DNA from: Flavihumibacter soli
Lineage (GTDB): Bacteria > Bacteroidota > Bacteroidia > Sphingobacteriales > Sphingobacteriaceae
Assembly: GCF_010692725.1 (NCBI RefSeq)
Contig: NZ_JAAFZB010000093.1
Span: 186,001-250,000 of the forward strand
Reading direction: 5' to 3'
DNA: 64,000 nt
Below are positions 1-64,000 of the stretch, piece by piece. Position 1 is the stretch's first letter, and every line of letters begins with the position of its first letter. Under the pieces are notes generated by a model. The model was not told the origin of the DNA, made no database searches, and was given only the letters and a program-made list of their open reading frames with translations. The position numbers were made by a program, and so were the translations under genes.

Positions 1-310
1 CGCATTCAATAAGAATATTTGCCTCATTTTTAACGTTCAGATCATTGCAAGGCCTTAAACGCTGCACTGAGGGCTTGATTACTGACGAAGTGAGATAATC
101 CGTTACACCAAAGGTCAGCCCAAAGAATAAAAGCAGCATCCATCCCTGATTGCCATAGTTTCGTACGAAGAAGATTGCAAGAAACAAATAAAGCGGCGAC
201 CAGAAGAAACGGTTGCGGAGAAAGGGCATTAACCAATCAAAAAAAGGATTGGATAAACCCTGATTAATTAATGAAAATAAAGTTTGGTCAAGTTGTATAA
301 GATCAGGCAT
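1..310 (-). CDS. PAP2-family membrane phosphatase, N-terminal part (3' end beyond window)
   Basis: Reading the minus strand from the ATG at 310 gives 103 codons that run off the window edge. The protein is hydrophobic with two or more membrane segments (around residues 40-55 and 60-72) and contains K-P-S-V-Q-R-L-R-P, an exact match to KX6RP, the first signature of type 2 phosphatidic acid phosphatases. Motifs 2 and 3 (PSGH and SRxxxxxH) would lie beyond the edge. These enzymes dephosphorylate lipid phosphates, such as undecaprenyl pyrophosphate or lipid A precursors, at the membrane. The substrate cannot be told from the visible part. Its start overlaps the stop of the methyltransferase upstream by 8 bp, so the two are probably co-transcribed and coupled. 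Confidence 0.85.
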   Translation of the reverse strand, partial: MPDLIQLDQTLFSLINQGLSNPFFDWLMPFLRNRFFWSPLYLFLAIFFVRNYGNQGWMLLLFFGLTFGVTDYLTSSVIKPSVQRLRPCNDLNVKNEANILIEC

Positions 311-1040
311 CGGCTTTTTTACAGATAAAAATTAGACGATCCGATTTTAGCTCATCAAATTCCTCAAGAGCATAGTTTCCGAAGTAATTTATAATTTTAA
401 ATCCACTGCTGGCGAACATGCGCTCGAAATCAGCGAAAGTAAATGCCTTCACTTCTTCCTTAAAGGCATAATCTTTATTCCGGTGCTCGAAGGCAATGCT
501 TTTAATGATCTTGCCATCTGTCACATTTTTGTTGATACTAAAATCGATACCGTCAACGTGTTTTATTTCCTGATGATTCAGATGCTTTATGATCTTCTGG
601 CTGTTAAAGTAATCAAGAATCATAAGGCCATCTTTTTTCAGAGATTTTCTGAAGGATTTCAAAGAGTTAACATGATCTTTCTCAGTTTCAAAGTACCCAA
701 AGCTGGTGAACAGGTTAAATGTGATATCAAAATAGTTTATGTAAAAGAGATACCGCATATCATGAACAAAGAAGTGCAGTTTATCATTTTCAAACTGTTT
801 AGCGTATCTGATGTTCGAAACTGACAGGTCAATTCCGGTAACATCGTAACCTTTCTTATTTAGGTAGACCGAGTGGCGCCCACGTCCGCAAGCAATATCC
901 AGCAGTCGTGAATTCTGAGTTGGTTTCAAGAAAGTACAAAGATTGTCTATAAAAAATTCAGCCTCTTCATCATCTCTATGATGATATAAGATGTGATAAT
1001 ATGGAGAGTTGAACCAGTTTTGAAACCACTTTTTTGGCAT
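303..1040 (-). CDS. Class I SAM-dependent methyltransferase
   Basis: A protein of about 245 residues with a Rossmann-type methyltransferase fold. The SAM-binding motif I is L-L-D-I-A-C-G-R-G-R at residues 46-55, followed by an acidic ribose-binding residue (D71 in TGIDLS). The N terminus (KKWFQNWFNSPYYHILY) is typical of a conserved Bacteroidota family annotated only as class I methyltransferase, so the substrate is unknown. I chose the ATG at 1040. A longer frame begins at a TTG at 1055, but it would add only five residues. A TAnnTTTG element lies 27 bp upstream of the ATG. It overlaps the PAP2 gene downstream. Confidence 0.85.
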   Translation of the reverse strand: MPKKWFQNWFNSPYYHILYHHRDDEEAEFFIDNLCTFLKPTQNSRLLDIACGRGRHSVYLNKKGYDVTGIDLSVSNIRYAKQFENDKLHFFVHDMRYLFYINYFDITFNLFTSFGYFETEKDHVNSLKSFRKSLKKDGLMILDYFNSQKIIKHLNHQEIKHVDGIDFSINKNVTDGKIIKSIAFEHRNKDYAFKEEVKAFTFADFERMFASSGFKIINYFGNYALEEFDELKSDRLIFICKKADA

Positions 1041-1066
1041 ACGTTTTACAAACAAGAATGGATGGT

Positions 1067-1074
1067 CAAATATA
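1067..1074 (-). promoter_or_regulatory. Candidate -7 element of the methyltransferase/PAP2 operon
   Basis: The minus strand reads TATATTTG here, an exact match to the Bacteroidota -7 consensus TAnnTTTG, 27 bp before the chosen ATG. I see no clear TTG at the -33 position, so this is a half-site call. It faces away from the glmM promoter in the same 116-bp gap. Confidence 0.4.
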
Positions 1075-1105
1075 GAACAATTAGCGTTTTCCGCTGACGT
1101 AATTG

Positions 1106-1135
1106 TTGAAGGTTAACCATTAATTGTTATTTTTG
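1106..1135 (+). promoter_or_regulatory. Candidate promoter of glmM
   Basis: TTG at 1106-1108 and TATTTTTG at 1128-1135 (fits TAnnTTTG) are 19 bp apart, the usual Bacteroidota spacing. Transcription would begin near 1142, leaving a leader of about 15 nt before the GTG start at 1157. Confidence 0.5.
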
Positions 1136-1156
1136 GCCACTCTAATCTGCTAACAC

Positions 1157-2548
1157 GTGACTTTAATCAAATCAATTTCAGGAATTCGGGGCACTATCGG
1201 CGGAACTGCTGGTAATGGCTTAACACCACAGGATATTGTAAAATATACAACTGCTTTCGGTAACTGGGTAGTTGAAAAAACCGGTAACCGAAAGATAGTT
1301 ATTGGCCGGGATGCACGTATCTCGGGTGAGATGGTGAGGAATCTTGTAGTTGGTACGCTGCAAAGCATTGGAATAAATGTGGTGGACCTTGGACTTTCAA
1401 CGACTCCTACTGTTGAGATAGCAGTTCCTGACGAGGACGCCGGTGGCGGAATTATTATTACCGCCAGTCACAATCCAAAGCAATGGAATGCTTTGAAGCT
1501 TCTCAATCATAAGGGGGAGTTTATCACGGATGAGGATGGTAAGGCGGTTCTTGAAATGGCTGAGAATCCTGAGATTATATATTCGGAAGTGGACGAGCTT
1601 GGAACTGTTGTTAATGATGACTCATACCTGCAAAAGCATATAGATAAGGTCCTTGCACTGCCATTGGTTGACAAGGAGGCTATACAAAGCGCTAATTTTA
1701 GCGTTGCGATTGATTGCGTAAATTCTACTGGTGGCATCTTTGTACCAGCATTGTTAAAGGCCCTGGGTGTTCAGACTATACATCCACTATATTGCACCCC
1801 CGATGGTCATTTTCCTCACAATCCTGAGCCATTGCCCGAGAACCTGGTAGCGCTGGCTGCTGAGGTAAAGTCAAAAAAAGCAGATCTTGGAATAGCGGTA
1901 GACCCCGATGTAGATCGTCTTTGCTTCGTTTGCGAAGATGGACGCATGTTTGGTGAGGAATATACCCTCGTTGCTGTCGCCGATTATATTCTCAAACACA
2001 CTCCCGGAAATACCGTATCCAATCTTTCATCAACCCGCGCTTTACGGGATGTAACTGAAAGCAGTGGTAATACTTATAACGCCGCTGCCGTTGGTGAAGT
2101 GAATGTGGTGAATAAGATGAAGGAAACAGGTGCAGTGATTGGAGGTGAAGGAAACGGCGGGGTAATTTACCCGGAATCGCACTATGGACGCGATGCTTTG
2201 GTTGGAATAGCATTGTTTTTAACGCACCTGGCAAAAACAGGAGGAACTGTTTCGGCCTTAAGAGACAGCTATCCGGGCTACTTTATTTCCAAAAATAAAA
2301 TTACGCTTACCCCTGACATGGATATTGACGCCCTGTTGCTCCAGGTAGAGGAGAAATATCAGGACAATCCTTACAGCACAATTGATGGACTGAAAATAGA
2401 GTTCGGCAAGCAATGGGTTCATTTAAGAAGATCGAACACGGAGCCGATTATCAGGATCTATTCTGAAGCAGCCACGGACACTGAAGCACAGGAATTGGCC
2501 GGAAAGGTCATTGCTGAGATTCATTCAATTCTTCAAATCAATAATTAA
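1157..2548 (+). CDS. glmM: Phosphoglucosamine mutase
   Basis: A 463-residue alpha-D-phosphohexomutase. Visible in order: the phosphoserine loop T-A-S-H-N-P at 102-107 (catalytic S104), the magnesium loop D-P-D-V-D-R at 249-254, the sugar-binding loop G-E-G-N-G-G at 330-335, and the C-terminal phosphate loop R-R-S-N-T-E-P. GlmM converts glucosamine-6-phosphate to glucosamine-1-phosphate for peptidoglycan and lipopolysaccharide precursors. The GEGNGG loop, rather than the GEES/GEQS of proteobacterial enzymes, suggests the Bacteroidota/archaeal-like branch, so phosphomannomutase activity is a possible alternative. The start is GTG, just behind a good promoter. The cysteine desulfurase gene follows after 16 bp. 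Confidence 0.88.
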   Translation: MTLIKSISGIRGTIGGTAGNGLTPQDIVKYTTAFGNWVVEKTGNRKIVIGRDARISGEMVRNLVVGTLQSIGINVVDLGLSTTPTVEIAVPDEDAGGGIIITASHNPKQWNALKLLNHKGEFITDEDGKAVLEMAENPEIIYSEVDELGTVVNDDSYLQKHIDKVLALPLVDKEAIQSANFSVAIDCVNSTGGIFVPALLKALGVQTIHPLYCTPDGHFPHNPEPLPENLVALAAEVKSKKADLGIAVDPDVDRLCFVCEDGRMFGEEYTLVAVADYILKHTPGNTVSNLSSTRALRDVTESSGNTYNAAAVGEVNVVNKMKETGAVIGGEGNGGVIYPESHYGRDALVGIALFLTHLAKTGGTVSALRDSYPGYFISKNKITLTPDMDIDALLLQVEEKYQDNPYSTIDGLKIEFGKQWVHLRRSNTEPIIRIYSEAATDTEAQELAGKVIAEIHSILQINN

Positions 2549-2564
2549 ATAAGAATATATAAAA

Positions 2565-3701
2565 ATGCGTGTTTACTTTGATAATGCTGCCACCACCCCT
2601 GTTGACAAGGAAGTATTAAAAGAGATGTATCAAGTCATGGAAACCCAGTTCGGGAATCCATCGTCCATTCATTCTCATGGCCGTGAGGTGCGTACCGTTA
2701 TTGAAAAAGCCCGTAAAACAGTTGCCGGCTTATTACATACTTCTCCTTCTCAGATATTTTTCACATCCGGAGGAACGGAGGCGGACAACACAGCAATACG
2801 TTGCGGAATTATAGACCATGGCATCAAGCATGCAATTACATCCCGGATTGAGCATCATGCAGTAGTTCATACCCTTGAAGCCCTTGAGCAAAGCGGTTTG
2901 ATCAAACTCAGCTTCCTTGAAGTGGATGGTAAAGGAAACGTTGATCTTCAACACCTGGAAGATCTTTTGAAAGCGAATGAGCGCTCTTTCGTGTCTCTGA
3001 TGCACGCAAATAACGAGATTGGTACGCTTACCGATATAGAACGGGTGGGTGAGATATGCGAGCAGTACAATGCTATTTTTCATTGTGATACCGTTCAGAC
3101 TCTTGGCCATTACCCACATGATCTCAGCAAGCTGAAAGTGCATTTTATGGTCTGTGCGGCACATAAGCTGCATGGTCCGAAAGGTGCCGGCTTTTTGTTT
3201 ATAAATCATAACATTAAGATTCGTCCGATGATTTACGGAGGATCGCAGGAACGGAACATGCGCGGGGGAACTGAAAATGTTTATGGAATAGTTGGTTTGG
3301 CTAAAGCGATGGAAATAGCCTATCGTGAAATGGAACAGCATCAGGTTCATATTCAAAATCTGAAGACCTACATGATTGAACAGCTTCTGCAAAACATTCC
3401 GGATATAAAGTTTAATGGGGAAACTGATTCTGAAAAAAGCTTATACACAGTTTTAAGTGTATCATTTCCAGAAATGGATATGGCAGAAATGCTATTGTTT
3501 AATCTGGACATCGCGGGTATTTCTGCCTCCGGCGGTAGTGCCTGCAGCTCGGGTACCGACATTGGATCGCATGTGCTGAATGGCATAAAGGCTAATCCAA
3601 AGCGTCCAGCCGTAAGATTTTCATTTAGTAAATACAATACTAAAGAAGAAGTGGACTATGTCGTTGCCAAGATAAAAGATGTCTGCCTGGTGAAGGCTTA
3701 A
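2565..3701 (+). CDS. Cysteine desulfurase (NifS/IscS family)
   Basis: A 378-residue PLP-dependent class V aminotransferase-fold enzyme. K201 in C-A-A-H-K-L-H-G is the PLP lysine. The sulfur-accepting cysteine is C327 in S-G-G-S-A-C-S-S-G on the flexible loop, which places it in the IscS-like group I. It takes sulfur from L-cysteine to form an enzyme persulfide for iron-sulfur clusters and tRNA thiolation. No iscU, iscA or fdx gene is adjacent. It lies 16 bp after glmM, so the two probably share a transcript that ends at the terminator at 3731. Confidence 0.9.
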   Translation: MRVYFDNAATTPVDKEVLKEMYQVMETQFGNPSSIHSHGREVRTVIEKARKTVAGLLHTSPSQIFFTSGGTEADNTAIRCGIIDHGIKHAITSRIEHHAVVHTLEALEQSGLIKLSFLEVDGKGNVDLQHLEDLLKANERSFVSLMHANNEIGTLTDIERVGEICEQYNAIFHCDTVQTLGHYPHDLSKLKVHFMVCAAHKLHGPKGAGFLFINHNIKIRPMIYGGSQERNMRGGTENVYGIVGLAKAMEIAYREMEQHQVHIQNLKTYMIEQLLQNIPDIKFNGETDSEKSLYTVLSVSFPEMDMAEMLLFNLDIAGISASGGSACSSGTDIGSHVLNGIKANPKRPAVRFSFSKYNTKEEVDYVVAKIKDVCLVKA

Positions 3702-3730
3702 GACCTGAAAAATCATTCTTGACTGATCAT

Positions 3731-3767
3731 AAAAAAAAGGAAACTATTTGTTTCCTTTTTGTTTTTA
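3731..3767 (+). terminator. Intrinsic terminator after the cysteine desulfurase gene
   Basis: An A/G-rich arm AAAAGGAAAC and its complement GTTTCCTTTT enclose a short TATTT loop, followed by a T-rich tail. It sits 30 bp after the stop codon. Confidence 0.75.
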
Positions 3768-3871
3768 TAACGATCAATTTCAAAGGAAATGTTTTTTTGC
3801 ATTTTAAAAACAAACCACTGGTAACTTGGTGTTTAGTATAGAAATCTATTCACTAACTTAACGACACTACC

Positions 3872-4441
3872 ATGGCAGCATTTAATGAGAACAACTTAAA
3901 TGATCCTAACGAAAATTTAAGAAATAAAAGTCAGGGGGAGACAGGTGGGCCCGATGATAACCTGGTAAGGGGTACAGAGGAAAATGCTTATCCCTCTATA
4001 AAAGCCGATAATCCTGCTGGCAGTATCGAACAATCGTTACCGCTGGAAAGCGACAGTAATCGTGAAGCATATGGAGAAGGTTCCGGGATATGGAATTCGT
4101 GGACTTCGAGCAACAGTACTCAGCCTGGTCCCGGTGACGATGATGATGACGATCTGGATGATGATGATCTTCTCGACGATGATGATACCCTGATCCCTAT
4201 CGAAGGCGATGATGATGATGACTCACTTCTGGACACAGAGGATGATGATGATATCATCCCAGGAACAGACATGGATGACGGAGACGATCTTTTAGATGAC
4301 GATGACGATGATTTTGATGTTGACGATTCAGGTGTTAACAGAAGCACAACCGGCGACCTGGGCACGAACATCAGCAGGAGAGATGATGGCAGAAGTACTG
4401 GTCGCATGATCGATCATGAACCTGGTACAAGTGGAATTTAA
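3872..4441 (+). CDS. Highly acidic Asp-rich protein of unknown function
   Basis: A 189-residue soluble protein with no signal peptide. Residues 1-85 are polar and rich in Asn, Glu and Ser. Residues about 88-152 are dominated by runs of Asp broken by Leu, Ile or Val (for example D-D-D-D-D-D-L-D-D-D-D-L-L), giving an extreme negative charge. The end is more basic (R-R-D-D-G-R-S-T-G-R). The Asp runs are encoded by GAT/GAC triplet repeats. I know no function. Calcium binding, DNA mimicry or charge pairing with the basic protein behind it are all guesses. The reading frame is open throughout and the reverse frame is a poly-Ser shadow. Confidence 0.7.
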   Translation: MAAFNENNLNDPNENLRNKSQGETGGPDDNLVRGTEENAYPSIKADNPAGSIEQSLPLESDSNREAYGEGSGIWNSWTSSNSTQPGPGDDDDDDLDDDDLLDDDDTLIPIEGDDDDDSLLDTEDDDDIIPGTDMDDGDDLLDDDDDDFDVDDSGVNRSTTGDLGTNISRRDDGRSTGRMIDHEPGTSGI

Positions 4442-4451
4442 GGATCATTTT

Positions 4452-4625
4452 ATGGATAAGGAAAATAAGAAGCAGAGAAATCAGAATGGCGATATCCCTT
4501 CAGATAAACCCACAAAAAAGCTGATTAATCCTCCAGGTAAAACGGGTATAGTTAAAGAACACCGAAGTAACTTCAATACGACCGGGAAGGATTATAAACA
4601 TGGTGACCGAAATACAGTAAGATAA
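4452..4625 (+). CDS. Small basic protein of unknown function
   Basis: A 57-residue lysine-, arginine- and asparagine-rich protein beginning MDKENKKQRNQNGD and ending NTVR. It has no membrane segment or cysteine. I chose the ATG at 4452, which gives a 10-bp gap after the acidic protein. A longer frame from 4416 would overlap that gene. It is followed at once by a terminator, so the acidic and basic genes make one two-gene unit. It looks disordered, and no family is recognised. Confidence 0.55.
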   Translation: MDKENKKQRNQNGDIPSDKPTKKLINPPGKTGIVKEHRSNFNTTGKDYKHGDRNTVR

Positions 4626-4661
4626 TAAAAGAGCCCGTGTGGGGCTCTCTTTTATTATCTT
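4621..4661. terminator. Bidirectional intrinsic terminator
   Basis: GAGCCC and GGGCTC pair around a GTGTG loop, and both flanks extend as A-rich/T-rich arms (AATAAAA, TTTTATT). It lies between the convergent small basic protein gene and accD and can serve both strands. Confidence 0.7.
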
Positions 4662-4673
4662 AAGCAGAAAAAT

Positions 4674-5519
4674 TTATGATTTCATCATCTGCAGGAAGGT
4701 ACCAATCTTGTTCTTCATCTGGCGTCGATCAACGATGAAATCCAGAAATCCGTGCTCCAATACAAATTCGGAAGTTTGGAAACCTTTCGGCAAATCCTTT
4801 TTGATTGTTTCTTTAATAACTCGCGGTCCGGCAAATCCGATGAGCGCACCCGGTTCTGAGATATTGATATCACCCAGCATAGCGTATGATGCGGTAACTC
4901 CACCCGTAGTCGGGTCGGTTAATAATGATATATAGGGTATTTTGGCTTTGCTCAGAAGGGCCAGCTTAGCTGAAGTTTTCGCCATCTGCATCAGGGAAAA
5001 GGCAGCTTCCATCATTCGCGCTCCACCGGACTTTGAAATCATCAGAAAGGGGATCTTATGTTCGATACAATAGTCGATAGATCGCGCAATTTTTTCGCCA
5101 ACTACAGAGCCCATCGAACCTCCAATAAAATTAAAATCCATACAGGCGATAACCAGATCATGATTATTTATTTTACCATGGGCAGCGCGTATTGCATCCT
5201 TTAAACCTGTTTTGGTATAGCTTTCTTGTAAACGCTCGGTATAGTTTTTATTATCCTTAAATTCTAAGGGATCTCCGGAATGCAAATTCTCAAAAAGTTC
5301 AGTAAACTGGTTGTTGTCGAAAAGTACAGAAAAATACTCTTTTGAGCCTATGCGAAGATGATAACCACAGTAATGGCATACATATTTATTCTCAACCTGA
5401 TCGGCGTAATGAAGTGCTTTTTTACAGTTTGGACATTTGTTCCACAGGCCATCCGGCGCTTCTTTCTTTTCTTCAGTGGAAGTAATGATTCCTTTTTTAT
5501 CTCTCTTAAACCAGGCCAT
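4674..5519 (-). CDS. accD: Acetyl-CoA carboxylase carboxyltransferase subunit beta
   Basis: A 281-residue carboxyltransferase. The N-terminal zinc ribbon has C29, C32, C48 and C51. The crotonase-like core carries the S-K-S-G-G-A-R-M stretch and the T-T-G-G-V-T-A-S-Y glycine-rich loop. With AccA it moves the carboxyl group from biotin to acetyl-CoA, making malonyl-CoA for fatty acid synthesis. accA is not in the window. The gene stands alone, divergent from the aldolase gene. Confidence 0.95.
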
Positions 5520-5695
5520 TTGAATGATTTGTGTGGCTACAAAGAAACAAAATTTTTAAGAACCATTCATGTTTAAAAATATTGGTCTGAAAAGCCTGGG
5601 AGCTAAATTTTGCATGTTTAATGATCTGCAATCACATTTCAGATGTTATAATTAAAAATGCACGCACTATTTATGTTATTAATTGTTTAAGCTTC

Positions 5696-5725
5696 TTGGT
5701 GTTGGGATTAAAATTTATAATTTCG
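5696..5725 (+). promoter_or_regulatory. Candidate promoter of the aldolase gene
   Basis: TTG at 5696-5698 and TAATTTCG at 5718-5725 are 19 bp apart. The second box matches TAnnTTTG at seven of eight positions. It ends 19 bp before the ATG at 5745. Confidence 0.4.
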
Positions 5726-5744
5726 ATACTTTAAACTTAAAATT

Positions 5745-6824
5745 ATGGATCTGAAAAACTACAAGGGAGTATTACATGGTGATGCTGTTCAGGAATTATT
5801 TGAAATAGCGAAGAAGCACCAGTTTGCTTTACCAGCTGTTAACGTGATCGGAACAAACTCCATCAATGCTGTCCTGGAGACTGCCAAAGCAGTTAATTCT
5901 CCGGTGATCATCCAGCTTTCGAATGGGGGTGCTCAATTTTACGCAGGGAAGTCCTTGAATAATGATAACCTGCAGGCTTGCATTCTGGGTGGGGTATCCG
6001 CAGCTCAGCATGTTCACCTGCTTGCGGAGCATTATGGAGTTGCCGTTATCCTGCATACCGATCATGCTGCTAAAAAATTACTCCCGTGGATTGATGGCTT
6101 ACTGGATCATGGAGAGAAGTTTTATGAGGTAAACGGAAAACCATTGTACTCATCGCATATGCTCGATCTGTCTGAAGAAACCATAGAAGAGAATATGGAG
6201 ATCAGCAAAAAATATCTAGCCAGGATGAAGAAGATGGGTATGACATTGGAAATTGAACTTGGAGTGACCGGGGGAGAAGAGGATGGAGTAGATAACTCAG
6301 ACGTTGATAGTTCTAAATTATATACACAACCTTCGGAGGTTGCATACGCTTATGAACAATTATTAAGCGTAAGTAGCAAGTTTACCGTTGCGGCTGCATT
6401 CGGCAACGTTCACGGCGTTTATAAGCCAGGAAATGTAAAACTGCAACCGGTGATTCTGAAGAACTCTCAGGATTTCGTACGTAAGGAATTCAATGTTGAT
6501 GTCGAGAAACCAATAAATTTTGTATTTCATGGTGGTTCAGGATCAAGCCGGGAAGAAATACGTGAAGCGATTTCGTATGGTGCAATTAAGATGAATATTG
6601 ATACCGACATTCAATGGGCTTATTGGGAGGGTATCAACGAATATTATAAAGCAAAGAAAGATTATTTGCAAGGCCAGATCGGAAATCCTGAAGGGCCGGA
6701 TTCACCAAATAAGAAATACTACGATCCGCGCGTATGGCTGCGAAAAGGCGAAGAAGCCCTTGTTAAAAGACTTACACAGGCATTCGAAGATCTGAACTGT
6801 ATCAACGTAAACGATAAGTTATAA
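5745..6824 (+). CDS. fbaA: Class II fructose-bisphosphate aldolase
   Basis: A 359-residue zinc-dependent aldolase of the long (E. coli FbaA) type. H104-T-D-H107 supplies zinc-binding and catalytic residues. E-L-G-V-T-G-G-E-E-D-G holds the monovalent-cation and active-site loop. G-N-V-H-G-V-Y and F-H-G-G-S-G-S bind metal and phosphate. It interconverts fructose-1,6-bisphosphate with dihydroxyacetone phosphate and glyceraldehyde-3-phosphate in glycolysis and gluconeogenesis. It is monocistronic, with a terminator just behind it. Confidence 0.95.
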   Translation: MDLKNYKGVLHGDAVQELFEIAKKHQFALPAVNVIGTNSINAVLETAKAVNSPVIIQLSNGGAQFYAGKSLNNDNLQACILGGVSAAQHVHLLAEHYGVAVILHTDHAAKKLLPWIDGLLDHGEKFYEVNGKPLYSSHMLDLSEETIEENMEISKKYLARMKKMGMTLEIELGVTGGEEDGVDNSDVDSSKLYTQPSEVAYAYEQLLSVSSKFTVAAAFGNVHGVYKPGNVKLQPVILKNSQDFVRKEFNVDVEKPINFVFHGGSGSSREEIREAISYGAIKMNIDTDIQWAYWEGINEYYKAKKDYLQGQIGNPEGPDSPNKKYYDPRVWLRKGEEALVKRLTQAFEDLNCINVNDKL

Positions 6825-6829
6825 TGTTT

Positions 6830-6866
6830 CAATTCAGCCTCCCGGACGGAGGCTGAATTGTTTTTC
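6830..6866 (+). terminator. Intrinsic terminator after fbaA
   Basis: AATTCAGCCTCC and GGAGGCTGAATT form a 12-bp stem around a CGGAC loop, followed by GTTTTT. Confidence 0.85.
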
Positions 6867-6888
6867 AACTGGCTGGGGTTTCAGGACT

Positions 6889-7422
6889 ATGAAAAAGAAG
6901 CATAATTTTTTTGAGCGTTTTGCCAACAAGATGACGGCGTTTGCCGGAAGCTCTGTTGCTTTTAGTGCTGCCTTTTTAATTGTTCTTTTATGGGCAGCCA
7001 CCGGCCCGTTATTTGGATACTCAAGCACCTGGCAATTGGTCATCAATACCGGTACGACGATTATTACTTTCCTGATGGTTTTTCTGATTCAGAAAAGCCA
7101 GAATAAAGACTCCAAAGCCATCCAGCTTAAGCTGAACGAACTTATTGCAGCCAGTGAAAAGGCAAGCAACCGAATGGTTGATATCGAAGATCTGAGTGAA
7201 GAAGAATTGGACAATCTCTACAAGTTTTATCGAAAATTGTCCAAGCTTGCGGCGAAGGAGAATGATATTCATCAATCGCACTCAATAGATGCGGCTCATA
7301 TGCTGCATGAATTAAAAAAGGTAAAAAGCCAAAATCAGAGACGGCCGGTAAATGTGCCTGTAACAAAGTCAAAAGGCCCGTCAGGCAATAATAAAAATGC
7401 AAAAGCAGATAATAACCAGTAA
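6889..7422 (+). CDS. Low-affinity iron permease family membrane protein
   Basis: A 177-residue protein with two membrane segments (about 18-40 and 47-66), joined by the family stretch W-A-A-T-G-P-L-F-G-Y-S, then a cytoplasmic tail with a coiled-coil-like region (A-I-Q-L-K-L-N-E-L-I). This matches the PF04120 low-affinity iron permease family, which is named from fungal Fet4. Iron transport by the bacterial members is not established. The tail (after about residue 145) is basic and low in complexity. The next gene starts inside the last 26 bp of this one. Confidence 0.8.
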   Translation: MKKKHNFFERFANKMTAFAGSSVAFSAAFLIVLLWAATGPLFGYSSTWQLVINTGTTIITFLMVFLIQKSQNKDSKAIQLKLNELIAASEKASNRMVDIEDLSEEELDNLYKFYRKLSKLAAKENDIHQSHSIDAAHMLHELKKVKSQNQRRPVNVPVTKSKGPSGNNKNAKADNNQ

Positions 7423-7825
7423 AGTAACAGATCAGGAAAAGCTGGATCAGGTTTTCGCCATCCGCCGTAAAGTATTTGTCGAAGAGCAGGAGTGTCCACC
7501 CGAACTTGAATGGGAATATGAGGAAGAGTCAAATCACTTTTTAGCCGAGGTTGACGGATTACCTGCGGGGGCATGTCGTTGGCGTAAGACTGAAAAAGGA
7601 TATAAGTTGGAACGCTTCGCGGTGTTAAAGGAATTCAGGGGATTGGGAGTCGGGCAGGATATGGTCGAAACTGTATTGAAGGATCTGCCAGATAAGCCCG
7701 ACACCGTGTACCTGCATGCCCAGTTGTTGGCAATGGGTCTATACGAAAAGTTCGGGTTCAAAAAATACGGCGAACAGTTTGAGGAGGCCGGTATTCAGCA
7801 TTTTAAAATGATATTGGAAAAGTGA
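7397..7825 (+). CDS. GNAT family N-acetyltransferase
   Basis: A 142-residue single-domain GNAT protein. The acetyl-CoA pyrophosphate loop is R-G-L-G-V-G at 81-86 after the beta-4 strand (LERFAVLKEF), and the C-terminal Y-E-K-F-G-F is typical of the family. The N-terminal F-A-I-R-R-K-V-F-V-E-E-Q stretch is that of the ElaA/YjcF-like group, whose substrates are unknown. The ATG lies 26 bp inside the preceding permease-like gene, which suggests translational coupling. Confidence 0.85.
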   Translation: MQKQIITSKVTDQEKLDQVFAIRRKVFVEEQECPPELEWEYEEESNHFLAEVDGLPAGACRWRKTEKGYKLERFAVLKEFRGLGVGQDMVETVLKDLPDKPDTVYLHAQLLAMGLYEKFGFKKYGEQFEEAGIQHFKMILEK

Positions 7826-7852
7826 CCAGGTTGGTGATTTGAGACAGCATTG

Positions 7853-9265
7853 ATGAAAAGGCTCTATATTATTTTATTATTGGTAATACTCAGTACTTCA
7901 GTATTCGCTCAGGCTCTTCCCGAAAGGACGATCTGGCAGGGGCAACTCGGAGCTGTGAGACTTATATTGCGGGTTTATCCCGATACTGCATCCGGAAATA
8001 CCATTGCTGTTTTTGACAGCCCCGATCAGAATGCTTCTAATCTTTCAATATCCAAATTTGAGGTTACTGCAGATAGCCTCCGGGCCTACTCCAGTGTAAT
8101 AGGCGGAGGATTCTCAGGAAGGTTCAACGACGACAGAACACAGATAACCGGTAATTGGAAACAAGGAAGTGTAAGTGCGCCACTTACCCTCGTCAGAATT
8201 ACTTCGCTGGCGGCTCCCGTGGATAGGAAACAAACTCCGAAGCCACCTTTTCCTTACAAGTCTGAGAACGTAGAGTATAGCAATTCCGATAAATCTGTTC
8301 ACTTTGGCGGAACATTAACTCTACCTGATTCTGATAGACCTGTACCTGTTTTACTACTTATAAGTGGTTCAGGGCAACAGGACCGGGATGAGACCATATT
8401 TAATCATAAGCCTTTCGCTGTAATTGCTGATCATTTGACCCGAAACGGTATAGCCGTATTACGGATCGATGACCGGGGAGTCGGACAAACGACCGGCGAC
8501 ATACAAATGGCAACATCCGCCGATTTTGCCAAAGACGTCCTTTCCGGGCTGGCCTACCTTAAGAGCAGAAAGGAGGTCGATTCCAGGAAGATAGGTTTGT
8601 TAGGACACAGCGAAGGCGGCATTATTGCTCCAATGGTAGTAAATCAATCCAGTGATGTTGCTTTCATGATATCAATGGCTGGCTTGGGTGTAAAGGGAGT
8701 TGACCTGATTAAGAAACAGAATTCAGAAATACTTAAATCATCAAATCTTCCGCCTGAGCAGTACAAGGCATTAACTGGTTTATATTTCCGGCTATTTGAT
8801 CTGGTAAACAATCAGGATTTAAACAAACCGCTTGAATTGAACGGCGAGTTTGAAAAATGGAAAAAAAGCCAGCCGATCACTTTAATTGACTCTATGAAGA
8901 TGAATGCAGGTCAACAGGGAGAAGGGATGATACAGAGCTTTATTTCTGCAATCCAAGTCCCCTGGATGCGTTACTTTATTAAATACGACCCGGCACCTTT
9001 TTTAAGCAAAATTAAAATCCCGGTTTTGGCCCTCAATGGATCAAAAGATATACAGGTTTCTTCAACTGAAAATCTTGCGGGGTTTGAAAAATATCTCAAT
9101 AATGCTGGCAATAAGAATTACAGGATTGTAGAATTTCCGGGATTAAATCATTTATTCCAAACTTCTGAAACAGGATATCTGAATGAATACGCTACGATTG
9201 AAGAAACAATTTCACCAACGGTATTGCAGGTAATTACTGACTGGATCAGTCTCCAGGTTAAGTGA
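7853..9265 (+). CDS. Exported alpha/beta hydrolase
   Basis: A 470-residue protein with a signal peptide of about 19 residues (ending SVFA before QALPER). After a beta-rich N-terminal region (about 20-130) comes an alpha/beta hydrolase domain. The nucleophile is S253 in G-H-S-E-G, and D399 (GSKDIQ) and H433 (LNHLF) complete the triad. It resembles Bacteroidota periplasmic esterases/acyl-peptidase-like hydrolases; the substrate is unknown. I chose the ATG at 7853, since the upstream TTG adds one residue only. Its stop is 1 bp from the stop of the convergent HMG-CoA lyase gene. Confidence 0.85.
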   Translation: MKRLYIILLLVILSTSVFAQALPERTIWQGQLGAVRLILRVYPDTASGNTIAVFDSPDQNASNLSISKFEVTADSLRAYSSVIGGGFSGRFNDDRTQITGNWKQGSVSAPLTLVRITSLAAPVDRKQTPKPPFPYKSENVEYSNSDKSVHFGGTLTLPDSDRPVPVLLLISGSGQQDRDETIFNHKPFAVIADHLTRNGIAVLRIDDRGVGQTTGDIQMATSADFAKDVLSGLAYLKSRKEVDSRKIGLLGHSEGGIIAPMVVNQSSDVAFMISMAGLGVKGVDLIKKQNSEILKSSNLPPEQYKALTGLYFRLFDLVNNQDLNKPLELNGEFEKWKKSQPITLIDSMKMNAGQQGEGMIQSFISAIQVPWMRYFIKYDPAPFLSKIKIPVLALNGSKDIQVSSTENLAGFEKYLNNAGNKNYRIVEFPGLNHLFQTSETGYLNEYATIEETISPTVLQVITDWISLQVK

Positions 9266-9266
9266 T

Positions 9267-10115
9267 TTAATGTTGAAAAACCTTACTTGAGAAATTCATG
9301 GCTTCCGACCATGCCTCCATATTCAGATTTAGTTCTTCACCCTGACGATTGAGGTATGAGATCACGTTTTCTGTAGCTATATTTCCAGTTAAAGAATTAG
9401 TAGCCATAGGGCAACCTCCAAAACCTTTAAGTGCACTGTCAAACCTCCGGCACCCACTCTGATAAGCCGCATCTATTTTTTCTTCCCAGGTGGAAGGTGT
9501 ACTATGTAAGTGGACACCGAACTCAACCTTAGGAAACCGGCTAACGAGGTGAGGGAAGAGGTAATTGATCTTATCTGGCGTTGACACGCCAATAGTGTCC
9601 GATAGTGACAATATCCCGACACCCCTTTCTACTAACTGGTGTGTCAACGATTCTACGATATCATTACTCCATTCGTCATTATAGGGATTTCCAAACCCCA
9701 TGGATAAATAGACTACCGCAGTCTTCTTGTGTTTACCACAAAGATTTAGTAAATCCTCAATAGTCTCTAACGATTCAGCAATATTCGAATTAGTATTGCG
9801 CTGCTGGAAGGTTTCCGAGACTGAGAACGGAAACCCAAGATAACTTATTTCTTCGTGTAATACTGCTTCCTGAGCGCCGCGTATATTAGCTACAATAGAC
9901 AATAAACGGGAGTTTGTCGACGAAAGATCGAGCATCCCAAGGACTTCAGCTGTATCCTTTAATTGGGGAATAGCTTTTGGCGAAACAAAGCTGCCGAAAT
10001 CAATTGTGTCAAAACCGACCTGAAGAAGCTTATTGATGTATTGCGCTTTGATGTGTGAAGGAATAAAGTCGGGCAATCCCTGCATTGCATCCCGCGGACA
10101 TTCAATTAGTTTCAT
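9267..10115 (-). CDS. Hydroxymethylglutaryl-CoA lyase
   Basis: A 282-residue TIM-barrel enzyme of the HMGL-like family. E5, R8 and D9 (IECPRDAMQG) fit the N-terminal catalytic motif, H-L-H-S carries metal-binding histidines, and C235 in G-F-G-G-C-P is the active-site loop cysteine. It splits HMG-CoA into acetyl-CoA and acetoacetate at the end of leucine degradation. It is the last gene of a minus-strand group with ferredoxin, its reductase and MarR, but an 88-bp gap with a hairpin separates it from the ferredoxin gene, so it may have its own promoter. Confidence 0.9.
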   Translation of the reverse strand: MKLIECPRDAMQGLPDFIPSHIKAQYINKLLQVGFDTIDFGSFVSPKAIPQLKDTAEVLGMLDLSSTNSRLLSIVANIRGAQEAVLHEEISYLGFPFSVSETFQQRNTNSNIAESLETIEDLLNLCGKHKKTAVVYLSMGFGNPYNDEWSNDIVESLTHQLVERGVGILSLSDTIGVSTPDKINYLFPHLVSRFPKVEFGVHLHSTPSTWEEKIDAAYQSGCRRFDSALKGFGGCPMATNSLTGNIATENVISYLNRQGEELNLNMEAWSEAMNFSSKVFQH

Positions 10116-10157
10116 CTATCTGGAATTGGCTTATATAATGTTGTGGCCTAATCAATG

Positions 10158-10178
10158 ATGGGGCTTAAGAAGCCCCAT
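10158..10178. terminator. Hairpin between the ferredoxin and HMG-CoA lyase genes
   Basis: ATGGGGCTT and AAGCCCCAT form a perfect 9-bp stem with an AAG loop. It lies 25 bp beyond the ferredoxin stop codon. The tails on both strands are only weakly T-rich, so termination is likely but not certain. Confidence 0.4.
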
Positions 10179-10203
10179 TTATACCAATAAATTACTGTCG
10201 ATA

Positions 10204-10545
10204 TTACTGTTCGTCTCCGCGAATCTTAAATATTGCACCGTTCAGATTCTCATGAATGCGAATCTGGCAGGCAAGTCTGCTATCATAACCGGCATCGTGC
10301 AGCGTATCAAGCATGTCCATCTCTTCATCACCGGCAGGGTCCAAAGCGTCCAGCCCTTCCAGAACCTGCACATGACAGGTTGCGCATAAAGCCATCCCAC
10401 CACAGGTTGCCAGAATATTATATCCCGAGGCTTTTAAAACCTCCATTAGGCTCAGGCTTATTTCGTCAGGGACTTCAACAGGTTGTTGTTCCCCATTGCG
10501 GTCTTCAATTGTAAAGCGGATTATATCAGAATTCATTGACTCCAT
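10204..10545 (-). CDS. 2Fe-2S ferredoxin (adrenodoxin-like)
   Basis: A 113-residue ferredoxin. The cluster ligands are C48, C54, C57 and C93 (C-G-G-M-A-L-C-A-T-C, then L-A-C-Q). The acidic stretch A-G-D-E-E-M-D-M-L-D is typical of the ISC/adrenodoxin type. It carries single electrons, and its immediate neighbour encodes a ferredoxin reductase. The start may be the ATG at 10545 or the one at 10536. Both overlap the end of the reductase gene, by 20 or 11 bp, so the pair should be made together. Confidence 0.9.
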   Translation of the reverse strand: MESMNSDIIRFTIEDRNGEQQPVEVPDEISLSLMEVLKASGYNILATCGGMALCATCHVQVLEGLDALDPAGDEEMDMLDTLHDAGYDSRLACQIRIHENLNGAIFKIRGDEQ

Positions 10546-11530
10546 AAACGGTAGTGTATTTAAAACTTAACTTTTGATCAGGGTATACATATTTAAAAGC
10601 ACTTTGAACCATCAGGGCAGCTTCATGAAACCCGCACAGGATAAGTTTTAATTTACCAGGGTAGGTGTTAATATCCCCGATAGCATAGATTCGCTCCACA
10701 TTAGTAGAATAATCAAATGTATTTACATGAATTGCCGACTTCTCGATATTCAGTCCCCAATCAGCAATAGGTCCTAACTTCGGACTCAATCCAAACAGAG
10801 GTATCAGGTAATCTGTTTCCAGAGTTTTCGCAACTTTATCACGACCAATTACAGAGACTGATTCCAGATTGCCGTTTCCTGAAACACTTACCAGGTTAGA
10901 CTGCAATATCAGATCGATCTTACCTTCCTGGGCAAGTTCGAACACTTTCTCAGCAGAGTCAGGAGCACCGCGGAAAGTGTCACCTCTATGTATTAATGTC
11001 ACTCGTTCTGCAACATTCGTTAAGAAGATTGTCCAGTCTAATGCAGAATCACCACCTCCGGCAAGAATTACTTTCTTATTCCTGAAATGCTCCGGATTTT
11101 TGACCATATACTCAACACCTTTTCCTTCAAAGCCTAACAGCCCTTCGATTTCAGGTTTACGGGGTTCAAAACAACCCAGACCTCCGGCAATAACGATTAC
11201 CTGGCAATGAATTTTTGTTCCATCACTGGTACCTACTATTATTGAACCGTCTTCCTGTTTATCCAGTGTTTCAACACGCTCGCCCAGGGTAAAACCCGGA
11301 TGGAAGGGGGCTATCTGTTCCATCAGACGATCAACCAACTCCTGTGCTTTAATATCAGGATATCCTGGTATATCATATATCGGTTTGTGAGGGTATATTT
11401 CAGATAGCTGACCGCCTACTTGTGGCAGGGTATCGACTAGATGGCATCGCATTTTAAGTAAACCAGCTTCGAAAACAGCGAAAAGGCCAACCGGGCCGGC
11501 ACCAATAATGCATATATCTGTTTGAATCAT
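10526..11530 (-). CDS. Ferredoxin--NADP(+) reductase, thioredoxin-reductase-like type
   Basis: A 334-residue flavoprotein. The FAD-binding motif is I-I-G-A-G-P-V-G-L at the N terminus. A second Rossmann motif for NADPH is near the middle (V-I-L-A-G-G-G-D-S-A), and the FAD-closing motif is Y-A-I-G-D-I-N. The CxxC redox pair of thioredoxin reductases is absent (G-G-G-D-S-A-L-D-W in its place), which marks the TrxR-like FNR family. It passes electrons between NADPH and the ferredoxin encoded by the overlapping gene. Confidence 0.9.
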   Translation of the reverse strand: MIQTDICIIGAGPVGLFAVFEAGLLKMRCHLVDTLPQVGGQLSEIYPHKPIYDIPGYPDIKAQELVDRLMEQIAPFHPGFTLGERVETLDKQEDGSIIVGTSDGTKIHCQVIVIAGGLGCFEPRKPEIEGLLGFEGKGVEYMVKNPEHFRNKKVILAGGGDSALDWTIFLTNVAERVTLIHRGDTFRGAPDSAEKVFELAQEGKIDLILQSNLVSVSGNGNLESVSVIGRDKVAKTLETDYLIPLFGLSPKLGPIADWGLNIEKSAIHVNTFDYSTNVERIYAIGDINTYPGKLKLILCGFHEAALMVQSAFKYVYPDQKLSFKYTTVYGVNEF

Positions 11531-11582
11531 TGTATTGAGATGTTAGTGTTCGTTTTGTCTTTAGTTATTAAGGTTTAACTCC

Positions 11583-12044
11583 TTAAACTTTATCTGTTCC
11601 TTCGGATTTGACCCCGTCAAGGTTTTTATAGATGGTATCAAGGATCCGTTTTAAATTTTTATAATCTGCCTCAGTCAGATTTTCCCAGGCTTTCATTCTT
11701 ATCTCAGCCATCTTGGGACTCCATTCAGCAACGTGATGTTTGCCCAATTCTGTAAGATGTACATTAAAGCTACGACGATCAGCAGGGTGTATTCTTCGTT
11801 CTGTTAGGCCCTTTTTACACAACAAATCTATGATGCGGGTTAAAGTAGGATGATCTTTATCAGTTATCTCTGCCAGCTGGCTCTGATTCAGATCATTATT
11901 CTGATTTAGATTTCGAAGAATTAGCCATTGGTCTACAGTTATGTCATAGTTCTCGGCATTGAAACGTCGCTGCGCATATTGTTTCACTTTTCGGGCTGTG
12001 CGATCCAATAAGTCTCCATACGTGCTGAATAGGTCTGTTGACAT
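11583..12044 (-). CDS. MarR family transcriptional regulator
   Basis: A 153-residue winged-helix repressor. The helix-turn-helix region is about residues 50-75 (N-Q-S-Q-L-A-E-I-T-D-K-D-H-P-T-L-T-R) and the wing follows (R-R-I-H-P-A-D-R-R). It is 52 bp upstream of the ferredoxin reductase gene on the same strand, so it may control that operon and itself. The ligand is unknown. Confidence 0.88.
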   Translation of the reverse strand: MSTDLFSTYGDLLDRTARKVKQYAQRRFNAENYDITVDQWLILRNLNQNNDLNQSQLAEITDKDHPTLTRIIDLLCKKGLTERRIHPADRRSFNVHLTELGKHHVAEWSPKMAEIRMKAWENLTEADYKNLKRILDTIYKNLDGVKSEGTDKV

Positions 12045-12188
12045 AATAATAGTTAGTGTGACAAATATCGGAATTAAAAGTTTTATCTCAAATAGTAAAA
12101 CTGTCGTGAAAGTTGATGATAATGTTTACGCTCCATTAATAAGCGTAGTTTGTCAGTGTGGTTCTAGACTATTTCGGGGGACAATAGC

Positions 12189-12223
12189 AAAAAAAAGCCG
12201 CTCTGATTCAATCAGAGCGGCTT
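12189..12223 (-). terminator. Intrinsic terminator of secDF
   Basis: AAGCCGCTCTGAT and ATCAGAGCGGCTT form a 13-bp stem with a very short loop. Read on the minus strand it ends in eight T. It lies 20 bp after the secDF stop. Confidence 0.92.
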
Positions 12224-12242
12224 ACAAATAGTGAAATGTTAT

Positions 12243-15233
12243 CTATTTCGCAGTAGCCGGCTTTGCAGTTAAAGCCTTCTCTTTTTTCTCGCGTATAAAC
12301 TCAACCACAAAGGGTGTTGCCACGAACAACGAAGAATAAGTACCGAATATCACACCGATTAACATCGCGAATGAGAAGCCCCGCAGGATCTCGCCACCAA
12401 AGATGAAAATGATTATCAATACAGCGATGGTACACATACCGGTAATTACAGTCCGGCTAAGCGTGCTGTTTAAGGCATTATTAATCACGGTAGGCAAGTT
12501 TTCGTCCTTTGTATGATGCTGACCTATGTACTCACGAACACGGTCGAATACAACAACCGTATCATTTATTGAGTAACCCATCACGGTGAGGATCGCAGCA
12601 ATAAATGCCTGGTCAATATCCAAAGAGAAAGGAACCAGTCCGTTTAACAGGGAGAATATCGATAAAAGAATAAGAACATCATGCAATAAAGCGATGATTG
12701 CTGATACTCCAAACTGCCATTTACGGAACCGTAATAATATATATAGGAAGATAACCAGGATAGAGAATAAGACCGAGTAGATAGCAGAAATCTTAATATC
12801 ATTCGCTATTGTCGGACCGACGGTTTGAGAGTCTTTTATCTCATAGTTAGGACTTATCTTCTCTAAGCCTGCCTTTAATTTGGAACTAACCTTAGCGTCT
12901 GCATCCGTGCTTATTTCGTCAATCAGGTAGGAAGTTGTAATCTTTACTTCATTTGCCGAGCCGAAGGTTTTTACTTCCGGAGCAACCCCGAATTCGTCAA
13001 GTAAGACGTTGCGTACATCATCTGTTTGTACTTTCTTGTCAAATTCAACAAAGTAAGACCGGCCTCCTTTAAAGTCAACACCAAGGCTGAAACCTCTTGT
13101 GAACATAGAGATCAATCCGGCAACGATAATGATTGATGAGAAAATGTAAAAACGTCTGCGACCAGAGATAAAGTCAAACTTGGAATCTTTGAATAAATTC
13201 TGAGTTGCTTTTATCGAGAAACTGATATTCTGTTGTTTGCTTAGCATCCACTCAAACACCAGGCGTGAGATATAGATAGCGGCAAACAGTGAAGTGACGA
13301 TACCGATCATCAGGGTGGTTGCAAAGCCTACGATTGGTCCGCTTCCGAATACGTAAAGAATAACACCAGTTAAAAAGGTAGTGACATTCGAATCTAAGAT
13401 AGACGACATAGCCTTTTTGTAGCCCTCCGCAATTGCCAAACGAATGCTTTTACCTTCAGCTAGTTCCTCACGAATTCGCTCATAGATCAGAACGTTCGCA
13501 TCAACAGACATACCGAGCGAGAGAACGATACCGGCTATACCAGGTAGGGTAAGAACCGCGCCAAGGGAAGCCAGAACACCCATTAAAAAGAATAAGTTGA
13601 CAATTAGTGCAATGTTGGCTACCCATCCGGCTTTACTGTAATATAAAGCCATGAACAGAAGGATCACAATAATACCAGCGATCGTGGAAAGTAGTCCTGC
13701 ATTGATTGACTCCAGACCTAATGATGGTCCCACTTCGTATGAGCTTACGATTTTTGCCGGAGCTGGAAGACGACCGGCTTTCAATACGTTGGCTAAATCC
13801 TGAGTGTCTTCAACTTTAAAGTTTCCGCTGATAGAGGATATACCATTAGGTATTTCACCCTGTACTGTAGGAGCGGAATAAACAACGTTATCCAATACAA
13901 TGGCTACGCTTTTTTTGTTGTTGATATCAGCTGAAGCAGCAGCGGTTACAGAGCGCCATTGACGCGCGCCATCACTGTTCATCACCATTACTACTTCCGG
14001 ATTTCCAGTCTGATCATAGTCAGAACGTGCATCGGAAATAACGTCACCTCCCAGAGCAGGACTTCCGTCTGGTTTTGATGATTTCAATGCATAAAGTTCA
14101 AATACTTTAGATTCAGGCGAAATGGGTTTAACTCCCCAAACAAGTTTCGTGTTTTGCGGGATTACAGACCTGATCGCAGGCGAGCTGAAATATTGGTTAA
14201 TCTTCGCTGTGTCTTTTTGAGCAGCATAACCTACAACAGGACCCGGACGTAGTCCAGTCTGTCCGTTTTCCGCCTGGAAGGTATTCGGGCTTAACAACGC
14301 AAACAGTGGATTTTGACGCGCTGCTTCAGCCTGACTTTTGTTTAGAGCTGAAGTGTCCTTTTTAGTTGTATCCTTCTTACCTAAAGTGGCCAGCTTACTA
14401 CCGGCTGAAGATGTATCAGCTTTAACAGTGGCACTTTTAACAGTGGTATCTGCGGATGCAACATTTGATGAAGCTAAAATTTTATTGATATTCTCGATTA
14501 AAGGGAAGATCTCTGTGTTGTCATACGTTTCCCAAAATTCAAGCTTGGCAGATCCCTGAAGCAATTTTCTTACGCGTTCCGGTTCGGTAACCCCCGGAAG
14601 TTCAATAAGGATCCGACTTGTACCTTCCTGCAATTGTATATTTGGGGAGGTCACACCGAATTTATCAATACGGGTGCGAAGGATATTGAAAGAACGATCG
14701 ATTGCGCTTTTCGATTCTTTAGTTAAAAAAGCAAGGACGTCAGAGTTACTTGCGTTGGCATTGATATTAGCCGAGTTCTCCTTAGTTGCAAAAAGTGGCG
14801 CTAAGCCGGCATCAGGGCTCAATTTTTCAAACTCTTCACCAAACAAGGTTATGAATCCTTTCTGACTTGTCTTCATACGTGTTTCTGCATTCCGCAGAGC
14901 CGCGTTGAAATTAGCATCAGTGCTATTATTGGCCAGATTTCTCACTAACTCCGTTAATGAGATCTCCATCGTCACGTTCATACCACCTTTCAAATCAAGT
15001 CCAAGTGGAATCTCGCGTTCTTTGGCGTACTGATATGTGATATAGTCAACTCCTCCAAAAACAGGCTGAGTTTCCATTGAATCTAAATATGCCCTCTCCC
15101 TCTGCGGATCGCCCTTAGCATACTCCTTAGCTTTACTTTGAACGTGACCCGCAATCCACGTGAATGAGAGTGAATACAAACACGCAATTGTCAACGCTAC
15201 TGCGGCGAATTTTACTAGTCCTTTACCTTGCAT
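12243..15233 (-). CDS. secDF: Protein translocase subunit SecDF (fused)
   Basis: A 996-residue fusion of SecD and SecF. The SecD half has an N-terminal membrane segment (about 8-30), a large periplasmic P1 region with a low-complexity Lys/Thr/Ser/Asp insert near residues 260-300, and five membrane helices with L-S-L-G-M-S-V-D-A-N-V-L-I-Y-E-R-I. The SecF half, from about residue 680, begins with a membrane helix, then S-L-G-V-D-F-K-G-G, and has V-M-G-Y-S-I-N-D-T-V-V-V-F-D-R-V-R. It uses the proton gradient to pull secreted proteins outward after SecA/SecYEG. A fused form is usual in Bacteroidota. It is monocistronic, with a strong terminator. Confidence 0.95.
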   Translation of the reverse strand: MQGKGLVKFAAVALTIACLYSLSFTWIAGHVQSKAKEYAKGDPQRERAYLDSMETQPVFGGVDYITYQYAKEREIPLGLDLKGGMNVTMEISLTELVRNLANNSTDANFNAALRNAETRMKTSQKGFITLFGEEFEKLSPDAGLAPLFATKENSANINANASNSDVLAFLTKESKSAIDRSFNILRTRIDKFGVTSPNIQLQEGTSRILIELPGVTEPERVRKLLQGSAKLEFWETYDNTEIFPLIENINKILASSNVASADTTVKSATVKADTSSAGSKLATLGKKDTTKKDTSALNKSQAEAARQNPLFALLSPNTFQAENGQTGLRPGPVVGYAAQKDTAKINQYFSSPAIRSVIPQNTKLVWGVKPISPESKVFELYALKSSKPDGSPALGGDVISDARSDYDQTGNPEVVMVMNSDGARQWRSVTAAASADINNKKSVAIVLDNVVYSAPTVQGEIPNGISSISGNFKVEDTQDLANVLKAGRLPAPAKIVSSYEVGPSLGLESINAGLLSTIAGIIVILLFMALYYSKAGWVANIALIVNLFFLMGVLASLGAVLTLPGIAGIVLSLGMSVDANVLIYERIREELAEGKSIRLAIAEGYKKAMSSILDSNVTTFLTGVILYVFGSGPIVGFATTLMIGIVTSLFAAIYISRLVFEWMLSKQQNISFSIKATQNLFKDSKFDFISGRRRFYIFSSIIIVAGLISMFTRGFSLGVDFKGGRSYFVEFDKKVQTDDVRNVLLDEFGVAPEVKTFGSANEVKITTSYLIDEISTDADAKVSSKLKAGLEKISPNYEIKDSQTVGPTIANDIKISAIYSVLFSILVIFLYILLRFRKWQFGVSAIIALLHDVLILLSIFSLLNGLVPFSLDIDQAFIAAILTVMGYSINDTVVVFDRVREYIGQHHTKDENLPTVINNALNSTLSRTVITGMCTIAVLIIIFIFGGEILRGFSFAMLIGVIFGTYSSLFVATPFVVEFIREKKEKALTAKPATAK

Positions 15234-15285
15234 TTTTTTAAATTGTGTAATAATGTTTCGATGAGTCTTTTTTTCATCAAGACGG

Positions 15286-15293
15286 CAAATCTA
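15286..15293 (-). promoter_or_regulatory. Candidate -7 element of secDF
   Basis: The minus strand reads TAGATTTG, an exact TAnnTTTG match, 52 bp before the secDF ATG. No convincing -33 box is seen at the usual distance. The leader between has a short hairpin (GTCTT/AAGAC). Confidence 0.35.
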
Positions 15294-15346
15294 ATTAAAT
15301 TTTCTATTTATAGGATTTTAAACAAACAAATTATCGGGCATGCCTG

Positions 15347-15829
15347 TTAGCGCCTTTCATAAGTAATAAACGAATAAGGATAAGGGTTTTTATCATCCGC
15401 ATCATGGTCTTCCTCACTGGTGATTTTCCAGCTTGCCGGATCTATTTTTGGGAAGAAGGTATCGGCCTCAAACTGATGGTGCATACATGTCAAATGGATG
15501 CGATTAACAAGGTCCATTGATTGCTCAAAAATCATAGCTCCTCCAACGATTGAAACCAGGTCTTCCCCATTGCACAGTGCAAGTGCCTGCTCAATTGAGC
15601 CTACTACGTCGCAGCCTTCAATCTCCATGTCTTGTCTGGTTACAACGATATTCCGACGATTTGGTAATGGTTTTTTTATAGAATCAAATGTCCTGCGACC
15701 CATGATCACCGGATGACCCACAGTATGTTTTTTGAAATGTTTCAAATCTGCCGGCATATGACATAATAATTGATTGTCTTTTCCAATTCCGTTGTTTTCA
15801 TCAACAATTACTACTATCTGGATGATCAT
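15347..15829 (-). CDS. folA: Dihydrofolate reductase
   Basis: A 160-residue enzyme of normal length. N-G-I-G-K-D-N-Q-L at 13-21 is the Met20-type loop, the catalytic acid is D28 in M-P-A-D-L-K-H-F, and M-G-R-R-T-F-D-S binds NADPH. It reduces dihydrofolate to tetrahydrofolate, restoring the cofactor oxidised by ThyA, whose gene is 77 bp upstream on the same strand. Confidence 0.95.
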   Translation of the reverse strand: MIIQIVVIVDENNGIGKDNQLLCHMPADLKHFKKHTVGHPVIMGRRTFDSIKKPLPNRRNIVVTRQDMEIEGCDVVGSIEQALALCNGEDLVSIVGGAMIFEQSMDLVNRIHLTCMHHQFEADTFFPKIDPASWKITSEEDHDADDKNPYPYSFITYERR

Positions 15830-15906
15830 TCCTTATTTGATTAATTCTCGTATCGTTTCTTTGGTTGGCCCCGGGTTGGAAAGCCTTATTTAGATTTTCT
15901 ATCGTG

Positions 15907-16701
15907 TTAGACAGCTACAGGTGCTTTTATGTGAGGATGCGGGTCATAGTTCAAAAGGGAGAAATCTTCGAACTTAAACTCAAAAATATTTTTAACCTCA
16001 GGATTAAGCTTCATTTCCGGAAGTGGCCTTAAGTCGCGGCTTAACTGCAATCGTGTCTGTTCCAAATGATTGTTATAGAGATGCGCATCCCCGAGAGTGT
16101 GAATAAAATCTCCCGGTTTCAAGTTGCATACCTGAGCCACCATCATGGTCAGCAAAGCATATGAAGCAATATTAAACGGGACACCCAGGAAAATGTCGGC
16201 GCTCCGCTGGTATAACTGACAACTTAACTTTCCGTCCGCAACGTAGAACTGGAAAAAACTATGGCAGGGCGGAAGCGCCATATTTTCGACTTCGGCGACG
16301 TTCCATGCTGACACAATGATGCGTCTGGAATCCGGATTGTTTTTTATCTGTTCGATAACCTGGCTTATCTGGTCAATATGTCTGCCATTCGCGGCAGGCC
16401 ATGAGCGCCATTGGTGACCGTAGACGGGGCCAAGCTCACCGTGTTCGTCCGCCCATTCGTCCCAGATACGCACTCCGTTTTCTTTAAGGTACCGGATGTT
16501 TGTATCGCCCTTCAGGAACCATATCAGTTCATGAATAATTGAACGCAGATGAACTTTTTTTGTGGTGACAAGTGGAAAACCCTTCTGAAGATCGAAACGC
16601 ATCTGATATCCGAAAACACTTAAGGTTCCCGTGCCTGTGCGATCATGCTTTTGTGTGCCTTCTGCGAGGACATGCCGCATTAGGTCGAGGTATTGTTTCA
16701 T
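15907..16701 (-). CDS. thyA: Thymidylate synthase
   Basis: A 264-residue enzyme, exactly the length of E. coli ThyA. The catalytic cysteine is C146 in A-L-P-P-C-H-S-F. R21 (D-R-T-G-T-G) and R126-R127 (D-S-R-R) bind phosphate, and N-I-A-S-Y-A-L-L is the conserved core. It methylates dUMP to dTMP with methylene-tetrahydrofolate. I chose the ATG at 16701, since an upstream TTG at 16728 would add nine residues not found in the family. Confidence 0.96.
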
Positions 16702-16814
16702 AGTTGTTGGTCTGTATATAAGAATCAAGAATCACAGCTGTGATACGCTGGTATCTGCAAATAAAATAAATGTATTTTTGGCCTGCCTTTGTTAAACAAA
16801 GCTTCCTGACAAAT

Positions 16815-17615
16815 ATGATCATTTTTCCAAATGCAAAAATAAATCTTGGCCTAAAAATCGTTGGCCGGCGGGATGATGGGTATCATAATATTTCGACGGT
16901 TTTCTATCCCGTTAACATAAAAGATGCATTGGAAGTAGTCGAAGCTGATAAACTGACGTTTACCTCCACCGGTATTCCCATTCCGGGAGACCCAGCCGAG
17001 AATCTGTGTTTAAAAGCCTGGCATCTGCTGTCAAAAGATTTTCATCTTCCAAAAGTACATATCCATCTTCACAAACAGATCCCTGTGGGAGCGGGCTTAG
17101 GCGGAGGATCAGCCGATGCAGCTTTCTGCATCAGGTTGCTTAATGAAAAATTTAAGATGAAGCTTACCACTGTCGCGATGGAAAACTATGCGCGCTCCCT
17201 GGGTGCTGACTGCGCTTTTTTTATTAAAAACAAAACTGTTGTCGCAAGGGGAAAGGGTGATGAATTTTCCAGTATAGAACTTAATCTCGATAAATATTTT
17301 AAAGTTCTTGTCATGCCGCCATTCCACGTGCAGACTGGAGAGGCTTATCGCGGTATCCAACCTTCAGGGGTGGAATTAACTCCAGACCTTCTCAGGCTTC
17401 CGCCTGAAAAGTGGCGGAATGTCCTGGTTAATGATTTTGAAAAGCCAGTTTTCGAAATGTTCCCGCAAATTGAAAAGATCAAGGAAGCCTTGTATGGTTC
17501 CGGAGCGTTATATGCTTCTATGAGTGGAAGCGGTGCTTCGGTATATGGACTTTTTTCAGCAGAAGTAAAGCTGTCAGACCTGGAAGAGGACAACCTGGTT
17601 TTCTATGGTATCTAA
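16815..17615 (+). CDS. ispE: 4-diphosphocytidyl-2-C-methyl-D-erythritol kinase
   Basis: A 266-residue GHMP kinase. The N terminus F-P-N-A-K-I-N-L-G-L with R-R-D-D-G-Y-H, the ATP loop P-V-G-A-G-L-G-G-G-S-A-D-A-A, and M-S-G-S-G-A-S-V-Y-G near the end are the family signatures. It phosphorylates CDP-methylerythritol in the non-mevalonate isoprenoid pathway. I chose the ATG at 16815 over an upstream frame start at 16770, as the family begins at this point. Its stop overlaps the stop of the convergent small gene by 4 bp. Confidence 0.93.
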   Translation: MIIFPNAKINLGLKIVGRRDDGYHNISTVFYPVNIKDALEVVEADKLTFTSTGIPIPGDPAENLCLKAWHLLSKDFHLPKVHIHLHKQIPVGAGLGGGSADAAFCIRLLNEKFKMKLTTVAMENYARSLGADCAFFIKNKTVVARGKGDEFSSIELNLDKYFKVLVMPPFHVQTGEAYRGIQPSGVELTPDLLRLPPEKWRNVLVNDFEKPVFEMFPQIEKIKEALYGSGALYASMSGSGASVYGLFSAEVKLSDLEEDNLVFYGI

Positions 17616-17860
17616 TCAAGCATTTTCAGAACACAACGCACAAAGCTTCCACGTGGACGCGGTGTCAGTTCTTCATAACACGCAAACTTAATTGCCTGGC
17701 GTACCTGTTCCGGAGGCCAGTTGCCATGCTCGCGGATTTTATTTACAAGGTAATCGATCTCCCAGTCCTCTTCGCAATTGAAAAGGAAACGGTCTATGTG
17801 ACGTGGCTTCCGAAGATTATATTCGGACCAGTCTCCCTGTATGATCAGATCGGTAAGCAT
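17612..17860 (-). CDS. Conserved small protein of unknown function
   Basis: An 82-residue soluble protein beginning MLTDLIIQGDWSEYNLR, with several Trp, two Cys, and a basic end (R-P-R-G-S-F-V-R-C-V-L-K-M-L-D). It has no membrane segment or signal. Composition and codon use fit a real gene, and its 4-bp tail overlap with ispE is close packing rather than chance antisense. I do not recognise a family. Confidence 0.6.
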   Translation of the reverse strand: MLTDLIIQGDWSEYNLRKPRHIDRFLFNCEEDWEIDYLVNKIREHGNWPPEQVRQAIKFACYEELTPRPRGSFVRCVLKMLD

Positions 17861-17967
17861 TCTCTAATTTTCTTAAAGATAACTTACTTGCCTGTTGCTC
17901 CTAATAAAAAAGGGTGAACGGTAGGAATTTTTGAGTGTACGGTATTAATCAGCTGAAAAGAGGACAA

Positions 17968-18255
17968 TTATCGAATATAATCAGAGTCATCATCACTGAT
18001 GTAGTCCCGGTCTTCCTGGCTCAATGTCTTTTTCGTCAGGTCTTCAGGAAAGTGGTCATCAGTAGTGGATCTCCTTCGGGGCCTGCCTAAAATGAAGCCG
18101 ACAATTGCGCCGGAAAGGAACATAACGCCGAGTACCGCGAGCTTTGGAACGCTTCTGTCTCCGAAAAGCCAAAAATCTACTTCATCGGTATTTTTCATTA
18201 AGATAATTGTAACCAGTACTGAAATTATGACGAGGAAGATGGTTTTTGCACTCAT
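17968..18255 (-). CDS. LapA-like small membrane protein
   Basis: A 95-residue protein with two membrane helices (about 4-20 and 36-58), joined by the N-T-D-E-V-D-F-W-L-F-G segment. The second helix has the pattern L-A-V-L-G-V-M-F-L-S-G-A-I-V-G-F. This is the layout of the LapA (DUF1049) domain, which in proteobacteria belongs to envelope assembly proteins. The cytoplasmic tail is acidic, with S-D-D-D-S-D near the end. It begins 2 bp after the large outer-membrane gene and is probably co-expressed with it. Confidence 0.75.
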   Translation of the reverse strand: MSAKTIFLVIISVLVTIILMKNTDEVDFWLFGDRSVPKLAVLGVMFLSGAIVGFILGRPRRRSTTDDHFPEDLTKKTLSQEDRDYISDDDSDYIR

Positions 18256-18257
18256 GA

Positions 18258-21107
18258 TTAAAAATTATAAGAAAATCCTGTTTCGAATATCGGATTTTGA
18301 AAGGGCTTTTGGTTCACAAAGATCACTTTTCCGCTAACTTCAAAGTTCGGAAGGTAAAATCTTAGCAGGTTCATATCAGCACTTATTTCTGCACCGAATA
18401 CCCGCGCAGAAAACGTACTTAGGTTTATATTTTCAAAATCGACAAAAACTCCGCCCTTAAAGCGTTTGACATATGCAAGCGGACCTATCTCCCAGTCGGG
18501 ATAAAATAATGGAAAGCGATAGTCAAAAAGCAGCGTATTACTGAGTTCCTTAACCGGCTGCAGATTATAATAGCCATTTACTAAAGGAATATCAATGGTA
18601 TTGTCATAAGCTCCGCTGCTCAGCTGGTAATTAAAGCGTGCCTGGAAAGAATGATTTCTAAATAGTCCCGGAGTGTAGAAAATACTTCGTAAGGTAAAAA
18701 GATCCCCGCTCATGGTTTTTTCAAATGGGAAATGCCGGTAAGTTAAGGTCAGGTTCTGGCCCCAAACAGGCGCAAGATCCCGGGCACTTCGCCTGCTGTT
18801 CCTGTTTAAATACAGCTGGTACTTCATTGGAAACCTTAACCTCGTGCTGAAATTCTCCGGCTTGTTTTGTATGTTATATCTGGATGTATAGCTGGTGGAA
18901 GTTCTGAAGCCTAGTTGATATACCTGATTAAGGCGATTGAATATAAAAGGAACACTTACTTCAGCTTCAGTAAAATTTTCTCTCCAAAGGACCGGTGTGA
19001 AATCAGTTTCCCCGGCGTTTCCTTGCCTGTAGTAAAAAAGCATTGCCCTATTTATGTAACGGGTATCAACTATAGGGTAAAATTTCTTATACGTAAACCC
19101 AGCCACATATCCATCGCGCTTCAGATAGGAGTCATATTGGTAACCCAAATAAAAATCGAGGGTGTTCAATTTGTTGTTTGATAAGAGTTTTAATCCAAGC
19201 GTGGGCTTATCTCCGTTTTCATCCTCAGCAATTAATGCCAGACTATGAAAGTAGAAGAGGTTTTTCCATTCCCGGTAGGGCCGGCTTTGAAAGGCTTCAT
19301 GTGGAATGCTATCAAATATGTTACTGTCTGATTCCTGATTAACAAGTGGGACCGCGTAGTTGATAAATGTATTTCTTAATTCAGTTGTGCTTGTGCCCTC
19401 GTGATCGTTAAAGGCAAAGCTCGAAATACTAAATCCGGAAGGTGTGTAATTATTGAACATTATTCGACTTGTCTCTGCATGATAGGTTGGGTTGAACGCT
19501 CCGTAGGGAGCCTGAGTGAGCTGAAAGGTTTGGCTGGTTGCCCTGTCAAAGCGGTAGATATTATCAATGCCGTTATAATGGGCGCGATATACCACCTGTT
19601 CATTTGCATAAGAAGGTCTTGAAATTTGCTGTTTCTGGAAAGGTATTAGCTGAACTAGTTGTCCGGTTCCCCGCTCAAGTTCCAACAACGTACTGCCCTC
19701 CTGGCTCACCCCTGTAACCACAATTTTGTTTCCCTTCGAATTGAAAGCAGGTGTCTGGAGCATAAGGTTGTCGGGGTTCGCATATTCTTTTAAAATCAAC
19801 CCTGTTACCGGATCAAGTTCTACAATTGAGATCCTGTTTGAAGTGCTCACATTCACCGCGGCAATAACCATCCCGTCAGGAGAGAGTGACGGGGCGAATA
19901 ACCGGCTTTTATGTGTGAGCTGTTTGTAAGACTTTGTTTTCAGATCGTAAATATTGATCACGTTGTAAGATCTCTTTTGGAACCTTTTATCGAAACGGTA
20001 TTCATCCCAAACTATCTTCCCGGCTGCATAATTAAAATGAGGTTGTTCCTGGAAGCCGATCTTAAGGATCATTGTTTCCTTTCCATCTTTACCGATCTTA
20101 AAAAAAGCGGGAGTTTGGCCGATCCCATCTTTTATAACAATGGTTTCAGTATCGGATATAGTAACAGGGAGGTAGAAATTTTCCGGACCATCCTTGCTTC
20201 GCATGTTTAGATCCGGGTAAGTGATTGATTTGGTTTGCAGGGATTGCTTAGTCCATAGCCTGCTCAGTTCCGCCACCGTCGAGTCGTGGAGCTCCCGGGT
20301 ATTTAGGCCGGTATATTTCCTAACCGAATTGCTCAAACTATATGGCCGGTAAGGCGTCTTTGAAACCCTGGTAAATATGCTATCGAGGATGCCAGCTCCA
20401 TAGTCCCTTCTTAGTTTCGAAGTCATGAAGTATCCCAACTGGTAGTACCCCGGGGTAAGGTCGGCGACTGATCCTAAGTAGTTCTTGGAATAGCTATATT
20501 TAGAACCACTTAGTGTATTTGTCCGAAAAGTCAGCTCCCATGAGGGCAGCCTTCCCCGGCCCGCGTCTGTTAACGCAGTCTCCATCCCAACGGCATCACC
20601 TTCATAGAACCAGGGTGGGAGAGTCACCCCGAATATGGCAAGAGCAAGTTCTTCAAAAAAGGGCGCATTTAATTTGCCGGTCGTTTTATCAAACTGAACC
20701 ACATGTCTTAATTCATGAACCGCAAGACTGTTCAGCCAATCCTGGTAGTCGAACTCCTGGGGTGGGGTAGTAAAGTATTCCGAACGACGGGGTGCAAGTT
20801 GAACGAAACCATTCGAAGTGGTTCCCTGGTTCTGAAGGATGACTGAAATTTTTTTAGGCCGGGTGTTTAAAGATTTGGATACCCTGCTAATGATAAATTG
20901 TAAGGTGTTAGCCATGCGGTTCCCTTCAGCAGACAGATCGGTAGGGTAGATGATCTGAAAATCTTCTGTGTTAATCTGCATCCACTTTACACGCGGAGGG
21001 TTCTGCTCGCTGTCAAATACCTGGCTGAAAACGGATGCTGGACCTATTAATAATATAAAAGAAAATATAAATCTGATTATCAGTATATTATGTTGTATTT
21101 TTCTCAA
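18258..21107 (-). CDS. Large outer-membrane protein: peptidase-MA-like domain, TolB-type propeller and C-terminal barrel
   Basis: A 949-residue exported protein with a signal peptide ending near residue 29 (VFSQ). Residues 131-135 are H-E-L-R-H and E169 lies in P-P-W-F-Y-E-G, the HExxH plus downstream-Glu pattern of gluzincin metallopeptidases (peptidase-MA type). From about 300 to 580 come repeats such as L-S-P-D-G-M-V-I-A-A-V-N-V, like TolB propeller blades. From about 640 to the end are alternating strands finishing in aromatic F-S-Y-N-F, typical of an outer-membrane barrel. Homologues are usually annotated only as TolB-like or hypothetical. Whether it cleaves anything is unknown. A LapA-like gene follows after 2 bp. 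Confidence 0.8.
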   Translation of the reverse strand: MRKIQHNILIIRFIFSFILLIGPASVFSQVFDSEQNPPRVKWMQINTEDFQIIYPTDLSAEGNRMANTLQFIISRVSKSLNTRPKKISVILQNQGTTSNGFVQLAPRRSEYFTTPPQEFDYQDWLNSLAVHELRHVVQFDKTTGKLNAPFFEELALAIFGVTLPPWFYEGDAVGMETALTDAGRGRLPSWELTFRTNTLSGSKYSYSKNYLGSVADLTPGYYQLGYFMTSKLRRDYGAGILDSIFTRVSKTPYRPYSLSNSVRKYTGLNTRELHDSTVAELSRLWTKQSLQTKSITYPDLNMRSKDGPENFYLPVTISDTETIVIKDGIGQTPAFFKIGKDGKETMILKIGFQEQPHFNYAAGKIVWDEYRFDKRFQKRSYNVINIYDLKTKSYKQLTHKSRLFAPSLSPDGMVIAAVNVSTSNRISIVELDPVTGLILKEYANPDNLMLQTPAFNSKGNKIVVTGVSQEGSTLLELERGTGQLVQLIPFQKQQISRPSYANEQVVYRAHYNGIDNIYRFDRATSQTFQLTQAPYGAFNPTYHAETSRIMFNNYTPSGFSISSFAFNDHEGTSTTELRNTFINYAVPLVNQESDSNIFDSIPHEAFQSRPYREWKNLFYFHSLALIAEDENGDKPTLGLKLLSNNKLNTLDFYLGYQYDSYLKRDGYVAGFTYKKFYPIVDTRYINRAMLFYYRQGNAGETDFTPVLWRENFTEAEVSVPFIFNRLNQVYQLGFRTSTSYTSRYNIQNKPENFSTRLRFPMKYQLYLNRNSRRSARDLAPVWGQNLTLTYRHFPFEKTMSGDLFTLRSIFYTPGLFRNHSFQARFNYQLSSGAYDNTIDIPLVNGYYNLQPVKELSNTLLFDYRFPLFYPDWEIGPLAYVKRFKGGVFVDFENINLSTFSARVFGAEISADMNLLRFYLPNFEVSGKVIFVNQKPFQNPIFETGFSYNF

Positions 21108-21798
21108 AGTGTAAGTAGCTTGCTAATAAAATTAGTTTAAAACGATTTTTAAAGTATTTTTTACCTAAATCTCAATAGGATGTATTGTTATTTAATAATC
21201 TGATTTATAATGCGGTATGCATACCTTTTGTTTCCTACCTATTGCTTTTTTACATGAAATAACAGCTCATATTTCAGTAAATTGTCTTCAATAATGGATT
21301 ATAAGGTTGCCCCTTGGTAAAGATATATTTCTTACACTAAGGTTGGCTTGATTGCCTAAAAATTTTACAAGCTTTAAATCGTGCCGGGGGTGTATGTGCA
21401 CGAATGCTGCCATTCCAAAGAAGATTTATCAGTCCTTAATTTTCTTACTCCATAATCATTTATTGAGGCAATCACGCCGGATCCTGGGGAGTGCTGATCT
21501 CTTACCTGGACTGAACGCCTGTTTCCTGGATACTCAGGGAGTGCGTATGCCGGCCTTGAACAATCGCCTTCATGCATTAAGTAGTCTGCCACCCAGAATG
21601 AATTATTATGATCCTTAACATCGATTGATTGGAATCCTTACTGCGATGTTTGTTCCCGGTTGTATGAGTTTTTATGGATTTATGTTGCAGGTTCATATGA
21701 ACGAGCAAATGTAAATATTGTCAGAAACAAGACCAGCTTCAGCGGACTTCCTGGGGGCTAGAAGAAAAATATCGGATACTTAGTGTAAAATTGAACTA
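21108..21798. other. 690-bp stretch without a recognisable gene
   Basis: Both strands contain only short open frames. The longest, about 88 codons on the plus strand (21352-21618) and 72 on the minus strand (21374-21592), lie opposite each other and match nothing I know. There are no tRNA, strong hairpins or tandem repeats. Base composition is AT-rich at the 5' side (21108-21350) and more balanced over 21360-21620, which could be a decayed gene. Confidence 0.5.
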
Positions 21799-22722
21799 CT
21801 ATCCGAGTGGAATCTGCTTAAGAAGCTTGCGGTGCTGAATACGGTTTTTGATGAAGGGAAACAGAAAGATCGCTGCCAAAACGATAAGCGCACCTGCATA
21901 GAATCCGGCGGTCATCTGTTCTCGTTTACCGAAGAAAAAGAATGCCAGTATAATTCCGTATACCGGTTCGAGATTAGTTATCAATGCCACTCTAAAGGCT
22001 GTGAGCTCCTTCATTACAGACACTCCAGCAACATAAGCTATGGATGTACAGATTGTACCTAAAATCAGCAGGTACGACAAATCAGAAATGTTCAGAGTCA
22101 TTTCTGCAGTGAAATCATCGGTAGCAAGCATGAACAATGAAATCCATACCCAGGCTCCGATAAGCTCATAAAAACTGATTACCGGTGCCGGTCTGTTCTT
22201 TACCTGCTTCGAATTGATAATAGAGAATAAACTGGCACATAATGCGCTCAGAAGGCCACAGATGATTCCAAAAGTATACTGAGATTCGAATTTGAAGATC
22301 AGGTAGATACCTATAATAATTAGTAAACCTGTGAAAATCTCCAGCCGGGATATCTTCTGTTTCTTAATCAGAGGCTCCAGAATTGCTGTGAAGAGCGTTA
22401 ACGATGAAAGACACACCAGGGCTACCGAAACCGTGGATGATTTTATCGACTGGAAGAACAATATCCAATGTGCTCCCACTATTGCGCCGGTAAAGAATAG
22501 CTTGATAAACGTTTCCCTGCTTACCGCAAAACTCGTTTTTGTAATCTTGAAATAAAGAAACAGCGTAATAAATGCGATCAGGACCCGGTACCAAACAAGG
22601 TGAGTTGCAGAGATTGAAATCAAAGCTCCTAATATTCCGGTAAATCCCCATACGAGGACAGTTAAATGCAGAACAGCGAGATTTCGGTTTTCAGCTGTAT
22701 TTTTTAAATAGGATCTAAGCAT
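21799..22722 (-). CDS. EamA/DMT family transporter
   Basis: A 307-residue protein with ten predicted membrane helices in two repeats, the drug/metabolite transporter layout. The first EamA repeat holds A-H-W-I-L-F-F-Q-S-I-K and the second T-C-T-S-I-A-Y and L-E-P-V-Y-G-I-I-L-A. Substrate unknown. It is 5 bp after the LptG-type gene and probably the last gene of the tgt operon. Confidence 0.88.
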   Translation of the reverse strand: MLRSYLKNTAENRNLAVLHLTVLVWGFTGILGALISISATHLVWYRVLIAFITLFLYFKITKTSFAVSRETFIKLFFTGAIVGAHWILFFQSIKSSTVSVALVCLSSLTLFTAILEPLIKKQKISRLEIFTGLLIIIGIYLIFKFESQYTFGIICGLLSALCASLFSIINSKQVKNRPAPVISFYELIGAWVWISLFMLATDDFTAEMTLNISDLSYLLILGTICTSIAYVAGVSVMKELTAFRVALITNLEPVYGIILAFFFFGKREQMTAGFYAGALIVLAAIFLFPFIKNRIQHRKLLKQIPLG

Positions 22723-22727
22723 AGGAT

Positions 22728-23807
22728 TTATTTTGGCGCCTTGATCAGCAGGTACACTCCGAGGGTACCGAAGATAAAGTTCGGGATCAGAACTGCAATA
22801 ATAGGGGGCAGGCCACCTTTTAAGGCAAACATTGTGGAGAACTGAACTGACAGGATATAAGCGAAGCTTAAAAATATTCCAATCCCAAGCGGCAAACCGA
22901 TTCCCCCTCTAACCTTTCTTGAAGAGAGGGAAACACCCATCAATGTAAGGACGAACGCAGATAAAGGATAAACGAAACGCTTGTATTTTTCGAGCAATAG
23001 GTTAGACATCACACCCGTACCGCGGATCTCTTCCTTATCTATCCTGTCATTTAGCTCGCGCATGTTCATAGCGGAATAGAGGTTGTCGTAAATCTCGAAG
23101 TCCTTAGGCCTGATGTCCAGGGTAGTGTCTTTGCTGGCACCATAAGCCATCTTTTCCTTAAGACTGTCAATAGTGCGGATTGAATAATTATATATTATCC
23201 ATTTTTTCTTCAAGGAATCCCAGGCAATGCGGTCGGCTATGAGCTTCTCCCTGAGTTCATCGCCGCTGAATTTATCCAGAGAAAATTTGTATCCTACACG
23301 GTTCGTATTGTCAAAATTTTCAATGTATACATAACTGTTCTTATCGATCTGCATATGCGTATACATCCGGGTATTATCTTTCTTCGGATTAATGTATTTG
23401 TTTTCAAAATTGACCATTAACCGGTTTGTTTCCGGAATAATGAAGATGTTAAAGACAAGCGTAATAATGAATACAACAGACGAGGAAATTAAATATGGCC
23501 ACAAAAAGCGTTTAAAGCTCACCCCACCGCTTAAGATCGGAACTATTTCGGTTTGATCGGCCATCTTTGCAGTAAATAGAATTACCGCAATGAAATTTAT
23601 CAGTGGCGAGAGAAAGTTAAGATAGAATGGTATAAATCCGGCATAGTATTCAAGGATGATCTTGCTTACAGGTGCCTGGTGTTTCAGGAAGTCATCCAGT
23701 TTCTCTGAAACATCGAATACGACAATGATCACGGTAAAAATTCCGAGCGTAAAAAGAAAAGTGCCCAGATATTTTTTAATAATATACCAATCAATGATCT
23801 TGATCAT
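22728..23807 (-). CDS. LptF/LptG family permease
   Basis: A 359-residue protein with about three membrane helices at each end (10-30, 55-75 and 100-120; then three near 270-355) around a periplasmic beta-rich domain, the YjgP/YjgQ fold. It is a transmembrane part of the Lpt transporter that extracts lipopolysaccharide from the inner membrane. In Bacteroidota one such gene often adjoins tgt, as here: the tgt stop and this start overlap as TAATG. I leave the symbol blank because LptF and LptG cannot be told apart by eye. Confidence 0.85.
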   Translation of the reverse strand: MIKIIDWYIIKKYLGTFLFTLGIFTVIIVVFDVSEKLDDFLKHQAPVSKIILEYYAGFIPFYLNFLSPLINFIAVILFTAKMADQTEIVPILSGGVSFKRFLWPYLISSSVVFIITLVFNIFIIPETNRLMVNFENKYINPKKDNTRMYTHMQIDKNSYVYIENFDNTNRVGYKFSLDKFSGDELREKLIADRIAWDSLKKKWIIYNYSIRTIDSLKEKMAYGASKDTTLDIRPKDFEIYDNLYSAMNMRELNDRIDKEEIRGTGVMSNLLLEKYKRFVYPLSAFVLTLMGVSLSSRKVRGGIGLPLGIGIFLSFAYILSVQFSTMFALKGGLPPIIAVLIPNFIFGTLGVYLLIKAPK

Positions 23808-24937
23808 TACAGACGTTGTGCTAGCTGCTGTACCATTTTATTTTTCCATTGATAGAACTCGCCCGAGATGATCTTTTCCCTTGCTTCACTAACCAGCCAG
23901 ATATAAAAATGGAGGTTATGAAGGGTTGCTATTTGCGCGCCAAGAATCTCATTGGATGTTACCAGATGCCTAAGATACGCTTTGGAATAGTTTAAGTCAG
24001 AAAAAAGGTCACTATCCGCTTCAATGGCTGAAAAGTCGTTTTTCCATTTTTCGTTCCTGATATTGATAATCCCATTTTTTGTAAATAGCATGCCGTTCCT
24101 CGCATTTCGTGTAGGCATGACGCAATCAAACATGTCGATGCCCAATGCGATATTCTCCAGGATATTGACAGGAGTACCAACACCCATTAAGTAGCGCGGC
24201 TTATCGGTTGGCAATATTTCGCATACAACCTCCGTCATAGCATACATCTCCTCTGCTGGTTCTCCAACAGAAAGACCGCCAATAGCATTTCCTTCCCGCT
24301 CAAATGAAGCAATTACTTCAGCAGATTTTTTTCGAAGGTCTTTGTAAACCGAACCCTGCACAATTGGAAATAATGTTTGGGAGTACCCATATTTTGGCTC
24401 TGTACTGTCAAAACGATCACAGCAGCGTTGAAGCCAGCGGTGGGTCATATCAATGGAACGCCGGGCATAGCCGTATTCGCATGGATAGGGGGTACATTCG
24501 TCAAATGCCATTATTATATCGGCACCGATGATACGCTGGGTATCCATAACATTCTCTGGTGTAAAAAGATGCTTGGATCCATCTATATGGGAACGGAACG
24601 TTACTCCCGCCTCTTTAATTTTCCTTACTTCCGATAAAGAATAGACCTGGTAACCGCCGCTGTCTGTCAGAATAGGTTTATCCCAGCCGTTGAAACGATG
24701 TAGTCCCCCGGCTTTCTCTATCGTATCAAGTCCGGGTCGCATATATAAATGATATGTATTGCCCAGAATAATTTGTGCTTTAATATCCTCGGCCAACTCA
24801 CGCTGGTGTACTGCTTTTACTGAAGCTGCAGTTCCCACCGGCATAAAAATAGGAGTCTTTATTGTTCCGTGATCAGTGGTGATCTCTCCGGCCCGGGCTT
24901 TGGAAAGCGGATCATTAGCTTGTAATTTAAATTTCAT
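23807..24937 (-). CDS. tgt: Queuine tRNA-ribosyltransferase
   Basis: A 376-residue TIM-barrel enzyme. D-S-G-G-Y-Q-V-Y-S-L holds the first catalytic Asp region, M-A-F-D-E-C-T-P-Y-P the next, and G-G-L-S-V-G-E the base-binding loop. It exchanges guanine-34 for a queuine precursor in tRNAs for Asp, Asn, His and Tyr. The C-terminal zinc ligands appear reduced compared with E. coli. I chose the ATG at 24937, since the open frame extends 37 codons upstream without family similarity. Confidence 0.92.
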   Translation of the reverse strand: MKFKLQANDPLSKARAGEITTDHGTIKTPIFMPVGTAASVKAVHQRELAEDIKAQIILGNTYHLYMRPGLDTIEKAGGLHRFNGWDKPILTDSGGYQVYSLSEVRKIKEAGVTFRSHIDGSKHLFTPENVMDTQRIIGADIIMAFDECTPYPCEYGYARRSIDMTHRWLQRCCDRFDSTEPKYGYSQTLFPIVQGSVYKDLRKKSAEVIASFEREGNAIGGLSVGEPAEEMYAMTEVVCEILPTDKPRYLMGVGTPVNILENIALGIDMFDCVMPTRNARNGMLFTKNGIINIRNEKWKNDFSAIEADSDLFSDLNYSKAYLRHLVTSNEILGAQIATLHNLHFYIWLVSEAREKIISGEFYQWKNKMVQQLAQRL

Positions 24938-24960
24938 AAAGTATTTATGGCAAAACGCCG

Positions 24961-24968
24961 CAAAAATA
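24961..24968 (-). promoter_or_regulatory. Candidate -7 element of tgt
   Basis: The minus strand reads TATTTTTG (fits TAnnTTTG), 23 bp before the tgt ATG. The same 14-bp stretch, TTTTTCTATTTTTG, occurs before polX at 31861. No clear -33 box. Confidence 0.35.
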
Positions 24969-25109
24969 GAAAAATAAGCGCTTGTTATTGGTAAGGCTAA
25001 CCCGATTAAAAATGCAGCACGGGCAGGCTGAATTAATTTTACTAACAATGAGAAGTTTTTATTTTAAAATGAGAAATTTGCGCTTTCCTTAAACACCACA
25101 CAAACACGA

Positions 25110-26228
25110 GTGAATTATTCCTTCCTGCTTATATTTTTTATTTTCCAAATTACTTTCATAATCCAGCTCTATTACACGCTGATGATCCATCAACGGTTGG
25201 CTGCTTACAAAAGCAAACCTTTCGGAGGTACTGACACGAAATTGCCGGTTTCGATAATTATTTGTGCGCGTAACGAGTATCAGAATCTACAGCTGAACCT
25301 GCCTTCTATCCTGCATCAGGATTACCCAGATTATGAGGTCATCCTGGTGAATGATTGCTCAAGCGATGATTCTGATATTCTCTTAAGACAGCTTTCCAAG
25401 GAGTATCCTCATTTGAAAGTAGTCACAATTACAGAGCATCAAAGATTTAAGCATGGTAAAAAGTTTGCAGTCACGCTGGGGATAAAAGCATCGAAGAATG
25501 AGCATCTTTTATTTACAGATGCAGACTGCAAACCCGCTAGTGATCAATGGATCAGTCGTATGCAGTCGAATTTTCAAAATAATAAAGAGATCGTGTTGGG
25601 ATACTCTCCTTATGAGAAGCTTTCGGGCTTTGTCAATCTCCTTATCCGTTTCGAAGCTTTCCTAACAGCCCTAAACTACCTTTCGTTTGCTTTGAGCGGG
25701 CGTCCCTATATGGGCGTGGGTCGTAATATGGCCTATAGAAAATCGTTATTTTTCAAAGGAAAAGGGTTCGCTTCGCATATGCATATACTCTCCGGTGATG
25801 ACGATCTGTTTGTAAATCAAAATGCAACAAGCAGAAATACAATCATCGAAATTCACCCTGAAGCCCACGTATGGAGTGAGCCGAAGAAGAGTTTGGGCGC
25901 ATACTTTAAGCAAAAATTAAGGCACCAGGGGGCTGGAAAGCAATATAAGAAAGGGCATAAAGTAATGTTGAGCCTGCAGGCAGGGTCAGCCATCTTATTT
26001 TATATTACGCTGATCACTCTTATATGTATGCAGGCTCAGTGGTGGTTCCTTTTGGCCCTATATCTGATCAGGTTAATAATTCAAATTTTGACTTATTATC
26101 CAATATTGAAGAAGTTGAATTATGCCGACCTGATCTGGTGGCTTCCGGCTTTCGATTTCATTTATTACTTTTATATGCTTACCCTTGGTATCTTTATACT
26201 GTTTAAGAAGAATATAGAATGGAAGTAA
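25110..26228 (+). CDS. Glycosyltransferase family 2, membrane-bound
   Basis: A 372-residue protein. One N-terminal membrane helix (about 4-24) is followed by a GT-A domain with V-N-D-C-S-S-D-D-S-D and the DxD-type F-T-D-A-D-C-K, then S-G-D-D-D-L-F-V and K-L-R-H-Q-G-A-G-K. Two or three helices end the protein. It likely adds sugar to a lipid or polysaccharide on the cytoplasmic face. The start is GTG at 25110. The sigma factor gene overlaps its last 10 bp. Confidence 0.87.
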   Translation: MNYSFLLIFFIFQITFIIQLYYTLMIHQRLAAYKSKPFGGTDTKLPVSIIICARNEYQNLQLNLPSILHQDYPDYEVILVNDCSSDDSDILLRQLSKEYPHLKVVTITEHQRFKHGKKFAVTLGIKASKNEHLLFTDADCKPASDQWISRMQSNFQNNKEIVLGYSPYEKLSGFVNLLIRFEAFLTALNYLSFALSGRPYMGVGRNMAYRKSLFFKGKGFASHMHILSGDDDLFVNQNATSRNTIIEIHPEAHVWSEPKKSLGAYFKQKLRHQGAGKQYKKGHKVMLSLQAGSAILFYITLITLICMQAQWWFLLALYLIRLIIQILTYYPILKKLNYADLIWWLPAFDFIYYFYMLTLGIFILFKKNIEWK

Positions 26229-26833
26229 ATCCGAATTTCTCAGCAAATGCAAAGAATGATTTTAACCTTGTAGAAAAAGCTAAGGAAGGAAACCAGAAAG
26301 CGTATGCCGACCTGATGCAGCGATACAAAGATTCCATTCACTTTATGGCGCTTAAAATGGTTAATAACAAGGACGATGCGATGGACCTTACTGTTGAGAC
26401 ATTTGCCAAAGCATTTGAAAACCTTGAAAAATATAAGCCTGATTTTGCATTCAGCACCTGGCTTTTCAGAATAGCCACCAATAACTGCATCGACTTTATC
26501 CGGAAAAAGAAGATTAGCACCATGTCCATCGATAGCATGGTGGATGATGAAGGTGATGACAGGCCTCTCCAAATTCGATCAGATACCTTAAATCCCGAAG
26601 AACATTCAATCAAAAAGCAGCAGAATGAGCAACTGAAAGAAATTGTCGAACGGCTGCCCTCAAGGTACAGGACCTTAATAATGCTGCGATATTTTGAGGA
26701 ATTGTCATACGAAGAAATCGCTCAGCAACTGGATCTTCCACTCGGAACTGTAAAAGCTCAGCTCTTTAGAGCGCGCGACCTCCTGTCTAATGTTATGAAC
26801 CGAAATAAGAAGAGTTTGCGCAGTGACTTCTGA
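26219..26833 (+). CDS. ECF-type RNA polymerase sigma factor
   Basis: A 204-residue sigma-70-family protein. Region 2 has D-A-M-D-L-T-V-E-T-F-A-K-A-F and F-S-T-W-L-F-R-I-A-T-N-N-C-I-D. Region 4 has L-P-S-R-Y-R-T-L-I-M-L-R-Y-F-E-E-L-S-Y-E with its helix-turn-helix G-T-V-K-A-Q-L-F-R-A-R. It would direct polymerase to a regulon not visible here. No anti-sigma gene follows. Instead it overlaps the glycosyltransferase gene by 10 bp and rsmG by 11 bp. Confidence 0.92.
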   Translation: MEVNPNFSANAKNDFNLVEKAKEGNQKAYADLMQRYKDSIHFMALKMVNNKDDAMDLTVETFAKAFENLEKYKPDFAFSTWLFRIATNNCIDFIRKKKISTMSIDSMVDDEGDDRPLQIRSDTLNPEEHSIKKQQNEQLKEIVERLPSRYRTLIMLRYFEELSYEEIAQQLDLPLGTVKAQLFRARDLLSNVMNRNKKSLRSDF

Positions 26834-27455
26834 TATAATTTTCCAATATTTTCCGGACTTAAGCGACCTCCAGAAAGACCAATTTAATAAGCTTGAAGAA
26901 TTATATAAATTCTGGAATGCTCAGATAAACGTAATTTCAAGAAAGGATATTGATAAGCTCTACCTGCATCACGTTCTTCACTCGCTTGCCATTGCCAAAA
27001 TGATATCATTTTTGCCGGGCGAAAAGATATTGGATGTCGGCACTGGCGGAGGTTTCCCTGGAATACCCCTGGCTATCCTGTTTCCCGAAACACAATTTCA
27101 CCTGGTTGATTCTATCGGTAAGAAGATCAAGGTAGTAACAGAAATTTCAAAAAGTATCGGCCTCAAAAACCTCCGAGCTTCTCATGCCAGGGCGGAACAG
27201 ATTGACGAGAAGTTCGACTTTGTCGTTTCCAGGGCTGTTACCCAGCTTAAAGACTTCTACCCGTGGATAAAAGGTAAATTCAATAAAACCTCTTCGAATT
27301 CCCTCAAAAACGGAGTTCTTTACTTAAAAGGCGGCGAGCTTTCTGAAGAAATTGCACAATCAGGCTTAAAAAATGTTACCCGTTTTCCTATAAATGACTA
27401 TTTTAAAGAAGATTTTTTTGACACCAAATTCGTCATATATATTACGGCTCAGTAA
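26823..27455 (+). CDS. rsmG: 16S rRNA (guanine(527)-N(7))-methyltransferase
   Basis: A 210-residue methyltransferase of normal RsmG (GidB) length. L-D-V-G-T-G-G-G-F-P-G-I-P is the SAM-binding motif. V-S-R-A-V-T-Q-L is the conserved region before the C terminus. It methylates G527 of 16S rRNA. The start is GTG at 26823, within the end of the sigma factor gene. Confidence 0.94.
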   Translation: MTSDIIFQYFPDLSDLQKDQFNKLEELYKFWNAQINVISRKDIDKLYLHHVLHSLAIAKMISFLPGEKILDVGTGGGFPGIPLAILFPETQFHLVDSIGKKIKVVTEISKSIGLKNLRASHARAEQIDEKFDFVVSRAVTQLKDFYPWIKGKFNKTSSNSLKNGVLYLKGGELSEEIAQSGLKNVTRFPINDYFKEDFFDTKFVIYITAQ

Positions 27456-27457
27456 GA

Positions 27458-28552
27458 TTGTCATTACTTCACCAGATAGCATTAACGTTAATTCCCGGAG
27501 TAGGGGATATAAGCGCACGCAATTTGCTAAGCTATTGCGGAACACCAGAGGAAGTATTTAAGTCAAAAGTATCCTCACTCACTACTATTCCCGGAATTGG
27601 CCCTGTCACCGCCCGGGCGATCAAGCAATACCAGTGTTTTGACCGTGCCGAAAAGGAGATCCGGTTTATAGAAAAGTTTAAGATCCGGCCCCTTTTTATT
27701 TCCGACCAGTCTTATCCTGCCAGGCTGAGAAACTGTGCTGATGCACCATTGCTTCTATATTTCAAGGGAAACGTAGACCTTAATGCTCAGAAAGTTCTTA
27801 GTGTGGTAGGTACCCGCAATGCCACAGAATACGGAAAGGAGATCTGTCGTCAGCTGATAGCCGACATTGCTGTGCATAATCCACTTATAGTAAGTGGACT
27901 AGCCTATGGCATTGATGGCATAACTCATAAGGAATGCGTAAAGAACAGTGTTGAAACTGTTGGCGTTTTGGGGCATGGACTTGACCGTATATATCCGGCC
28001 GAACATCGGGCGTTGGCCGAAAAAATGCTGCATTGTGGCGGCCTAATATCCGAATTTCCTTCATCGACGAATCCTGACCGGGAAAATTTTCCAAAAAGAA
28101 ACCGCATTATTGCCGGCATAGCCGATGCCACAATCGTTGTGGAAGCCAGCATCAAGGGTGGCGCGCTTATTACTGCGGAACTTGCTAATTCTTATAACCG
28201 GGATGTCTTTGCCTATCCTGGTAAGATTAATGAGGAGTTTAGTGCCGGTTGCAATTTCCTGATCAAGTCTAACCGGGCTAACCTGATATCGCGGGTCGCA
28301 GACCTGGAATATATGCTTGGTTGGAACGGAATAAATGAAGGTGACAAAAAGAAGCAGCTTAGCCTTGCACTGAACTTAAGCAAAGAGGAACAGGTAATTG
28401 CTGATATTCTTCATGATAAAGAGGGCCTGGCGATAGATGAACTCGCTATTCAAAGCCGAATGACACAAAGTAAGCTTGCCGTTACGATCCTGGGACTTGA
28501 AATGCAGGGGATTATCATCTCGCTTCCGGGAAAGCATTATAAACTGGCTTAG
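27458..28552 (+). CDS. dprA: DNA-processing protein DprA
   Basis: A 364-residue protein. The N-terminal helix-hairpin-helix part (about 1-65, with I-P-G-V-G-D-I and I-P-G-I-G-P-V) is followed by the DprA Rossmann core with V-V-G-T-R-N-A-T and G-L-A-Y-G-I-D-G, and a C-terminal winged-helix domain. It loads RecA on incoming single-stranded DNA during transformation. The start is TTG at 27458, 2 bp after the rsmG stop. There is no ATG nearby that would keep the conserved N terminus. Confidence 0.93.
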   Translation: MSLLHQIALTLIPGVGDISARNLLSYCGTPEEVFKSKVSSLTTIPGIGPVTARAIKQYQCFDRAEKEIRFIEKFKIRPLFISDQSYPARLRNCADAPLLLYFKGNVDLNAQKVLSVVGTRNATEYGKEICRQLIADIAVHNPLIVSGLAYGIDGITHKECVKNSVETVGVLGHGLDRIYPAEHRALAEKMLHCGGLISEFPSSTNPDRENFPKRNRIIAGIADATIVVEASIKGGALITAELANSYNRDVFAYPGKINEEFSAGCNFLIKSNRANLISRVADLEYMLGWNGINEGDKKKQLSLALNLSKEEQVIADILHDKEGLAIDELAIQSRMTQSKLAVTILGLEMQGIIISLPGKHYKLA

Positions 28553-28567
28553 CTTTAGTGTCCTGGA

Positions 28568-29077
28568 TCAGCTATTAAATTCCATGCTGTTTTTCGGAAA
28601 ATCATAAAGCAATAGCTTTCCGGTACCGCGGCTAACCATACTCCATTTATCAACCGGGAATTCTATCAGGACCATCCCGGTAGTTGCAAGATTTTCGAGG
28701 CCAGCATTATCGCTAAGTTGATAGGCTATTTCGGATAGTCCGGGATTATGGCCAAAAATGGCAGTCAGGTCCGATTTATCACTCAAATTATTAATGACTT
28801 TGAGTAAAGTTGAGGCCGATGCTTCATAAATTTCCTTGATCTGAATTATTTCTGCTCGATCTATTTTTAAAGTGTCGGCAAAATAAACTGCTGTTGAAAT
28901 CGCCCTGAGAGCCGGGCTGCTAACAATTTGCTTGGGTATAATATCCTGTTTCACCAACCTTATAGCCATTTCAGCCGCATTCTTGTGACCACGTTCGTTT
29001 AAGGGCCGATCAAAATCATCTAATGTAGGGTCATTTCTATCTGATTTTGCGTGACGCACGATGAGAAGTTGCTTCAT
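28568..29077 (-). CDS. SixA-like histidine phosphatase
   Basis: A 169-residue protein of the histidine phosphatase superfamily. R8-H9 in L-I-V-R-H-A-K-S-D is the catalytic RHG-type motif, and H-N-P-G-L-S is the second active-site histidine. D-R-P-L-N-E-R-G-H near residue 25 matches SixA. E. coli SixA acts on phosphohistidine in the nitrogen phosphotransferase system. The target here is unknown. It is convergent with dprA. Confidence 0.88.
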   Translation of the reverse strand: MKQLLIVRHAKSDRNDPTLDDFDRPLNERGHKNAAEMAIRLVKQDIIPKQIVSSPALRAISTAVYFADTLKIDRAEIIQIKEIYEASASTLLKVINNLSDKSDLTAIFGHNPGLSEIAYQLSDNAGLENLATTGMVLIEFPVDKWSMVSRGTGKLLLYDFPKNSMEFNS

Positions 29078-29163
29078 TGTCTTCTGGCTTTTAATTTCAT
29101 TTGCTGTAGTTTTTATGTTAACCTACAACTATTTAAATCGCAATTATTCGGTTTTTGTTTGAG

Positions 29164-30168
29164 TTACAATACAGAGATTGACTTTTGATCGCTATTCGTG
29201 GCATTTTCAACAATAAACCGGATATCCTGATCATTCATACACTTAAAGTGACCTAAAGGACACTTGTTGTATCCAATTTTTGAGCACGGCCGGCAACCAA
29301 GATGCTTTACTTCGGCGATCACAGACCGGGAGGTCTTGTAGGGATACATGCCAAATTCTGGAATAGTGTTACCCCAGACCGATATTACGGGTTTCTTAAA
29401 AGCGGAAGCAATATGCATTAATCCGGTATCATGGGTTATTACCTGGCGAGCCATCCTGACAAGATAAGCAGACTGATCAAGGCTGAATTTTCCGCAGCCG
29501 TTGAATATCATGGGTCCTGCCTCCTCACAGATTTCAGCCGCTCTGGCTGCATCATCCGGTCCGCCGAGCAATACAATAGGCTGGCCTAGGTCCTGACAGA
29601 GCTTAATTAACTGGTGTTGAGGTAAACGCTTGGTGGCATGCTGAGCACCGATCACAAGGCCTATATATTCCTGGTGAGACTTTGGAAGCAATACAGACAG
29701 GTCATATTCGGCATTAAGAAAATAGTCAAGCCCTTCTTCATCATTTTGAACGTTAAGGAATTGTACCGTTTTTAAATACCGGTCAACGATATGAACTGCT
29801 GGCAGGCGGTTAATCTTAAAATTGACGATAAGCCATTTCTGCCAGTTGAGCTTATCGAACGAAGTCGAGCGTACGCCCAGCCTTGCTTTAATTATGAGCG
29901 TTCGAAGGTTGTGATGCAGATCTACAATCAGGTCGTATTTTTCCGCTTTCAGTCGGCCGATCGTTTCAGAAAGCTTATCATCAAGAAAATGCAGTCTATC
30001 TATATAAGGATTCGAAGCCAGGACAGCTTCAAAACTTCTTTTTGTAAGATAGTGCAGCTCAACGCCGTCGAGCTGTTGCTTCAGGCAACGAATCACCGGC
30101 GTTGTAAGTACGATATCTCCGATTGAACTAAAGCGGATGACCAGAATCTTTAGATTGTCCTTTTTCAA
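29164..30168 (-). CDS. Glycosyltransferase family 9 (heptosyltransferase-like)
   Basis: A 334-residue GT-B protein. The N terminus I-L-V-I-R-F-S-S-I-G-D-I-V-L-T-T-P and the C-terminal T-H-D-T-G-L-M-H-I-A-S-A-F are the two hallmarks of ADP-heptose:LPS heptosyltransferases. Four cysteines (C-R-P-C..C-P..C) sit near the end. It probably builds the lipopolysaccharide core. The start is TTG within a TTGA overlap with the polX stop. Confidence 0.9.
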   Translation of the reverse strand: MKKDNLKILVIRFSSIGDIVLTTPVIRCLKQQLDGVELHYLTKRSFEAVLASNPYIDRLHFLDDKLSETIGRLKAEKYDLIVDLHHNLRTLIIKARLGVRSTSFDKLNWQKWLIVNFKINRLPAVHIVDRYLKTVQFLNVQNDEEGLDYFLNAEYDLSVLLPKSHQEYIGLVIGAQHATKRLPQHQLIKLCQDLGQPIVLLGGPDDAARAAEICEEAGPMIFNGCGKFSLDQSAYLVRMARQVITHDTGLMHIASAFKKPVISVWGNTIPEFGMYPYKTSRSVIAEVKHLGCRPCSKIGYNKCPLGHFKCMNDQDIRFIVENATNSDQKSISVL

Positions 30169-31847
30169 GATATTATAGCCGGTTTTTTCGAAAGAAAGTA
30201 ATTTTGGATAGAATTCTTATCCATGGCATTTAAGCAATTCGCTGCTGAGACTCCTCCCTTTCTAGCAACCAGAATGCCGTAATGCATATCCATAAATCCC
30301 GCTGTGCGATGAGCATCCGGGTTCACAGATAACATAACGCCTTTTTCGATGGCATATTGGTGCCATCGCCAGTCGAGGTCCAACCGAAGCGGATTAGCGT
30401 TGATCTCGATCACCACATTATTGGCTGCACAGGCATCTATTACTTTTTTGTGATCGATGGGATAGCCGCTTCGGGTTAAGAGCATTCTTCCTGTAGGATG
30501 TCCGAGAATAGTAGTATAAGGGTTTTCTATAGCGGTGATAAGGCGATGAGTCGCTTTTTCTTCCGACATTTTTAAGATAGAATGCACCGAGGCTACAACG
30601 AAATCAAAAGTCTTTAAAATATCTTCTTCATAGTCTAAAGACCCGTCATACAAAATGTCAGATTCTATTCCTTTAAATATATGAAAGGGAGCTAATTTCT
30701 TGTTTAATACGTCAATTTCTCTTTGCTGCGCCGCCACCCGGATCTCATTCAGGCCCTGTGCGTAAAATGCTGACTTAGAATGATCGCAGATCCCCAGGTA
30801 TTCCATTTGCAGCTCATCGCGGCAGTACAAGGCCATTTCCTCCAGGCTATTTACCCCGTCACTCCAGTTGCTGTGGTTGTGTAAACTGCCTTTCAGGTCG
30901 TTGAAGGTAATTAATTGTGGTAATGAATTCTTTTTTGCCAGTTCCAGTTCATTTGTGCCCTCCCGGAGTTCCGGTTCGACGAAAGGTATCCCGGCTAAAG
31001 AATAGATCTCAGGTTCTGATTTACCGCTAACATCAGCGTTGCTGATGAGAATTCTCAGACCATCTACATGCAGTTTGCTGCCTGTCCTTTCTATTAATTG
31101 CCAGCCGAACTCATCCGGTGTACAAAAATCAAAGCAGACCTTGATACCCTCGGGACTTTCTGTTAAAAGTCTGTTGCTGATCTGTTCTGTCACAGTTAAC
31201 CCCAACTGCTTAATCCGGTTTACGATGTCTTCACTAATTGGAGTGCCGTATAATATATCCAATCCATCAATGATCTCGCACTTGCGCCTGAAATCGCCCG
31301 TATAGCTGAAGGAAAATGCAGGTTTATCTGTTCTTAGATCATTAATCAGTTTTTCAGCGAAGTTCTCAACCCTTGCATATAAATAACGGCCGCTACTGGC
31401 CATTCTGAATTCAAGGATCTTTTTAATGTCTTCCTGCGTTTTTGCACCAAATCCCTTTGCCTCGACAAGCCGGTTTTCATTGCAGGCATAGTAAAGTTCA
31501 CCGACATTCTCGATCCCCAGGTCTTTCCATACTACCATGATCTTCTTAGGCCCGAGCCCCTTGACCTGAAGCATCTCAAGGATACCTGATGGAGTTTTCT
31601 CCATCAGATCATCCAGTTCGGCTATCGAGCCCTTCTGAAGCAGTTCCCATACTTTTAGGGCTGTGCTTTTACCAAGGCCCTCTACCTGCTCCATCGCAGC
31701 CAGCTCAATACCTGCAATAGGGAAGGAAAGTTTATCAACCTTAAAGGCCGCGTTGGCCATTGATTTCACCTTAAATGGGTTTTCACCATGTAATTCCATC
31801 AACTGGCTTAGTAGTCGCAAAGTGCGGGCAATCGTTTTGTTTTCCAT
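30165..31847 (-). CDS. polX: DNA polymerase X family protein with PHP domain
   Basis: A 560-residue protein. The N-terminal helix-hairpin-helix lyase-type region (M-E-Q-V-E-G-L-G-K-S-T-A and V-K-G-L-G-P-K-K-I) leads into a PolX palm. From about 330 comes a PHP phosphoesterase domain (S-L-H-N-H-S-N-W-S-D-G and I-C-D-H-S). In other bacteria such enzymes fill gaps and have 3'-5' exonuclease activity in base excision repair. In the palm the usual G-S-x(n)-D-x-D catalytic motif is not evident (S-Y-T-G-D-F-R-R-K and E-I-I-D-G-L-D-I), so polymerase activity may be weak or lost. Confidence 0.87.
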   Translation of the reverse strand: MENKTIARTLRLLSQLMELHGENPFKVKSMANAAFKVDKLSFPIAGIELAAMEQVEGLGKSTALKVWELLQKGSIAELDDLMEKTPSGILEMLQVKGLGPKKIMVVWKDLGIENVGELYYACNENRLVEAKGFGAKTQEDIKKILEFRMASSGRYLYARVENFAEKLINDLRTDKPAFSFSYTGDFRRKCEIIDGLDILYGTPISEDIVNRIKQLGLTVTEQISNRLLTESPEGIKVCFDFCTPDEFGWQLIERTGSKLHVDGLRILISNADVSGKSEPEIYSLAGIPFVEPELREGTNELELAKKNSLPQLITFNDLKGSLHNHSNWSDGVNSLEEMALYCRDELQMEYLGICDHSKSAFYAQGLNEIRVAAQQREIDVLNKKLAPFHIFKGIESDILYDGSLDYEEDILKTFDFVVASVHSILKMSEEKATHRLITAIENPYTTILGHPTGRMLLTRSGYPIDHKKVIDACAANNVVIEINANPLRLDLDWRWHQYAIEKGVMLSVNPDAHRTAGFMDMHYGILVARKGGVSAANCLNAMDKNSIQNYFLSKKPAIIS

Positions 31848-31860
31848 CCGATAATTTCCT

Positions 31861-31868
31861 CAAAAATA
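31861..31868 (-). promoter_or_regulatory. Candidate -7 element of polX
   Basis: The minus strand reads TATTTTTG, 13 bp before the polX ATG, within a 14-bp stretch identical to that before tgt. Immediately upstream (31874-31892) AGCCT and AGGCT form a small hairpin followed on the minus strand by TTTTTC, which could end a transcript arriving from the repeat region. Confidence 0.35.
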
Positions 31869-32004
31869 GAAAAAGCCTGTTTTATAAAGGCTCTTTTTTA
31901 GTTCAATCGCTTTTATAGAACCTCAGACCTGGAAGATTGCTATTGATAACGTAAAACTGATCTGGTAGCATCAGCTTTCTTCATAGGGGGATGCTTCGAA
32001 GAAT

Positions 32005-32070
32005 TTACTATTAAACCCCTGTAAAACTACAAGTAAGCTACTAGGAAACTACTAGAAAACCCCTGGAAAA
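32005..32070 (+). repeat. Array of six 11-bp phased repeats
   Basis: Six consecutive 11-mers can be laid head to tail: TTACTATTAAA, CCCCTGTAAAA, CTACAAGTAAG, CTACTAGGAAA, CTACTAGAAAA, CCCCTGGAAAA. The fourth and fifth differ at one base, as do the second and sixth. The array lies in the 398-bp gap between polX and sppA, which holds no gene-like frame. Apart from this array and the hairpins at its two ends I see nothing in that gap. Confidence 0.7.
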
Positions 32071-32160
32071 CCAATAAGCTCTATACAAGAAGCAGTAGTT
32101 AAGGAGAGTACCAATTTATCTTTAGCGGAGGCGAGGTGTTCAGAAGAAAATCTAATTAAT

Positions 32161-32196
32161 AAAAAAGGCTGTCTCAATTTGTCTTGAGACAGCCTT
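32161..32196 (-). terminator. Intrinsic terminator of sppA
   Basis: AAGGCTGTCTCAA and TTGAGACAGCCTT form a perfect 13-bp stem with a 6-nt loop. On the minus strand it runs into TTTTTT. It lies 49 bp after the sppA stop. Confidence 0.92.
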
Positions 32197-32245
32197 AGTA
32201 TGAATTATGGTATCGCGGTTTGTTTACTGATATGATGTTCCGGGC

Positions 32246-34012
32246 TTATTTGATTGAAATATTATAGGGCAAACGTGCCTGGATACCGGTAAGGCTCAGA
32301 GCCGCCTTTACCTGTTGATAATAAGTATAATTTTCTCCCAGTTCCTTTTTAGTGAAGTATGTACGAACCTTATCACCGGTATCATCGAACAAAGATGCCA
32401 GCGGATCTATTTGTGAGGGATATTCCACAACTTTATAGTCCTTCAGTTTTGCCTTTTTCGCTGCAGAGCTGATTGCGTCGTTGATGTTCCCGAGCTTGTC
32501 GACTAGTCCATTGTTTAAGGCTTCTGTACCGCTCCAAACGCGTCCCTGACCAATGCTGTCGATGTAGGCCTGCGATTTTTTACGGCCGTTCGCCACCTTC
32601 TGAGTAAAACCTGAATAGATCTTATTAACCTCATTTTGGATTATGGCCCGCTCTGCGTCTGTCAATGGTCTGCTTACAGTTCCAAGGTCAGCATACTGCC
32701 CGGTTTTTACGCCGTCAAAAGTAACTCCGAGCTTATTATTGAAGAAATTCTTCATGTTCGGTATGATACCGAAAACGCCGATCGAACCGGTGATGGTATT
32801 TGGTTGAGCATAGATCGTATCTGCTGCACAGGCAATATAATAACCTCCTGAGGCTGCTACATCACCCATCGACACGATGATAGGCTTTACCTTTTTCGTT
32901 AAAACAACTTCCCGCCAGATAACGTCAGAGGCCAGGGCACTTCCACCGGGAGAATTAACCCTTAGAACTACAGCTTTTACTTTTTTATCGGTTCGTGCCT
33001 TACGGAGCGCTCTGGAAATCCGTTCTGAGCCAATCACTTCATCACTTCCTTCGCCGCCGGTGATCTCACCATTTGCATAAACCAGGGCAATGCGATCGGA
33101 AGATGAACCACCATCTTTCTCCTTCAGGGGATAGTCAGCGATGTTTACGGAATTAATATCTTTTTCCTGTTTGATACCTGACAGTGTTTTCAGCTCAGCC
33201 AGTACTTCATCCTTGTATTTTAAGCCATCAACCATCTTCAGGCTAAGTGCATCCTGTGCATTGCGAAGGCGCGCATTGTTTGCGATTGAAAACAAGGAGT
33301 CTTTAGGGATTTTTCTGCTTTCGGAGACCTTTGAAAGCAGGTGGTCATAAAGTGAGCCCATAAAAGATGTGACCTGCTTACGATTAGCATCGCTCATCTT
33401 GTCAAGTATGAACGGCTCTACGGCACTTTTGTACGTTCCAACCTTAATTACCTGGGCTTCTATATCTAACTTTTCAAGTGCACCTTTAAGAAAGGTTATT
33501 TCTGAGCTCAGGCCGCGGAAATCCAATAAACCTTCAGGGTTCAGGTAGATCTTATCAGCGACGGAAGCCAGGTAGTAGGCGCTTTGGGAATAAACTTCGC
33601 TATACGCGAGAATGAATTTCTTGCTTTTTTTGAAGTCGATCAGGGCATTGCGGATTTCCTCGGTGCTTGCAAATCCGGTTGGCATAGAATTCACATCAAG
33701 ATAGATCCCTTTTATGTTATCGTTAGTTTTTGCGTTACGGATGTTTGCCAGGATATCATTAAGCCCTAATGCCTTCTCCGAGCCTATTCCCATAAAATCA
33801 AAATTGCCCAGTGGATTCTTGTCGGTACGTTCGCTGATTGGCGAATTCAGACTGATATGTAATACGGAATTAGCCTTCAGATCCGCTTTTTTATCACTAC
33901 CTGCGGTCGATACAACAGCGGTTACTATGACGATAATCAATAAGAAGATGACAAAAAATGACAGGATAACTCCGATCATAGAGGCGAAAACAAATTTGAA
34001 GAAGTCTTTCAT
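32246..34012 (-). CDS. sppA: Signal peptide peptidase SppA, long (67K) type
   Basis: A 588-residue inner-membrane serine protease with an N-terminal anchor helix (about 12-38) and two tandem S49 domains. The lysine of the catalytic dyad is in V-I-K-V-G-T-Y-K-S-A, in the first domain. The serine is in D-V-A-A-S-G-G-Y-Y-I-A-C in the second. This split of residues between domains is as in E. coli SppA. It degrades leftover signal peptides in the membrane. It is divergent from folK, with its own terminator. Confidence 0.93.
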   Translation of the reverse strand: MKDFFKFVFASMIGVILSFFVIFLLIIVIVTAVVSTAGSDKKADLKANSVLHISLNSPISERTDKNPLGNFDFMGIGSEKALGLNDILANIRNAKTNDNIKGIYLDVNSMPTGFASTEEIRNALIDFKKSKKFILAYSEVYSQSAYYLASVADKIYLNPEGLLDFRGLSSEITFLKGALEKLDIEAQVIKVGTYKSAVEPFILDKMSDANRKQVTSFMGSLYDHLLSKVSESRKIPKDSLFSIANNARLRNAQDALSLKMVDGLKYKDEVLAELKTLSGIKQEKDINSVNIADYPLKEKDGGSSSDRIALVYANGEITGGEGSDEVIGSERISRALRKARTDKKVKAVVLRVNSPGGSALASDVIWREVVLTKKVKPIIVSMGDVAASGGYYIACAADTIYAQPNTITGSIGVFGIIPNMKNFFNNKLGVTFDGVKTGQYADLGTVSRPLTDAERAIIQNEVNKIYSGFTQKVANGRKKSQAYIDSIGQGRVWSGTEALNNGLVDKLGNINDAISSAAKKAKLKDYKVVEYPSQIDPLASLFDDTGDKVRTYFTKKELGENYTYYQQVKAALSLTGIQARLPYNISIK

Positions 34013-34037
34013 TATATAAGCAAATGTTTTAACTATG

Positions 34038-34045
34038 CAAAGCTA
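34038..34045 (-). promoter_or_regulatory. Candidate -7 element of sppA
   Basis: The minus strand reads TAGCTTTG, an exact TAnnTTTG match, 25 bp before the sppA ATG. The -33 box is unclear. Confidence 0.4.
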
Positions 34046-34101
34046 CTAATTAACAGATTAGCGAACGGGCAATTTGTTACAGGAGGTATGAACTTAATAG
34101 G

Positions 34102-34581
34102 ATGGAAGAAGCATATTTACTACTTGGAAGTAATTTAGGGGATAGTAAAAAATATATTTCGGACGCGGTCCATTGCATAAAGGAACAGATAGGCAAGCTT
34201 ACGGGCCTATCCTCCCTTTATCAAACGGCATCATGGGGTAAAACTGACCAGCCGGATTTTATCAACCAGGTGGTTAGGGTTGAAACTAATTTAAATCCCG
34301 AGAAACTTTTACATGGTATTCTCGTAATAGAGACAAAATTGGGCCGGGAGCGTTCAGAGAAGTGGGGATCCAGAAAAATTGACATAGATCTTTTGTTTTA
34401 CGGAGATCAGGTCATAAAATCGGAAAACCTCGTCGTTCCTCATCCATTTTTACACCAGCGGCGCTTTACATTAATGCCCCTGGTGGAGTTAAATCCCGGA
34501 TTGGTTCATCCGGTCTTCAAAAAGACAGTTGAAGAATTGAACTGTGAGCTGGATGATAATCTGGCTGTTACTAAACTATAA
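34102..34581 (+). CDS. folK: 2-amino-4-hydroxy-6-hydroxymethyldihydropteridine diphosphokinase
   Basis: A 159-residue HPPK. L-L-G-S-N-L-G-D is the N-terminal signature, and W-G-S-R-K-I-D-I-D-L-L-F-Y-G with V-P-H-P is the ATP- and metal-binding core (the family's RxxxRxxDxDLL). It pyrophosphorylates the pterin before dihydropteroate synthase in folate synthesis. The Hpt gene follows after 22 bp. Confidence 0.95.
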   Translation: MEEAYLLLGSNLGDSKKYISDAVHCIKEQIGKLTGLSSLYQTASWGKTDQPDFINQVVRVETNLNPEKLLHGILVIETKLGRERSEKWGSRKIDIDLLFYGDQVIKSENLVVPHPFLHQRRFTLMPLVELNPGLVHPVFKKTVEELNCELDDNLAVTKL

Positions 34582-34603
34582 ATTTACGCGTCCAAATTGC
34601 TAT

Positions 34604-34987
34604 ATGCCAGAATATTTAGAAACGAACCCTCCCGTTGTTAAAGTTGATTTATCTTACCTTGAAGATATTGCAGGTGGAAGCAATGATTTCATCATAGAAA
34701 TGATTGATATGTTTTTGGAACAAACTCCAGGCTACTTTAATGATATCAGACAAGGTATCCTTGATAAGGACTGGAAAAAAGTCTCCGACATTGCCCATAA
34801 GGTAAAACCCACCCTTGCTTTTATGGGGTCAAATTCGGCGAAAGAAACAATGGCCGGTATTGAAATGGACTCCAGGAACCTGGTAAATTTAGACACGATC
34901 GGTGCAACATTCGATGCATTGCATGCATACAGCTTAAACCTGTTTGCACAGCTACGGATTGCCCGGGAAAACCTCCCGCGGGACTAA
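34604..34987 (+). CDS. Histidine phosphotransfer (Hpt) domain protein
   Basis: A 127-residue helical protein consisting of one Hpt domain. H65 in S-D-I-A-H-K-V-K-P-T-L-A-F-M-G is the expected phosphorylation site (HxxKP pattern). Such proteins shuttle phosphate between receiver domains. No histidine kinase is in the window, so its partners are elsewhere; the orphan response regulator at 55663 is the only receiver protein here. I chose the ATG at 34604, since the frame upstream overlaps folK and lacks similarity. Confidence 0.87.
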   Translation: MPEYLETNPPVVKVDLSYLEDIAGGSNDFIIEMIDMFLEQTPGYFNDIRQGILDKDWKKVSDIAHKVKPTLAFMGSNSAKETMAGIEMDSRNLVNLDTIGATFDALHAYSLNLFAQLRIARENLPRD

Positions 34988-34990
34988 AAA

Positions 34991-35242
34991 TTAAACAGCC
35001 TTCAGCTCGAAACTGTAGCTTTCCATAATCAGATTGGCAAGCAGTTTCTTGCACGCTTCATCCACACGTTGCTTCGCCGTAGCTTCGTCCTGCGCTTCAA
35101 TTTCCAGGGTGATATGCTTGCCTATGCGCACGTTTTGTATCTCCTCAAGACCAAGGTTTTTCATACTGCCTGTAACGGCCTTTCCCTGGGGGTCAAGTAT
35201 CTCTTTAAGGGGCATAACATCTATTTCGGCAATGAACTTCAT
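34991..35242 (-). CDS. purS: Phosphoribosylformylglycinamidine synthase subunit PurS
   Basis: An 83-residue protein with the PurS pattern: an N-terminal strand (KFIAEIDVMPLKEILDPQGK), then V-R-I-G-K-H-I-T-L-E-I-E, then an Ala-rich helix. With PurL and PurQ it makes formylglycinamidine ribonucleotide in purine synthesis. Neither partner is nearby. Its ATG overlaps the pssA stop (ATGA). Confidence 0.9.
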   Translation of the reverse strand: MKFIAEIDVMPLKEILDPQGKAVTGSMKNLGLEEIQNVRIGKHITLEIEAQDEATAKQRVDEACKKLLANLIMESYSFELKAV

Positions 35243-35934
35243 CTTAGTTTGAATTGGATTAGTGATAACAGGATATAAATAAATATAATTATCGGTACGG
35301 CGGCAAATTTAAAAATTAAGACCAGAATTATTGCCGATACGACTAAAATATAGCGGAATAAATTATCATTGAAATTCAGGCTCTTGAATTTTAACGATAT
35401 CAGGGGAATCTCAGTAACCAATAAAATACTCATTCCCAGGCTGAAGATGAACAAGAAGAAAGGGTTCAGTATGTAAGCCGTCAGAAACCAGTTGTCCTGT
35501 GCCAATATCATGGGTAAAGAAGCTATCAATATCGCATTTGCAGGAGTTGGCAAGCCGATAAAGTTTTCAGACTGGCGAACATCGATATTGAATTTGGCTA
35601 GCCTTAACGCAGAAAAAACTGCTATAAGGAAAGCTGACAGGTTCAAAAAGGGGCTTATATTCCCTACCTGGGGTGATTGGAGGAATAACTGATAGACAAT
35701 CACTGAAGGCAATACTCCGAAGCTCACCATATCTGCCAGTGAATCAAGTTCCTTTCCTATATCAGAATACGCTTTTAAAAGCCGTGCTAACATTCCGTCA
35801 AAAAAGTCGAATACTGCGGCAACTAAAATTGCATAACCTGCAATTATCAGGTCTCCCTTAAAGGCATAAACAATGCCGATACACCCACTAAACAGATTTA
35901 AGCATGTAATAAAATTAGGTATGTGTTTCTTCAT
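35239..35934 (-). CDS. pssA: CDP-diacylglycerol--serine O-phosphatidyltransferase
   Basis: A 231-residue membrane protein with about seven helices. The CDP-alcohol phosphotransferase motif (DGxxAR..G..D..D) is present as D-G-M-L-A-R followed by G-K-E-L-D-S-L-A-D. It makes phosphatidylserine, the precursor of phosphatidylethanolamine, in the inner membrane. purS overlaps its stop by 4 bp. Confidence 0.92.
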   Translation of the reverse strand: MKKHIPNFITCLNLFSGCIGIVYAFKGDLIIAGYAILVAAVFDFFDGMLARLLKAYSDIGKELDSLADMVSFGVLPSVIVYQLFLQSPQVGNISPFLNLSAFLIAVFSALRLAKFNIDVRQSENFIGLPTPANAILIASLPMILAQDNWFLTAYILNPFFLFIFSLGMSILLVTEIPLISLKFKSLNFNDNLFRYILVVSAIILVLIFKFAAVPIIIFIYILLSLIQFKLR

Positions 35935-35955
35935 AAGCAGGGAGCTGAATCAGGT

Positions 35956-35994
35956 AAAGAACAAAGAACAAAGAACAAAGAACAAAGAACAAAG
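35956..35994 (+). repeat. Tandem heptamer array (AAAGAAC)x5
   Basis: Five perfect AAAGAAC copies (35956-35990) and a partial sixth. It lies in the 179-bp gap between rho and pssA, which otherwise is an A/G-rich stretch and a second heptamer array. A plus-strand open frame through it is only a by-product of the repeat. Confidence 0.9.
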
Positions 35995-36070
35995 ATATAA
36001 GAGGAAAAGCAGAAAGCAGGGATTGAAAACAAAAAAGAGTAAAGGAATAAAGAGAAAAGCTATGCAAACC

Positions 36071-36112
36071 CCTTATTCCTTCATCCTTGTTCCTTTATCC
36101 TTGCTCCTTTTT
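36071..36112 (+). repeat. Degenerate heptamer array (CCTTNNT)x6
   Basis: Six head-to-tail heptamers CCTTATT, CCTTCAT, CCTTGTT, CCTTTAT, CCTTGCT, CCTTTTT. The last ends one base before the rho stop codon. On the rho sense strand they read ANNAAGG. They could pair, with G-U wobble, with the AAAGAAC-derived array 80 bp further on. Confidence 0.85.
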
Positions 36113-36113
36113 A

Positions 36114-37748
36114 TTATGAATTCATAGAGATCAGGAACTCCTCATTAGTTCGTGTTCCCTTCATCTGTGATTGCAAAAACTCCATCGATTCCTGGGAATT
36201 CATATCAGCAAGATGGTTACGCAGGATCCAGATCCGCTGAAGGGTATCTTTATCAAGTAACAGGTCATCGCGACGGGTACTTGAAGCGGTAAGGTCAATA
36301 GCAGGGAAGATCCGTTTATTTGATAATTTACGATCCAGCTGGAGTTCCATGTTGCCGGTTCCTTTGAATTCTTCGAAAATTACTTCATCCATTTTTGAAC
36401 CTGTTTCGGTCAATGCGGTTGCGAGTATAGTTAAAGATCCGCCGTCTTCAATATTACGGGCGGCTCCGAAAAAGCGCTTAGGTTTATGAAGCGCATTGGC
36501 ATCGACACCGCCGGAAAGTATTTTTCCGGAAGCAGGAGCAACTGTATTATAAGCACGTGCCAGACGAGTTATTGAATCAAGTAAGATCACGACATCATGA
36601 CCGCATTCGACCATTCGTTTTGCTTTCTCAAGAACGATATTGGCGATTTTAACATGCCTCTCGGCAGGCTCATCAAATGTTGAGGATACCACTTCAGCGC
36701 GGACACTTCTTGCCATGTCTGTCACCTCTTCCGGACGTTCGTCTATCAGTAATATAATAAGGTAGACTTCCGGGTGATTTTTGGCGATAGCGTTTGCGAC
36801 ATCTTTCAGTAGCATCGTTTTACCTGTTTTGGGTTGTGCCACGATCAGACCACGCTGACCTTTACCAATAGGGGTAAAAAGATCCATGATGCGGGTAGAG
36901 CTATTGGAGTTACCCACAAAGAGATTCAATTTTTCAGTCGGGAAGAGGGGCGTTAAAAATTCGAAAGGCACCCTGTCGCGTACTTCCGCTGGAATACGAC
37001 CATTGATGGCCTCCACGCGTACCAAAGGGAAATATTTTTCACCTTCTTTTGGCGGCCTGATACTTCCCCTGACCGTATCACCTGTTTTTAAACCAAACAG
37101 TTTTATCTGTGATTGCGAAACATAAATATCATCGGGTGAGGAGAGGTAATTATAATCGGAGGAGCGAAGGAAACCATAACCATCGGGCATTATCTCCAGG
37201 ATTCCTTCATTGATTATGACATTATCAAAATCCAGGTTAATAGCCGGGGCCGCGGCGGCTTCCTGTTGTTGCCTGTTTTGATTCCGGCGTTCGAATTTAC
37301 GGTTTTCATTCGGCTGATTTGCAGTTGACTGACCAGCTGATCTTTGTTCCTTTATTTCAGGCTGAGGCTGAGAGGTGATCTCAGGTAATTCCGGGACCAT
37401 TTCAGGCTCTGGCTCGGCCTCCACAGTAATATCGTCCTCTTCGTCGAATTCAGGGAGACGGGTATTATCAACGGGAGCTTCTTTATGTCTTTTACTTTCA
37501 GTGGCTTTGGTTGATCTGGCGCGCTTGCGCGGTTTTTCTTCTACCGGAGCTATTGTGGCTGCAGCGCCGTTTGAAAATAAGTTTGCAGGACCCTCATTCA
37601 CGACGGGTTCTGGTGCTGCGCTTTTTTCTATGATCTTCGTGATCAGTTCTTGTTTACGGAATGAATCGGCATCGGCAATACCATAGTTTTGAGCAATCTC
37701 ACGAAGCTCAGACACGAGCTTATCGTTCAATTTATTAATTTCCAGCAT
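36114..37748 (-). CDS. rho: Transcription termination factor Rho
   Basis: A 544-residue Rho, longer than the 419 of E. coli. Residues 1-45 are the Rho_N SAP-like helices. About 60-165 is a polar, low-complexity stretch (Glu/Pro-rich, then Q/N/R-rich: [12 protein letters not shown]). Then come the cold-shock RNA-binding domain ([11 protein letters not shown]) and the RecA-like ATPase with P-loop A-Q-P-K-T-G-K-T and the [17 protein letters not shown] region. It ends untranslated transcripts. Such disordered insertions are typical of Bacteroidota Rho. Confidence 0.95.
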
Positions 37749-37882
37749 TAAATATTTGTGTTAAGGATTTTTTGATTAAAAAGGATTTATCCGGCAGGAT
37801 ACAGTCAGTAATTTTCTATAACTAAATCTAATAAGAATTTTATGCGATTTCCTGTATGCAGGAGTAAATTGAGATAACGACA

Positions 37883-37913
37883 CAATTGTATACAATAAAA
37901 TGAAATAAACAAA
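37883..37913 (-). promoter_or_regulatory. Candidate rho promoter with long leader
   Basis: On the minus strand TTTG (37913-37910) and TACAATTG (37890-37883) are 19 bp apart. The second box fits TAnnTTTG at seven of eight positions. It would give a leader of about 130 nt before the rho ATG at 37748, room for autoregulation, which is known for rho in E. coli. Confidence 0.45.
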
Positions 37914-37984
37914 AAACTTTTAAGGTTTTTTTAAAGAGGAAGCTTCTTTCTTTTTTAATTTCGCACAAAATAAACACTTCCAGA

Positions 37985-38824
37985 ATGACCCGACAGCAGC
38001 TAATTGAGCAGATACAGGCAAAAAAATCTTGTTTATGTATCGGCTTGGATACAGATATAACGCTAATCCCTCATTTTTTATTGGATTATCCGGATCCTGT
38101 TTTAGAATTTAATAAGCGCATAATTGATGCCACATCTGATCTATGTGTAGCCTATAAGCCAAACAGTGCTTTTTACGAAAGTCGGGGCATAGCTGGCTGG
38201 CAGAGCCTGATAGACACCTGGAGGCATATTCCATCTGACTGTTTGAGTATAATAGACGCAAAGCGGGGTGATATCGGAAATACATCTACAATGTATGCTA
38301 AGGCTTTTTTTGACGAGAAGTCTTCCGGAATGAGTTTCGATGCTATCACTGTCGCTCCATATATGGGGAGCGATTCGGTTAATCCGTTTCTGGCTTTTGA
38401 TGAGAAATGGGTGATCCTCCTTGCTCATACCTCCAATGAAGGGGGAGGCGATTTTCAACTTCTTAAAACAGACGATCGCTATCTGTTCGAAGCTGTCATT
38501 GATAAAGCAAATACCTGGACAGGCTCCGATCGCCTGATGTATGTAATGGGAGCCACCAGGCCTGAATCGTTCGCCCTAATAAGAAAACATGCCCCGGATC
38601 ATTTTTTACTGGTTCCCGGAATAGGTGCGCAGGGTGGAAATCTTCAGGATGTCTGCCGCAACGGTTTAAATAAGGACTGCGGATTATTGATCAATGCTTC
38701 ACGTTCAATCATCTACGCATCGAAAGGTGAAGACTTTGCAGTACGGGCTCGGGAAGAGGCTATGAAGATGCAAAAGGAAATTGCGCTGGAATTAGAACGA
38801 TATAATTCCCTTCATGCCAGCTAA
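37985..38824 (+). CDS. pyrF: Orotidine-5'-phosphate decarboxylase, type 2
   Basis: A 279-residue TIM-barrel enzyme of the long PyrF type. D-A-K-R-G-D-I-G-N-T-S is the catalytic D-x-K-R-x-D-I motif, and C-I-G-L-D-T-D near the start binds substrate. It makes UMP from OMP, the last step of pyrimidine synthesis. The EamA gene starts within its last 11 bp. Confidence 0.94.
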   Translation: MTRQQLIEQIQAKKSCLCIGLDTDITLIPHFLLDYPDPVLEFNKRIIDATSDLCVAYKPNSAFYESRGIAGWQSLIDTWRHIPSDCLSIIDAKRGDIGNTSTMYAKAFFDEKSSGMSFDAITVAPYMGSDSVNPFLAFDEKWVILLAHTSNEGGGDFQLLKTDDRYLFEAVIDKANTWTGSDRLMYVMGATRPESFALIRKHAPDHFLLVPGIGAQGGNLQDVCRNGLNKDCGLLINASRSIIYASKGEDFAVRAREEAMKMQKEIALELERYNSLHAS

Positions 38825-39749
38825 ACGGGATTTTAAACTATTTTTTGCTCTGTTCAGTGTTGCACTATTTTGGGGCACGACATTCCTGGCAATAAGAATC
38901 GGTGTCGAGACGGTGCCTCCTTTACTGGTAACGGGGCTAAGAAACGTAATTGCGGGGTTCATTTTTCTGACCTATCTCGTCTATTCAAAGAAGTTGGAGA
39001 AGATGGACTGGCCGCGTTTGAGGCGTAATATGATCATTGCACTGATGATGATCGTGCTGGCCAATGGCCTAACCACCTTCGCCGAAAAGTATATTTCCAG
39101 TGGCCTCGCAGCTCTTATATCGACCCTATCACCCTTAACAGTTTTGCTCATTAATCTTAGTCTCGGCAATGAAAAGCCATCCTTAAAGATATTCACAGGT
39201 ATATTCCTCGGCATTTCCGGTATGTACCTGATATATCAGAATAATATCAACGATCTGTTTAATCCGGAATATCGGCTTGGCATCGGTGCTATTTTATTTG
39301 CGGTATTCACATGGGCAACCGGAACTGTATATACAAAGCGTAGTGCCGCCCATCCAGGGAACATTGTAGTCAATTTATGTGTTCAAATGCTTTTCGCCGG
39401 TATATTGATGGTCGTTTTCCAGTTATTCCTGGATCCGGTTGGAGCGTGGCAAAATTGGAGTCAGCGCAGCTTCTTAGCTGTGATCTACCTTGCGATTTTT
39501 GGTTCGGTGATTGGTTATGCCTCTTACACCTACGCCCTGTCAAGGCTTCCTTCTACCAGGGTTTCTGTAATAACTTATATAAACGTGGTGGTAGCGTTGT
39601 TCCTGGGTTGGCTGATCCTCGGTGAGCATATCACCTTGCGCATTGTCATCGCTGCAGCATTGATAATCGGGGGTGTCATTGTGGCAAATCTCCGGAGAAA
39701 GGAGCTTGTCAAATCGGAGAAGGATCCTGTCCCGGAAGTGATCGAGTGA
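38814..39749 (+). CDS. EamA/DMT family transporter
   Basis: A 311-residue protein with ten membrane helices in two EamA repeats: F-W-G-T-T-F-L-A-I-R-I-G-V-E near the start, and S-V-I-G-Y-A-S-Y-T-Y-A-L then N-V-V-V-A-L-F-L-G-W in the second. Substrate unknown. It overlaps pyrF by 11 bp. Confidence 0.88.
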   Translation: MPAKRDFKLFFALFSVALFWGTTFLAIRIGVETVPPLLVTGLRNVIAGFIFLTYLVYSKKLEKMDWPRLRRNMIIALMMIVLANGLTTFAEKYISSGLAALISTLSPLTVLLINLSLGNEKPSLKIFTGIFLGISGMYLIYQNNINDLFNPEYRLGIGAILFAVFTWATGTVYTKRSAAHPGNIVVNLCVQMLFAGILMVVFQLFLDPVGAWQNWSQRSFLAVIYLAIFGSVIGYASYTYALSRLPSTRVSVITYINVVVALFLGWLILGEHITLRIVIAAALIIGGVIVANLRRKELVKSEKDPVPEVIE

Positions 39750-39785
39750 TTTTTTTGGAAAAGCAAAAAAAGTGTAAATTGTTTA

Positions 39786-41063
39786 ATGACTTTTTCCGAA
39801 GATCTTTTACACTTTATCTGGAAGTTTCGTTTATTCAGCCAGAAGGATTTGCTTACAGTATCAGGCTTATCCGTTGAGATCCTGAAGAATGGGATGCATA
39901 ACCATAATGCCGGCCCTGATTTTGAGAACGCCCTGATCCGCATTGGAGAGACTACCTGGGCAGGCAACGTCGAAATTCACTTAAGATCGTCGGACTGGGA
40001 AAGGCATAAACACGATTCAGATGCTGCGTACAATAGTGTTATCCTTCATGTGGTTTATGTATGTGACAAGGATGTCTTTCGGCAAAACGGCACGGTGGTT
40101 CCGCAACTGGTTATTCATGAGATACCCGAAGTCATCTTAAAAAATTATGAGGGGCTGATGCACAGCCTTAACTGGATACCCTGTGAAAGGCACCTGGCAG
40201 CTGTGGAGGAGTATCATGTCAGAAGCTGGCTATCACGAGTGCTGATAGAGAGATTACAGGTGAAATCTGAAAGCTTGAAAGAGGTTCTTGCTGAATACAA
40301 GGGCAGCTGGGAGGATGGATTTTACATTATGTTGGCAAGAAATTTTGGTTTTAAAACGAACGCTCTGCCTTTCGAACTTTTGGCGCGTTCTCTTCCTCAA
40401 CAGGTATTATCTAAGCATAAGAACCATCCTTTACAGATTGAAGCGTTGGTATTCGGGCAAGCCGGTTTTTTAGAACAAAATTTTGCCGATGAATATCCCC
40501 GGAAACTTAAGACGGAATACGCGTTTTTAAGAAAGAAATACGCCCTTACGCCGGTAGATCATTATACCTGGAAGTATATGCGCCTAAGACCTCAAAATTT
40601 CCCCTGCATACGGCTTGCTCAGTTTGCAGCGTTGATTTTAAGATCCAGTCATTTATTCTCGCGGGTTCTGGAAGAAAAGAGAGCTCGGGGAATAATCAGT
40701 ATGTTTGCTGATCTGACTTTGAATAATTATTGGGAAACCCATTACAGGTTTGACGTTGTTTCAGAAAAAACTTCAAAACAAATTGGAAACCAATCAATTA
40801 ATAATATATTAGTCAATACAATTGCAGTGTCGTTGTTCGCTTACGGACGTCATCTCGGCCAGCAAACTTTTATAGACAGGGCGATTGAGCTTCTCGAAAA
40901 TGTCCCGGCGGAAAGCAATCAGATAACGAACCGGTTTAGTATAATAGGATTCAAACCGAAATATGCAGATCATTCTCAGGCGTTGATACAGTTGAAAAGA
41001 TATTATTGTGACGCCAGAAAATGTCTTCAGTGCGGAATCGGGGTGCAACTTTTAAAGCAATAA
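39786..41063 (+). CDS. DUF2851 family protein
   Basis: A 425-residue soluble protein that fits the Bacteroidota DUF2851 family: the N terminus E-D-L-L-H-F-I-W-K-F-R-L-F, then N-A-G-P-D-F-E-N-A, W-A-G-N-V-E-I-H-L-R-S-S-D-W and H-V-V-Y-V-C-D-K. It ends with a C-x-x-C pair (R-K-C-L-Q-C-G-I-G). The conserved E/D/N/H pattern near residues 35-75 resembles a nuclease-like core, but no activity is known to me. The PspC gene follows at once. Confidence 0.85.
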   Translation: MTFSEDLLHFIWKFRLFSQKDLLTVSGLSVEILKNGMHNHNAGPDFENALIRIGETTWAGNVEIHLRSSDWERHKHDSDAAYNSVILHVVYVCDKDVFRQNGTVVPQLVIHEIPEVILKNYEGLMHSLNWIPCERHLAAVEEYHVRSWLSRVLIERLQVKSESLKEVLAEYKGSWEDGFYIMLARNFGFKTNALPFELLARSLPQQVLSKHKNHPLQIEALVFGQAGFLEQNFADEYPRKLKTEYAFLRKKYALTPVDHYTWKYMRLRPQNFPCIRLAQFAALILRSSHLFSRVLEEKRARGIISMFADLTLNNYWETHYRFDVVSEKTSKQIGNQSINNILVNTIAVSLFAYGRHLGQQTFIDRAIELLENVPAESNQITNRFSIIGFKPKYADHSQALIQLKRYYCDARKCLQCGIGVQLLKQ

Positions 41064-41066
41064 TTG

Positions 41067-41282
41067 ATGTTACAGGATATACTTACATTTTTTGAAAAAC
41101 GATCATTTGGAGTTTGTGCTTATTTAGGCGAACGCTTGAATATTTCGATATCCAAGATCAGGCTATTTTTTATTTATTCTTCCTTTCTTGCAGTCGGATT
41201 CCCCCTGATCTTTTACTTTATGGCCGCGTTTGTTCTTGATATCCGGAATTATATAAAACGTATCAGGATATTTGACTTCTAG
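41067..41282 (+). CDS. PspC domain small membrane protein
   Basis: A 71-residue protein. The N-terminal F-G-V-C-A-Y-L-G-E-R-L-N-I-S and two hydrophobic stretches (about 31-57) match the PspC domain of phage-shock envelope-stress systems. I chose the ATG at 41067; a TTG at 41064 would add one residue. It follows the DUF2851 stop by 3 bp and is probably co-translated. The stop lies against the stop of the convergent ankyrin gene. Confidence 0.8.
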   Translation: MLQDILTFFEKRSFGVCAYLGERLNISISKIRLFFIYSSFLAVGFPLIFYFMAAFVLDIRNYIKRIRIFDF

Positions 41283-41933
41283 CTATTCGGAAAGTATCTT
41301 GGCGATATCGCTGAAGCCCTTTTCGGCAGCAAGGTTCGCCGGAGTTTTTCCACCTTCCATACGGGCGTTAACCAGGGCACCGGCTTCAAGCAACACAATA
41401 AGTAATTCAATATTACCGTTTTGAGCCGCAGAATGTAAGGGTGTAACACCTGATTGCTGTGCTACGTTAACTTTGGCGCCGGCTTCCATCAGCATCTTCG
41501 CGATCATGGTATGATCAGCAGCCACCGCCGAATGAAGCGGGTAGACATTGAAGCCATTCTGTGAAGGTATATTAGGATCTGCGTTTTTAAGTAATAAATA
41601 CCGCGCGACGTCTTCATGCCCAAAGTAGGCGGCAAGGCCTAAAGGAGTGAAACCGTCTTCGGAATAATCATTTACTATTTCCGGATTTAAGTAAATCAAA
41701 TGTGCTACAGCATCGAATTTGCCAACAGCACAAGCTTCGAAGATACTTATGTCTTGAACATGCCTTAAGATTATTGCTGAAAGTTCTGGTTTCTTGTAAT
41801 AACATGTGAGCATTAAGGGGGACACTTTTAAGCTCGTATGCTTATGCACCAGGGAGGGATCATTTTGAAGAAGTTTATCTAATGCAGATGCATCGCCTGT
41901 TTCAATATATTCTTCAAGTAAAATTAGGCTCAT
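41283..41933 (-). CDS. Ankyrin repeat protein
   Basis: A 216-residue soluble protein made of about five ankyrin repeats, clear in D-G-F-T-P-L-G-L-A-A-Y-F-G-H, N-V-Y-P-L-H-S-A-V-A-A-D-H, G-V-T-P-L-H-S-A-A-Q-N-G-N and G-K-T-P-A-N-L-A-A-E-K-G. Such repeats bind other proteins; the partner is unknown. No signal peptide. I chose the ATG at 41933, since the frame continues upstream to a TTG without repeats. Confidence 0.88.
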   Translation of the reverse strand: MSLILLEEYIETGDASALDKLLQNDPSLVHKHTSLKVSPLMLTCYYKKPELSAIILRHVQDISIFEACAVGKFDAVAHLIYLNPEIVNDYSEDGFTPLGLAAYFGHEDVARYLLLKNADPNIPSQNGFNVYPLHSAVAADHTMIAKMLMEAGAKVNVAQQSGVTPLHSAAQNGNIELLIVLLEAGALVNARMEGGKTPANLAAEKGFSDIAKILSE

Positions 41934-41981
41934 TTTAGGGGTACTGACCAATGTGTGAAGATCAATTATACCAAAAATAAA

Positions 41982-42014
41982 CAAAAAATCCCACCCCGAA
42001 TTTCGGAGTGGGAT
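41982..42014 (-). terminator. Minus-strand intrinsic terminator with no gene in front of it
   Basis: Read on the minus strand, ATCCCACTCCGAA and TTCGGGGTGGGAT form a 13-bp helix (one U-G wobble; the plus-strand RNA would have a C-A mismatch there) followed by TTTTTT. The only minus-strand sequence upstream is the gap before ftsK, which faces the other way. It therefore probably ends a small RNA. Confidence 0.75.
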
Positions 42015-42146
42015 AACCTAAACAACTCAACTTAAACCTAAAAACCTAACTTAATATAAAACCTGAACTATCTCGCATACCGTTGAATTGCGGTATTACA
42101 TATTAGAGGAAATCCAGGTGAGATGGTTTAATCTCTTGCTAAAAAA

Positions 42147-42186
42147 GTTTATCATCGTACGATCATATCTGATATTGGAGATAAAC
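42147..42186. repeat. Nested palindromes before the ftsK -7 box
   Basis: An outer 7-bp inverted repeat, GTTTATC and GATAAAC, encloses the perfect palindrome ATCGTACGAT and then ATATC-T-GATAT. It ends one base before the TATATTTG box of ftsK, so it covers the -33 region. Confidence 0.55.
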
Positions 42187-42187
42187 T

Positions 42188-42195
42188 TATATTTG
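42188..42195 (+). promoter_or_regulatory. Candidate -7 element of ftsK
   Basis: TATATTTG, an exact TAnnTTTG match, 21 bp before the ftsK ATG. There is no clear -33 TTTG; the region is occupied by nested palindromes. Confidence 0.45.
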
Positions 42196-42216
42196 TGCTA
42201 TTAACAAACTATTCGA

Positions 42217-44745
42217 ATGCCCGTACGAGGAAATCAATTTAGAAGTGCCAATTCATTTCGTGAAGAACCTAAAATTAAAGCGCCGGCTAAAGATCGGGTT
42301 CGAAAGGAGAGGACAGAGATTCTGCCAAAATTTACTTTCTCTGACGGCCGTCCAGTAAAAATAATCGGGCTGTTTTTTCTGGTTATATCGCTATACTTCC
42401 TTGTGTCTTTTTGTTCATACCTATTTACCTGGCAGGAGGATCAGAGTTATGTAATGGATTCAAACGGCGGGTGGAATAACCTCTGGAAAACTCAGGCAGA
42501 GTTACAGGAGCTTGGCTTTAAACAACCTGTGGTTCAGAACTGGCTTGGTAAGTTTGGTGCTCTGTTATCCCACCAATTTATTTATGAATGGTTTGGAGTT
42601 GCTTCATTTATATTTATCGGCGTATTCTTTATTATAGGTTATAGGATGTTGTTTAAAATAAAGGTGGCGTCTATCGGGAAAACACTTGGATATTCCTTCT
42701 TTCTATTGATCTTTATTTCACTATCAGCAGCATTCTTCCACGGCTTTATTTCGGATTATCCTCATTTTCTGGAAGGTGAATTCGGCTTTTGGGCGAACCG
42801 GTTGTTAATTGCTCAGATCGGTAATGCCGGTATAGCGGGTTTACTAGCTTTCGCAGGGCTGACAGCTCTGATAGTTGCTTATAATATTGACTTTAACTTA
42901 CCTAACCGTAAGTCCGAGCCTGAGTTTGCGGTTCCTGCAATGTCCGAGGAACCAGTAGAATTGGAGGAAGAGGTTGTTTTTAAACCAGTTGAGTTTAATG
43001 TCAACAGGAACGGAGCTTCTGCCAACCGGGTGAAGCAGGACCTGCCGTTCAGAACCGTTGAACCGGAGGATGATAATGAAACCGGGCCTGAACCTGTTGT
43101 CATTCATCCTTCGAGGGAGATACCTATGGAAACAACGTTGGCCGTGGCCAGTGAAATGAGTGATCCGGAACTTCATGTCGAACGATCGGAGGAGGAAAAG
43201 AAAGCATCTGAATTGGTGGAACAGTTCGGAATGTATGACCCTACATTGGACCTTTCCAGCTATAAATATCCGACATTGGATCTGCTTGAAAACTACGGTT
43301 CCAATAAGATATCGGTAAACGCAGAGGAACTTGAAGCCAATAAAAATAAGATCGTTGAGACGCTCAATCACTATAATATTGAGATCGATAAGATAAAGGC
43401 CACTATTGGTCCTACTGTAACACTTTATGAAATCATTCCGGCACCGGGTGTAAGGATTTCCAAGATTAAAAACCTTGAAGATGATATTGCTTTAAGTCTG
43501 GCCGCTTTGGGAATACGGATCATTGCTCCAATGCCGGGGAAAGGAACGATTGGTATAGAGGTTCCGAATCAACATCCCGAGATGGTTTCTATGCGGTCTG
43601 TTATGGCGACTGAAAAATTTCAGAATACGACCATGGACCTTCCCATCGCCCTGGGTAAAACGATCTCTAACGAAGTATATATTGCTGACCTGGCAAAAAT
43701 GCCGCATTTGCTCGTTGCCGGTGCTACCGGCCAGGGTAAATCAGTTGGTATCAATGCGATCCTGGTTTCCCTGCTTTATAAAAAGCATCCGTCTCAGCTT
43801 AAGTTTGTACTGGTTGATCCAAAAAAAGTAGAATTGACATTATTTCGCATGATCGAACGTCACTTCCTCGCCGCTCTGCCCGGTGAAGAAGATGCGATTA
43901 TTACAGATACAAAAAAAGTAATTACGACGTTGAATTCCCTTTGTATCGAGATGGATCAGCGCTACGATCTTCTTAAAAATGCACAGGTACGAAATTTAAA
44001 AGAGTACAATTCCAAGTTCGTTAACAGAAAGCTTAATCCGAACGATGGCCATCGGTTTCTACCCTTCATCGTACTGGTTATTGATGAGTTTGCCGACCTG
44101 ATGATGACGGCCGGTAAAGAGGTGGAAACACCAATAGCCCGTATCGCCCAGCTGGCACGGGCTGTTGGTATTCACTTAGTGATCGCCACCCAGAGACCAT
44201 CAGTAAATATTATTACCGGTACAATAAAGGCGAACTTTCCGGCGAGACTGGCTTTCCGGGTATTGTCCAAAATTGATTCGCGGACCATCCTGGATTCCGG
44301 AGGCGCGGATCAGCTGATCGGAAGGGGAGATATGCTACTTGCCACCGGAAGTGAGCTGATCAGGATCCAGTGTGCCTTTGTAGACACTCCTGAGGTAGAA
44401 CGAATATCTGAATTTATCGGGAGTCAGCGGGGATATGCTTCTGCATGGATGTTGCCGGAATATCTTGACGAGAACGCTGCCTCATCGGCGAAAGAATTTG
44501 ACGCCGACGACCGGGATCCCTTATTTGAAGATGCGGCCCGGTTGATCGTGATGCACCAGCAGGGATCCACCTCCCTCATTCAGCGGAAATTGAAATTAGG
44601 ATATAATCGAGCCGGCCGGATTATTGATCAACTGGAGGCTTCCGGCATTGTGGGACCTTTCGAGGGAAGCAAAGCCAGGGAAGTACTTTTTCCAGATGAA
44701 TATTCCCTGGAACAATTCCTGGACACGCTGGATAAAAAGTCATAA
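42217..44745 (+). CDS. ftsK: DNA translocase FtsK/SpoIIIE
   Basis: An 842-residue protein. Four membrane helices lie between about residues 45 and 225, then an acidic linker (230-340), then the RecA-like motor with Walker A G-A-T-G-Q-G-K-S at 502-509 and Walker B V-L-V-I-D-E-F-A-D-L, and a C-terminal winged-helix gamma domain (N-R-A-G-R-I-I-D-Q-L-E) that reads orienting sequences. It pumps chromosome ends through the division septum. The linker is short compared with E. coli FtsK. Confidence 0.95.
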   Translation: MPVRGNQFRSANSFREEPKIKAPAKDRVRKERTEILPKFTFSDGRPVKIIGLFFLVISLYFLVSFCSYLFTWQEDQSYVMDSNGGWNNLWKTQAELQELGFKQPVVQNWLGKFGALLSHQFIYEWFGVASFIFIGVFFIIGYRMLFKIKVASIGKTLGYSFFLLIFISLSAAFFHGFISDYPHFLEGEFGFWANRLLIAQIGNAGIAGLLAFAGLTALIVAYNIDFNLPNRKSEPEFAVPAMSEEPVELEEEVVFKPVEFNVNRNGASANRVKQDLPFRTVEPEDDNETGPEPVVIHPSREIPMETTLAVASEMSDPELHVERSEEEKKASELVEQFGMYDPTLDLSSYKYPTLDLLENYGSNKISVNAEELEANKNKIVETLNHYNIEIDKIKATIGPTVTLYEIIPAPGVRISKIKNLEDDIALSLAALGIRIIAPMPGKGTIGIEVPNQHPEMVSMRSVMATEKFQNTTMDLPIALGKTISNEVYIADLAKMPHLLVAGATGQGKSVGINAILVSLLYKKHPSQLKFVLVDPKKVELTLFRMIERHFLAALPGEEDAIITDTKKVITTLNSLCIEMDQRYDLLKNAQVRNLKEYNSKFVNRKLNPNDGHRFLPFIVLVIDEFADLMMTAGKEVETPIARIAQLARAVGIHLVIATQRPSVNIITGTIKANFPARLAFRVLSKIDSRTILDSGGADQLIGRGDMLLATGSELIRIQCAFVDTPEVERISEFIGSQRGYASAWMLPEYLDENAASSAKEFDADDRDPLFEDAARLIVMHQQGSTSLIQRKLKLGYNRAGRIIDQLEASGIVGPFEGSKAREVLFPDEYSLEQFLDTLDKKS

Positions 44746-44842
44746 AAACTTATTTCCGGTCTTTAACCTTAAACCATCGGGACGCTATCTGCTCTAATCC
44801 TGTGTGGCTAAAAAGGTCCATGATTTACTTTATGAAAATAAT

Positions 44843-45496
44843 ATGAGAAGAATATTTTATGTGCTGGCAGTTTTAGTAATCGGAACAACCCTTAATGTCT
44901 CAGCTCAATCAGAAACCAAGGCAAAGTCCATACTGTCAGAGGTTAGTAAGAAATACCGTAGTTACGACGCTATCAAAACAGAATTCAGTTTAACAATTAA
45001 TAATCCTCAGGCAAAAATAAATGAGACGCAGTCGGGCACCTTATATATTCGTTCGAAATCTAACAAGTATAAAGTTATCTTGAAAGACCAGGAGTTAATA
45101 AGCGATGGTAAAAATCAGTGGACATACCTGAAGGAAGATAACGAGGTTCAGCTGAGCAGCGTTGATAATAGCCCGAATGCATTAAATCCTGCCAAAATTT
45201 TTACTATTTATGAGAAGGGATTTAAATCACTTTATACAAATGATTCTAAAGATAATGGCAAGGTTTACCATAACATTGAATTAACACCCACAGATAGCAA
45301 AACTCCTTTTTTTAAGATCAAACTTAAAGTCGATAAACTAACGAAGCAGATTGTGAATGCTGTGATATATGATAAAAATGGCAGTCATTATACTTATGCG
45401 ATTAAATCCTTCACTCCTAATATTAAGATCCCTGAATCGACCTTTGCATTTGATGCTAAGAAACATCCGGGAGTTGAAGTGGTGGATCTCCGTTAA
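44843..45496 (+). CDS. LolA-like outer-membrane lipoprotein carrier
   Basis: A 217-residue exported protein with a signal peptide of about 21 residues (ending NVSAQ). The mature part has the LolA fold pattern: S-K-K-Y-R-S-Y-D-A-I-K-T-E-F-S-L, then alternating strands with S-G-T-L-Y-I-R and W-T-Y-L. It would carry lipoproteins across the periplasm. It follows ftsK by 97 bp, an arrangement also seen in proteobacteria (ftsK-lolA). I chose the ATG at 44843, at the start of the signal peptide. Confidence 0.87.
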   Translation: MRRIFYVLAVLVIGTTLNVSAQSETKAKSILSEVSKKYRSYDAIKTEFSLTINNPQAKINETQSGTLYIRSKSNKYKVILKDQELISDGKNQWTYLKEDNEVQLSSVDNSPNALNPAKIFTIYEKGFKSLYTNDSKDNGKVYHNIELTPTDSKTPFFKIKLKVDKLTKQIVNAVIYDKNGSHYTYAIKSFTPNIKIPESTFAFDAKKHPGVEVVDLR

Positions 45497-45517
45497 ACAA
45501 TCTTTTAATCTTATTTT

Positions 45518-45558
45518 TAAGCGGATCAGGTTTAACCTTTTCCGCTTTTTAATTTTTA
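45518..45558 (+). terminator. Intrinsic terminator after the lolA-like gene
   Basis: AAGCGG and CCGCTT enclose an inner AGGTT/AACCT stem, followed by TTTTTAATTTTT. It is 22 bp after the stop. Confidence 0.75.
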
Positions 45559-45601
45559 TGCTGATTCGTTAAAGCTCTATTTTTATCTATTTTTGAGATA
45601 G

Positions 45602-45877
45602 ATGGCACTTACATTTACACAACATACCTTAGAAAAACTGGAACAATTACTAAAATCACTTAACTTCAAAGTGAGATACGAAAAAGGTAATTTTAAAACA
45701 GGAGCCTGCATTATTGAAAACAGCAGGGTAATTGTTGTAAATAAATTCTCTAACCTTGAAAGTAAAATCATCGCGTTAGCTGAACTGGTTCAGACAATGG
45801 AGGTTGAAGAGTCACTCCTTGATGAGAAGCAAAAAGCTTTCCTGTACTTATTAAAACAAACAACGCTGGAATTTTGA
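45602..45877 (+). CDS. Conserved small protein coupled to a PhnP-like hydrolase
   Basis: A 91-residue soluble protein beginning MALTFTQHTLEKLEQLL. It alternates helices and strands (N-F-K-T-G-A-C-I-I-E-N-S-R-V-I-V-V-N-K-F) and ends in a helix (L-D-E-K-Q-K-A-F-L-Y-L-L-K). No signal or membrane segment. I do not recognise a named family. Its TGA overlaps the TTG start of the next gene as TTGA, so the two proteins are likely made together. Confidence 0.75.
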   Translation: MALTFTQHTLEKLEQLLKSLNFKVRYEKGNFKTGACIIENSRVIVVNKFSNLESKIIALAELVQTMEVEESLLDEKQKAFLYLLKQTTLEF

Positions 45878-46635
45878 AGATCACCTTTTTAGGAACGGGA
45901 ACCTCACAGGGTATTCCGGTTATAGCCTGCGATTGCAAAGTCTGCACCTCTGAAGATCAGCGAGATAACCGTCTGCGGGTATCTGTTATGATCGAAACTC
46001 AGGGGAAGATAATTGTTATCGATTCCGGTCCTGATTTCAGATATCAAATGCTTCGGGCGGGTGTAAGGCACCTTGATGCGATCGTCTTTACTCATGAACA
46101 TAAAGACCATGTTGCAGGAATGGATGATGTGCGAGCATTCAATTTTAGGCAACAGCGTGAGATTGATGTGTATGCTCATCCAAGAGTACAGGATGCCCTT
46201 AAACGCGAATTTTCATATATATTCTCGAATCACAAGTATCCTGGAGTTCCAAGGGTAATATTGAATACTATAGGCGAGGAGCCCTTTCTCGTTGAAGGCG
46301 TAGAATTTATTCCAATTAAGGTGATGCATTTTAAATTACCAGTTTTAGGCTTTAGAATCGGTGATTTTACATATATAACTGACGCCAAAACTATAAGTCC
46401 TGAAGAAAAGCTGAAGATAAAAGGGTCGAAAATTTTAGTGATCAATGCACTTCAAAAGGAGGATCATATTTCCCATCTGACCCTGGATGAAGCTCTTGAA
46501 CTTGCCGGGGATATTGGTGCCACGGATACTTACCTGACCCATATGAGTCATCGCCTGGGGCGGCACGCTGATATTACGAAAGAATTACCCGAAAATGTGA
46601 GGCTCGCCTATGATGGTCTCGTTCTCGAACTTTAA
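45874..46635 (+). CDS. Metallo-beta-lactamase-fold hydrolase, PhnP-like
   Basis: A 253-residue protein. H74, H76, D78 and H79 in T-H-E-H-K-D-H are the zinc motif. G-T-G-T-S-Q-G-I-P and the cysteines C19, C21 and C24 near the N terminus recall PhnP, a phosphodiesterase for cyclic ribose phosphates, and RNase Z relatives. The end (T-H-M-S-H-R-L-G) holds another metal histidine. The substrate is not known. The start is TTG in a TTGA overlap with the small gene upstream. Confidence 0.87.
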   Translation: MKITFLGTGTSQGIPVIACDCKVCTSEDQRDNRLRVSVMIETQGKIIVIDSGPDFRYQMLRAGVRHLDAIVFTHEHKDHVAGMDDVRAFNFRQQREIDVYAHPRVQDALKREFSYIFSNHKYPGVPRVILNTIGEEPFLVEGVEFIPIKVMHFKLPVLGFRIGDFTYITDAKTISPEEKLKIKGSKILVINALQKEDHISHLTLDEALELAGDIGATDTYLTHMSHRLGRHADITKELPENVRLAYDGLVLEL

Positions 46636-46778
46636 TTCAAGCAGTCTTTGTCTGGTTGATCCCTTTTTAATTAAATTTAAGTGATGATCAGGAATTGGAG
46701 GTGATGAAGTCACTGCGCTTAACAGCGATAGATTGGTCAGGAGGGAATAATCTCAGGAAACATCAAGCAGTCAATAAA

Positions 46779-46943
46779 ATGGAGGTTAATTATTTGCTTG
46801 TAATTATTACAACTGCTATCGCATTTTTTGTTATCCTTTTCCTGACCTGGAAAAAAAGAAAACATCTGCGTGGCTATGAAAAAGAACAGGCTAAACCTGA
46901 GTTCAATCCGGAAGAATCAAGAGATGAAGAACAGCGATTTTAA
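46779..46943 (+). CDS. Small single-helix membrane protein
   Basis: A 54-residue protein: M-E-V-N-Y, one membrane helix (about 5-23), then a basic stop-transfer segment (W-K-K-R-K-H) and an acidic tail (E-E-S-R-D-E-E-Q-R-F). No family recognised. The ATG at 46704 in the same frame is preceded by GGAGG and would give 79 residues, but the added part looks unlike a coding N terminus. I favour 46779. Confidence 0.55.
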   Translation: MEVNYLLVIITTAIAFFVILFLTWKKRKHLRGYEKEQAKPEFNPEESRDEEQRF

Positions 46944-47010
46944 CTGGGTATAAAGCTGAAGGCAGTGAAATAAAGAAAGGCCAGTGCCTAATATGCAAGA
47001 AAAATAAGAG

Positions 47011-47094
47011 TGCCCGGGAGCAGATTCGAACTGCCACGCCCTTTCGAGCGCCACCCCCTCAAAGTGGTGCGTCTGCCAATTTCGCCACCCGGGC
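47011..47094 (-). tRNA. tRNA-Leu (anticodon GAG)
   Basis: An 84-nt cloverleaf with a class II long variable arm. Acceptor GCCCGGG pairs with CCCGGGC, D-stem GCG/CGC, anticodon stem CCACT/GGTGG with loop TTGAGGG (GAG), T-arm GGCAG-TTCGAAT-CTGCT, discriminator A. CCA is not encoded. Confidence 0.95.
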
Positions 47095-47150
47095 TTATTT
47101 TATTTTGTTTCGTCAGGTTACTAACAAAAAACAACTACACAAGTACAATG

Positions 47151-47234
47151 TGCCCGAAGAGAGACTCGAACTCTCAAGGATATTACTCCAACGGCTTCTG
47201 AGACCGCAACGTTTACCAATTTCGCCATCCGGGC
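47151..47234 (-). tRNA. tRNA-Leu (anticodon CAG)
   Basis: An 84-nt class II tRNA. Acceptor GCCCGGA pairs with TTCGGGC (one G-T), anticodon stem GCGGT/GCCGT with loop CTCAGAA (CAG), a long variable arm, and T-loop TTCGAGT. Discriminator A, no encoded CCA. It is 56 bp upstream of the GAG tRNA and probably co-transcribed. Confidence 0.95.
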
Positions 47235-47339
47235 ATTATTAAAAGAACAGCCAGGAGCCTTTGGCGTTCTCTCTCAGCGAGTGCAAATATAAAATCTTAG
47301 ACGGTAATTTAATGGCTAAAAGCAAATTCATTAAAAGTT

Positions 47340-47369
47340 TTTGTTGTTAGGGATTATACGATAAATTTA
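47340..47369 (+). promoter_or_regulatory. Candidate promoter of the DUF2147 gene
   Basis: TTTG at 47340-47343 and TAAATTTA at 47362-47369 (seven of eight to TAnnTTTG) are 18 bp apart, ending 18 bp before the ATG at 47388. Confidence 0.45.
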
Positions 47370-47387
47370 AGGACTTCATTTATTCAT

Positions 47388-47828
47388 ATGTTCAGGAAAA
47401 AATTACTGTCTATACTATTTATAATGCATTTCGGCATTGCTGCATTTTCTCAGAATAAAGATGCTATACTAGGTAAATGGCTAAATGCGAGCGGCGAGGG
47501 GCACATCATGATCTATAGGAGCGGTGACAAATATTCCGGAAAGCTTGTTTGGTTAAAAAATCCAGAAAATGACAAGGGTCAGCTTAAACGGGATACCAGA
47601 AATCCAAACCCCCAGCAAAGGACCCGTCCGCTTATGGGTATCCAAATACTGCAGAACTTTGTTTATTTAGGTGATGGTGTATGGGAGGATGGATCTATCT
47701 ATGATCCCAAGACCGGCAAAACTTACAGCTGCAAAATAAGTATGGTAGATAACAACAAGCTGAATATTAGGGGATATGTAGGCGTTTCATTACTTGGACG
47801 AACTGAAGCATGGCAAAGGGTCAATTAA
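47388..47828 (+). CDS. DUF2147 exported protein
   Basis: A 146-residue protein with a signal peptide of about 21 residues (ending AAFSQ). The mature part is small and beta-rich: I-L-G-K-W-L-N-A-S-G-E-G-H-I-M-I-Y at the start, then G-D-G-V-W-E-D-G-S-I-Y-D-P-K-T-G-K and L-N-I-R-G-Y-V-G. These are DUF2147 features, a lipocalin-like family of unknown function. The next gene begins within its last 19 bp. Confidence 0.88.
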   Translation: MFRKKLLSILFIMHFGIAAFSQNKDAILGKWLNASGEGHIMIYRSGDKYSGKLVWLKNPENDKGQLKRDTRNPNPQQRTRPLMGIQILQNFVYLGDGVWEDGSIYDPKTGKTYSCKISMVDNNKLNIRGYVGVSLLGRTEAWQRVN

Positions 47829-48844
47829 CCGCACGCTTCGTCGTTTGTATAGTGCTTTGTTGGTTCCTGCCAGTGACCACGTACAGTCAGCAAATCATTA
47901 AACTCCAGGAAGGAAAGAACACAAGTATCCGGGGCTTGTCCGTTGTTAATAATTCAGTTGCATGGATCAGTGGCAGCAATGGTTATACAGCGAGAAGTAT
48001 TGATGGAGGAACTACATGGTCGTGGAACCAATTAGCGGGATATGAAAAATTCGACTTTAGGGATATTGAAGCATTCTCCGCGACAGATGCGATCATCGTG
48101 AGTGCAGGAACGCCCGCGGTAATCCTTGCGACTTCGGACGGAGGTCGATCATGGCAGGAAGTATACAGGAATTCTTCTCCAGACATTTTCCTTGACGGCA
48201 TGGATTTCTGGAACCGCAAAAGAGGGATAATTTATGGAGACCCTATTTCCGGCAAAATGCAGTTACTGCAAACTGAAGACGGGGGAAAAACGTGGAAAGA
48301 CATTAGCCAAAACCTGTCTGTTCCATTAATGGCTGGCGAAGCCAGTTTTGCGGCCAGTGGAACAGTAATCCGGACACTTAAAAATGGGGAAGTATTTATA
48401 GGAACCGGTGGAGTTCAATCAAGACTATTCTTCTCTTCGAATTATGGCAGGACCTGGAAGGTAACGGATATTCCGATCATTCAAGGACAAAGCTCGACCG
48501 GGCCGTTCTCTATTGCGTTCAGAAATCGAAAAAATGGGATAGCAGTAGGAGGGGATTATTTAAAAGACACGGTTCGGACAAGGAACCTGATGCTGACCAA
48601 TGACGGAGGCGTCAACTGGACGGCTCCACAAATACCACCATATGGTTACAGGTCTGCAATTGAGTATTTTACTTCAAATACGGTGCTTACAACGGGCCCT
48701 ACAGGGACGGACATATCATCAAACGGAGGTATGACCTGGAAACAACTCTCAAGCGATGGATATAACTGCGTTCGCAAAGCTAAAACTGGTTCATTAATAA
48801 TCTTGGCGGGTTCAAAGGGTAAGATCAGTAAGTTGACCATGTGA
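47810..48844 (+). CDS. Exported beta-propeller with Asp-box repeats (Ycf48/BNR-like)
   Basis: A 344-residue protein with a signal peptide (end near TTYSQ, about residue 27). At least five Asp-box-type motifs (S/TxDGGxxW) are visible: D-G-G-T-T-W, S-D-G-G-R-S-W, T-E-D-G-G-K-T-W, S-N-Y-G-R-T-W and T-N-D-G-G-V-N-W, so it folds as a propeller like Ycf48 or sialidases. No sialidase catalytic arrangement is seen. It probably binds a periplasmic partner. It overlaps the DUF2147 gene by 19 bp. Confidence 0.85.
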   Translation: MAKGQLTARFVVCIVLCWFLPVTTYSQQIIKLQEGKNTSIRGLSVVNNSVAWISGSNGYTARSIDGGTTWSWNQLAGYEKFDFRDIEAFSATDAIIVSAGTPAVILATSDGGRSWQEVYRNSSPDIFLDGMDFWNRKRGIIYGDPISGKMQLLQTEDGGKTWKDISQNLSVPLMAGEASFAASGTVIRTLKNGEVFIGTGGVQSRLFFSSNYGRTWKVTDIPIIQGQSSTGPFSIAFRNRKNGIAVGGDYLKDTVRTRNLMLTNDGGVNWTAPQIPPYGYRSAIEYFTSNTVLTTGPTGTDISSNGGMTWKQLSSDGYNCVRKAKTGSLIILAGSKGKISKLTM

Positions 48845-48960
48845 TATCCTGTCCGTCTGGATTCTCTCTGAACATTTTTAACTGTTCTTTCGTAAAAAAC
48901 ATTTGTTGACGGGTAGATACCCGGAGACAATAGAAAACCACCATCAAAATAAGCTAATTA

Positions 48961-51018
48961 ATGTCTCAAAAGGTAACCGTGGGCACACCCATGCATAATG
49001 AAATTCCAGACTATCCGAATATTCAGAAGATAAAGAAAGCTGCAGCACTTTTTATTAACTCCGCTCTTGCTTTGTTTACGGCGTTTATAGTTATCCGGAT
49101 AGGAGAGTTCGTACTTATCCTGATGAACAACGACTTGCCGTCAGAGTCTGTTAAGGTTGTATCCGAAGCTGTGTTATTTGACCTGATCTTTTTTCTCAAA
49201 CTTATCCCTATACTCTTTATTCCTTTCGTTATCCTGTATTTTATAATAGGGAATAAGAAAGTAAACCATGTGATATTCGGAATTCTGGGTACAATTTTCA
49301 TTTTGGGATACGTGTTATTGATCAGATACTTTGGTACTGCGCTCGTGCCCCTGGGCGATGATCTTTTTAGTTACTCCCTAGAGGAGATTCAACAAACCAT
49401 AGCTGGGAATAGTGCCTTAGATTTGATATCGATATGTCTGGTGATAATACCAATAGTTTTATTCTGGGTATTGTTGTATTTTTTTTCCACCAGGAAAATT
49501 GTAAAATCAATGTACGCCTACCTTATACTAGGTACCGGAAGTATGCTTGCCTATCTTGGAATATCTGCACTTCCCTCAGGCGCTGCATTTAAGAACGAAT
49601 TTTCTTATAACCTGTCACTCAATAAAGCTGCTTTTTTTTCTGAAAAAACGATCGCTTATTTTAGTCAACCGGATACAGTTATTTCAGAACTCAAGTCAAC
49701 TTCAGTTTTACAACCTCCCGTTTTATCTGACGGCCAATTATTTAAGTATACTAACGCAGATTATCCATTTCTACGGGAAGATAATTCAACAGATGTCCTC
49801 GGTGAATTCTTTACGATTGACTCCTCAAAAAAGCCCAATATTGTTTTTATTCAGGTTGAAGGTTTAGGAAGAGCATTCAGCGGGAAAAATGCTTACCTGG
49901 AAAGTTTTACTCCTTTTTTGGATGAGCTTGCAGACAAAAGCTTGTACTGGGAGAATTTCTTAGCTTCCCAGGGAAGGACATTTGCTTCATTACCCTCAAT
50001 CCTGGGCTCCTTACCTTTTGCAGATCAAGGCTTTAGTGACCTGGGTTCGCAGATGCCCAAACATTTCTCTTTATTGAATATCCTTAATCAAAACGGTTAT
50101 TTAAGTAAGTTCTACGGAGGCTTTGAAATGGGCTTCGATAACCAGGGAATATTTATGTCCAAGTCGGGAACGAAGCTTATTGTCAGTTCTGAAGATTATG
50201 AGCATGGATTCAAAAAAGCGTCGAGCTGGGGATATTCAGACCGCGATTTAATGTTGAAATCTATTCAGACTGAAGCTAAGAATCCGCAGCAGCCTTTTGT
50301 GACATACCTGGAAACTATCAGTATGCACACACCTTACACGGTTCCTAACCAGGATCAGTACATTAAGATGTTTGAGAAGAGAATGAGATCGATGAACTTT
50401 GATGATAAAAAGCAGAAAAGCTACAATCAGTATAAGGAGATCTATTCGTCAATCATGTACACTGACGAAGCGTTGCGTTTCTTTTTCGCTGAATATGCAA
50501 AACTTCCGGCCTTTAACAATACCATTTTCATCATAACAGGTGATCACAGGTTGCCTGAGATTCCAATGTCAACCAAGATCGACCGTTATCATGTGCCGTT
50601 AATCGTGTATTCTCCCATGTTGAAGCGTACGGCGTCTTTCAAATCGGTGTCCTCACATTTAGATATAACACCATCGCTTGTGTCTTTTATGAAGTCAAAT
50701 TACCGTATCAACACACCTGCACAGGTCGCCTGGGTTGGTTCCGGGCTAGATACGGCAGCAACTCTACGTAATATCCACAGGTATCCTTTAAAACAGACCC
50801 GGAGTTCCCTTCATAACTATATTTCAGGTCTCCACTTCATTGATCAGGATCAGTTATTTAAGGTGTCAGATAATATGGGGTTAGTCCCGGTAACAGATCA
50901 GGTGGTTTATAACCGTCTGCAGAATGAATTTACTTTTTATAAAAATCAGAACAATAAGTTCAAGCAGCAATTGAAACTGATACCTGATAATTTGTACGAT
51001 GGTTTCATCAAGAAATAA
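48961..51018 (+). CDS. LtaS-like membrane sulfatase/phosphotransferase
   Basis: A 685-residue protein with five N-terminal membrane helices (about 28-225) and an extracytoplasmic sulfatase-fold domain. F-I-Q-V-E-G-L-G-R holds the first metal ligand, S-Q-G-R-T-F-A-S-L-P the probable threonine nucleophile, H-T-P-Y near the middle, and T-G-D-H-R the late metal pair. This is the layout of lipoteichoic acid synthase, OpgB/EptA and relatives. A Gram-negative has no lipoteichoic acid, so transfer of phosphoglycerol or phosphoethanolamine to a glycan or lipid is more likely. Confidence 0.87.
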   Translation: MSQKVTVGTPMHNEIPDYPNIQKIKKAAALFINSALALFTAFIVIRIGEFVLILMNNDLPSESVKVVSEAVLFDLIFFLKLIPILFIPFVILYFIIGNKKVNHVIFGILGTIFILGYVLLIRYFGTALVPLGDDLFSYSLEEIQQTIAGNSALDLISICLVIIPIVLFWVLLYFFSTRKIVKSMYAYLILGTGSMLAYLGISALPSGAAFKNEFSYNLSLNKAAFFSEKTIAYFSQPDTVISELKSTSVLQPPVLSDGQLFKYTNADYPFLREDNSTDVLGEFFTIDSSKKPNIVFIQVEGLGRAFSGKNAYLESFTPFLDELADKSLYWENFLASQGRTFASLPSILGSLPFADQGFSDLGSQMPKHFSLLNILNQNGYLSKFYGGFEMGFDNQGIFMSKSGTKLIVSSEDYEHGFKKASSWGYSDRDLMLKSIQTEAKNPQQPFVTYLETISMHTPYTVPNQDQYIKMFEKRMRSMNFDDKKQKSYNQYKEIYSSIMYTDEALRFFFAEYAKLPAFNNTIFIITGDHRLPEIPMSTKIDRYHVPLIVYSPMLKRTASFKSVSSHLDITPSLVSFMKSNYRINTPAQVAWVGSGLDTAATLRNIHRYPLKQTRSSLHNYISGLHFIDQDQLFKVSDNMGLVPVTDQVVYNRLQNEFTFYKNQNNKFKQQLKLIPDNLYDGFIKK

Positions 51019-51279
51019 CCTGAGCTGAACTAAAACTGGATCTATAACGGACAGAATTTGCAAAATGTCGGAATATTCGTCGGTGGGCAAAATTAAACGG
51101 AATGCCGGTACGCTGATGTGTGCTGATCTAAGATAATCTGAAAGACAACACCGGCACCGGCTTATCAAGACTCACGGTGGCTTGCATCTGCTCATTCAAA
51201 CTATTGATGGCTAAGATCAACTGATAAAGGCAATTTTAAGCAAATGGCAAAAAGCTTTTCAGGACTTGTTTACCATTGA

Positions 51280-51440
51280 CTGATTAGGCTACTCTTTCCA
51301 ACAAAAACCGATCTTGCCTTTGACTCAGAATATGAAGTAATGAGAGTTGAACAATTATTGAACAACAGACCGTTAAGAAAATTTAATTTATCTTCTAATC
51401 AAGTACTTATTACTTGAACATCTAGGATTGCTGTCATTGG
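51280..51440 (+). pseudogene. IS30-family transposase remnant (C-terminal end only)
   Basis: Translation of 51283 onward reads I-R-L-L-F-P-T-K-T-D-L-A, then after 9 codons V-E-Q-L-L-N-N-R-P-L-R-K-F-N, then S-S-N-Q-V. This is the IS30 transposase C terminus (G-L-I-R-Q-Y-F-P-K-G-T-D and L-N-N-R-P-R-K). A TGA lies immediately upstream in frame and another at 51415. No upstream catalytic region or clear terminal inverted repeats are found, so the copy is a decayed tail. Confidence 0.7.
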
Positions 51441-51479
51441 ATTATTTCACATTGACTGACAGTAGATTCGGACAAAAGT

Positions 51480-51508
51480 AAAGGCCTCTGTTTATAGCAG
51501 AGGCCTTT
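51480..51508. terminator. Hairpin between convergent genes
   Basis: AAAGGCCTCTG and CAGAGGCCTTT form a perfect 11-bp stem with a 7-nt loop. T-rich tails are modest on both strands (minus: TTTACTTTTG). It may end the minus-strand operon that stops at 51700. Confidence 0.5.
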
Positions 51509-51699
51509 GAGGTTAATGGGAAGGACATTTACATTAAATACCTGATATTGTTTGTAGCAAACAAATGCGTTATACTTATCAGTTCGATCAGGACTTTCCT
51601 AGTTTAGTTATTTCTAACCGATCAGAGGACCACAAACAAGACGCAGCAGGCAAAGTCATTCTTATCCGCAACGCGTCAAAAGTCCTTTAGAAAAGTGGA

Positions 51700-52938
51700 C
51701 TAAAACCGATGTTGGATACCTGCGCTAATGGTAAATTGATTTCCAAATGTTGCGGTTGAATACTCCTCGTTCAGGTAACTAGCACTTCCCGATATTATCA
51801 ATCGCTTGGTGACGTTTCGGGAATATTCGATACCAGCTTTCAGGCTTTTCAAATTTCTATTGATATCGATGTTACGGGCGCGATCATCCGGCGAAAACCC
51901 TGTGCCGCCGCTGATTCCGAAATAATCATTGCGATCGTCGCTCAGGTAAAACCGGCTGTAAAGGTTAAATGATTTAGAGAACTGGCCGTCTCCCGGACCA
52001 ATATATGACCTGAGCCCAAAAAAGCTATTGCCGAAATATCGTCCCATTCCTACAACGTATAAGATCGTCGCCGAGTTGAACTTCAGATACCGCACACCTC
52101 CTTCTGCTTCAAAGCTCAAGGGTAAACTTTTGTATAGTGACACCCCAAAGCGATGCCTTGAGAAAATACTACTGTTTGAAAATGCTGCCCCCACATAGGC
52201 ATATAAACCATTTGTTATTGCCGGGTAGGAATTAGTTTCAAATTCTACACCGTTTGTATTGAAGCGGTTCGCATAATTTACCTGAAAATTTAGAGTTGCA
52301 AATGGGGTAACACGTCCATAAGAGAAGTTCGCCATGTGCCATGGTTGCGCAAAACGCTTATCAAATGAAGAGAAAGTGTACCCGTAAGTAATATTGTTTT
52401 TCAGGTTTGCATCCTTCAGGGATCGAAGCGATTTAAGAGCCTCTTTGCTTTCCGGATTTTTTCTGATGAAACTTTCAGTCACATCAATCGCCGCTTGCGG
52501 TTTTTCTAAAGCACTTAACACTTTTACTTTCTTCAGGACCAGTTCCTCAGAATTTGGATAATGCTTTAATGCCTGGTCAACAATTTCAAGTGAACGAGGC
52601 AAATTCTTGTTCCAGTATTCGAGATCAAAGCTGGCGTTAAGTGCGTCTTCATTAGCGGGATCCTTTTGCAGGACAGCCTGAAACTGAGTCCGGGCGCTGT
52701 CCGGGGAATCGCTCCAGGTATATACTCGTCCAAGCATGATCCGAAGATCACTGTAATCAGGACTTTGGCTAATGGCTGTCTTTAACAGGCTAATTGCTTT
52801 TGGATAGTTTTTTTCCTGTCTGATTGCCGACTGTGCCGATTTTAACAGATCATCAGACGATATATTTTGCTGACTAAAGGCTCCGGTGGATACCAAAGAT
52901 AGGAGCATAATCAGGGTTGATCTAAGTATAGAGCGCAT
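51700..52938 (-). CDS. TPR plus outer-membrane barrel protein (YaiO family)
   Basis: A 412-residue exported protein with a signal peptide of about 22 residues (ending AFSQ). Residues about 25-175 contain four or so TPR units (Y-P-K-A-I-S-L-L-K-T-A-I and L-R-I-M-L-G-R-V-Y). From about 190 to the end is a YaiO-type barrel with alternating strands, ending S-A-G-I-Q-H-R-F. The TPR-then-barrel order is that of PgaA, the export porin for poly-N-acetylglucosamine. It is the last gene of a four-gene operon, 14 bp after the processive glycosyltransferase. Confidence 0.85.
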   Translation of the reverse strand: MRSILRSTLIMLLSLVSTGAFSQQNISSDDLLKSAQSAIRQEKNYPKAISLLKTAISQSPDYSDLRIMLGRVYTWSDSPDSARTQFQAVLQKDPANEDALNASFDLEYWNKNLPRSLEIVDQALKHYPNSEELVLKKVKVLSALEKPQAAIDVTESFIRKNPESKEALKSLRSLKDANLKNNITYGYTFSSFDKRFAQPWHMANFSYGRVTPFATLNFQVNYANRFNTNGVEFETNSYPAITNGLYAYVGAAFSNSSIFSRHRFGVSLYKSLPLSFEAEGGVRYLKFNSATILYVVGMGRYFGNSFFGLRSYIGPGDGQFSKSFNLYSRFYLSDDRNDYFGISGGTGFSPDDRARNIDINRNLKSLKAGIEYSRNVTKRLIISGSASYLNEEYSTATFGNQFTISAGIQHRF

Positions 52939-52952
52939 AAAAAGTGCGGTAT

Positions 52953-54506
52953 TTAAGTTAATGAATTGGGGACGGGATCAGTTTTGAAGGTCTGGGCTGG
53001 ATTTTTAGCTAGTTTATAGTTTTCTACAGGCAGACCGTTCGAATCAGTTTTTTGGGAAACTGTTTCGCTCAAAACTAATTGTGCTGGGGCCTCCATTTCC
53101 ATTCTACCCATGTCTCCCCATTGATGTCCGGTTGAAAACATTAATGATAGATTTCCTTTAATAGACGACAAGATAATCAGGGGGTGATAAAAAAACGGCT
53201 CTAGAAAAACGACCATCAACAGCTGAAAAATTTCCTTCTTTGATTTATAAACCTGATTTGTATACTCTTCCCAGATAATACTCACTGTTGTAATCATGAC
53301 TGCATAAGAGAATACAAAGGCAAGAAGGAGTAAGGAATACTCGATGTTAATCAGGCCGCAGACTATCAGGTAAACATAGATCAACAAGCCAAAAAATTCA
53401 ATTAAGGGTGCAAGCCATTCATAAAAGATCCAGTAAGGAAAACTAATCAAACCGAGTCGTCCGTACTTAGAATTAAACCACATCTTACGATGATCTAAGA
53501 GCGTTTGTACGAGGCCCTTTGTCCACCTTACTCTTTGCTTAATGAAGATATTCAAGTTTGGAGGTACTTCAGTCCAGCACAATGACTCGGGAATATACTT
53601 AACCTGATAGTCAATCCTCAGATTATTCATATATTTCCTCATCCTAACGGTCATCTCCATATCTTCACCAAAGCTTTTGGTGTCATAACCACCAACTGCA
53701 ATTGCAACCTTCTTATCAAAGAGTCCGATCCCACCGGATACGATAATAAGTCCATTGATCTTACTCCAAGCCATCCGTCCAAGGAGAAAAGAACGTAAAT
53801 ATTCAACTTCTTGGATACTTGTAAGAAAGTTTTTAGGAGCCTTAACATTAACTAAGAAACCCTGTTCAACATCACACCCGTTAGCGATACGAATTACCGC
53901 ACCGTTTGCAATCACACGCTTTTCCTCGTCGATAACCGGTTTAATAAGTTTTAATAGCGCCTGGTTGTCAATTATACAATCAACATCACAGCAGACATAA
54001 TAGGGATTCGAAGCTATATTGATACCGGTGTTCAAAGCATCCGCCTTGTTTTTCCGGTTTTCTTTATCAAGCACGATCAGTTTGCTGTAAGCAAGATTGG
54101 TCGATTTATAAATTCCTCTTATCGGACCAGTTGTTATGTGTTCATGATATGCGAAATCAACCTTTACGAGATCAAATTCTCTAACTAATTTGACCAGTGT
54201 ACTGTCAGAGCTGCCATCATTAACGATAATTACTTCATATCTGGGATATTGAAGCGAAAGAAGTGAGTGAACGTTACTAATAATGGTCTTACCCTCATTA
54301 AAGGCGGGTGCTACTATCGAGATTGCGGGTGTATAAGGAGAACTTAAAAGCTTTTTAAAATCAATGAATGAGTTTTTTCTTTTATATAAAAGTATTTCAC
54401 GTATTGAGATCAGTGAAATAATAAGATACCAGAGCATGATGGAGCTGGCAAAAAAGAAAACGAAGTGATTGTAATTTACGATTACTGAGTTCCAGATCTC
54501 TTGCAT
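52953..54506 (-). CDS. Processive glycosyltransferase family 2, membrane-bound (PgaC/HasA-like)
   Basis: A 517-residue protein. One N-terminal helix (about 14-34) precedes a GT2 domain with V-N-D-G-S-S-D-S-T, D-V-D-C-I-I-D, G-E-D-M-E-M-T-V-R-M, and Q-R-V-R-W-T-K-G (the QxxRW motif of processive synthases). About four helices follow (370-475). The cytoplasmic tail after about 475 is polar. It likely polymerises a beta-linked polysaccharide and moves it across the inner membrane. Start and preceding stop overlap as TAATG. Confidence 0.9.
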   Translation of the reverse strand: MQEIWNSVIVNYNHFVFFFASSIMLWYLIISLISIREILLYKRKNSFIDFKKLLSSPYTPAISIVAPAFNEGKTIISNVHSLLSLQYPRYEVIIVNDGSSDSTLVKLVREFDLVKVDFAYHEHITTGPIRGIYKSTNLAYSKLIVLDKENRKNKADALNTGINIASNPYYVCCDVDCIIDNQALLKLIKPVIDEEKRVIANGAVIRIANGCDVEQGFLVNVKAPKNFLTSIQEVEYLRSFLLGRMAWSKINGLIIVSGGIGLFDKKVAIAVGGYDTKSFGEDMEMTVRMRKYMNNLRIDYQVKYIPESLCWTEVPPNLNIFIKQRVRWTKGLVQTLLDHRKMWFNSKYGRLGLISFPYWIFYEWLAPLIEFFGLLIYVYLIVCGLINIEYSLLLLAFVFSYAVMITTVSIIWEEYTNQVYKSKKEIFQLLMVVFLEPFFYHPLIILSSIKGNLSLMFSTGHQWGDMGRMEMEAPAQLVLSETVSQKTDSNGLPVENYKLAKNPAQTFKTDPVPNSLT

Positions 54507-55657
54507 TAGGCGGAAAGTTTGGTGTCCAACATATGCAGCACTACGCTCTTATTCTCCTCAGGTACTGTTTCGAGGAGCCTGAATAATCGCTCTTCACCCA
54601 TTTCTCCATGTCTTTTAAGGGCTTTTGCTGCTTCAAAGCGGGTGCTGAAATCGGTGTTAAATACAAGGTCGCTCAGGAAATTAAGCGAATCACCGGAACA
54701 AATTTTACCCGTTGTTTTAATAATTTCTAAACGACATTCCTGCGTCTCATTCCGGAAGTGGATTGTCAAATGCTGTTCAAGGTCGACCAGGCTGAGATCG
54801 CCAACTGCTGTTATCACTTCTTTTCTTACCTCTTCATTAGGATGATTGAACAGCCTGAGGAGGTCTTTAACTGAGTCTATTTGGTGAAAACGCACCGTTA
54901 AGCGGATACAGAAGATTACAACCGAATCATTAGCGGACGTAAACCACTTTGAAAATACAGGTAGCTTTATATCCTTATTGCGATTCAAAATATCCATCAA
55001 ATTGATTTGATGAAAGGTTAATAAGTTCTGATTGGTATAGTCTAAAAACACAAAAGGATCTGTCTGGCTTGCCTGTAGATAACCGCTTTGAGCCTGCATT
55101 CTTAGGGTGATGTTCCTGCTATTGACATATTGAAGAAAATCACCTGCTGATTCCTGGATACCCATTTCTCCCAATTCAGCTATGCCTTCAGCTTTGTTAA
55201 ACCATCGCCAGCTTCGTAACTTCTTCTGGGAGTGCTTCTGGAGTTCAAGCGAAGTGTATATCCTGCTAATTAGTGTGTTTACTTTTCCGGAGAAGTTTCT
55301 GTGAAGGAAGATAAGCTCATTAATTATTAATTGCCTTACCAGCCTTTTTTTCAAAGGCAGTTTTTTCAGGTTTTCGGTAATTTCAATAATATGTTCATCT
55401 GTGTAATCCTCACTGGTGAAAGCTATAATGGAATTCGTAAGAATATTTTCAATCTCCGCTTTCCATTTCTCCGCTTTCTTATTCACCGAAGCTTGCACTA
55501 CCCTGCGGGTAAAGACCAGCAGGTAGCAAAACATTGTTACAAAAAAAGTAAGGAAGATCCCGACATAAGCGACTTTTATTATTAGCGGATACGCCAGGAA
55601 ATGATTATTATAAAATTCCTTAATAAAAGCAGGAAGAAAATTGTAAAGTTTTTCCAT
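54506..55657 (-). CDS. Membrane-anchored HEAT-repeat protein
   Basis: A 383-residue protein with one membrane helix at about 25-48 (V-A-Y-V-G-I-F-L-T-F-F-V-T) and a long helical C-terminal part. HEAT-type repeats are visible as L-L-R-L-F-N-H-P-N-E-E-V-R-K-E-V and F-S-T-R-F-E-A-A-K-A-L-K-R-H-G. HEAT solenoids bind proteins. Its place between a response regulator and a glycan synthase suggests it links regulation to the synthase, which is inference. Confidence 0.8.
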   Translation of the reverse strand: MEKLYNFLPAFIKEFYNNHFLAYPLIIKVAYVGIFLTFFVTMFCYLLVFTRRVVQASVNKKAEKWKAEIENILTNSIIAFTSEDYTDEHIIEITENLKKLPLKKRLVRQLIINELIFLHRNFSGKVNTLISRIYTSLELQKHSQKKLRSWRWFNKAEGIAELGEMGIQESAGDFLQYVNSRNITLRMQAQSGYLQASQTDPFVFLDYTNQNLLTFHQINLMDILNRNKDIKLPVFSKWFTSANDSVVIFCIRLTVRFHQIDSVKDLLRLFNHPNEEVRKEVITAVGDLSLVDLEQHLTIHFRNETQECRLEIIKTTGKICSGDSLNFLSDLVFNTDFSTRFEAAKALKRHGEMGEERLFRLLETVPEENKSVVLHMLDTKLSA

Positions 55658-55662
55658 CCTGT

Positions 55663-56037
55663 TTACTTTAACATCAACAGCCTTTTCACTCTGATCGAAA
55701 ATTCAGGCAGGATAAAGGGCTTCGTTATAAAGTCATTTGCACCTAATTTAAAGCCTTCCAGTACGGTGTCTTCCAAGCCTGTGGCTGAAATGATAATAAC
55801 GGGTATATCTCTTCTTTCAGGGTTTTGTTTGATCTTTGCCAGTATCTCCAAACCGTTAAGGTAAGGCAACATAATATCTAGTATGATAAGGTCATAGTAA
55901 TTGGCCTCTATTTTGGCAACGCCCGTTTTACCATCAAGGGCAGTGTCGACTTCGTGACCGTCTTTTTTTAACTGGAATTCAATCGTTCGGTTCATCAGAT
56001 TTTCATCTTCTATGACCAGAATTCTACTTTTTTTCAT
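55663..56037 (-). CDS. Stand-alone response regulator (CheY-like)
   Basis: A 124-residue receiver domain with no output domain. E10-D11 with the phosphoacceptor D54 (L-I-I-L-D-I-M-L-P), S84 and K106 (I-T-K-P-F) are all present, so it should be phosphorylated. No kinase is adjacent. It starts the operon with the HEAT, glycosyltransferase and TPR-barrel genes and would act through protein contact. Confidence 0.92.
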   Translation of the reverse strand: MKKSRILVIEDENLMNRTIEFQLKKDGHEVDTALDGKTGVAKIEANYYDLIILDIMLPYLNGLEILAKIKQNPERRDIPVIIISATGLEDTVLEGFKLGANDFITKPFILPEFSIRVKRLLMLK

Positions 56038-56306
56038 TAATGAGCAGCGTTATTAGTTTGAGATTGTTTGGAGTGTTATACGGAAAGGATGTTTAAAAAG
56101 GTTTGAATTTTGCAAAACTTTTTCAAGGTAAAAATTAATTGGATATTTTATTCTTTCTTCCCGTGGCTAGAGGTGTTATGTTTCTGTAGGTTAAGTTCTT
56201 AGCTTTAATTAAGCCGGAAGTGTATAATGTACAACAGGGTGGGTGAGAACAGGAAATTGTCTCTGGATCTATTTCTGGTTTTGACATTTACCGCTAACTT
56301 GCTGCC

Positions 56307-57935
56307 ATGAATTTAGAGTTTAATAAAAACGAGGATGTTAATAAGCAGCTATTGTTTCAGGTTAAAACAAGGCTTAAGAAAATATATGCAGGTGGGGGAG
56401 AGAAGGCAGCAGCTAAACAAAAACATAAGGGGAAGCTCCTTGCCAGGGAGCGGATAGCCTATTTGATCGACAAAGAAAGTGAGTGGCTTGAGATAGGCGC
56501 TTTCGCTGCAGAAGATATGTACAAGGAGGTGGGCGGATGTCCGTCGGCTGGGGTAGTCACCGGGATCGGTTATGTAGCTGGTCGCCAGTGTATGATCATT
56601 GCAAACGATGCAACGGTAAAGGCAGGTGCGTGGTTTCCGATGACAGCCAAAAAGAATCTCCGGGCACAGGAAATAGCCATGGAGAACAGGCTGCCGGTGA
56701 TCTACCTGGTAGATTCTGCAGGAGTGTTTTTGCCGATGCAGGATGAGATATTTCCTGATAAGGAGCACTTCGGCCGCATATTTCGCAATAACGCGATCAT
56801 GAGCAGCAGTGGTATCATTCAGATATCTGCAATTATGGGTTCCTGCGTAGCAGGCGGAGCATACCTTCCGATAATGAGCGATGAGGCTATGATCGTTGAC
56901 GGAACCGGATCAGTTTTTCTTGCAGGAAGTTATCTTGTTAAATCGGCAATAGGTGAGGATATTGATAATGAAAGCCTGGGAGGTGCCACTACGCACTGCG
57001 AAATTTCCGGGGTAACGGACTACAAGCATCCAAATGATCAGGCCTGTCTTGATTCTATCAGGAATATAATGAGCATGATTGGTGCTCCGCAGGTTGCCGG
57101 CTTCGACAGGATCAAACCGGCGAAACCTAAAAAGGATGAGCAGGAGATATATGGCCTGCTGCCGGAGAATCGAGAGAAGCCCTATGACATGCATGAGATC
57201 ATTGACCGGTTGGTAGATAATTCGGAATTTGAGGAATATAAGAAGCTGTACGGCCAGAGTATCATATGTGGTTTAGGAAGAATTGACGGCTGGGCAGTGG
57301 GAATCGTTGCAAACCAGCGCAAGGTTGTTAAAAGCAAGAAGGGAGAAATGCAGTTTGGTGGAGTAATTTATTCCGATTCAGCAGATAAGGCTACCCGTTT
57401 TATCATGAATTGCAATCAGAAGAAAATCCCACTTGTATTTCTCCAGGATGTTACCGGGTTTATGGTAGGAAGCCGTTCTGAACAGGGTGGTATTATTAAG
57501 GACGGAGCAAAAATGGTCAACGCAGTTTCCAACTCGGTAGTTCCTAAATTCACTATTGTGATAGGGAACTCATATGGCGCCGGAAATTATGCGATGTGCG
57601 GTAAAGCCTACGATCCAAGATTAATTTATGCATGGCCATCGGCTAAGATCGCCGTTATGGGTGGCTCGCAGGCCGCAAAAGTATTGTTGCAGATACAGGA
57701 AGCATCATTGAAGGCAAAAGGCGAGGTGATCACGCAGGAAAAGGAAGATGAATTGCTGAAAGAAATTACTGACCGTTACAACAGTCAGACGACACCATAC
57801 TATGCCGCATCACGCTTGTGGATCGATGGAATTATTGATCCGCTGGAAACCCGGAAAGTCATATCAATGGGAATCGAGGCCGCCAACCAGTCACCGATCG
57901 AAAAACAGTTTAATGTAGGTATTCTGCAAACTTAA
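56307..57935 (+). CDS. Acyl-CoA carboxylase carboxyltransferase (methylcrotonyl-CoA carboxylase beta-like)
   Basis: A 542-residue biotin-dependent carboxyltransferase with two crotonase-type halves. The N-terminal half has Y-L-V-D-S-A-G-V-F-L-P-M-Q-D-E-I-F-P and F-G-R-I-F, characteristic of MCC-beta rather than propionyl-CoA carboxylase. The second half has V-T-G-F-M-V-G and G-N-S-Y-G-A-G-N-Y-A-M. The biotin/biotin-carboxylase subunit gene is not adjacent. With the HMG-CoA lyase at 9267 it suggests leucine catabolism. Confidence 0.88.
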   Translation: MNLEFNKNEDVNKQLLFQVKTRLKKIYAGGGEKAAAKQKHKGKLLARERIAYLIDKESEWLEIGAFAAEDMYKEVGGCPSAGVVTGIGYVAGRQCMIIANDATVKAGAWFPMTAKKNLRAQEIAMENRLPVIYLVDSAGVFLPMQDEIFPDKEHFGRIFRNNAIMSSSGIIQISAIMGSCVAGGAYLPIMSDEAMIVDGTGSVFLAGSYLVKSAIGEDIDNESLGGATTHCEISGVTDYKHPNDQACLDSIRNIMSMIGAPQVAGFDRIKPAKPKKDEQEIYGLLPENREKPYDMHEIIDRLVDNSEFEEYKKLYGQSIICGLGRIDGWAVGIVANQRKVVKSKKGEMQFGGVIYSDSADKATRFIMNCNQKKIPLVFLQDVTGFMVGSRSEQGGIIKDGAKMVNAVSNSVVPKFTIVIGNSYGAGNYAMCGKAYDPRLIYAWPSAKIAVMGGSQAAKVLLQIQEASLKAKGEVITQEKEDELLKEITDRYNSQTTPYYAASRLWIDGIIDPLETRKVISMGIEAANQSPIEKQFNVGILQT

Positions 57936-57998
57936 CGGGCTAACGGTTCCGGAAGCTAAACTTGCGGAACCATTTTTTGGAAAAGTTGTTATTGATTG

Positions 57999-58517
57999 AT
58001 GCAAAATCAACTTGTAACGAAAAGCTCAAAGCTGCTTGCTGAGAACAAACTTACTATTGCATTTGCGGAAAGTGCGACCGCAGGTAAACTTTCTTATGAA
58101 TTCTCTTTAACTCCCGATTCCGGCAAAATATTAAAGGGCGGCCTGGTCTGTTATGACGCCAGTATTAAGGAAGATGTTTTGGATGTACCACACGAGCTGA
58201 TCGAAAAGTATACTCCCGAATCGCCTGAGGTTACTAAGGAATTAGCCAGACGCCTGTATAAGGTCGTTCCGTCGGCGGATGTCTTCATTGCGGTCACCGG
58301 CTTAACCACACCGGGTGGCAGTGAAACGCCTGAAAAGCCGGTTGGAACAATGTTCATCCATGCAGTCGTCAATGGGAAAGATTTTCCGGTCCGTGAAGTC
58401 TTTACCGGCAGCGCCGAACAAATAATTAGAGCGGCAATTGAACGGGTAGACAGGCTTCTGATCGAAGTCCTGGCAGACATCAGGATAACCGGCGCTCCTG
58501 CGAGGTGGAAAGCATAA
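57999..58517 (+). CDS. CinA-family nicotinamide-nucleotide amidohydrolase (PncC-like)
   Basis: A 172-residue protein of the CinA C-terminal/PncC family. F-A-E-S-A-T-A-G-K-L, Y-S-P..-type E-S-P-E-V-T-K-E-L-A and A-V-T-G-L-T-T-P-G-G are its conserved blocks. PncC turns NMN into nicotinate mononucleotide in NAD recycling. There is no molybdopterin-binding N-terminal domain as in full CinA. I chose the ATG at 57999; a TTG just before adds one residue. Confidence 0.87.
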   Translation: MQNQLVTKSSKLLAENKLTIAFAESATAGKLSYEFSLTPDSGKILKGGLVCYDASIKEDVLDVPHELIEKYTPESPEVTKELARRLYKVVPSADVFIAVTGLTTPGGSETPEKPVGTMFIHAVVNGKDFPVREVFTGSAEQIIRAAIERVDRLLIEVLADIRITGAPARWKA

Positions 58518-58557
58518 AAAATCTTTAACTTCGGCAGTCAAAAATCTTAAACTTCTG

Positions 58558-60393
58558 ATGGGTTATAACAGCTTAGCATCATGCGTATCCGACCTCGAAA
58601 AAAACGGTCATCTAATACGAATCAAAGAGCAGGTGGACCCATATCTGGAGATGGCCGCGATTCACCTTCGGGTGTTTGAAAATCAAGGGCCGGCAATCTA
58701 CTTTGAGAACATAAAAGGCAGTGAATTTCCCGCTGTTTCAAACCTCTTCGGAACGATAGACCGTTCGAAATTTATATTCCGGGACACGCTTGACAAGATA
58801 AAAATGCTTGTGGATCTCAAGACCGATCCCCTGAAGGCTTTAAGGAATCCATTAAAATATAGTAGCGCAGCAATGTCAGCATTATCGGCATTGCCCTGGC
58901 GCGGAGGCCGTAATGTGCCAGTAACCTTTGCCCAGACGAAAATAAGCTCTCTGCCCCAGGTGGTGAACTGGCCTGAGGATGGCGGCCCGTTTATAACAAT
59001 GCCGCAGGTTTATACAGAGGATATCGATCAGCCTGGTATTATGAATGCGAATCTGGGAATGTACCGTATTCAGCTGGGTGGAAATGAGTATGTTCTGGAT
59101 AAAGAAATTGGTCTGCATTATCAGCTTCACCGGGGGATAGGGGTACATCAGACAAAAGCCAATGCAAAAGAGCAGGCGCTGAAGGTAAGTATCTTTGTTG
59201 GCGGACCACCCTCGCATCCATTGGCCGCAGTGATGCCTCTTCCGGAAGGCTTGTCCGAAATGACATTTGCGGGAGCTCTTGCAAACCGGAGGTTTCGATA
59301 CTTTTATGATGAAGAGGGGTTTTGCATTTCGTCTGATGCTGACTTCGTGATAACGGGAACAGTGGAGCCGCATCATAATAAACCTGAAGGTCCTTTCGGT
59401 GATCATCTGGGATACTATAGCCTGAAACATCCCTTTCCACTGATGAAGGTAAACAGGGTCTACCACCGCAAAAACGCCATCTGGTCATTCACAGTAGTCG
59501 GCCGTCCTCCCCAGGAGGATACCAGTTTTGGGGCTCTGATCCATGAGATAAGCGGGGCTGCCATTCCGAAAGAGATACCCGGCCTGCATGAAGTGAATGC
59601 TGTAGACGCTGCCGGGGTACATCCGCTGCTATTTGCTATTGGCAGTGAGCGTTACACCCCATACCTAAAGCAAAAAAGACCCCAGGAAATATTAACGATC
59701 GCCAATCATATTCTGGGTAAAAACCAGCTCAGCCTGGCCAAGTACTTATTTATTAGTGCCAAAGAGGACGATCCGCAGGTAAATACACATAATATCCCCG
59801 GATTTCTAAAGCATGTCCTGGAGCGTGTGGACCTTACCACAGATCTTCATTTCCACACGAAAACCACGATTGATACGCTGGACTATAGCGGTACAGATAT
59901 AAATGCGGGTTCTAAACTGGTAGTAGCGGCGGCGGGTGATAAAAAACGTGATCTGTGGAGTGAAATGCCGGCTTCATTTATCCTGCCCAGAGGTTTTAAC
60001 TTTAAAGTAGTGCTGCCGGGTATAATAGCTGTTGACGGGCCGAAATTTACAACCAAGGAAGAGACAGCAACTCAGATTGAAGCAATTAATGATGTTCTGA
60101 AAGTGTATGCGCTTGACGGCCTCGTTATGATGATCCTATGTGACGATGCTGTTTTTACTGCAGAAAACATAAATAATTTTGTTTGGGTGACTTTCACCAG
60201 GAGCAATCCTTCGCACGACGTATATGGGATCAATAGTTTTATAGAAAATAAACACTGGGGCTGTAAAGGTCCCCTGATCATAGATGCCAGGGTGAAACCT
60301 CATCATGCGCCCGCCCTGATCAAGGATGAGCAGGTTGAAAAGAGAGTTGACAATCTGGGCAAAAAGGGAGGATCACTTTACGGTATTATTTAA
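58558..60393 (+). CDS. UbiD family decarboxylase
   Basis: A 611-residue protein of the prenylated-FMN-dependent UbiD family, of the long type. Visible blocks: Y-Q-L-H-R-G-I-G-V-H, P-E-G-P-F-G-D-H-L-G-Y-Y near residue 280 (catalytic Glu and Arg/Asp region) and W-G-C-K-G-P near the end. It decarboxylates an aromatic acid, possibly in menaquinone synthesis. No UbiX-type flavin prenyltransferase gene is in the window. Confidence 0.9.
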   Translation: MGYNSLASCVSDLEKNGHLIRIKEQVDPYLEMAAIHLRVFENQGPAIYFENIKGSEFPAVSNLFGTIDRSKFIFRDTLDKIKMLVDLKTDPLKALRNPLKYSSAAMSALSALPWRGGRNVPVTFAQTKISSLPQVVNWPEDGGPFITMPQVYTEDIDQPGIMNANLGMYRIQLGGNEYVLDKEIGLHYQLHRGIGVHQTKANAKEQALKVSIFVGGPPSHPLAAVMPLPEGLSEMTFAGALANRRFRYFYDEEGFCISSDADFVITGTVEPHHNKPEGPFGDHLGYYSLKHPFPLMKVNRVYHRKNAIWSFTVVGRPPQEDTSFGALIHEISGAAIPKEIPGLHEVNAVDAAGVHPLLFAIGSERYTPYLKQKRPQEILTIANHILGKNQLSLAKYLFISAKEDDPQVNTHNIPGFLKHVLERVDLTTDLHFHTKTTIDTLDYSGTDINAGSKLVVAAAGDKKRDLWSEMPASFILPRGFNFKVVLPGIIAVDGPKFTTKEETATQIEAINDVLKVYALDGLVMMILCDDAVFTAENINNFVWVTFTRSNPSHDVYGINSFIENKHWGCKGPLIIDARVKPHHAPALIKDEQVEKRVDNLGKKGGSLYGII

Positions 60394-60408
60394 AAAAGCG
60401 GGATTTCT

Positions 60409-60780
60409 TTATTTCGAAAAGAACATCTTAATTGCAACTCCAATGAGAATTATACTGAAAATTTTTCTCAGTGTATCCTGTGAAATCCCGGTTGCATATT
60501 TAGCACCAAAAAAGCTTCCCAGGATGAACCCGGCGCAGATAATTGCTGCAGCTCTTACATCCACAAATCCTTCTTTGTAATATGCCCAGGCTGCTAAAAG
60601 CCCGATGGGAGGAACCATCATAGCTAAAGTGGTTCCCTGGGCAGTTTGTTGAGAGAAACCTAATAAAATAACCAGCGCGGGAATAACAATAATCCCTCCG
60701 CCGATACCAATTAGTCCGCTTAAAATGCCTGCCAAAAGGCCGATAACTATTAGCAATATTATAATTCCCATCTGCTTCAT
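60409..60780 (-). CDS. Half-size TauE/SafE family membrane protein
   Basis: A 123-residue protein with about four membrane helices. S-G-L-I-G-I-G-G-G-I-I-V-I-P-A-L is the TauE/SafE signature. The usual family member has two such repeats in 240-270 residues; this one has only the first and a clean end. It may work as a dimer. I chose the ATG at 60780 (M-K-Q-M-G-I-I), though longer starts exist. Confidence 0.82.
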   Translation of the reverse strand: MKQMGIIILLIVIGLLAGILSGLIGIGGGIIVIPALVILLGFSQQTAQGTTLAMMVPPIGLLAAWAYYKEGFVDVRAAAIICAGFILGSFFGAKYATGISQDTLRKIFSIILIGVAIKMFFSK

Positions 60781-60813
60781 CTTTAAATTCTTTAACTTCT
60801 TTGAAGCCGGCAA

Positions 60814-61120
60814 ATTATTAAATAAATACGACAGGACTCAATAATTAAAATGAAATTCGTAAGCCTTTTTACTCGCTATCTTAGAACGACATCTTTCTAA
60901 AATATCCCGAATGAAAAATTGGAAAGGAGCAGTGAAAAGGTTAAATTTAAGTAGCAGGATTTCCATCCATATCGTCATCAGGTTTTTCCCTGTCTAAGTA
61001 TGCTCGTCCTATAAACTCAATTGGATATTTAGTTCTTGCAGCGTTTACCTTGCTGGTCCGCCTCCCAAAGATTTTTCCGCTACTTCTTTTATGATTTGAT
61101 TAATCTTCAATTATCATAAC
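60814..61120. other. Intergenic gap before the type IX-secreted protein
   Basis: About 300 bp between the divergent TauE-like and secreted-protein genes. No coding frame of note, hairpin terminator or repeat is visible, and no clear TAnnTTTG box for either gene. Confidence 0.5.
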
Positions 61121-62899
61121 ATGAAAAATACTGGTTCATTTACCAGGTATAAGTCTTTAGTCAAGGGACTGTGCCTGCCTATTTTATTGTTTTTAGGTTG
61201 GGTAGTCCCTAATACGGCAATATGCCGAATTGCAATGGCCGACACGTCTGCCCATAACCAACCGCCAACCTTAACTGCAAAAGTTGAAAATTCTTATTGT
61301 GTCGGTGATTTTGTTGAGATACAATTGTCAGGCAAAGATCCGGAGGGTGATCTTTTAACTTACGATGTATCAGGATTGCCTGATGGTTTGCATCTGAATC
61401 CCAGCAACGGCCTTATAAGCGGGGTGCTGGAGCTGAATTTCGGAGCCGGCAGTTCCACTAACTATGAAGTACAGACAAGTGTCAGAGAATACTTTAGCGA
61501 TTTAGAGACACCCTCAACAGATTTAGTAATAAATATCTTTGTGATAAGCACCTGCGGTTCACACGTTTCCGGTTTCTCCTTAATTGATGCTTCAACAAAC
61601 CAGAGCCTGGGTCCTTTAAATGAAGGAGACATACTTGACCTACACCTGCTACCCTCAGCGCTTTCCATCCGGGCCAATACAAGTTCTACTGAGGAACCTA
61701 TTGAAAGTGTGGTCTTTGCTTTTAGCGGAAGCAATCGATTTCGAACTGAAAACATAGAACCGTATGCACTTGGAGGTGATATAAATGGAGAATTTCTAAA
61801 AGTCAATTTTAGGATCGGTTCCAATACGATTGAGGCAGCTCCCTATTCTATGAACAAAGGCAGGGGAGGCAGGGGCTCACCTAAAGTTGTTAACTTCAAG
61901 GTTATCAGATCAACAGGAAACCGCCCTCCTCAAATAACCGCTGACGTCCAAAACTTTTATTGTAGGGGCGACCGTATAAAAATCCAGATAATTAACAATG
62001 ATCCTGATGGAGACAAGTTACGGTACAGCATAGATCCCAGAGGACCCTTACCTCCTAACTTATCCATTGATCCAATTAGCGGGCTTATTAGCGGTTTATT
62101 GGTAAGAGGGATCGACGATGGCTCTTCGACGAATTATGATGTGTTAATAAAAGTCACCGATCCGGGAAACCTGTCGGCATTCGGTGTAATTGGGATTTTC
62201 TCAATTGACTGTGGTGTTCGGATTTCGAGCTTTACTCTCGTCGATGCTGCCAGTAACAAAGACATTCGCATATTGGAGGATGGGGAAGTATTGAATATGT
62301 CGAAACTGCCGCCTCATTTAAGCATTCGTTCTGACCTCTATTTTCCATATGACGGGTATCCTAAACAATCAGTTGTATTTGATTTTAATAGCCGGAAAAA
62401 CTTTCGGACCGAAAATGAATTTCCCTATTCTTTAGGGGGTGATGATCATGGTGATTATAAGGCGGTGACTTTTCCAGAAGGGAGTAATACCATTGCAGCA
62501 ACAATTTTTAATGAGCCGGACGTTAGTCATGACGATATTTCTCTGACAATCAACTTCCGGGTGCTGGGAGCAACTTTAGCATCATTATCTTCCGGGATAT
62601 CCATGAGCACTTCCACACCAAAGTTGGAACTAAACCTTAAAAAATCAATGGTTCAGATCTATCCGAATCCATTCAGCTCAAAGCTTTTATTGAAGGTGTT
62701 TAGTTCCCGAAGGGAGGCTGGCAGCGCTGAGTTGTATAATACCTCCGGGCAGTTGGTGCGTAGCCAGGTAATATATTTTAATGAAGGCGACCAACAGGTG
62801 GAAATCAATGCGATGGATTTGCCCTCTGGAGTGTATTCATTGCATTTAATAACTAACGGTAAATTGATAGGTAAACCGTTAAAGGTGATCCGATTATAA
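61121..62899 (+). CDS. Secreted repeat protein with type IX secretion sorting domain
   Basis: A 592-residue protein with an N-terminal signal sequence (about 14-42) and two tandem modules of about 210 residues. Each has a cadherin/putative-Ig domain (D-P-E-G-D-L-L-T-Y and N-D-P-D-G-D-K-L-R-Y, then G-L-I-S-G) followed by a second domain (F-R-T-E-N-x-x-P-Y-x-L-G-G-D). The end is a type A T9SS sorting domain: I-Y-P-N-P-F-S-S-K-L-L-L-K, then D-L-P-S-G-V-Y-S-L-H. It should cross the outer membrane and be anchored on the surface. Binding to glycans or proteins is likely, but not shown. Confidence 0.9.
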   Translation: MKNTGSFTRYKSLVKGLCLPILLFLGWVVPNTAICRIAMADTSAHNQPPTLTAKVENSYCVGDFVEIQLSGKDPEGDLLTYDVSGLPDGLHLNPSNGLISGVLELNFGAGSSTNYEVQTSVREYFSDLETPSTDLVINIFVISTCGSHVSGFSLIDASTNQSLGPLNEGDILDLHLLPSALSIRANTSSTEEPIESVVFAFSGSNRFRTENIEPYALGGDINGEFLKVNFRIGSNTIEAAPYSMNKGRGGRGSPKVVNFKVIRSTGNRPPQITADVQNFYCRGDRIKIQIINNDPDGDKLRYSIDPRGPLPPNLSIDPISGLISGLLVRGIDDGSSTNYDVLIKVTDPGNLSAFGVIGIFSIDCGVRISSFTLVDAASNKDIRILEDGEVLNMSKLPPHLSIRSDLYFPYDGYPKQSVVFDFNSRKNFRTENEFPYSLGGDDHGDYKAVTFPEGSNTIAATIFNEPDVSHDDISLTINFRVLGATLASLSSGISMSTSTPKLELNLKKSMVQIYPNPFSSKLLLKVFSSRREAGSAELYNTSGQLVRSQVIYFNEGDQQVEINAMDLPSGVYSLHLITNGKLIGKPLKVIRL

Positions 62900-62910
62900 T
62901 TCTTTGAATA

Positions 62911-63555
62911 ATGAAGTGTTTTATTCTACTCTTCGTCATTACGAAGGCGATAGTAATTGGTGTACTGATCACCTTCATTTTATCCCCGCCTAATATAGTT
63001 TATGGCCAGGATGTGGGACCTTCTAAACCAGCGGGCTCATCAGCAAGCCGGGAAGCTGCAGCGTTATTTAATAATGTTCCAACACGACTGACATTTGCCG
63101 AAAAAGACCAGATAGCTAAAGACCTGGGATTTGTCCTTTCGACAGATAAGCAACAACCCTTTGCACAGGACGCTGAAAGCCTCGATTATCCTTTCGCTGC
63201 GCGCACTTTACCCACCGATATGAATCAGGATGGCAATGAAGAAATATTTGTGCTTTACGGCAATTCTTTTACTTCAGGTGCTACGGGTGCATCGGTTGTG
63301 CTGTTCGTGAAAGATGCGAAAGGGAAATACCGGATTAACCTCGGATTTCCCGGACTTCCCGGTATCATGCCCGCCTTGAATGGTGGCTATAATGACCTGC
63401 TGATAGGTGGGACGGGATTTGAATTTCCCGTGTGGAGGTGGAATGGCAGGGAGTATACTCACTATAAAACTATCAGGGATTCTGATCTGGAAAAGATAAG
63501 GATCCGGGAAGTAGAGGATTTAAGTTCTGAGTATACATCGACTCTCAGAAAATGA
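62911..63555 (+). CDS. Exported protein of unknown function with an FG-GAP-like motif
   Basis: A 214-residue protein with an N-terminal hydrophobic segment (about 8-30). The mature part has D-M-N-Q-D-G-N-E-E-I-F-V-L-Y-G at about 105-119, resembling a calcium-binding integrin-type (FG-GAP) or Asp-rich loop, and a second partial copy (G-G-Y-N-D-L-L-I-G-G). It ends with W-R-W-N-G-R-E-Y-T-H-Y. The 11-bp gap after the T9SS-target gene suggests a common transcript. No family name is certain. Confidence 0.65.
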   Translation: MKCFILLFVITKAIVIGVLITFILSPPNIVYGQDVGPSKPAGSSASREAAALFNNVPTRLTFAEKDQIAKDLGFVLSTDKQQPFAQDAESLDYPFAARTLPTDMNQDGNEEIFVLYGNSFTSGATGASVVLFVKDAKGKYRINLGFPGLPGIMPALNGGYNDLLIGGTGFEFPVWRWNGREYTHYKTIRDSDLEKIRIREVEDLSSEYTSTLRK

Positions 63556-63622
63556 TCTTAGCTGAGGATGATTAGGCTGGCTCAGAACACAAAGAGTACT
63601 TTTATTAAGGTCATGTTCGACT

Positions 63623-63646
63623 CAAGTCCATTAATTAATGGACTTG
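63623..63646. repeat. Perfect 24-bp palindrome
   Basis: CAAGTCCATTAA is followed directly by its reverse complement TTAATGGACTTG. It lies between two convergent genes and could be a bidirectional hairpin terminator, but neither side has a T tract. The outer AAGGT and ACCTT can extend the stem with a bulge. Confidence 0.7.
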
Positions 63647-63712
63647 ACCTTTGCATGGGTATAACAAGCCCTGTATCAACTGCTTCTTTAATCCGGGAAA
63701 ATTATTAGCGCC

Positions 63713-64000
63713 TTAAAGGCCAGTAAAGATTCTGATTGCTGTTACAAAGCGACCTTCATAGTAACTATTCAAAGGTGTTATGGTCACTCCGTCGGCTTTG
63801 CCGGATGTAGAATGAATAAAATTTATTGCCCGGCCGTCGTTTTCAATGATAATTCCCATATGACCAACCTGGCGCTTTGTGCTATCTGTACCTGTAAATA
63901 AGATCAGATCACCGGGTTTTGAATTTTTAAGACTCACGGGATGTTCAACATTGGTAAAATCTTTGGATGATCTTGGAACATTGATCTGGAAATGATTAAA
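63713..64000 (-). CDS. NlpC/P60 (C40) peptidase, C-terminal part (5' end beyond window)
   Basis: The last 95 residues of a minus-strand gene that continues past the window. The frame is open up to the edge. S-K-P-G-D-L-I-L-F-T-G and V-G-H-M-G-I-I-I are the NlpC/P60 core blocks, with the catalytic histidine in GHMG. The catalytic cysteine (usually D-C-S-G-F) would be just upstream, outside the window. Such enzymes cut gamma-D-Glu to diamino acid bonds in peptidoglycan stems. Confidence 0.85.
   Translation of the reverse strand, partial: FNHFQINVPRSSKDFTNVEHPVSLKNSKPGDLILFTGTDSTKRQVGHMGIIIENDGRAINFIHSTSGKADGVTITPLNSYYEGRFVTAIRIFTGL

Follow-up and report, generated by a model that had tools for sequence, protein, structure and literature searches.

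A Bacteroidota gene set resembling a synthase-dependent polysaccharide system, with a response regulator and a HEAT protein in place of c-di-GMP parts

How is a processive polysaccharide synthase controlled when the parts that would bind c-di-GMP are missing from its operon? In the known synthase-dependent systems (Pga, Bcs, Alg, and Pel), c-di-GMP is the regulator, and the definition of such a system includes a c-di-GMP-binding regulatory domain or co-polymerase (PMC7112194). The question is raised by an operon of Flavihumibacter soli, situated on the stretch of 64,000 nucleotides that was analyzed here (the window), which had been read as a synthase-dependent polysaccharide export system with new control parts (termed the original prediction below).

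Gene content and conservation of the locus

The original prediction described an operon of four genes on the minus strand. All its coordinates and its spacing were reproduced (a 5-bp gap between the response regulator [RR] and HEAT genes, a 1-bp overlap between HEAT and GT2, and a 14-bp gap between GT2 and the TPR-barrel gene), and Pfam agreed with each of the assigned domains (Table 1). As a cassette, however, it was incomplete: the four genes are real, but an LtaS/OpgB-type gene that is part of the system had been overlooked. This gene is convergent with the operon and constitutes its own transcription unit in the window, a layout also present in two other loci (L101 and L107). The hairpin between the convergent genes is likely the transcription terminator of the operon, although its statistics are weak because the region contains 5 such sites versus 4.0 expected. 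It has the longest stem of the region's sites and is placed where a terminator is expected.

Table 1. Features of the locus and their positions in the window.
Feature	Position	Strand	Match or structure
Stand-alone response regulator (RR), single receiver domain	55663..56037	-	Pfam PF00072, E 1.1e-26
HEAT protein, membrane-anchored	54506..55657	-	Pfam HEAT_2, E 2.5e-11
GT2, processive-type polysaccharide synthase (predicted)	52953..54506	-	Glycos_transf_2, E 1.3e-20; Glyco_tranf_2_3, E 1e-15
TPR protein with C-terminal YaiO-family outer-membrane β-barrel	51700..52938	-	PF19413, E 4.7e-52; TPR_19, E 1.9e-17
LtaS/OpgB-type membrane phospho-transferase (candidate)	48961..51018	+	PF00884, E 1.6e-36
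Symmetric hairpin in the YaiO/LtaS-like intergenic region	51480..51508	-	11-pair stem, T-rich tail

When the single HEAT protein of the window was used to scan contigs, no relative was found, because HEAT diverges fast, and a 51-row HEAT alignment contained no stretch conserved enough; relatives were recovered by scanning with the conserved GT2 instead. HEAT homologues, with identities as low as about 24%, were obtained from 13 of 60 relatives' genomes, the order RR-HEAT-GT2 being kept in nearly all. A search of the phylum (392 genomes) gave HEAT matches in 161, a tally that is probably too high because the weak matches (E > about 1e-20) are partial and look like generic HEAT repeats. In the neighborhoods of the stronger matches (57 loci), GT2 followed HEAT on the same strand in every case (57/57); YaiO, the LtaS-like gene, and a kinase were present in 50, 32, and 20 loci, respectively. 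An RR was located upstream of HEAT in 40 of them (39 stand-alone receivers and one inside a hybrid kinase, L102).

As these 57 loci had been ascertained through HEAT, the synteny test was redone from GT2 alone. The GT2-only scan of the collection yielded at least 583 relatives, the best 80 loci of which were analyzed; all are from Bacteroidota, span at least five families, and share few genomes with the 57-locus set. Among these best 80, HEAT was directly upstream of GT2 in 78 (the remaining two start at or near a contig end), RR directly preceded HEAT in 68, again in several families, and the TPR-YaiO barrel was close by in 69; a kinase was present in 42. The LtaS-like enzyme was encoded in 64, in 33 of them fused to GT2, a share that is biased upward because these 80 are the loci nearest to the fused-enzyme seed. 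Within the host's own genus, the system has a patchy distribution, being carried by 7 of 19 other genomes. The expectation that the genes co-occur across Bacteroidota, rather than being scattered, was thus borne out by the conserved synteny of RR, HEAT, and GT2.

The divergence of the parts is also correlated. Pairwise distances, which include shared species history, tracked each other among HEAT, GT2, the LtaS-like enzyme, and YaiO (r 0.74-0.86), HEAT-GT2 and GT2-LtaS-like both reaching 0.86, and less well between RR and these four (r 0.55-0.63). HEAT is the fastest-evolving part (mean identity 32% vs 66% for GT2), and despite this its distances follow those of GT2 best. In many relatives, the GT2 frame continues into, or immediately precedes, a membrane protein of the sulfatase superfamily. 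On a GT2 tree of 134 rows, the fused state requires nine changes, at least five of which are forced by well-supported branches; GT2 and the LtaS-like enzyme have therefore undergone fusion or splitting several times, a strong indication that both serve the same pathway. When scored with a profile of the relatives from which the window sequence was excluded, the LtaS-like protein of the window reached 757.6 bits and the next-best protein in the genome 96.4; the former is the genome's only member of the subfamily. That unrelated genes came to lie side by side by chance is hardly conceivable: the opposite strand of the LtaS-like gene in the window is all that was found in its favor, and HEAT upstream of GT2 in both locus sets, the correlated distances, the repeated fusion, and the sole subfamily member speak against it. 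For RR, HEAT, GT2, and YaiO, the conserved synteny has already refuted it.

Synthase, phospho-transferase, and barrel

The original prediction of a processive GT2 with QxxRW was confirmed at the level of sequence: the catalytic residues are present (D97, D174-x-D176, E281-D282, and Q324-x-x-R327-W328), and the D, DxD, ED, and QxxRW motifs are near-invariant, each being conserved in at least 135 of 137 homologues. A WGxMxR motif near the C-terminus is specific to the family. TM segments flank the GT domain on both sides, and the protein is predicted to be an inner-membrane synthase of the processive type. Its best curated match is PgaC, below the cut-off (128.7 vs 422.3 bits); E. coli PgaC is 24% identical over 352 aa (E 2.5e-26).

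For the LtaS-like enzyme, simple hydropathy (on which the membrane topology is based) predicts about five TM segments followed by an extracytoplasmic sulfatase-fold domain. Besides this multi-TM N-terminus, the active-site residues of the LtaS/OpgB type are intact (E300, T340, H456, D528, and H529), and the threonine at the nucleophile position (T340) resembles LtaS, OpgB, and VP1736, not true sulfatases. VP1736 and LtaS are the best PDB matches, with LtaP also among the best. Compared with OpgB (phosphoglycerol transferase I) and LtaS, the sulfatase fold, the position of the Thr nucleophile, and the metal-binding residues align, but the enzyme scores far under the curated equivalog cut-offs (its best NCBIfam match, LtaS, 55.3 bits vs 970), and its family is often fused to GT2 and resides inside a HEAT-linked synthase cluster. 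Judged by these features, it is a candidate polymer-decorating enzyme that would face the periplasm.

The predicted TPR protein ending in an outer-membrane barrel was recovered as TPR_19 plus PF19413, and it belongs to the YaiO family (PF19413, 176.9 vs 23.9 bits; TIGR04390, 147.3 bits vs a cut-off of 32). The AF2 model (pLDDT 90.6) comprises nine TPR helices and 14 strands, and its closest fold in the PDB is E. coli BcsC (E 3.5e-9); OmpG, CymA, FadL, and PelBC are also among the fold matches. A pore is conceivable for YaiO, given that OmpG and CymA form open pores with 14 strands. On the other hand, the barrels of known synthase-dependent exporters comprise 16-18 strands (PMC9601211), more than the 14 predicted for the OmpG-sized barrel of the window, which makes export less certain. 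According to the model, TPR and outer-membrane pore appear to be combined in one protein, which is a candidate exporter.

A further membrane-anchored protein (X390), with a GATase fold, is added in many relatives. It was encoded in 37 of the best 80 of at least 583 GT2 loci and is not present in the window genome, where no decayed gene for it was found either, be it in the 680-bp interval that separates YaiO from the LtaS-like gene or elsewhere in the genome. X390 had no match in Pfam or NCBIfam; its model (pLDDT 86) matched GH42 enzymes, class-I glutamine-amidotransferase-like and ThuA folds, and, weakly, the deacetylase Agd3.

Two other identities of the polymer have to be weighed against a decorated glycan. 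GT2 might make only a glycolipid or short glycan primer, on which the LtaS-like enzyme, as the real polymerase, would build a teichoic-acid-like product of the poly(glycerol phosphate) type; YaiO would then tether or guide this product rather than export a GT2-made polysaccharide. The LtaS match (about 55 bits), the presence of LtaS and LtaP among the best PDB matches, and the frequent GT2 fusion, which would suit a pair of primer enzyme and polymerase, agree with such a scheme. It is nevertheless quite unlikely, considering that GT2 has QxxRW and the layout of a processive synthase closest to PgaC, that the LtaS score is so far below its cut-off, and that OpgB and BcsG demonstrate that mere glycan decoration is possible for such enzymes. 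Moreover, the LtaS-like enzyme is absent from 40 of the 134 tree loci (some of these truncated) and has lost catalytic residues in a small subgroup (L081, L082, L085, L086, and L088), so that it is missing or degraded in some loci where HEAT, GT2, and YaiO persist. The similarity of GT2 to PgaC, together with a TPR part weakly similar to PgaA (41 vs 366.65 bits with the PgaA model, confined to the TPR part), could instead indicate a divergent Pga system producing poly-β-1,6-GlcNAc (PNAG). This is improbable: the PgaC score is far under the cut-off, neither the deacetylase PgaB nor PgaD was found in the locus, the barrel is of the YaiO family and not PgaA, and HEAT and the LtaS-like enzyme are foreign to Pga.

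Control of the synthase in a host lacking GGDEF and PilZ

As originally predicted, PgaD and c-di-GMP domains are absent: the operon encodes no PilZ, PgaD, or BcsB, and both GGDEF and PilZ gave zero matches in the whole host genome. GGDEF was found in only 1 of 60 relatives, and several control genomes with known c-di-GMP signaling did give matches. From its gene content, the host seems unable to make c-di-GMP, and with both domains lacking, control by this route is not available to it.

What the operon does contain is an RR that has the residues of an active receiver: an acidic pair, the phosphorylatable Asp, a Ser/Thr, and a Lys. Its phosphorylation-site Asp, intact as the original prediction had stated, is kept in all aligned stand-alone homologues except one (L087). 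Lacking an output domain, such a receiver has to work by contacting another protein. No kinase is encoded nearby, again as predicted, the nearest of 67 HATPase_c matches in the genome lying outside the window. In about half of the relatives, a kinase is located next to RR, often a PAS/GAF hybrid with Hpt; its absence is therefore local to the window locus.

The HEAT protein carries one N-terminal TM segment (about residues 32-50). In 75 of 77 homologues with a TM, the stretch after this segment is positively charged (mean net +3.8, compared with about 0 before it). This positive-inside bias places the HEAT repeats in the cytoplasm, on the same side as the GT2 catalytic domain and the receiver. 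Long HEAT frames of 680-935 aa were considered as HEAT-GT2 fusions and rejected, as these loci encode GT2 separately; what lengthens the frames is additional HEAT-like sequence or sequence without a match. Among the loci examined, no fusion of RR with HEAT or of HEAT with GT2 was found, and fusion thus provides no proof of these contacts.

We infer that HEAT is a candidate relay or adaptor between RR and GT2. It could also be a constitutive subunit for assembly or stability of GT2, with RR merely co-transcribed and acting elsewhere, either on transcription via a partner or as a shared phosphorelay sink. HEAT-GT2 is indeed the invariant pair: 17 of the 57 HEAT-ascertained loci have no RR at the position directly upstream of HEAT. 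RR is thus a modular component that does not necessarily act on HEAT, and its lower distance correlations point in the same direction. Still, a constitutive role is unlikely. In most of the 80 GT2-ascertained loci, and in several families, RR does immediately precede HEAT and is often accompanied by a hybrid kinase; in addition, RR and the HEAT domain share one side of the membrane.

Relation to known systems and proposed mechanism

In its working, the gene set would resemble a synthase-dependent polysaccharide system. As in Pga, Bcs, Alg, and Pel, there are an inner-membrane GT2 of the processive type and a TPR plus outer-membrane barrel, and the genes are grouped into a single transcription unit or two neighboring ones; the LtaS-like protein is a candidate for the periplasm-facing modification enzyme. 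It is none of these four because the c-di-GMP part is missing, the PgaC and LtaS scores lie below their cut-offs, and the barrel differs: a stand-alone receiver and a membrane HEAT protein replace the c-di-GMP-binding domain or co-polymerase, and the candidate modification enzyme is LtaS/OpgB-like. A functional analogy is cellulose with BcsG, that is, a GT2-made glycan, a sulfatase-fold membrane phosphoethanolamine transferase, and export by the TPR-barrel protein BcsC; however, Bcs is controlled by c-di-GMP, and BcsG has no detectable sequence similarity to the LtaS-like enzyme of the window. In the E. coli cluster yaiS-yaiP-yaiX-yaiO, a GT2 (YaiP) is likewise encoded with YaiO and glycan-modifying enzymes, but a deacetylase and an acyltransferase take the place of the LtaS-like enzyme, and HEAT and RR are lacking. 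E. coli YaiO is 257 aa long, IS2 interrupts yaiX in K-12, and a single-sequence search gave no significant match between the two YaiO proteins. A survey of synthase-dependent systems covers five polymers, none of which corresponds to this system, and mentions neither YaiO nor HEAT in its text (PMC7112194); in the open literature, to which the search was confined, no description of the gene set was found.

Taken as a whole, these data are best read as a Bacteroidota system for synthase-dependent polysaccharide biosynthesis and export that is governed by a two-component phosphorelay instead of c-di-GMP, with a probability of about 0.6. The export system originally predicted is supported in its GT2, TPR-barrel, synteny, cytoplasmic HEAT, and lack of c-di-GMP parts, but not in the completeness of its cassette. 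A histidine kinase, encoded elsewhere in the host genome and adjoining in many relatives, would phosphorylate the stand-alone receiver, which would then bind the membrane-anchored, cytoplasmic HEAT protein; as a regulatory subunit of the synthase, HEAT would alter the activity or assembly of GT2. GT2 would polymerize a glycan and translocate it across the inner membrane, and the periplasm-facing LtaS/OpgB-like enzyme would add the head group of a phospholipid (phosphoglycerol or phosphoethanolamine) to the emerging glycan or to an acceptor linked to it. Within YaiO, the TPR domain would guide the chain, and the barrel would carry it across the outer membrane. This model is weakest in the contact between RR and HEAT and in the pore.

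More tentatively, the system may represent a new class of synthase complex that arose in lineages devoid of c-di-GMP, in which phosphorylated RR switches GT2 allosterically via HEAT and the product is a new glycan decorated with phosphoglycerol or phosphoethanolamine, decoration being suggested by the many species whose synthase polypeptide includes the decorating enzyme. Nearly all relatives searched have no GGDEF domain, and for such bacteria a processive synthase switched by phosphorelay, receiver, and HEAT subunit is a candidate answer to the question of control. A decorated extracellular polymer would be predicted in such common genera as Mucilaginibacter, Pedobacter, Sphingobacterium, Chitinophaga, Chryseobacterium, and Pontibacter; the natural GT2-transferase fusions offer themselves for structural work, and a possible role is suggested for the YaiO family, which has so far been functionally blank.

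Copies of the HEAT–GT2–YaiO set and related clusters

The HEAT-repeat protein family of the operon is represented by a single match in the whole window genome, and the window carries another membrane GT2 gene. Two copies of the HEAT–GT2–YaiO set, on separate stretches, were found in each of four genomes (G018, G030, G035 and G199). In E. coli K-12, yaiX of the yaiS-yaiP-yaiX-yaiO cluster is interrupted by IS2.

Locations of features in the window and in other genomes
Feature	Location	Strand	Remark
GT2 of operon	window 52953-54506	-	WGxMxR at residues ~463-468
Membrane GT2	window 25110-26228		no HEAT partner
X390	L026:13258-14439	-	membrane-anchored, gene adjoins YaiO
yaiS-yaiP-yaiX-yaiO	L110, NC_000913 380069-384616		E. 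coli K-12; GT2 plus YaiO; putative function
HEAT-GT2-YaiO tandem pair	L083:7144-17943		both copies in one genome

The accessory protein X390

X390 is encoded next to YaiO in L026 and in 37 of the 80 best loci of the GT2-based scan (L111-L190); the window genome lacks it. Its family had zero matches in Pfam and NCBIfam, and its modeled fold is predicted to be GATase/ThuA-like.

The LtaS-like enzyme and the GT2 C-terminus

Because the nucleophile and metal residues of the LtaS-like phospho-transferase are lost in a family-f26 subgroup (L081, L082, L085, L086 and L088; for example, TGDH replaced by TGSH, TGNK or TSTA), its sequence suggests a pseudoenzyme. These LtaS-like proteins carry a C-terminal TPR domain, and the subgroup's HEAT proteins are longer (∼680-860 aa). 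The WGxMxR motif, present throughout the GT2 family and close to the C-terminus in the window protein, immediately precedes the GT2/LtaS-like fusion point in relatives, and is possibly a docking or gating element.
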